DNA from: a virus
Direction: 5' to 3' (one strand)
Virus record (IMG/VR): IMGVR_UViG_3300036791_000516
Span: 1-23,313 of that record
DNA: 23,313 nucleotides
The stretch's first letter is position 1. Every line of letters starts with the position of its first letter. The position numbers and the translations under genes are program-made. The notes below the pieces were generated by a model. It saw only the letters and a program-made list of their open reading frames with translations, had not been told where the DNA came from and ran no database searches. Positions 1-23,313 of the stretch are shown here, one piece after another.

Positions 1-70
1 CCTCCTCCTCCTTCTCCCCCTTCCTTCCTTCTATATATAGAAAAAAAAAAAAAAAAATAAAAAGAAGGGG
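1..70. repeat. Low-complexity pyrimidine/poly-A tract with AT palindrome
   Basis: Positions 1-31 are all C or T. They are followed by a perfect 14 bp palindrome, TTCTATATATAGAA (29-42), and a run of 17 A residues (41-57). A CCCCTTC arm (17-23) is complementary to GAAGGGG (64-70), so the whole tract could fold. The composition is unlike the rest of this GC-rich window. It could be an AT-rich unwinding or bent-DNA element, or an assembly-edge artefact. Confidence 0.7.
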
Positions 71-79
71 ATAAGATCA

Positions 80-206
80 GGGTGATAATGGGCCCAAGAT
101 GGGGCGGAAGTCCGAGCCGGAAGTCCAGGAGGCAGGGGTGGCGGGGGGTCAGCGGCTTGAGGAGAGTAAGGTCACATGAGGGGTCTTGCAGGGGTGATAC
201 AGGGCC
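80..206. repeat. Pair of imperfect 15 bp direct repeats
   Basis: GGGTGATAATGGGCC (80-94) recurs as GGGTGATACAGGGCC (192-206), 13 of 15 identical. The copies start 112 bp apart in a noncoding stretch. They may be protein-binding sites. Nothing else identifies their role. Confidence 0.5.
106..126. repeat. Direct repeat GGAAGTCC x2
   Basis: GGAAGTCC occurs at 106-113 and 119-126, a period of 13 bp, between the two copies of the 15 bp repeat. It is short, so chance cannot be excluded. Confidence 0.35.
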
Positions 207-227
207 GCAACAGGGGCGCACGAGTAT

Positions 228-266
228 TGTTACAGCCGTGATCGAAACCGATCACGAACTGTTACA
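228..266. promoter_or_regulatory. Operator-like palindrome flanked by TGTTACA repeats
   Basis: A perfect inverted repeat CGTGATCG (237-244), AAAC spacer, CGATCACG (249-256) is bracketed by two identical direct repeats TGTTACA (228-234 and 260-266). The repeats are 32 bp apart, about three helical turns. This layout fits a regulator-binding site or a replication or partition element. As RNA on the minus strand it would form an 8 bp hairpin with a GTTT loop just beyond the possible 42-aa ORF, but no U-tract follows, so a standard terminator is less likely. Confidence 0.45.
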
Positions 267-390
267 AAATGGGGATATTTAGATGCCGGCGAAGTCGCCC
301 CGTTGGTGTATTCGGGAAGAAGAAGTCGCCCGCGGAGCGGGGAAGTCGCTTCATTGGTGTATTCCGCTCCGGGAGGTGGAAATGTGGCAT
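262..390 (-). CDS. Possible 42-aa small protein of unknown function
   Basis: This ORF begins MPHFHLPERN and ends at TAA (262-264). It starts 20 nt after the stop of the 57-aa gene on the same strand, and GAGGTG lies about 8 nt before the ATG, acceptable as a ribosome binding site. It contains a twofold in-frame motif, NTPMKRLPR and NTPTGRLRR, encoded by the 23 bp direct repeat. The start codon lies inside a strong hairpin (373-404) in which GAGGTG can pair with CACCTC downstream. The protein is basic and matches no family I recognise. The alternative is that the hairpin is only the terminator of the upstream gene and this ORF is spurious. Confidence 0.3.
   Translation of the reverse strand: MPHFHLPERNTPMKRLPRSAGDFFFPNTPTGRLRRHLNIPIL
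291..364. repeat. 23 bp direct repeat with a third partial copy
   Basis: A 23 bp element beginning GAAGTCGC and ending TTGGTGTATTC occurs at 291-313 and 342-364, with three mismatches. A third partial copy, GAAGTCGCCC, lies at 322-331. Between them, CCCGC-GGA-GCGGG (329-341) can form a small hairpin, and GGAGCGG (334-340) is complementary to CCGCTCC (364-370). The full copies are 51 bp apart, a multiple of three, and keep frame in the possible 42-aa ORF. Confidence 0.6.
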
Positions 391-404
391 TTCTGCCACA
401 CCTC
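373..404 (-). terminator. Stem-loop after the 57-aa gene (terminator or start-codon hairpin)
   Basis: On the minus strand a perfect 7 bp stem TGTGGCA/TGCCACA (383-389 with 394-400) closes a GAAA tetraloop. It is followed by TTTCC. Outer arms GAGGTG and CACCTC (399-404 and 373-378) are also complementary, giving alternative pairings. It begins within 10 nt of the stop codon of the 57-aa gene, which suits a terminator, although the U-run is short. It also covers the ATG and ribosome binding site of the possible 42-aa ORF, so translational control is the other reading. Confidence 0.45.
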
Positions 405-409
405 TCTTC

Positions 410-583
410 TCACTTTCGGGCGACTGTGACCCATTTGCCGAGCTTCAGCTCGATCGTCCAGCGCGCTCGGCGCTTCCTACGCTTACGCGGCGCGGGGGCG
501 GGAGGCCGCTTGTCGATTCCGGCCGGAAAGTCCGGGCCCGGCTGAGACCAATTGCGTTCAACGAAGTCTAGTACGTCTTTCAT
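410..583 (-). CDS. Small basic protein, 57 aa, unknown function
   Basis: This leftward ORF starts MKDVLDFVERNW and ends KLGKWVTVARK. The start is well supported by TTAGGAG lying 8 nt upstream of the ATG. It has a short acidic/amphipathic N-terminus, a proline-rich middle, a strongly basic run RKRRKRRARW at residues 33-42, and a C-terminal segment that could form a beta hairpin. The basic run suggests nucleic-acid binding, which is inference only. It lies 63 bp downstream of the 209-aa gene on the same strand, with a strong stem-loop between, and is followed at once by another hairpin. Codon use has GC-rich third positions like the rest of the genome, which supports it as a real gene. I recognise no family. 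Confidence 0.7.
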   Translation of the reverse strand: MKDVLDFVERNWSQPGPDFPAGIDKRPPAPAPRKRRKRRARWTIELKLGKWVTVARK

Positions 584-615
584 TCTCGCATCTCCTAATG
601 CGGTTGCGGGGAGGT

Positions 616-639
616 GAGCGGAGCCCGTAGGCTCCGCTC
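616..639 (-). terminator. Perfect 10 bp stem-loop between two leftward genes
   Basis: GAGCGGAGCC (616-625), CGTA loop, GGCTCCGCTC (630-639) is a perfect 10 bp inverted repeat. It starts 7 nt after the stop codon of the 209-aa gene. No U-tract follows on the minus strand (ACCTCCCC), so it may be a transcript-stabilising or processing hairpin, or a weak terminator that lowers expression of the downstream 57-aa gene. Confidence 0.6.
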
Positions 640-646
640 GTTAGTC

Positions 647-1276
647 TCAGATCATGTCCAGCGTAACACCGCCGCCAGTGAGCTTATCATATTCGCCCTT
701 GACAACCGGGTTCCGCATCACAAAGGCACCCCAAGAGATCGCGCCCTTAGTATCCGGGGCGACGACCGCGCCAGTCTTGCCATCGACCTTGTTGTCGAGT
801 TTGGCAACATAAGGCGCGGGGTCGGACTCCTTTTTCGCAGCGAGAATTGCCGCGATCAGCTTGTCCTTATCATACCGCACGCCAACTCCGCCCTCGCGGT
901 CCGCCCAAACATGGTCATCGATTTGGGCAAACCGTTCCGCGATCAGCGCGATAGGATTGGCGTCCTTATCGCCCTTGGGACCGTTAGTCGCGGTATTGAC
1001 CACGTTCCCGGCCAAGGTCTGCGCGCCGAACGCGGCAAGCATCTTAGTCGCAACGTCATCCGTGAACTGGTAGTCAAAGAACGTGCCATTCGGCGCGGTC
1101 TCGGACTCGGGATTAAAGTCCGCCTTGACCCGTTTGGCGCTGGGCAAGTGGGTGTAGCGAATCCCTGCCACCTTGGCCTCGTCGCCGGGGCTCAGCGGGT
1201 TCCCCTGCGAGTCAATCCAATCGCGAACGGCGATTGCGACCTTTTTGGGTTTCGCGTTAGTCGTAGTATCAGTCAT
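647..1276 (-). CDS. Hypothetical phage protein, 209 aa
   Basis: The chosen start (MTDTTTNAKPKK) is preceded by AAAGGAAAG about 5 nt upstream. An in-frame ATG 30 bases further upstream (MAKLF) has no ribosome binding site and sits in a hairpin. After a short Thr/Lys-rich tail the protein has a soluble alpha/beta-type composition, with VAIAVRDWIDSQG near residues 14-26, a central region rich in Asp/Lys, and a C-terminal KLTGGGVTLDMI. There is no signal peptide or membrane segment. I do not recognise the family. It is the first gene of the leftward module, divergent from the packaging genes, which suggests a non-structural or early role, though this is inference from position only. The opposite-strand ORF over this region is its shadow. 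Confidence 0.8.
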   Translation of the reverse strand: MTDTTTNAKPKKVAIAVRDWIDSQGNPLSPGDEAKVAGIRYTHLPSAKRVKADFNPESETAPNGTFFDYQFTDDVATKMLAAFGAQTLAGNVVNTATNGPKGDKDANPIALIAERFAQIDDHVWADREGGVGVRYDKDKLIAAILAAKKESDPAPYVAKLDNKVDGKTGAVVAPDTKGAISWGAFVMRNPVVKGEYDKLTGGGVTLDMI

Positions 1277-1302
1277 TTGCTTTCCTTTCGGGAATAGCTT
1301 CG

Positions 1303-1328
1303 CCATCGGGGCGGAATTGCCCCGATGG
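1303..1328 (-). promoter_or_regulatory. Leader hairpin upstream of the 209-aa gene
   Basis: CCATCGGGGC (1303-1312) and GCCCCGATGG (1319-1328) form a perfect 10 bp inverted repeat around a 6-nt spacer. It ends 27 nt before the start of the leftward gene, in its presumed 5' leader. As DNA it could be an operator. As RNA it would be a stable hairpin near the ribosome binding site. No U-run follows, so it is not a typical attenuator. Confidence 0.5.
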
Positions 1329-1444
1329 TAAAAGACGTCCGGCGGGAGTCCCGTGCAGAACGCGAGCTATAACTGGTTTAGTCGCGCTCGACCGCGCAAC
1401 GCCCCTGCCAACTCGCGCCCACCGTGGGCCGCCTGAACACCCAA

Positions 1445-1473
1445 TACATAGCACGCCCCGCCGCACGGCGCAA
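1445..1473 (-). promoter_or_regulatory. Candidate leftward sigma70-type promoter
   Basis: On the minus strand TTGCGC (1468-1473) and TATGTA (1445-1450) are separated by exactly 17 bp, matching -35 and -10 spacing. Transcription would start near 1438 and give a leader of about 160 nt containing the 1303-1328 hairpin before the 209-aa gene. The match is moderate and such boxes occur by chance. Confidence 0.35.
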
Positions 1474-1713
1474 GCCCGATCAGCAATCGGGGCAGATAAT
1501 TCGTTACCGCATTGCAGCACGCCGCGCACGCGCGGGATTGCGCAGCAATTCCAGTGGGGGCCCCGCCCCCTCGCCGGTCTCGCCCATTCCCCCACAGTGC
1601 CAAACCCGCAGCGCGACGTCACCTCTAGGTAAATGGTCCCATTATGCACTATGCCCGCTGACTCGCGCCCGGTGAGGTTATCCTTCCATCAATCCTTTTG
1701 TGGAGCCGAGACT

Positions 1714-2286
1714 ATGGGTGCAGAACTGCCTTCCGACTTCTTTAGCGATGTAGCAGACGCCCGCGCCGTGCCGAATGTCACGGGCGGCCCGCGGCCCTCC
1801 GTTGCGATGAAGTGGTACGACGGAATTATCGATGACATCCTCGCGAACCCCGGAACAACGGTCAAGGACACCGCGGCCCGCCTTGGCCGCCATCCGGGGA
1901 CCATCTCTGCGATCTGCTCCTCCGATCTATTCAAGGCGCGGTGGGAGCAGCGCCGCGCGCAATTTAGCATGGCGCTTGACCTCCACCTCTCCCAGAAGCT
2001 CGCCCAAGTGGCGGAGAAGGCCCTGGACCACACCATTGAGGCGCTAGACAAAAAGAGGGACTCAATCCCCCTTCCGATCCTGAAGGATCTTGCTCTGGGG
2101 TCGCTAGATCGATTGGGCTACGGTCCCTCCCGCGAAGCGGCCGCTCCAGTCAACGTGCAGATCAACAATGGCACTGCCGCTTCACCCGAAGCCCTGGCCC
2201 GCGCGCGGGAGAAAATGCGTGAACTCGAGCTTCGACCTTCACCTTCTGCTGCGGGGCAGGAGGTGGAGCGGGAGGGAAAAGGTTGA
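1714..2286 (+). CDS. terS: Putative terminase small subunit, 190 aa
   Basis: Small terminase subunits bind the packaging site on phage DNA and hand it to the large subunit. The start MGAELPSDFF is chosen because GGAG lies 8 nt upstream. A longer in-frame ATG (1633) has no such site. Residues about 47-70 (TTVKDTAARLGRHPGTISAI) look like a helix-turn-helix, as in many TerS or TerS-like phage proteins. A long helical region rich in Ala, Leu and Lys follows (about 75-130), and the C-terminal tail is disordered (REKMRELELRPSPSAAG). Length is in the usual TerS range. It is first in the rightward gene run and one small gene from TerL, which is the main support for the call. A general DNA-binding regulator is the alternative. 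Confidence 0.65.
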   Translation: MGAELPSDFFSDVADARAVPNVTGGPRPSVAMKWYDGIIDDILANPGTTVKDTAARLGRHPGTISAICSSDLFKARWEQRRAQFSMALDLHLSQKLAQVAEKALDHTIEALDKKRDSIPLPILKDLALGSLDRLGYGPSREAAAPVNVQINNGTAASPEALARAREKMRELELRPSPSAAGQEVEREGKG

Positions 2287-2390
2287 GCGCCCGGTTGAGC
2301 AGGAGCTTCATGGCGCTCCCTTTTCCCTCTTCCGCAGGAACCCCCGCGTAGCGGGCGTCCGTCAATACGCGCTAAGAGGAGGAGGAAGAA

Positions 2391-2618
2391 ATGGTTGGAA
2401 TTGCGATCCAGCTCCTCTGGATTCTCATCGGAGTTATAGTCATTTGCGCGGTAGTGTACTTTGTATTCTGGGTCCTCCGCACGGTCATGGAGATCCCGGT
2501 CCCCCAGCGAATTGAGCAGGCGGTTTGGCTTATCATTCTCATCTTGGTTGTGATTGCGCTTCTGACGCTAATCGCGGGAGGCGATGCTAGTATTCATTTT
2601 CCCCGGATCGGCAGGTAG
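2391..2618 (+). CDS. Small two-TM membrane protein, holin candidate
   Basis: The 75-residue protein has two hydrophobic helices, about residues 4-28 (VGIAIQLLWILIGVIVICAV) and 44-63 (VWLIILILVVIALLTLIAGG), separated by a short loop containing EIPVPQRIEQ. The pattern of a short amphipathic loop with IPxPxRIxQ before the second helix resembles small inner-membrane proteins of the Thivi_2564 type. Size and topology also suit a class II holin, which would permeabilise the host membrane for lysis. The ribosome binding site AGGAGGAGG is very strong. It lies between TerS and TerL with a 104-bp gap before it, and that gap contains only a weak CCCGC-GTA-GCGGG hairpin. No endolysin is seen in the window, so the lysis role is inference. 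Confidence 0.6.
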   Translation: MVGIAIQLLWILIGVIVICAVVYFVFWVLRTVMEIPVPQRIEQAVWLIILILVVIALLTLIAGGDASIHFPRIGR

Positions 2619-2691
2619 TCCGCGGCAGAGCGAGGTGCCCGCCCTGCCCCCTTATCCCTCGGCACCACCTCCAATCTGCAAGGGCTGCTGA

Positions 2692-4194
2692 ATGGACAAC
2701 AAAGTCCCCATCGATGATCTGGTGCAGTTGTGTGCAGTGGACGATCAGCTATTGTGCACCACCTTCTTCCCCAAGGCCGCGCGGCAGCAGCCCGCTCCGT
2801 TCCATTCGGATATTTGGCGCAACCTAAATGATCCAACCAAGAGGTATCTCAACCTTATCTGTTTCCGTGACAGTGCCAAGACAACGATTCTTAGAATGTT
2901 TACTGGGAAACGGGTTGCGTATAATATCAGCAAAACAATTCTCTACATCGGCGCGAGTGAAGCGCACGCCGCGCGAAGTATTCGTTGGATTCGAAATCGG
3001 ATCGAATCGAAAATGGGCCAGGACGGTAAAGAGCGTCCTGAGTTCTTCGCCCAGACCTTCGGCCTCCGCCAAGGGGCGAAATGGACTGACACTGAGCTTG
3101 AGATCTTTCATGGAATTGACACGACCCCAATTTGGATTCTTGGTGCAGGAATCACCGGAAATGTACGAGGGATCAACTTCGACGACTATCGACCCGACCT
3201 TATCGTCTTGGATGATATTCTCACCGATGAAAATGGAGCTACGTTGGAGCAGAGGGAGAAGATCACCGATCTTGTTATGGGCGCGCTTAAGGGATCTCTC
3301 GCGCCAGCGACCGAGGCGCCGAATGCCAAACTGGTCATGCTCAACACTCCGCAGGCGGTCGATGACGTTGTCCACGTTGCAGAGAACGATCCTGAATTCC
3401 ATTCCGTTCGATATAGTTGCTGGACGTCCGACACCCTTGGCCTCGATGTTGGCCAACAGGTATCGAGCTGGGAGGCCCGGCATCCCACCGATACCCGCAG
3501 AGCTGAGAAGCGCGCTGCGATTGCGCTCAATCGGCTCTCGATCTTTAGTAAGGAGAAGGAGGTTCGGATCGTCTCAAGGGAGACGGCATTCTTCCGCGAA
3601 GATTGGCTCCGCTTCTACGACGAGCCCCCGGATAGTGGCTCAACCGTTCTGGCGATTGATCCCGCGCCCCCGCCGGTTAAGCGCCTCGAGCTTCGCCAAA
3701 TAATGAAGAAGGATTATCAAGTAATTGGGGCCGTCCGCAAATATGGAGGCAATTACTACCTCCTGGATTATGCCGCCCTTCAAGCGGCCCCGCCAGAGTG
3801 GTTGCTAACCAAATTCTTCGAGATGAGGTTCCGATGGCGCCCTTACAAGTGTATGGTGGAAAGTGTAGCCTATCAAGCAACACTGAAATGGATTCTCGAG
3901 CAGGAAATGACCCGCAGGGGCCAGTGGACCACGATCGAGCCATTCAACGACATCAAGAGCAAATCCGTAAGGATCCAGTCTGCGCTTCATGGGGTTGCGA
4001 GCACGGGCCGCCTATTTGTCCGCCGGTCGCAGACCGGCTTCATCGAGCAATGGACAAAATATCCCGCAGTTGAATTCGATGATATTATGGATTTCACCGC
4101 GATGGCAGTGATCGGCCTCGGGAATTCATATCTAGCCAATGAGCGTGATGACGAAAACATCATTCCCTTCAAAGCGAGGAGAACCGCACCATGA
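2692..4194 (+). CDS. terL: Terminase large subunit, 500 aa
   Basis: This is the ATP-driven motor and nuclease that packages DNA through the portal. The N-terminal ATPase domain shows a Walker A-like motif CFRDSAKTT (residues 57-65), with Ala where the classic loop has Gly, as in many RGxAKT-type terminases. It also shows a Walker B motif LIVLDDI (170-176) and a coupling-type motif MLNTP (216-220). The C-terminal RNase H-like nuclease has the expected acidic residues at AIDPA (Asp323), MVES (Glu390) and FDDIMD (462-467). Length is typical. The start follows a modest AAGGG site. It ends in an ATGA overlap with the next gene, implying translational coupling. Confidence 0.93.
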   Translation: MDNKVPIDDLVQLCAVDDQLLCTTFFPKAARQQPAPFHSDIWRNLNDPTKRYLNLICFRDSAKTTILRMFTGKRVAYNISKTILYIGASEAHAARSIRWIRNRIESKMGQDGKERPEFFAQTFGLRQGAKWTDTELEIFHGIDTTPIWILGAGITGNVRGINFDDYRPDLIVLDDILTDENGATLEQREKITDLVMGALKGSLAPATEAPNAKLVMLNTPQAVDDVVHVAENDPEFHSVRYSCWTSDTLGLDVGQQVSSWEARHPTDTRRAEKRAAIALNRLSIFSKEKEVRIVSRETAFFREDWLRFYDEPPDSGSTVLAIDPAPPPVKRLELRQIMKKDYQVIGAVRKYGGNYYLLDYAALQAAPPEWLLTKFFEMRFRWRPYKCMVESVAYQATLKWILEQEMTRRGQWTTIEPFNDIKSKSVRIQSALHGVASTGRLFVRRSQTGFIEQWTKYPAVEFDDIMDFTAMAVIGLGNSYLANERDDENIIPFKARRTAP

Positions 4195-4424
4195 GTGATG
4201 ACAATGATCGGGACGATAAGTACTACAACGCCGAGGCGTTCTGGAAGCGGAAGCAGAGCGCAAAAGAGAACCGCGTCAGTGGCGAAGCGCCCCTGGCTGC
4301 TAAGGATAAAGATTGCGAGGCGGATAATTATAGCTTCGGCCAGAAGGGCTACAGCGAACATATGAAATCCCCCAAGTCATCTACGATCTGGGAAGATGAG
4401 CCGTGGCAGGACAAGCAAGACTAG
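4191..4424 (+). CDS. Small charged hypothetical protein, 77 aa
   Basis: It starts at the ATGA overlap with TerL and overlaps the next gene by 22 bp. The sequence (MSDDNDRDDKYYNAEAFW...) is highly charged and rich in Asp, Lys and Ser. It has no hydrophobic segment and is probably largely disordered or helical. I recognise no family. Position and coupling suggest co-expression with TerL and the virion proteins that follow. Confidence 0.65.
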   Translation: MSDDNDRDDKYYNAEAFWKRKQSAKENRVSGEAPLAAKDKDCEADNYSFGQKGYSEHMKSPKSSTIWEDEPWQDKQD

Positions 4425-5266
4425 TTGGCCAAAGCTTCCTTGGCCCTGATGAGGATTTTGAATCCTCCTACAAACGGAGGGCAGGAGATCCCTTCGATCC
4501 TCCTCCTTCCGAAGGTGCGGATTTGCCCTCGTCCGGCCCGCTGCCGCGGACTCCCTGGGCGGACCCGATGCCATTCGAACCTAAAGGCAAAGTTGAAGAC
4601 CGCCGCGAGGAAGAGAGCGTCGGGGATCTAACCGAGAGCGGCCTAAAATATTATGGCCAAAAGGCGCACGGCTTGCTTCCTCCCTTTGATCCTTCGGCCC
4701 CCGGTAGTATTACTATTCCACCTCCAACTCCGTTGGGCCGCGAGCTAGGTGCGGTGAGTCCACCAATACCATTTGAAGAAAGAATGAAAGAGCCATATAC
4801 CCTGAACAAAGACGAGATCAACTACGAAACCCGGCTGAGTCCTGAAGAGGAGAAGGGTTACCAGAAGTGGGCTAAGAGCGTCAAGCGGAGTCCAAAAGAT
4901 GAAGAGAAAGACTATGACCTCAAAGGTTACTACAAGGATGTGGTTAGGGGTAACCCGGACCTTCCGCCGTATTTGCAGGATTCCGTCCAATACCATCGGG
5001 ACCAGCTAGCCAAAACGGGTGGTAAGGGCCACCTCCCCGATATGTATAAGAAGCCAAATCATCCCACCTTCTCGGATGAGAGTGTCTATCATGGATTCCC
5101 TACGCAGCCGGAGTATCAGCCGCTCGGCGGCCATTGGGATGAAAAGGACAAAACATTCACTCCTAGCTCCACCAATATGGAACATTGGCCCCGCGAGCGG
5201 CTTCAGAGCTATTTCAACAAACACGAACCGGAATATAAAGTAAGATTTCCAGATTGGTACAAATAA
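4403..5266 (+). CDS. Phage protein with conserved C-terminal domain (DxKGYYK...PNHPTFSDES)
   Basis: The protein starts at GTG 4403, preceded by GGAAGATGAG, and is 287 aa. Residues 1-140 are proline/acidic-rich and look disordered. Residues about 141-285 form a compact domain with YDLKGYYKDV (171-180), HLPDMYKKPNHPTFSDES (210-227), GGHWDEKDKTFTPS (242-255), and a final YFNKHEPEYK. This pattern recurs at the C-terminus of assorted phage virion proteins, often near internal-virion or tail genes. Its biochemical role is unknown to me. A structural or virion-associated role is inferred from that recurrence and from the neighbours. It overlaps the previous gene by 22 bp and abuts the next. Confidence 0.7.
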   Translation: MAGQARLVGQSFLGPDEDFESSYKRRAGDPFDPPPSEGADLPSSGPLPRTPWADPMPFEPKGKVEDRREEESVGDLTESGLKYYGQKAHGLLPPFDPSAPGSITIPPPTPLGRELGAVSPPIPFEERMKEPYTLNKDEINYETRLSPEEEKGYQKWAKSVKRSPKDEEKDYDLKGYYKDVVRGNPDLPPYLQDSVQYHRDQLAKTGGKGHLPDMYKKPNHPTFSDESVYHGFPTQPEYQPLGGHWDEKDKTFTPSSTNMEHWPRERLQSYFNKHEPEYKVRFPDWYK

Positions 5267-5692
5267 ATGGTAGCGCAGTCTGATCCCTATGCGGGCCTAG
5301 AAGGTCGGAGTTTCGCCACCAGTGGGGCGATCCAATATCTCCCGCGCCGTAGGCGCACTGGCGGGGCCGCTGGAGGCCCTAGCGCGATCTTGCTCTCAGC
5401 CTCTTCATTCCCTGCAAATTCCTCCATCGGGACCGTGATCGGAACGTTTAGCGTTCCTGGAGGCGTCGGCACCTACACCTTCAGCTTCACCAGCAATCCG
5501 GGATCGCTGTTCTCCATCACAAGCAACCAGCTCAAAGTCGCGAACGCGGCCATTGGTGTTGGCACTTATCCGGTAACTGTGAAGGCAGACAACGGGGCCG
5601 GTTCGGTTATAACTACCACGTTTTCCCTAACCGCTACGGGCACCCTCTCGGGCCAGCCTATTGGGTTGCTAATGGGCATCACCTATCCCTGA
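5267..5692 (+). CDS. Cadherin/Ig-like domain structural protein, 141 aa
   Basis: The start ATG directly follows the upstream TAA, with no clear ribosome binding site, so translation is probably coupled. Residues 1-30 are a polar leader ending in a basic patch (LPRRRR). Residues about 40-123 have the signature of a cadherin-like beta sandwich: LSASSFPANSSIGTVIGTFS, a central TYTFSF strand, and a GTYPVTVKADNGAG...TTTFSLT ending. Such domains commonly decorate phage heads or tails and aid weak binding to cell-surface carbohydrate. The final segment, PIGLLMGITYP, is hydrophobic. It opens the row of adhesin-like genes between TerL and portal. Confidence 0.65.
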   Translation: MVAQSDPYAGLEGRSFATSGAIQYLPRRRRTGGAAGGPSAILLSASSFPANSSIGTVIGTFSVPGGVGTYTFSFTSNPGSLFSITSNQLKVANAAIGVGTYPVTVKADNGAGSVITTTFSLTATGTLSGQPIGLLMGITYP

Positions 5693-5713
5693 CCTTGACT
5701 AAGGAGGCACCAA

Positions 5714-6475
5714 ATGGCAGACAATATTATTGTAACCCCTGGCGTCGGCGCTACGGTTGCAATGGACGAATTGGTCGATGGCACCCTCGGCACGGTCAAG
5801 GTGCAGTACGTCAAGATCATGGACGGCACGCTAGATAGCTCCACTAAAGCGGCGGTTGGCGCTAATGGCATCAAGGTTGATGGTAGTCTTGTCACTCAGC
5901 CGGTCTCCATCGCTGGTTCTGTAACCGTCGCGCAGAGTACGGCAGCCAACCTGAAGGTTGATGCCTCAGGTCCGTGGGACAAGGGTTCCGGGACCGGCGG
6001 CACGGTGACCCAGCGGGTCATTATGGATAGCTCGCAGCTCGCGGTGCTAGCGACCGCTGCTCAGCCGATGAGTGGAGGTTACCAGTTGGCTGGTCTTCCA
6101 ACCGACCAGCGCGTCCCCAATATAGTGCAGGCACAGAACAACGGCATGACCTCCTCTCGGGTTAATGCCGCTGCGAGCACTAACGCAACCAGCCTCAAAG
6201 CCAGCGCGGGCGCGGCAGTGGACATCGATGTATTTAATGTCGCGGCGTATTCCGTGTTCCTGAAGTTTTACAACAAAGCGAGCGCGCCCACGGTCGGAAC
6301 CGATACCCCGGTTTGGACCATCCCCATTCCCGCAGCCACAGGTTTTGCGCGCACGCTGCCGTTTGGCAAATGGTTCACCACCGGAATCGCGTATGCGATT
6401 ACTAAACTCCAACCAGATAGCGACGCAACCGTCGTAGCGGCGGGGGATCTCACTGGCTCTATCGATTGGATCTAG
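5714..6475 (+). CDS. Probable virion structural protein, 253 aa
   Basis: A strong AAGGAGG site precedes the ATG. The sequence is rich in Ala, Val, Thr, Gly and Ser, with alternating hydrophobic residues typical of beta-structured virion proteins. The N-terminal segment (TLGTVKVQYVKIMDGTLDSS, KAAVGANGIKVDGS) resembles proteins often found beside phage fibre genes. The C-terminal half (AAVDIDVFNVAAYSVFLKFY, TPVWTIPIPA) has the strand-turn-strand look of a jelly-roll or beta-sandwich. There is no signal peptide. It sits 3 bp upstream of the lectin/SPRY-like fibre. Its exact role (decoration, fibre base or adaptor) is unknown. Confidence 0.6.
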   Translation: MADNIIVTPGVGATVAMDELVDGTLGTVKVQYVKIMDGTLDSSTKAAVGANGIKVDGSLVTQPVSIAGSVTVAQSTAANLKVDASGPWDKGSGTGGTVTQRVIMDSSQLAVLATAAQPMSGGYQLAGLPTDQRVPNIVQAQNNGMTSSRVNAAASTNATSLKASAGAAVDIDVFNVAAYSVFLKFYNKASAPTVGTDTPVWTIPIPAATGFARTLPFGKWFTTGIAYAITKLQPDSDATVVAAGDLTGSIDWI

Positions 6476-6478
6476 ATC

Positions 6479-7882
6479 ATGTTCGTGAGATCGGATAGTG
6501 GCCTCTGGCTCAATCAAGGTGGTTGGCAGGGAGCTGGATGGAGCCGGGCGGTCGCGGTAGGTGGCGGAAACCCTGCCTCCGATTTCCTCGCCCGAACCTC
6601 CGGCCTAAGCGCCACCTACCAAACAGCCTATACCAATATGATCAATGGCCTCGTCAGCGACGGCGTTTGGTCCAAATTGGATGTTCTCTATGTCTTCGCC
6701 ACCGCGGACACTATTACTGCGAAGCTAAATCTGATCCAGAACGCCTACAACGCCACAGCACCGAGCGGAGACCCCACCTTCACTGCGGGGGCGGGTTATC
6801 AGAATCCAACAACCAAATATCTGGACAGCGGCTTCAACGCCAGCACGGCAGCCGTTCCGAAGTACGTTCAAAATAGCGCCTGCATGTTCAATTGGAATGC
6901 TCTAATACTCGGTGATGATGGTGCAAACATCGGGCTCGTGAGTGGCGGAAATAACGATTTTGTCAATCGTAACACTTCAGGTCAACTTTCGATAAGAATA
7001 AATGCTACGGCTGCTATAACTATAGCGAACGTAGACGCAAGCGGACTGATTCTTACCAACCGGACAACCTCCTCGAATGTGGACGTCTATCAAAACTCGG
7101 CGGTTCTTTCGGCTGGAAATTCCAGCACCTCGGCCGCGGTGCAGAATTCCAATATGACATTCTTCACTGGTACTAGCTTCAACATTAACTCGCAGCTCAA
7201 ATTCGGAGGGTGGGGATCGCAGCTAACCGCGACGGATGTCACAAACCTCTACACCCGGATGGTCGCATTCCTTGCTGCCACTACAATGAAATGGAACTCC
7301 GGGGATCGTATAACAACCTCGCTAACCAATAACGATCTGTCGGCGACAGATAACGCCGGCTCCTCTTCACCATTCACCCAAGTGAGGGCCACTAAGAGCA
7401 TCTCCACTTCCAAAAAATATTATTTTGAGATCGTTATCAATACTGTTGTTGGCGGGCCAAGTCCTGGAACCCAATTTATCGGACTCTGCCCTAGCTCGCA
7501 CACGCTCGGCGCGAGCCTGATCGCCAGTGCAGACGCCATTGGGTTACGTGATGATCAGCCCTCATGGTTGATAAACTTCGTGAATAAGGGCACTTCTGCG
7601 GGCCCCTTCGGCGTCGCGGGTACCGTGGTCGGTGTAGCTGTCGATGGTACTAACAAAACTTGTTGGAACACACTTGATGGCACGGCGTGGAATGGTAGTG
7701 GCACAAACAGCCCGGCGACGAACGTCGGGGGCGCCGATCTTTCCACTCTAACATTCCCCTTGTTCCCAACCTGGTCATCAGCGTCGTTCACTCAGAAGGT
7801 TACCGCGCGTTTCGATTCGGGCTTTACCCTCGCCACACCTGGCAGCGGGGCGTTGGCTGGATTCTCGGTATGGGGAAGCTAA
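6479..7882 (+). CDS. Lectin-like plus SPRY-like tail fibre protein, 467 aa
   Basis: Two beta-rich regions are visible. Residues about 33-260 contain ARTSGLSATYQTAYTNMI and GVWSKLDVLYVFATAD, a pattern seen in phage and prophage fibre proteins with a concanavalin/LamG-like fold. Residues about 269-460 look like a SPRY domain: WNSGDRITTSLTNNDLSAT, VRATKSISTSKKYYFEI, IGLCPSS..LG and GVAVDGTNKTCWNTLDG. Both domain types serve in ligand binding, so a receptor-binding or host-adhesion role is likely. It starts 3 bp after the previous stop and abuts the tailspike gene, so the genes are probably co-transcribed and assembled together. Confidence 0.7.
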   Translation: MFVRSDSGLWLNQGGWQGAGWSRAVAVGGGNPASDFLARTSGLSATYQTAYTNMINGLVSDGVWSKLDVLYVFATADTITAKLNLIQNAYNATAPSGDPTFTAGAGYQNPTTKYLDSGFNASTAAVPKYVQNSACMFNWNALILGDDGANIGLVSGGNNDFVNRNTSGQLSIRINATAAITIANVDASGLILTNRTTSSNVDVYQNSAVLSAGNSSTSAAVQNSNMTFFTGTSFNINSQLKFGGWGSQLTATDVTNLYTRMVAFLAATTMKWNSGDRITTSLTNNDLSATDNAGSSSPFTQVRATKSISTSKKYYFEIVINTVVGGPSPGTQFIGLCPSSHTLGASLIASADAIGLRDDQPSWLINFVNKGTSAGPFGVAGTVVGVAVDGTNKTCWNTLDGTAWNGSGTNSPATNVGGADLSTLTFPLFPTWSSASFTQKVTARFDSGFTLATPGSGALAGFSVWGS

Positions 7883-10210
7883 ATGGTCGATCTGGTTGCC
7901 AATTATGGTGGAGTCGGAGATGGCCAGTTCTATACCTCGGCGGTCTTAACGATCAGCGTGGGGACTAAGAACCTCCACTGCTCCACCCCGATCTGGGCGG
8001 CGGGAGATGTGGGAAAGAATATCCGCGTCGGGGGCGCAGGGCAGAGCACAGGTGGCGGTACGCCGGCCGCCCTCGTGCTTGTCAGCACCATCGATACATT
8101 TACCGATTCGCAAAACGTAATCCTTCACGACAACGCTATCTCGGCGCTCAGCGCCGCATCTAGCTATATATCATGGGGCACGGATAACTCAGGGGCGATA
8201 ACGGCGTTTAATTCCGCGAACGCGGGAGCTTCAAACATCACCCTTACCGCGCCCGCGGGGAAGTTTTTCATCACACCTACAGGTGGTGGAGGTGTCACGC
8301 TAGGGGCCGGTGTTCGGAGCATGACGTTTGCCGGCGCGGGTGTGGGCTCAACGTATTTGATCGGAGCGGTTCAGTTCGGCGGTGGTGGAATTCAGCCGTT
8401 CGGAGACACCAGCGCGAGAGTGGCGACAGTCCAGATCGGAGCTTCGACCGCTACTTTGTTAAATGTTTCAGATGCTTCGCGGTTCTCTCCTCCTCAGTGG
8501 TGTGTTCTAGCCTCCGTCGATTTGCAAGGATCGGCCTCGTTTCCGCCTAATAATGTATTCTGGGATTATGTGCAGGTTACGGCGATCAATGGAGTGTCGG
8601 GATTGGTGACCTTCGACCGCGCGGTTGCCAATTTCCATAAATCGACCTATCCGCTATTCGATCCGGGTCTGGGTGTGAAGGCATCTCCGGGCTCCCCGCA
8701 TAACTGCGCCGCGGGAGGGCCGGCCACCTTGTTTATTCTAAACCCCACCTGGGATATTCAGGCGACCTTCCAGGACTTCACCTTCGTCGGAGATCCAGGC
8801 CAAGGAACAAATTCTAATGGTAGAGTTATCAGATTCCTACGCTGCGCGGGACCAGATCAGGGGCCGGTGGTGTCCACTAATATGCAATGGTCAATAGACA
8901 CAAGCAACTTCCCGGCCTATGGTGTTGAAGTCGACAAAATGATCGACAGCATGGTGGTTTCGAATAGCACTTTTTCTTCTATATTCATGCAGAGCGCCTC
9001 GCCTAGGAGCGGCATCTTTACCGGCAACACGATAGCCAACCTCTCCGGTGGCGGCGTCAATATCGTATCAAGTGGTAACACGTTCTCAAACATCGGTGTC
9101 GGAGTGGGCGGGTTTGGCGTATCGAACTCGTGGAGTTCGACCAGTGATAGCCTTGCCACTATAACGCCTGGGGGCGCGCTAATTCCCGACGTGACGATCT
9201 ATGGGCTGCAAAATGGAATCATATCGTATCCTCTAGGCTCCGGGCCTGTGCGCTGGGCTGTTCCCGGTTGTCGGGTGTTCTTCACCGGCGGCAACCCTAA
9301 TGAGGGTAATTCCTTCGTCGTTACAGACATCGGAACAGACGGCAACGCGGTTTATGCCTCGCTTACGATCGGCTCCGGGTCCGCCGTGTTAAGCTCAGCA
9401 ATCGCCCTGTGGTCTCTGCAAGATGTCGGAAAGCCGATTAGAGTGAACGGTGCCGGGGCGTCAGCTGCACCTCTAGTAACAACCATCGCCGGATTCACAG
9501 ACTCATCTCATATCACCTTAGGCGCCGCAGCAGCGACTGCGCTTGTAGCTTCCACCCAATACGTCGTGTGGGGGAGCAATCTAATCTACACGCGCGGGCC
9601 GTTGATAAATTCGTGGCCTAACCTTCTCAAAACGGGAGGTGGTCTACTCGGGCTACAAGGTGCCCCTGTAAACAGCGGAGTGACGTTTTCGAATTGCACC
9701 GGATGTCCTGACGCTATTGATCTATCTCAGGCGCCCGCGAACAGACCCCTTTATTCATACACCAAACGTACCTACAACGCTACGAGCTGGGGGACCGGCG
9801 TAGCAGGGGTGCAGCCGACACTCAACCTCTGGGGTGCATTCACTACGATCAATATCAATGTTACGAAGGCTTATACTGGTGCTCAATCGACTTGTATATT
9901 AACTGCTCTTGCGCGTGGTATTCAAGTGCAACTGATGGATGGATCGATGGTGACGTGGGATATCAAAATCAATATGAAGGTAGCCGGCCTGCGCACGGTC
10001 ACGCCGGGGAATATTGTAGGACTTCAATCCGGAGATAGCATTCCAGGGAAGAATTATGCGTGGTTTCCCGGGACTCTAGCTCCATATCTAGAAACCGACA
10101 TCAGCGGCGATGCCACTGCGACTTGGCCGACCGTTACGATTGAGGTGATTTCCGATCAAGGATTCTTCCCGCCGGTGGTTATGCCGCTTCGGACACTAAT
10201 GCACGCTTAG
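7883..10210 (+). CDS. Large beta-helix-like tailspike protein, 775 aa
   Basis: The ATG directly follows the upstream TAA. Residues 21-102 are a module (LTISVGTKNL..., DVGKNIRVGGAG, TIDTFTDS, SYISWGTDN) of the kind that precedes pectate-lyase-like beta helices in phage tailspikes. A long stretch rich in short Gly, Ser, Asn and Val repeats (about 105-430, for example FTGNTIANLSGGGVNIVSSGNTF) fits a right-handed beta helix that may bind or cleave a surface polysaccharide. No catalytic residues can be assigned by eye. Residues 493-566 repeat the first module. A beta-rich C-terminal domain follows (about 630-775). It is the largest protein here and the likely main host-range determinant. Confidence 0.75.
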   Translation: MVDLVANYGGVGDGQFYTSAVLTISVGTKNLHCSTPIWAAGDVGKNIRVGGAGQSTGGGTPAALVLVSTIDTFTDSQNVILHDNAISALSAASSYISWGTDNSGAITAFNSANAGASNITLTAPAGKFFITPTGGGGVTLGAGVRSMTFAGAGVGSTYLIGAVQFGGGGIQPFGDTSARVATVQIGASTATLLNVSDASRFSPPQWCVLASVDLQGSASFPPNNVFWDYVQVTAINGVSGLVTFDRAVANFHKSTYPLFDPGLGVKASPGSPHNCAAGGPATLFILNPTWDIQATFQDFTFVGDPGQGTNSNGRVIRFLRCAGPDQGPVVSTNMQWSIDTSNFPAYGVEVDKMIDSMVVSNSTFSSIFMQSASPRSGIFTGNTIANLSGGGVNIVSSGNTFSNIGVGVGGFGVSNSWSSTSDSLATITPGGALIPDVTIYGLQNGIISYPLGSGPVRWAVPGCRVFFTGGNPNEGNSFVVTDIGTDGNAVYASLTIGSGSAVLSSAIALWSLQDVGKPIRVNGAGASAAPLVTTIAGFTDSSHITLGAAAATALVASTQYVVWGSNLIYTRGPLINSWPNLLKTGGGLLGLQGAPVNSGVTFSNCTGCPDAIDLSQAPANRPLYSYTKRTYNATSWGTGVAGVQPTLNLWGAFTTININVTKAYTGAQSTCILTALARGIQVQLMDGSMVTWDIKINMKVAGLRTVTPGNIVGLQSGDSIPGKNYAWFPGTLAPYLETDISGDATATWPTVTIEVISDQGFFPPVVMPLRTLMHA

Positions 10211-10220
10211 AGGATCAGCG

Positions 10221-12236
10221 ATGGTTACTAGAGCATTTGATCGGGTGACCGAGAACTTCCTCCTCCAGCGCCTAGAGGCGCGGGTGAAGTACTCAATGCA
10301 AAAGAGGCAAGATCGAATTAAAGCGTGGGAGTTAGCAGAAGACAAGGCGCTCGCCTATTTGCACGAGAGTGATGAGGATGCGATTCGGAGGTCCGCGCGG
10401 GAAATGAAGGGCACCACATCATATACGACCCTGCAAATCCCCTACACATACGCGACCCTGATGACCGCCCATACCTATATGACCAGTGTGTTCTTCTCCC
10501 GCTCCCCGGTGCACCAATTCGCGGGCCGCCACGGGGAGACCGAGCAGCAGGTTAGCGCGCTCGAGGCACTAGTGAGCTATCAGGTCGAAACTGGCTACCA
10601 TCTTGTGCCGTACTACATTTGGCTCTACGATGCGGGGAAGTATGGTTGTGGCGTCTTGGGTAACTATTGGTCCGAAGAGAAGGTGCAATACTCCAGTGTT
10701 CAACAAATGCAAGTGCTGGGCCCTGACGGGGCGCCCGTGGCGGGGACGGAGAAGAAGGTACAGCAGACTTTTAGATCTGCTGGATATACTGGTACTCGCG
10801 TCTATAATGTTAGTCCTTTTGACTTCGGCCACGATCCTCATTATCCATTATATCGATTCCAGGAGGGAGAATACTGCTACGTCCGAAAGACCATTGGATG
10901 GAATGAGATAAAGAAGAGGCAATATGCCGGATATTATACCAAAGATGGTATCGCTCGTCTCCCAGCACGACCGCCACACACTGCGCAGGTTCAAGAGGGA
11001 TCATCCGCGCTCCTCCGGCCGGATCGGGTGTATCAGCAAACTCTTGGTGCTGCTAACGATGACCTCAAGCACCCTACTAGTATTGATATATTTGAGGTCT
11101 ACGTTGACCTGATCCAGAGTGAGTGGCAGGTGGGCAATAGCACCTTCCCGGAAAAGTGGGTGTTCACAATTTCAAGCGATTACGGCGTGCTTCTCGGAGC
11201 CGAACCCCTGGGTAACGCGCATGGAAAATTTCCCTTCAGTGTCATCGAAAGCGAGATCGAAGGCTATGGATTATACGGTCGAGGAATTCCTGAAGTTATT
11301 GATCCTATTCAACGAACAATGGATTGGCTCATCAACTCCCACTTCTACAACGTCCGAGCCAGCCTTAACAATCAATTCATCATTGACCCAAGTAAGATTG
11401 TTATCGATGACACCGAGGATGGAGGCCCTGGTTTTATCTACCGTCTCCGACCCGAAGCGTATGGCACAGATATTACGAAATTCTTCTATCAAATCCCAGT
11501 CACAGATATTACTCGTACTAATATGGCTGACCTCGAAGCTATGCAAACTATCGGGGAGCGAATTACTGGGATCAATGAGCAAATGTTTGGAGGAATTTCC
11601 AAATCCCGTACAACTGCAACTGAGGTTCGAACCTCCACCGGATTTGGGGTCAATCGGCTGAAGACGATTACGGAATACATCAGTGCGATGGGGATCTCGA
11701 CGCTCGCGTCGAGAATCGTGCTGGATAGTCAGCAGTTTTATGAGGGAGAGAAGAAATTCAAGATAGTCGGTGATCTCGCCCAGATGGCCGGCCCCACGTT
11801 CATGCAAGTTGATCCGATGATGCTCAGCGGAGATTATGACTTCGTCCCAGTGGACGGCACCCTCCCCATTGACCGGATGGCAATGGCGACGCTGTGGCAA
11901 AATATCATGGGGCAGATGCGGAACTTCCCCCAATTGATGGCACAGTTCGACATAGGGAAGGTGTTCACCCATGTCGCTCAACTTGGTGGGATTAGGAATA
12001 TAAATCAATTCAAGGTCCAGGTGGTCCCGGATGCAGTCTTGGGCCAGCAGTTGGCGGCGGGGAACGTAGTCCCGATCCGCACGGGCGGCGCGGGGAGTCC
12101 GGGGCCGTCCTTCAATTCCAATGTGGCCCAGATGCCCAGCACGGCGGGGGCTGATCTAGCCGGAGGGGAGAACCCAGAAAGTGGAGCAGCAGCCGAAATT
12201 GGAGCCGGAGCGGCCTCCCCGCGAACCTACCCGTGA
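10221..12236 (+). CDS. Portal protein, 671 aa
   Basis: The portal forms the ring at the head vertex through which DNA is packed and ejected. The sequence begins with a helical charged region (LLQRLEARVKYSMQKRQDRIKAWELAEDKAL). It continues through an alpha/beta wing region with many aromatic residues. About residues 430-500 it has the helical stem/crown-type stretch (DLEAMQTIGERITGINEQMFGG, SRTTATEVRTSTGFGVNRLKTITEYIS) typical of podovirus portals. Length fits the large P22- or SU10-like type. The C-terminal tail is Gly/Ala/Pro-rich. Its last 56 bp overlap the next gene in another frame. TerL lies 6 kb upstream, separated by adhesin genes. Confidence 0.88.
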   Translation: MVTRAFDRVTENFLLQRLEARVKYSMQKRQDRIKAWELAEDKALAYLHESDEDAIRRSAREMKGTTSYTTLQIPYTYATLMTAHTYMTSVFFSRSPVHQFAGRHGETEQQVSALEALVSYQVETGYHLVPYYIWLYDAGKYGCGVLGNYWSEEKVQYSSVQQMQVLGPDGAPVAGTEKKVQQTFRSAGYTGTRVYNVSPFDFGHDPHYPLYRFQEGEYCYVRKTIGWNEIKKRQYAGYYTKDGIARLPARPPHTAQVQEGSSALLRPDRVYQQTLGAANDDLKHPTSIDIFEVYVDLIQSEWQVGNSTFPEKWVFTISSDYGVLLGAEPLGNAHGKFPFSVIESEIEGYGLYGRGIPEVIDPIQRTMDWLINSHFYNVRASLNNQFIIDPSKIVIDDTEDGGPGFIYRLRPEAYGTDITKFFYQIPVTDITRTNMADLEAMQTIGERITGINEQMFGGISKSRTTATEVRTSTGFGVNRLKTITEYISAMGISTLASRIVLDSQQFYEGEKKFKIVGDLAQMAGPTFMQVDPMMLSGDYDFVPVDGTLPIDRMAMATLWQNIMGQMRNFPQLMAQFDIGKVFTHVAQLGGIRNINQFKVQVVPDAVLGQQLAAGNVVPIRTGGAGSPGPSFNSNVAQMPSTAGADLAGGENPESGAAAEIGAGAASPRTYP

Positions 12237-12525
12237 GGAGCGCGCGGAGCTAAGGACCGCTCGCGTTGTTCGCGAGATGATGAACACCGAGGGTTGGCGG
12301 GTGTATTCGCAGATCCTTCTTGTCCATCTTCAGGGGAAAAGGAATGAGTTCGAGCAGCCCGCGGAGGCAGCGCTAGACGGGATTGCGCAGGTGCTGAGGT
12401 CAGAGAGCGCAAAAGGCGCCATTATGGGGTTGCGGTTAGCGTTATCAATTCCCGAGAGTATCCTCGCAAGTGATAAGATTTTGCGTGGGAGGCTTGGGTT
12501 AGCCATAGGAGAGGATGAAGAATGA
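12181..12525 (+). CDS. Small helical protein overlapping the portal gene, 114 aa
   Basis: GTG start at 12181 with GGAGGGGAG about 10 nt upstream, inside the portal gene, gives a 56-bp overlap. After a Pro/Glu/Arg-rich N-terminus (MEQQPKLEPERPPREPTREE) the protein is strongly helical (ELRTARVVREMMNTEGWRVYSQILLVHLQGKRNEFE...). It ends acidic (GEDEE). Small helical proteins between portal and scaffold are common in phages of this organisation, but their role is mostly unknown. It ends in an ATGA overlap with the scaffold-like gene, so it is probably coupled to head assembly. An in-frame ATG at 12278 is an alternative start without a clear binding site. Confidence 0.7.
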   Translation: MEQQPKLEPERPPREPTREERAELRTARVVREMMNTEGWRVYSQILLVHLQGKRNEFEQPAEAALDGIAQVLRSESAKGAIMGLRLALSIPESILASDKILRGRLGLAIGEDEE

Positions 12526-13451
12526 ACTGGCACCCTGTAATGCTTCTGGACGAGAACACCTCCACCCCAAGTGGAGGCACCGGCGGCGCTCCATCTGGGT
12601 CCCCTCCCGATGCAGGCGGCACGGCCGCCCCTGCCTCCACACCGCCCTCCCGCATTCCCGATTCCCCCAGCGAAGCTGAGGCCCCGCACGACACCTTCGA
12701 AGGGATGGAGAGTTCCGATTTTGATTTAGTCGAGCTTCCTAGTGAGGAGGCGCAGGTCGGCGAGACCGGCGCACCCCCCGCTAAGACCCCGCCTCCGGCC
12801 CCACCGGCGCAACCTGCCACCGCGGCTCCGACCGCGCCGCAGGCCGCGCAAGCGGAGCCGAAGGCACCTCCGGGGGACGCGCCCCAAGCTCCGCGGTCCC
12901 CGTTGGAACAGGCAATCGAAGGCTTTAGGACCAACCATGAGCAAATGGCAAATTGGGCCTCAACGAACCTTTTCGCATTGTCGCAGCAAGAGAGCGAACT
13001 TCTGGAAAACAATGCGGCGCAATTGATACCTGTGCTCATGGGCAAGGTATATAGTCAGGCGCTGCAAGCGACTACAAATTTGATCAAAAACTTCGTCCCC
13101 AACATGGTGAATGAAGGGGTCGCCACCACAACCGCCAGGTCTGCGAAAGCACAAGAGGCGCTGAGTGAGTTCTATTCAGCAAATCCTCACCTGAATGCGC
13201 AGCAGCACGGCGCAGCCGTGGATAAGTGGGCGCGCGCATTCCGCGCGGCGAACCCGAGCGCGTCTCGCGCTGATGCGATCAAGTTTGTGGGTAACGCGGT
13301 TAGTGCAGAATTGGGAATCACAGCGCAAGCCGGCGCCCCTTCGCGCCGGGCCGCACCTTTCGCTCCCGCTCGCCCCGGAACGAGGGTACAACAGACCGCC
13401 CCTCAAAATGATCCATATGAGGGGATGGATATGGAGTACGATCAGCAATAG
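12522..13451 (+). CDS. Putative head scaffolding protein, 309 aa
   Basis: The ATG is within an ATGA overlap. The N-terminal 120 residues are Pro/Ala/Gly/Ser-rich and acidic (FEGMESSDFDLVELPSEE). A mostly helical core follows (about 125-265: SPLEQAIEGFRTNHEQMANW, ALSQQESELLENNAAQLIPVLM, KAQEALSEFYSANPHL). The C-terminal tail carries Arg residues and ends NDPEGMD-like (DPYEGMDMEYDQQ). Extended helices, low complexity and a position directly before the major capsid gene are what scaffold proteins show. They guide capsid assembly and then leave. The sequence alone cannot prove this, and a protease fusion is unlikely as no catalytic motif is seen. Confidence 0.72.
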   Translation: MNWHPVMLLDENTSTPSGGTGGAPSGSPPDAGGTAAPASTPPSRIPDSPSEAEAPHDTFEGMESSDFDLVELPSEEAQVGETGAPPAKTPPPAPPAQPATAAPTAPQAAQAEPKAPPGDAPQAPRSPLEQAIEGFRTNHEQMANWASTNLFALSQQESELLENNAAQLIPVLMGKVYSQALQATTNLIKNFVPNMVNEGVATTTARSAKAQEALSEFYSANPHLNAQQHGAAVDKWARAFRAANPSASRADAIKFVGNAVSAELGITAQAGAPSRRAAPFAPARPGTRVQQTAPQNDPYEGMDMEYDQQ

Positions 13452-13461
13452 GAGCTAGACC

Positions 13462-14712
13462 ATGTCTGGCATCGCAGGCCTCCGCGGCACAGGCGATTGG
13501 GGAGTCGATGAGCGCCCCAAGAACTTCCGCGAACGCATCCTCTTTATCTCACCCAATGGCAACGCCCCCATTTTTGCCCTGACCAGCAAAGCTGGAAAAT
13601 ACTCGGTTAACGATCCCGAGTTCGCGTGGTGGGCAGAGTCGCAAAACCTTGTTCGTCTCGTGGTCAATGGCGCACTTGGCACCACTGATACGGTAGTCAC
13701 GGTCGCGGGCGCCGATCCGGCGGCGACGACGATGTCCGCCCTTTATGGGGCGGCCACGAATCTGAAGCAGGGCGATATACTCCTTGTGGAGCCCACCGCT
13801 GACGCGCAGACATACACAAATGAGATGCTGATGGTGGACACAGTCATCAGTGACACGCAGGTCACAGTTCGGCGCGCGCAAGGTGGTTCTAGCGCGGCCT
13901 CAATCGCGAACGGAGCGGGCCTCACGCTAATTGGCTCGGCCTTTTCCGAAGGTACGTCCGCCCCAAGGGCGGTGGCACGGAATCCGGTGAAGTTCAAAAA
14001 TTATATCCAGATCTTCAAGGATACCTATGAGCTAACTGGCACGGCGACCGAGACCTTCGCCCGTACCGGGAACGCGTGGAGCAATGACAAGAAGCGGAAG
14101 ATGTTCGACCACGCCAAAGCGATTGAGATGAGCTTCCTCTTCAACGCGCTTCCGATCGAACTTACCGGCGATAATGGCAAACCGCTTCGGTTCTTTGGGG
14201 GGCTTCGGTCCTTCATTCCGACAGTGAATACCACTATCTTCACCCCTGGTGCAGGTGCTACGACGGCGCAGAATTTCTCGGACGCCCTTAGTCCAGCGTT
14301 TGCGTTCGACCTCGGCGGCGGGGATACCCGGATTGGGTTCTGTGGCAACAAGGCAAGAATTGAGCTTGGCAAGGTCGTTCAGGCGACTACGGGTATTAAG
14401 ATCGAACTGGGCAATCCGGTGAAGCTATTCGGTATTGATTTCCAGGAATTCATCCTACCTATGGGCAGGTTGTTGCTGAAATCCCATCCTCTGTTGTCTC
14501 AGCATCCGCTGTATCAGCGTAGTCTCTACGTCCTTGATTTTTCGGCGATCAAGTATACCACGATGAAGGGGCGGCCGGACGCCAAGATCAAGGATGATGT
14601 CCAGCTCCCAGACGAAGATGTTCGTCGCGGGTATATTCAAACCGATTGCAGCCTGCTAGTCGATGGTGGCGGACTAAGTTGCGCCTACCTCGGCGGCATC
14701 ACTGCGACTTAA
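13462..14712 (+). CDS. Major capsid protein (DUF5309/SU10-like), 416 aa
   Basis: This is the shell-forming protein of the head. The N-terminal pattern (RERILFISPNGNAPIFALTSKAGKYSVNDPEFAWWAES) matches the DUF5309-type major capsid proteins found in podoviruses such as SU10. The rest fits a HK97-like fold: an extended E-loop-like region around residues 60-150 rich in Thr/Val/Ala, a spine-helix region near TGTATETFARTGNAWSNDKKRKMFDHAKAIEM (about 194-225), and a C-terminal A-domain. Length is typical. It follows the scaffold gene by 10 bp with GGAG upstream of the start. A strong terminator lies beyond the next gene, which would favour high capsid expression. Confidence 0.88.
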   Translation: MSGIAGLRGTGDWGVDERPKNFRERILFISPNGNAPIFALTSKAGKYSVNDPEFAWWAESQNLVRLVVNGALGTTDTVVTVAGADPAATTMSALYGAATNLKQGDILLVEPTADAQTYTNEMLMVDTVISDTQVTVRRAQGGSSAASIANGAGLTLIGSAFSEGTSAPRAVARNPVKFKNYIQIFKDTYELTGTATETFARTGNAWSNDKKRKMFDHAKAIEMSFLFNALPIELTGDNGKPLRFFGGLRSFIPTVNTTIFTPGAGATTAQNFSDALSPAFAFDLGGGDTRIGFCGNKARIELGKVVQATTGIKIELGNPVKLFGIDFQEFILPMGRLLLKSHPLLSQHPLYQRSLYVLDFSAIKYTTMKGRPDAKIKDDVQLPDEDVRRGYIQTDCSLLVDGGGLSCAYLGGITAT

Positions 14713-14723
14713 AGGAGGCAGAG

Positions 14724-15095
14724 ATGCAGGGCGAATTGATAGAATCTTCGGTCATCCGCAAAAGCAAGTGGGATGGTCCGTTCGCGATGACGAGCCAGAA
14801 TTTGGCAATCGCGGGCGCGTATACGGTACCGGGAGGAGCGGGCGGCCAGTCCCCGCCCTATATGATCGTACTTAACCCCGGTGCGACCACCCAAGTTGTG
14901 ACTATGTATCCTCCGAGCCCGGCGACCGTGATGTGGTGCCATGAGATTTGGAACTCCAGCGTCGGCGCGGGAGCGCTTACCCTTCACGGGGTCGCGGGCG
15001 CTACGATTGGGTCCGTAGCTCCGGGCAAGAGGGCAGAGGTGGTCTGGAATATCTACGCCAGCCCAGCAGAATGGGTGGCGTTCCTGAGCGCGTAA
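14724..15095 (+). CDS. Probable head decoration or fibre protein, 123 aa
   Basis: The start at 14724 is fixed by AAAGGAGG just upstream. An earlier in-frame codon (14646) overlaps the capsid gene and has no binding site. The sequence is beta-rich (AGAYTVPGGAGG, YMIVLNPGATTQVVTMYPPSP, GALTLHGVAGATIGSVAPGKRAEVVWNIYA). This is a pattern common in small phage surface proteins that form trimeric or jelly-roll decorations. It directly follows the capsid gene and precedes the terminator, so it belongs to the same expression unit and is probably made in large amounts. The role is inferred. Confidence 0.65.
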   Translation: MQGELIESSVIRKSKWDGPFAMTSQNLAIAGAYTVPGGAGGQSPPYMIVLNPGATTQVVTMYPPSPATVMWCHEIWNSSVGAGALTLHGVAGATIGSVAPGKRAEVVWNIYASPAEWVAFLSA

Positions 15096-15127
15096 GCGCA
15101 CTCCCTGGCCCGACCTCGGGCTTACTT

Positions 15128-15161
15128 GGGGACATTATCTCATCAATAATGTCCCCCTTTT
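15128..15161 (+). terminator. Intrinsic terminator after the capsid unit
   Basis: GGGGACATTAT (15128-15138) and ATAATGTCCCC (15146-15156) form a perfect 11 bp stem with a 7-nt loop, followed by CTTTT. It is the clearest terminator in the window. It separates the head genes from the tiny basic proteins and tail genes, and the next gene's binding site starts only a few bases on, so some readthrough or a downstream promoter must serve the later genes. Confidence 0.85.
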
Positions 15162-15177
15162 CCATCGGGAGGTGTTA

Positions 15178-15363
15178 ATGTCTAAGAACACAAGTCAACC
15201 CCCATATACTCCGGAGCAGGCCCGCGCCAGAGCGCGCGCGGGGCCGAAGACCAGTGGCACCCACAAGGCGGGGAGCAGCGCGCATAGCTATGCGGGAAAT
15301 TCGAAAGCAGGCCGGAAAGGATTCAAGCCCGGAAAGCGTACCGGCGCAGGAGGGAGGAACTAA
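15178..15363 (+). CDS. Small basic protein, 61 aa
   Basis: GGGAGG lies just before the ATG, choosing 15178 over an in-frame GTG six bases earlier. The protein (MSKNTSQPPYTPEQARARAR...) is rich in Lys, Arg, Gly, Ser and Ala and probably disordered. It is the first of four consecutive tiny basic proteins right after the capsid terminator. Function is unknown. Binding to packaged DNA or a cement role is speculation. The stop codon overlaps the next start (TAATG). Confidence 0.7.
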   Translation: MSKNTSQPPYTPEQARARARAGPKTSGTHKAGSSAHSYAGNSKAGRKGFKPGKRTGAGGRN

Positions 15364-15641
15364 TGGCATATGGATCGAAGAAGAAGGCGGGGGTCAAGCC
15401 GAGTAGTAAGCATAAACCGCAGAGGCAACCAAAGGAGCCCCCTCCGCCAACAGCGGGCGGACCGCCCGGAGGCCCAGGGGGCCTTGGGCCGAGTTCTGGA
15501 GGTCTTTCTGGGGGCCCGCCGCCAGAGTTACTTGCAGCACTTGGTGCGGCCGGGGGCGGAGCGGGAGAAGGTGGTCCGATGCCGACCCCGATGGGCGGCC
15601 CGCCGGGCTTGCCTCCAAAGCGGAAGAAGGGAGGATTCTAA
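15363..15641 (+). CDS. Small Pro/Gly-rich protein with basic ends, 92 aa
   Basis: It begins at a TAATG overlap. Residues 1-25 are Lys-rich (AYGSKKKAGVKPSSKHKPQR). The middle is almost entirely Pro, Gly and Ala, with a short hydrophobic helix PPELLAALGAAGGG near 52-65. The end is basic (PPKRKKGGF). Low complexity prevents family assignment. It is the second member of the basic mini-protein cluster. The next gene again starts on its stop codon (TAATG). Confidence 0.7.
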   Translation: MAYGSKKKAGVKPSSKHKPQRQPKEPPPPTAGGPPGGPGGLGPSSGGLSGGPPPELLAALGAAGGGAGEGGPMPTPMGGPPGLPPKRKKGGF

Positions 15642-15802
15642 TGGCAAAGAAGCATCCAGGTTTTAAATCGGTTCAGGGATCTATCGCGAAGCGGGAAGGG
15701 ATCAGCAAAGACCGCGCGGGCGCGATTCTGGCAGCGTCTAGCCGTGGCGCGAGTAAGAGTGCGAAGCGCAAGAACCCCCGCCTCAAAAAAGTGAAGGGGT
15801 AA
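15641..15802 (+). CDS. Small basic phage protein, 53 aa
   Basis: Translation gives MAKKHPGFKSVQGSIAKR at the start, then EGISKDRAGAILAASSRGAS and a Lys-rich end NPRLKKVKG. It starts at a TAATG junction and GGGAGG lies just upstream. The middle, ISKDRAGAILAASSR, looks like a short helix-turn-helix of the type seen in a widespread family of tiny phage proteins near head-tail genes. Function is unknown. It is only 3 bp from the next gene. Confidence 0.75.
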   Translation: MAKKHPGFKSVQGSIAKREGISKDRAGAILAASSRGASKSAKRKNPRLKKVKG

Positions 15803-15805
15803 CCG

Positions 15806-15964
15806 ATGCCCCCAGTCAGCCAGCAGCAGCGGAAAGCAATGTATGCCGCGAAGGAAGGGAAATCAACTCTAGGTATCCCTAAGAAGGTGGGAGCTGAGTT
15901 CATCTCGGCGGATAAGGGAGGCAAGTTGCCGAAGCGGAAAAAGGGTAAAGGCAAGAAGCGATGA
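15806..15964 (+). CDS. Small basic phage protein, 52 aa
   Basis: Translation begins [20 protein letters not shown] and ends in a Lys/Arg run [13 protein letters not shown]. The sequence [28 protein letters not shown] resembles a recurrent group of short phage proteins with a QQRxMY...GKS...IPKxVxxEFI pattern. Function is unknown. The start lies 3 bp after the previous stop, and its own stop overlaps the adaptor gene start (ATGA), so its expression is tied to head completion genes. Confidence 0.75.
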
Positions 15965-16698
15965 CCCTCGATCAGGCGATTGTGGAAGTGCAGCAAATCT
16001 GCGGTTGGCGGAGCGATAAGGCGACGCAAATCCAGAACGCGATCACCTATGCACAGGTGGAGAGGGAGAAGCCGAATCGCACCTATCCGTGGTTCCTTCG
16101 CAAGACAAATGATTCCGCAATCGTCACGATCAATGGTACGCAGCAATATCCGATACCTACGGATTATATCGAAGATACTGAGGAGATAGATGGAAACCTA
16201 TACATCTATCTCCTTAGCAGCACACCGATCCCACCGAAGCCTCCAGGCTATACGCAATCGCGGACGGTGTTTTTGAAGAAGCAGAATTTCCAGCCCGCGC
16301 AGGTTCGCTACTATGGCGAATGGCCCTATACTATCTCCAATCCTCCGGGCGCGATCCTAGACACCGGATCATTTATCTCCGCAGGAGTGCCAAGGGATTA
16401 CTACCTGGGCGATAGTTTTGTTCTCCTCTATCCCGTTCCTGATAATGTGTATTATATTAGCTGGCGCTATTGGGCGCAGGACACTCCGGTCGCCCTTGGG
16501 TCGGAGAACAAATGGCTCAAAAACGCCCCCTGGGTGCTAATTGGAGATGCGGCCACGAAGATCAGCGCGGACCTGGGCTACCAGCAGGGGATGCAGACTG
16601 GCGCTTCGCTGAGCCAGAGTGCGGCGGAGAACCTGTTCCGCGCCACCATTAATCGCAATGAGGCCGGCCGGAGGCGTAGTTTAGGAAGTAGACTATGA
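15961..16698 (+). CDS. Head-tail adaptor protein, 245 aa
   Basis: Adaptors bind beneath the portal and join the head to the short tail. The N-terminal helices ([35 protein letters not shown]), the beta-rich centre ([47 protein letters not shown]) and the helical C-terminus fit podovirus adaptors such as P22 gp4 or SU10 adaptor-like proteins. Length is typical. It overlaps the tiny basic gene upstream by ATGA and the collar fibre downstream by 4 bp. The family call is by pattern and position. Confidence 0.75.
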
Positions 16699-17717
16699 GC
16701 GTCGAAATAACCGCGGTGTATGTTGCTGACCTCCAGCCGGTTAATCCTCCCGCGACCGATCCAAGATCGCAAGGGGACGATCACCTTCGGCTAATTAAGC
16801 AGGTGTTGCAAAATACGTTCGGGGGCGCGAGTCGGCAATGGCAGGTGCCAGGGGCAAAAGCGATCTCCACAAATTACTCCGTAGCAAAGGCGGATGGAGA
16901 ATCAATAATCTACGTCTCCACCGCGAGCGGGGCCGTTACCGCGACGCTACCGAATACCTTAGTCGCATTAGATGTGGGATGGAAGGTAAGGTTTATCAAA
17001 ACTTCAAACGATGCGAATCCGATATTTATTGCTCCGTTTTCTGGCACGCTCAATTCCGGTGGAATTGCGGGATTGTCGAAAGCTAGAAGGTGCATTCCGG
17101 GGGTCAAGGTGGAGGCAATTTGGGACGGCGCCGCGTGGTTTGTGACCCGCGCGAATTCGCTCCCGATCGGGTGCTGTATTGAATTTCATGGTACCGCCCT
17201 CCCTGCGGGGTATGAGTGGCCGAACGGCCAAACCCTTAGCTCCGTGGCGAATTACCCGGAATATAATGTGGCCGCCGGAGGGCTCGGCACCCTGGACAAA
17301 AGGGGGCGGCTCGGTATTCCGTTGGATAATCTTGGAGGCGCAGCGGCGGGCCGCCTGGGCGGCGGGTTCATCACCGGAACGGCGGTGGGCAACGTAGGAG
17401 GTGTGGATGGAGCCTCGATCACCGTCGCGCAGCTTCCCGCCCACCAACACGGTGTGTTTCTTCATGAAGTGGCGCATAGTCACTCTTACAGCTTATCGAC
17501 GGGGATATATACGGCTGCGGGAGGTGGCACTGCCAATGCTACGACTGAATCGTCAGTTAGCACTGGTAGTGCGTCAACTGGAATAACTGTCGGCTCGGTC
17601 AGTGGTGTAGCGAACGACAACAAGACTAATGATGGCTCAACACTTGGTTTAACTGGTAGCTCCCGCTCCAACCTCCAACCATCCATGATGGTAAGTCAGA
17701 TCTTGGTAGTAGAGTAG
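16695..17717 (+). CDS. Tail fibre with tail-collar domain, 340 aa
   Basis: The N-terminal part has DPRSQGDDHLRLIKQVLQNTF (residues 22-42), a classic virion-attachment motif of phage fibres. A beta-rich shaft follows. Residues about 156-212 form a phage tail-collar domain (LPIGCCIEFHGTALPAGYEW...RGRLGIPLDNLGG). LPAHQH (247-252) and the His-containing HSHSYS stretch fit metal-binding fibre tips, and the end (NLQPSMMVSQILVV) is the typical collar-family terminus. It is likely attached to the adaptor/nozzle assembly and takes part in host recognition. Confidence 0.82.
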   Translation: MSVEITAVYVADLQPVNPPATDPRSQGDDHLRLIKQVLQNTFGGASRQWQVPGAKAISTNYSVAKADGESIIYVSTASGAVTATLPNTLVALDVGWKVRFIKTSNDANPIFIAPFSGTLNSGGIAGLSKARRCIPGVKVEAIWDGAAWFVTRANSLPIGCCIEFHGTALPAGYEWPNGQTLSSVANYPEYNVAAGGLGTLDKRGRLGIPLDNLGGAAAGRLGGGFITGTAVGNVGGVDGASITVAQLPAHQHGVFLHEVAHSHSYSLSTGIYTAAGGGTANATTESSVSTGSASTGITVGSVSGVANDNKTNDGSTLGLTGSSRSNLQPSMMVSQILVVE

Positions 17718-17730
17718 AAAGGAAGTAAAG

Positions 17731-18042
17731 ATGACCAAAGCATTGAGTGATATTCTTGGCCGCCTTAGCGGTGATATGCTTGCCCTACAAGGAATGGAGG
17801 GTAGGATTTCTCCTCCACCTCCGGGCCCCCCGGTGACGACGGAGCAAGAGGCATTGCCCCCGCCCCCTCCATTTAAGGGGAAGAAGGAAGACTACGACTA
17901 TGTTAAGAAGCTTCTCGAAGAAATCGCTGGTCTTGCCAAAAGTGCAAGCGACGAGGTCGATAAGGAGCTGAAAGTTCCTCCGCTCCCGGAAGCGGAAAAA
18001 AATCAGGCGCCGGCGGCTCCTCCCGCCTCGTCGAAAAAGTAA
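17731..18042 (+). CDS. Proline-rich and helical small protein, 103 aa
   Basis: AAAGGAAG precedes the ATG. A short N-terminal helix (TKALSDILGRLSGDMLALQG) is followed by a proline-rich linker (PPPPGPP, PPPPPF). A charged amphipathic helix (YDYVKKLLEEIAGLAKSASDEVDKEL) and a Pro/Ala tail end in SSKK. I recognise no family. A 45-bp gap follows. In the +1 frame that gap continues the protein with a Lys/Arg-rich extension, from the A-run near 18034 to a stop that overlaps the next ATG, so the true C-terminus is uncertain. Confidence 0.65.
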   Translation: MTKALSDILGRLSGDMLALQGMEGRISPPPPGPPVTTEQEALPPPPPFKGKKEDYDYVKKLLEEIAGLAKSASDEVDKELKVPPLPEAEKNQAPAAPPASSKK

Positions 18043-18087
18043 GCCTAAACTGAAGCTGAGATCCAAACCCCAGAAGAGGAGAAAATA

Positions 18088-18483
18088 ATGGCAGCTCTAC
18101 CTGTAACACTTGTTGGCGTCGATCAGAATGGAAATGCGGTCGCGATTGTGGGATCGATCTCGATGACCGGGGTCGGCGTTGGCGGGGGGCCAGTGATGCC
18201 TCCCTGGTGGCCGGGGCATCCTGAACACCCGATCCCGCCGACGGTCTGGCCGACCCCGCCGACTGGCGGATCACCGTTGCCCCCGTGGTGGCCAGGCCAC
18301 CCGGAGCATCCAATTCCTCCGGTGGTGTGGCCAACTCCTCCGATCCAGCCTCCTGGAGGTGGCACCCCGCCGCAGGGGCCGCAGATTGAATGGAAGGTGG
18401 CGTGGTCGCCCACGACCGGGTGGATCGTGGTCGGGATTCCGTCCGGCGAGCACCCGACACCGTCTGAGGGGTCAAGTGCCTAA
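18088..18483 (+). CDS. Protein with tandem Trp/Pro/His repeat, 131 aa
   Basis: GAAGAGGAG precedes the start. Residues 1-34 form a beta-like segment (PVTLVGVDQNGNAVAIVGSISM). Residues 38-58 and 65-85 are two copies of a 21-residue unit, PPWWPGHPEHPIPP then V-W-P-T-P-P, differing at one residue, with a 27-residue period. The C-terminal part (IEWKVAWSPTTGWIVVGIPSGEHP) is again beta-like. Proteins with WPGHPxHPIPP units occur beside structural genes in proteobacterial phages. A structural or interaction role is inferred, possibly through a rigid proline-rich stalk. The stop overlaps the next start (TAATG). Confidence 0.75.
   Translation: MAALPVTLVGVDQNGNAVAIVGSISMTGVGVGGGPVMPPWWPGHPEHPIPPTVWPTPPTGGSPLPPWWPGHPEHPIPPVVWPTPPIQPPGGGTPPQGPQIEWKVAWSPTTGWIVVGIPSGEHPTPSEGSSA
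18199..18342 (+). repeat. Tandem 63 bp coding repeat (27-codon period)
   Basis: Copy 1 is 18199-18261 and copy 2 is 18280-18342. The encoded 21-residue units are identical except Thr to Val at one position. By contrast, 15 of the 17 degenerate codons that encode identical residues use a different synonymous codon. The repeat is therefore old and held at protein level, or its DNA identity has been actively lost. Confidence 0.85.
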
Positions 18484-20063
18484 TGCCCGAGACCCAAATC
18501 GACATCAACGACGTAGCAAGCGTGGGAGTCATCCGTGACTCCCCGCCCCACGAGATCCCACCGGAGGCGTGGACGCTCGCCGAAAACGTCCGATTTGAGG
18601 ATGATTCGGTCGTCCAGCTCCTTGGATACTCTCAGATTTTTGGTACTCCTGGAGTTGCACCTTATTACGCGCAGTATGTTAGCGCTCCCGGCCAGCCGTG
18701 GTGGCTCTACGCTGGGCTCAACAAAATCTACGCGTATAATAGCACCGTCTCGCATGTCGATATTACTCGGACCACGGACAGCGCAACGTATGATGCGAGC
18801 GGTGCGGCGCAGTGGCAAGGGACGAACATAGGTGGGATTCCAATCATTAATAATGGGCAGGATGTGCCTCAATTCTGGGGCGCGTTCTCTTCCACCACCC
18901 ATATGGCGAACCTAACCAATTGGCCGCCCACACTGCGCTGCGCGGTGATCCGGGCCTTCGGCCCGGTGCTCATGGCGCTGAATCTGACCGACGCGGGCGT
19001 GCCGAAGCCATATGACGTCCGCTTTAGCCATCCCGCTGACCCCGGCTTGGTGCCGATTACCTGGGACATCACCGACCCCGCGCATAACGCGGGGCAGGTG
19101 TCGTTGTCAGATGTCGATTCCGGGCAGATTGTGGATGGCCTCTCTTTGCAGGGGAAATTCTATGTTTATAAAGAGAATAGCGTTTGGCGCTTCCGGAACA
19201 TTGGTGGCCAATTTATCTTTGATGAAGATGCCTTCCTCGAAACAACGGGCCTGCTCTCTCCCCGGTGCGTAGCAGTGACCGGGGATGGGCAGCGCCACTT
19301 CTTCGTCGGCCAAGACAACATCTATACGCACGATGGAAATAGCGCTAAGCCCCTCCTCGACAAGCGCACTCGGCGGTATCTGTTCAATTCACTCGATGTC
19401 GCCAACTATGCGCAGAGCTTCGTTTTTATCAATCCCGTGCGGAGGGAGGGATGGTTCTGCTATCCTGGAAGCGGACAGCCCGCCCCGAATCGGGCGATGA
19501 TCGTGAACTACGACACCCTCGCGGTGACGGAGTGCGATATCGACTTTGTGGCCGCCGCGATGGGCACCGTGCAGACCGTGGATTCGGAGACCTGGACTAG
19601 TGTTGGACCTACGAGTCCGTGGACCGACGACTCCGCGCCGTGGGACACGAGTAATCGGCGCAAAATCGTGCTATCCAAGCCAGCGGCGACCAAGTTTGAG
19701 CAGCTCGACCTCGGTACCACAAGGGATGGGACCGCGTTTACCGGGCTGGTTCAGAGGACATCTTTGGGCCTTGTGGGCCGTAATCGACGAACAGGAGAGT
19801 GGATTACGGACTTCGAGGTTCGGAAGATGTGCCACCGGATTTGGCCGAAGATGTCCGGCACCCCGGTTACTATAAGGCTGGGGGGTCAGGAAGTTCCTGG
19901 CGGTCCTGTCCGGTGGTCACTTCCGCAAACCTTTAACCCCGCAAGCGCGAAATATTGCGACATCACTGCCGAGGGCGCCGCGCTCTGCCTTGAGATCAGC
20001 GGCGCGAATGGATGGAAACTCGATGGCTACAAGTTGGATTTGGTGACCCTTGGTAGGTTCTGA
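18483..20063 (+). CDS. Tail nozzle-like (head-tail stabilisation) protein, 526 aa
   Basis: The N-terminus (NDVASVGVIRDSPPHEIPPEAWTLAENVRFEDDSVVQLLGY) follows the usual opening of podovirus proteins that build the tube or nozzle below the adaptor. A long beta-rich region with repeated W, Y and GG elements fits a propeller-like body (YIYAYN-type strands, KFYVYKENSVWRFR, RHFFVGQDNIYTHDG). It is comparable in size to P22 gp10-type and SU10 nozzle proteins. No enzyme motif is seen. It starts at a TAATG overlap and ends by sharing one base with the next start. The call rests on the N-terminal pattern, size and position. Confidence 0.75.
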   Translation: MPETQIDINDVASVGVIRDSPPHEIPPEAWTLAENVRFEDDSVVQLLGYSQIFGTPGVAPYYAQYVSAPGQPWWLYAGLNKIYAYNSTVSHVDITRTTDSATYDASGAAQWQGTNIGGIPIINNGQDVPQFWGAFSSTTHMANLTNWPPTLRCAVIRAFGPVLMALNLTDAGVPKPYDVRFSHPADPGLVPITWDITDPAHNAGQVSLSDVDSGQIVDGLSLQGKFYVYKENSVWRFRNIGGQFIFDEDAFLETTGLLSPRCVAVTGDGQRHFFVGQDNIYTHDGNSAKPLLDKRTRRYLFNSLDVANYAQSFVFINPVRREGWFCYPGSGQPAPNRAMIVNYDTLAVTECDIDFVAAAMGTVQTVDSETWTSVGPTSPWTDDSAPWDTSNRRKIVLSKPAATKFEQLDLGTTRDGTAFTGLVQRTSLGLVGRNRRTGEWITDFEVRKMCHRIWPKMSGTPVTIRLGGQEVPGGPVRWSLPQTFNPASAKYCDITAEGAALCLEISGANGWKLDGYKLDLVTLGRF

Positions 20064-21034
20064 TGCCATACAAGGTCAAAAAGATAACCAGGGTGGATAC
20101 CTCGTCCCTTGAGACCCTTGGGCAGAGTGTAGTTGATCTTTCCAAATATACTGAGGATGAATTTGGGATCGTCTCGCAACAGCTTCAAGTAACTGAGGCT
20201 GATCCGATCCTTTTCAACCCACCTCCAAAACCGCGCCGCGGGACATATGCCTATGCGGACGGCGCGCACTGGAATCCGGGCGCAGGGGAGGGGCCGTATT
20301 ACTTCAATGGAACCGCGTGGATTCCGCTATTCCAGACCGCTAACACCGGAGCAGTGGTAGTCACGGTTAAGAAGCAGGTTTTCACCATCAATGGCACCTA
20401 TACGCCATCGGCCGGGATGCTTTATTGCATTATTGAGTGCGTAGCAGGCGGAGGTGCAGGTGGAGGCTCTACGAGCAACACGGCCTACTACTTAGCTGCC
20501 GCAGGCGGCGGGGCGGGAGCTTATTCTCGGTTTGTTGCTACAGCCGCTGCTATCGGAGCATCCAAAGTGGTGGCGATAGGTCCGGGCGGAACGGCAGGCG
20601 CAGCTGGCTTTAATGCAGGTAATGGAGGCGGCGATACTAGCGTCGGCACGCTATGCGTGGCGAAGGGTGGCAGCGGTGGGCAACCCGTCTCGATTTCAGC
20701 TTCCGCGAGCGGTGCAGCTGGCGGGCTGGGGTCTGCGGGCACAGGTGATCTTAAGGCGGATGGTGCCAGAGGCGGCGGCGGACATTATCAACAATTGCCT
20801 AGCGCGCTTGGCCTTGTCGTTGCGAGCGCTGGGCAGGGAGCTAATTCGCTGTTTGGCCAAGGTGGACCTGCTGGTAGCGTGAATGCAACCAACAGCGCAG
20901 CGAACGGAAACGCCGGAGGCGGATTCGGTGCAGGTGGAGGGGGCGGAGTTACCAACCAGATTGTTGGAGGCAATGCAAGCGGGGGCATAGGTGCTCCCGG
21001 AGTCGTGTTTATTACGGAGTTCTGTTCTCAATGA
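20063..21034 (+). CDS. Glycine-rich tail fibre or tip protein, 323 aa
   Basis: Residues 1-50 are helical (SSLETLGQSVVDLSKYTEDEFGIVSQQLQ) and may anchor it to the tail. A short beta segment with a FNGTAWIPL motif follows (about 58-90). The region from about 105 to 318 is a glycine-rich domain, opening FTINGTYTPSAGMLYCII and continuing CVAGGGAGGGS, AAAGGGAGAYSR, IGPGGTAGAAG and GGGFGAGGGGG. This type of domain can pack as polyglycine helices in phage receptor-binding tips. The end, APGVVFITEFC, closes the domain. It probably contributes to host binding alongside the tailspike. Confidence 0.75.
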   Translation: MPYKVKKITRVDTSSLETLGQSVVDLSKYTEDEFGIVSQQLQVTEADPILFNPPPKPRRGTYAYADGAHWNPGAGEGPYYFNGTAWIPLFQTANTGAVVVTVKKQVFTINGTYTPSAGMLYCIIECVAGGGAGGGSTSNTAYYLAAAGGGAGAYSRFVATAAAIGASKVVAIGPGGTAGAAGFNAGNGGGDTSVGTLCVAKGGSGGQPVSISASASGAAGGLGSAGTGDLKADGARGGGGHYQQLPSALGLVVASAGQGANSLFGQGGPAGSVNATNSAANGNAGGGFGAGGGGGVTNQIVGGNASGGIGAPGVVFITEFCSQ

Positions 21035-21258
21035 TCTTTCTTGCCACCATTTTGTTCGAGTTGGTCCTGCTGCATGGGGTGGATGGGAAAGAGATTTGGG
21101 TCAACCCGGAGTCGGTGACCTCGATGCACGGCCCCACGGGGCAGAAGCTACTTGCCGAAGGCGCGCACTGCGCGTTGAATCTGTGGGACGGCAAATTTAT
21201 CTCGATTCGAGAGACTTGCAAAGAGGTTAGAGAGGTATTCGAAGGGGCAAGGAAGTGA
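21031..21258 (+). CDS. FlbD-like small protein with hydrophobic N-terminus, 75 aa
   Basis: ATGA overlap with the fibre gene. An N-terminal hydrophobic stretch (IFLATILFELVLL, residues 2-14) is followed by HGVDGKEIWVNPESVTSMHG, then CALNLWDGKFISIRETCKEVREVF. The order of a short strand, DGKxxWVNPxxV and DGKxxxVxExxxxV resembles the small beta-rich FlbD-like fold. The N-terminus is probably the first strand rather than a true membrane anchor, though this cannot be settled by eye. Role in the virion is unknown. It is coupled by GTGA to the GNAT-like gene. Confidence 0.65.
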   Translation: MIFLATILFELVLLHGVDGKEIWVNPESVTSMHGPTGQKLLAEGAHCALNLWDGKFISIRETCKEVREVFEGARK

Positions 21259-21719
21259 TTTTAGAAATTGAAGAAGAAGTTAGGCCACAGCAGAAATCGG
21301 TCTTTTTGATGAGTTCCGAACAGATCGATGACCATTGGCCGAATATCCAGCGCCTCATGGCGGAGTGCCCAGGGTATTATGATTTCTATACACCGGAGTG
21401 GACCTACAGCCGCGCGAAGAGCGGGGATCTCCAGCTCTGGGCCCTAAGCGATGGGGCGATCCGAGGGATTATCGTGACCCAGATTGTGGTCTTCCCGGTG
21501 CAGAAAGTGTTCGAGATCCTCGGTGCCGCAGGCATCGGCCTATTGGAGTATTTCGATGAAATGGAGAAGATGTTCGATTTCATCGCGGTTGACGCGGGAT
21601 GTCAGACGATTATTACTCGGGTTCGACCGGGCTTGGAACGCCTTCTTACCAAACGCAAGCTGGCGCATAAGACCGCGGTGTTGATGAGCAGGCCGGTCGG
21701 GAAGCATAGGAGGCACTGA
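21255..21719 (+). CDS. GNAT-like acyltransferase-fold protein, 154 aa
   Basis: GTG start at 21255 overlaps the upstream TGA, with AAGGGGCAAGGAA before it. The protein shows an N-terminal helix region (SEQIDDHWPNIQRLMAECPG), central strands (LQLWALSDGAIRGIIVTQIVVFP) and a later helix (YFDEMEKMFDFIAVDAGCQTIITRVRPGLERLLTKRKL). This order and the 150-residue size fit phage GNAT-fold proteins often found next to internal-virion genes. The canonical acetyl-CoA loop (Q/RxxGxG/A) is not evident, so it may be a non-catalytic virion component comparable in position to T7 gp13. This comparison is inference. Confidence 0.6.
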   Translation: MILEIEEEVRPQQKSVFLMSSEQIDDHWPNIQRLMAECPGYYDFYTPEWTYSRAKSGDLQLWALSDGAIRGIIVTQIVVFPVQKVFEILGAAGIGLLEYFDEMEKMFDFIAVDAGCQTIITRVRPGLERLLTKRKLAHKTAVLMSRPVGKHRRH

Positions 21720-22738
21720 TGGGTGGAGGGACGAGTAGCAACCAGACCACCACTACCCAGCAACTCACTCCTGAGCAGCAGGGGTTGGTTGGTCTGGCTT
21801 ATCCGCAGTATCAGAACTTTGCGGCGAGCAATCCGAGCCTCCCCACGGGCGCGCAGGCGGTCGCGGGTTTCACCCCTGCGCAGCAGGCGGGGCAGAACGC
21901 AGTGCTCGGTGCCACGGGAGTTGGAGGTGCTCCGTCTCCGACGCAGACGCCAGCGGGGTACGGTCCGCAGACTGCGGCTGGCGGAGGGGTGCCTTCAACT
22001 CCATCGCCGGGCACTGGCGCTTGGGGAGCGGTGCCTGGCACCACGAATATGCAAGGCGGCCCCGGCCCGCCCAATATGGGGGGCGTCACTGGCACTGCAG
22101 CGGGCACGAACCAATATCTCAGTTCCGGGGCGTTCCTTGATCCGGGAAGTAACCCCTATGTGCAAAGTGCGGTCAACGCGGCGACCGCGCCGATATTCCA
22201 GGATCTGAGCCAGCGGACCCTCCCGCAACAGCAGGCGGCGGGCGCAGCGGGCTCTGGGGTTAATTTTGGAGGAAGTCGGGAAGGAGTGCAGGAGGGCCTT
22301 GACGTTCAGGGGGCCCAGCGCGCGGCGGGTCAGACGGGTGCGAATATTATGAACGCCGCGCTTCAATCTGGCCTCCAAGCAACCAATCAAGCGATCGGGC
22401 AGGCTCCGACCACTGCGACGAGCCTGGCAATTCCGGGTGCGACCGCGGAGGCGGTTGGGGGCCAGCAACAGACCCAACAACAGAACGTGCTAAATGCCAA
22501 TAACCAAGCAGCTTGGTTCCAGCAGATGCTCCCGCTTCTCAAGGCGCAGATGCTAACTCAGGGGGCGCAAGGACTGCCGGGCGGCAGCACTACGGCAGTC
22601 GGACAGGGAACCCAAGACCCCGGATTGTTTGCTAATATTCTTGGCGCAGCAAGTGCTGGTGGCGGCCTACTCGGTGGAATAGGCAAGCTAGGAGGGAGCG
22701 GTGGGCTTGGCGCCCTCCTCCCTTTATTGGCTCTGTAG
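21719..22738 (+). CDS. Putative internal virion/ejection protein, 339 aa (357 aa if frameshifted)
   Basis: The protein begins MGGGTSSNQTTTTQQLTPEQQGLVGLAYPQ, a pattern common in podovirus proteins placed next to internal core genes. It is Gly, Gln and Ala-rich, with likely helices around YVQSAVNAATAPIFQDLSQ and GANIMNAALQSGLQATNQAI. The C-terminal region is glycine-rich and hydrophobic (GGGLLGGIGKLGGSGGLGALLPLLAL). A slippery C CCT TTA sits four codons before the stop. The -1 frame continues for 21 codons to a stop inside the next gene's ribosome binding site. Ejection proteins enter the host with DNA, but no sequence motif proves that role here. Confidence 0.65.
   Translation: MGGGTSSNQTTTTQQLTPEQQGLVGLAYPQYQNFAASNPSLPTGAQAVAGFTPAQQAGQNAVLGATGVGGAPSPTQTPAGYGPQTAAGGGVPSTPSPGTGAWGAVPGTTNMQGGPGPPNMGGVTGTAAGTNQYLSSGAFLDPGSNPYVQSAVNAATAPIFQDLSQRTLPQQQAAGAAGSGVNFGGSREGVQEGLDVQGAQRAAGQTGANIMNAALQSGLQATNQAIGQAPTTATSLAIPGATAEAVGGQQQTQQQNVLNANNQAAWFQQMLPLLKAQMLTQGAQGLPGGSTTAVGQGTQDPGLFANILGAASAGGGLLGGIGKLGGSGGLGALLPLLAL
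22720..22726 (+). promoter_or_regulatory. Candidate -1 ribosomal frameshift site C CCT TTA
   Basis: The heptamer fits the X XXY YYZ rule in the correct reading frame (CCT and TTA are zero-frame codons 335 and 336). Slippage would re-pair with CCC and TTT and continue at ATT 22726. No strong downstream structure is obvious, though TCGG-CAAC-CCGA can form a small hairpin about 30 nt on. A single missing T in a TTTT run would explain the same pattern without programmed shifting. Confidence 0.45.
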
Positions 22739-22791
22739 CGCCGGGCGGCCAGTCGATCGGCAACCCGACGCAACTCGGCGGATTGTATTAG
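22726..22791 (+). other. Possible -1 frame C-terminal extension
   Basis: Twenty-one sense codons, opening IGSVAPGGQSIGNP and closing TQLGGLY, run from the slippery site to TAG at 22789-22791. That stop overlaps the AGGAGG (22790-22795) of the next gene. The gap after the zero-frame stop is otherwise the longest noncoding stretch in the tightly packed region after 18.1 kb, which suggests these codons are used. The composition (Gly, Gln, Asn, Pro) matches the host protein. Confidence 0.45.
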
Positions 22792-22801
22792 GAGGCAGCA
22801 A

Positions 22802-23313
22802 ATGGCAAACGGCGATGATTATAATCCTCTCGATCCCAATCCGCCGGGGACGATGACCGGCCTCGGGATCGGGCCTAATGATCCCCTCAATGATTGGGCC
22901 TCGAATACGAAGCCGGCCGATCTGCAAAGATTTGTGCACGATCCGGAGGGGGCGGTGCAGGGCCTGATCGATCAGGGGAAACCGCCTCCAGACCACCACT
23001 ATGTTTCTGATCCCAATGGCAACCTCACGCCCGCGACCGCGGATCATGCCGCACTGATGGATGCTGCGAAGCAGAAGCTCACTGAGGCGCTAAATCAGCA
23101 GCGGGGCCAGCAGCCGGAGACGCCGCTCATAGCGCCTCCAACAGCTTCCGCGACACGGAGCGCGGCGCCTATACCCGACCCGAGTCAGGGGAATATCACG
23201 CGCCCGCTGGGGTTTTCAACCGAACCCCCGCCGAGACCGGAAGATACGGCGGGCACGCCGAGCCAGCGGAGGCCGATTCCTCCGACTCAGACGATACCGC
23301 CTTCCGGCCCGCT
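22802..23313 (+). CDS. Partial gene, Pro/Asp/Gln-rich N-terminus, cut by the window edge
   Basis: AGGAGG lies 6 nt before the ATG, and the frame stays open for 170 codons to the right end. The visible part begins MANGDDYNPLDPNPPG and includes DLQRFVHDPEGAVQGLIDQG and a helical KQKLTEALNQQ, followed by a proline-rich, low-complexity linker. It looks like the disordered leader of a larger protein. Following the putative ejection protein, a large internal-virion protein is plausible, but no domain is visible to support that. Confidence 0.7.
   Translation, partial: MANGDDYNPLDPNPPGTMTGLGIGPNDPLNDWASNTKPADLQRFVHDPEGAVQGLIDQGKPPPDHHYVSDPNGNLTPATADHAALMDAAKQKLTEALNQQRGQQPETPLIAPPTASATRSAAPIPDPSQGNITRPLGFSTEPPPRPEDTAGTPSQRRPIPPTQTIPPSGP

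Follow-up and report, generated by a model that had tools for sequence, protein, structure and literature searches.

A candidate lineage-specific −1 frameshift site close to the stop codon of a gene for a probable podovirus-like ejection protein

The 3' end of the gene at positions 21719–22738 raises the question of whether its product always ends at the annotated stop codon or is in part extended by a −1 frameshift. The window analyzed is the whole 23,313-base virus record, which matches SU10-type portal and major capsid proteins (SU10_portal and SU10_MCP), and features of the locus are given on its plus strand. Translated in the zero frame, the gene gives a product of 339 aa with the C-terminus GALLPLLAL*, probably a DNA-ejection (internal virion) protein, and it has homologues in four related contig types. 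The final zero-frame codons are CTC CTC CCT TTA TTG GCT CTG TAG, and the stop TAG (22736–22738) lies where the family C-terminus normally ends. Just before this stop is the candidate −1 slip site CCCTTTA (22720–22726), which in the zero frame reads C CCT TTA and so falls in the X_XXY_YYZ register. Past the heptamer the −1 frame reads ATT GGC TCT ... TTG TAT TAG, encoding IGSVAPGGQSIGNPTQLGGLY*, a tail of 21 codons (22726–22791) with its stop TAG at 22789–22791. The tail contains neither Lys nor Arg. The −1 stop overlaps AGGAGG (22790–22795), the ribosome-binding site of the next gene, as the TAG of TAGGAGG. The next gene (22802–23311) begins with an ATG at 22802, has an N-terminus that is conserved in relatives and is open at the end of the window. 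The frame-shifted product would comprise 336 + 21 = 357 aa. The first-pass annotation had given the same phase for the heptamer, the same positions for the heptamer and the tail (22720–22791), and the same two product lengths, and was correct in all of them.

The 339-aa protein has no family match of its own, and a search for relatives with solved structures returned weak chance matches only. It aligns with proteins of Vibrio phage PVS_22, Caulobacter phage Kuura_019 and Microcystis phage Mel-JY34. Among its homologues, those of PVS_22 (E 4.7e-56), Kuura_019 (E 3.9e-21) and the contig L029 (E 0.017) match phrog_4287, "DNA ejection protein". The window gene sits in the virion gene block after the tail genes, and in the named phages the homologous gene precedes the large genes of the virion block. 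The label "ejection-type", already used in the first-pass annotation, therefore appears reasonable for the product of 21719–22738 on the strength of these alignments. The phrog_4287 genes of PVS_22 and Kuura_019 resemble the window gene in encoding a homologous protein upstream of large internal virion genes but, unlike the candidate described here, are single open reading frames without a frameshift. To our knowledge, no recoding site is known in this class of ejection protein gene.

The −1 frame is open beyond the zero-frame stop and looks like coding DNA. Under a codon model trained on the window, the tail scores +0.275 per codon, above the gene mean of +0.20, and of 1124 open out-of-frame stretches not one scored as high. 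When the codon model was built from relatives only, the coding signal was weaker and moderate, the score of the tail being reached by 0.9–1.5% of out-of-frame stretches and by 4.4% of open dinucleotide shuffles (p ~0.04). The relatives-trained model places the best change point between the frames at 22721, within the heptamer. The parent protein has an unusual Gly/Gln/Ala/Pro/Thr composition. An amino acid composition as parent-like as that of the tail was seen in none of 2767 out-of-frame stretches, in a single one of 3334 open dinucleotide shuffles and, among 128 spacer frames from related contigs, in 2. These tests overlap one another and the skewed composition of the parent helps the score. 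The remaining two frames of the gap score badly as coding. The earlier description of 21 protein-like −1 codons running to a TAG that overlaps AGGAGG is borne out, the coding-like score being confined to the −1 frame, and its placing of the frame switch close to the heptamer agrees with the change point. No ATG, GTG or TTG opens the −1 frame, which offers only an ATT at 22726, so that re-initiation inside the tail was rejected and the tail is reachable only by a frame switch. Homologues of the tail peptide were found neither in phages nor in bacterial genomes, and viral contigs gave none that was related. Taken together, the coding tests are good, though not decisive, evidence that the tail is translated now or was until recently.

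The heptamer itself is less telling. In-phase XXXYYYZ motifs occupy 17 of 6772 codon positions (0.25%), which corresponds to ~0.44 expected terminal motifs per 22 genes, and among 950 genes from related contigs 16 (about one in sixty) carry an in-phase heptamer within their last 8 codons. Four of those 16 have a −1 frame running 30–150 nt into the spacer, and none of the four has a coding-like tail. Because terminal heptamers arise by chance at this rate, the heptamer and the open frame by themselves are weak evidence, within chance, and it is the protein-like tail that stands out. The type of heptamer also bears on how well it might work. When all 64 heptamers were tested in E. coli, the efficient U-type motifs ended in a pyrimidine (H_HH.U_UU.Y), that is in U_UU.Y and not U_UU.A, and this was explained by the poor tolerance of bacterial ribosomes for a non-cognate A-site pair after the shift (PMC4066793). 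Compared with that list, C_CCU_UUA lies outside the efficient E. coli classes (PMC4066793). Since the efficient U-type motifs end in a pyrimidine, C_CCU_UUA is expected to be weak as a slip site, although heptamers of low efficiency are nonetheless employed by some frameshift elements. A second terminal in-phase heptamer of the window, GGGAAAA (2274–2280), lies at the end of the gene at 1633–2286, and its 65-nt −1 extension is not coding-like (score −0.09).

Known upstream SD-like stimulators sit 10–14 nt from the slip site. An SD-like AGGAGGG is present 23 nt upstream of the heptamer, farther than this spacing, and is predicted to pair with the heptamer-containing CCCTCCTCCC. The resulting predicted hairpin (AGGAGGG...CCCTCCTCCCTTT, 22690–22726), the 3' arm of which includes the heptamer, is not a recognized stimulator. 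An intrinsic terminator at this GC-rich hairpin before the heptamer was considered and rejected, as the terminator scan detected none there. On the 3' side, a stem-loop of −19.9 kcal/mol is predicted ~8 nt from the heptamer (22735–22770), with a z-score of −1.27 that is not better than shuffles. Downstream structure as a whole gave z-scores of −0.09 to −1.27 relative to shuffles, with no stimulator standing out, and Rfam gave no match.

Relatives were collected through the portal protein, which gave seven close contigs, and through a portal profile, which led to 59 loci. The target gene was found in 5 of the first 7 contigs, a search of 40 further records yielded it in 23, and the 28 homologues read are distinct sequences with a complete 3' end together with the three named phages. 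All 28 have one frame open to a single stop, and among them neither the pair of heptamer and tail nor any relative of the tail was found. A terminal in-phase heptamer occurs in a single homologue, L117, where the motif is TTTGGGA and the −1 frame stays open for 542 nt, well beyond the spacer. Judged by the C-terminus, L029 is the closest relative; it ends GGSGGLAALLPLL* (last residues ALLPLL), in alignment with GGSGGLGALLPLLAL* (ALLPLLAL) of the window, and TAGGAGG follows immediately. Its Pro-Leu is coded CCC CTT, which breaks the heptamer, so that L029 has the same two residues without the slip site. The short hydrophobic C-terminal stretch is also found in L028, L105, L107 and L108, with family ends such as LLPFFMM* (L028), LLPLLLA* (L105) and LAPLLAFI* (L107) alongside that of L029. 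Because L029 and other relatives end at the matching position, the zero-frame stop of the window looks, from the aligned ends, like the original end of the gene. The first-pass annotation had proposed to align homologues for a conserved heptamer or −1 ending, and neither appears, the nearest relative ending at the zero-frame stop with the ribosome-binding site directly behind it. The annotation had itself named homologues that terminate at the zero-frame stop, with nothing conserved behind it, as a refutation. By that test a conserved programmed frameshift is refuted, and what survives is a putative young, lineage-specific one. As a separate difference between the relatives, the target protein contains an insert of ~50 residues rich in Gly/Pro/Thr/Gln (residues 68–119, window 21920–22080), which is absent from L029, L030 and L031 and takes a different form in L028.

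Additions at the C-terminus do occur in the family at the same point. L030 (NPGGGGGGTTGV) and L031 (KPVANSMMGGGSPTGYGS) carry in-frame, hydrophilic Gly-rich tails after the hydrophobic segment, and in L104 (G012) an in-frame Peptidase_S74 domain of the endosialidase chaperone type comes straight after GLLPLF. In L107 (G016) a hydrophobic small open reading frame of ~30 codons lies directly behind the stop of the homologue, so the junction accepts insertions in other lineages too. In the lineage of the window, 53 extra bases separate the zero-frame stop from the ribosome-binding site of the next gene, and the gap up to the ATG at 22802 is 63 nt for the zero-frame stop and 10 nt for the −1 stop. 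The next start is 3–16 nt past the stop in 20 of 25 contig homologues at this junction, which makes the 63-nt gap unusual and the distance of 10 nt typical. The gap had been called unusual among genes that otherwise touch or overlap; the first part stands at this junction, whereas the second holds only in part, since the window gene list includes gaps of 45, 21 and 13 nt and several of >200 nt, some of which contain small open reading frames. A duplication of other DNA of the window or its relatives as the source of the 53 bp was rejected, as no match extended beyond 13–17 nt.

The reading that we favor, tentatively and at somewhat less than an even chance, is that the 21-codon tail is specific to this lineage and is reached by low-level −1 slippage. 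The main product would end at the zero-frame stop with 339 aa, as in relatives, and the 53 extra bases would extend the −1 frame by 21 codons in the Gly/Gln/Pro/Ser/Thr-rich style of the parent. A minority of ribosomes would probably slip by −1 at C CCT TTA, with tRNA-Pro moving from CCU to CCC and tRNA-Leu from UUA to UUU, giving GALLPL-IGSVAPGG... and the 357-aa form. This slippage would explain why a heptamer lies where the frames switch, why the tail resembles coding sequence, why the zero-frame end looks original and why the spacing is as it is, and it leaves the lack of conservation unaccounted for. The register, the open frame, the protein-like tail, its lack of a start codon and its absence from relatives are established directly, whereas we infer the slippage itself, its low expected rate and any role of the tail. 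A somewhat doubtful claim is the more specific one that a newly arisen −1 programmed frameshift, with a heptamer expected to be weak in bacteria, places a 21-residue tail, so far shared by no known relative, on a minority of a podovirus-like ejection protein. The weights implied by our wording for the three readings compared here are a matter of judgement, not of computation.

One of the other two readings is that the tail is never made, the 53 bp being noncoding spacer or debris, either inserted in this lineage or left over as the 3' part of a small gene since displaced, and the heptamer and the open −1 frame being coincidence. We consider this doubtful but a serious contender. In its favor are the chance terminal heptamers in related genes (16 of 950), the fact that most shuffles (over half) keep the frame open and that a stop comes with any TAGGAGG in one of the three frames, the small open reading frame at the same junction in L107, and the lack of conservation of both site and tail. 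It is less easily reconciled with the codon use of the tail and above all with its parent-like composition, which is rare in shuffles and spacers, and the 53 bp match none of the other DNA collected. According to the remaining reading there was, or truly is, a single 357-aa open reading frame from which one base has been lost by mutation or missed in assembly within the CCC/TTT runs, in which case the Gly-rich tail would be in frame and the true C-terminus. That every homologue reads in one frame, that the hydrophobic segment is followed by an in-frame tail in L030 and L031 and by an S74 domain in L104, and that the tail ends at the distance from the next gene that is typical of the family are all in its favor. 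Such a loss would nevertheless have to bring LLAL* exactly to an L029-type end, a coincidence that we estimate at a few percent, and the runs are merely three bases long. A search for conspecific copies with a different T count gave two pattern matches, both unrelated, and turned up no other copy of the locus in which the base count differs; we regard a one-base indel as unlikely. The first-pass annotation had called the frameshift likely. The phase, the tail, the switch point and the spacing bear this out, but conservation and the heptamer class do not, the predicted structure stays within the range of shuffles, and the word is too strong because a one-base deletion, a sequence error or chance may instead lie behind the locus.

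Terminal −1 extensions of this general form are known from capsid genes. In T7/T3 gene 10 (10A/10B), as in the window, the slip site is located just before the zero-frame stop and a minority product carries a −1 C-terminal extension, with slippage of ~10% shown experimentally, as cited in PMC9965538. Gene 10 differs in being a capsid gene with a longer extension, whereas the window has a probable ejection gene, an extension of 21 codons and no conservation. The phiEco32/SU10 (Kuravirus-like) group has a GGGAAAG heptamer near the stop of the major capsid gene, followed by a −1 extension that in SU10 itself is short, ending 39 nt downstream (PMC9965538). The likeness to the window lies in a structural gene with a −1 extension after a terminal heptamer and in the related portal and capsid proteins, but the window site is in a different gene. 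An SU10-type frameshift in the window's own capsid gene was rejected, as there is no heptamer and the gene that follows starts from an ATG and a ribosome-binding site of its own. If the frameshift is real, terminal −1 extensions known from capsid genes would reach ejection proteins, involving no new mechanism, and a single phage lineage could acquire a recoding signal where a structural gene ends (3') while the relatives of that gene are without it. If an indel or chance is the explanation, the locus would show that a textbook heptamer with an open frame is insufficient, given that chance gives about one gene in sixty of these contigs a terminal heptamer.

Elsewhere in the window, ~5.8 kb of genes (4403–10210) lie between the terminase (2692–4194) and the portal (10221), an interval of <1 kb in L003 and L008, and this block is perhaps an inserted cassette. 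It includes a 775-aa protein (7883–10210) with a weak match to the pectin-lyase-type phage family phrog_32881. The small gene behind the major capsid gene is single in the window (14715–15095) and in L008. L003 (14467–15255) and L006 (14498–15244) each have two related copies of it in tandem, which looks like the duplication of a decoration-type protein.
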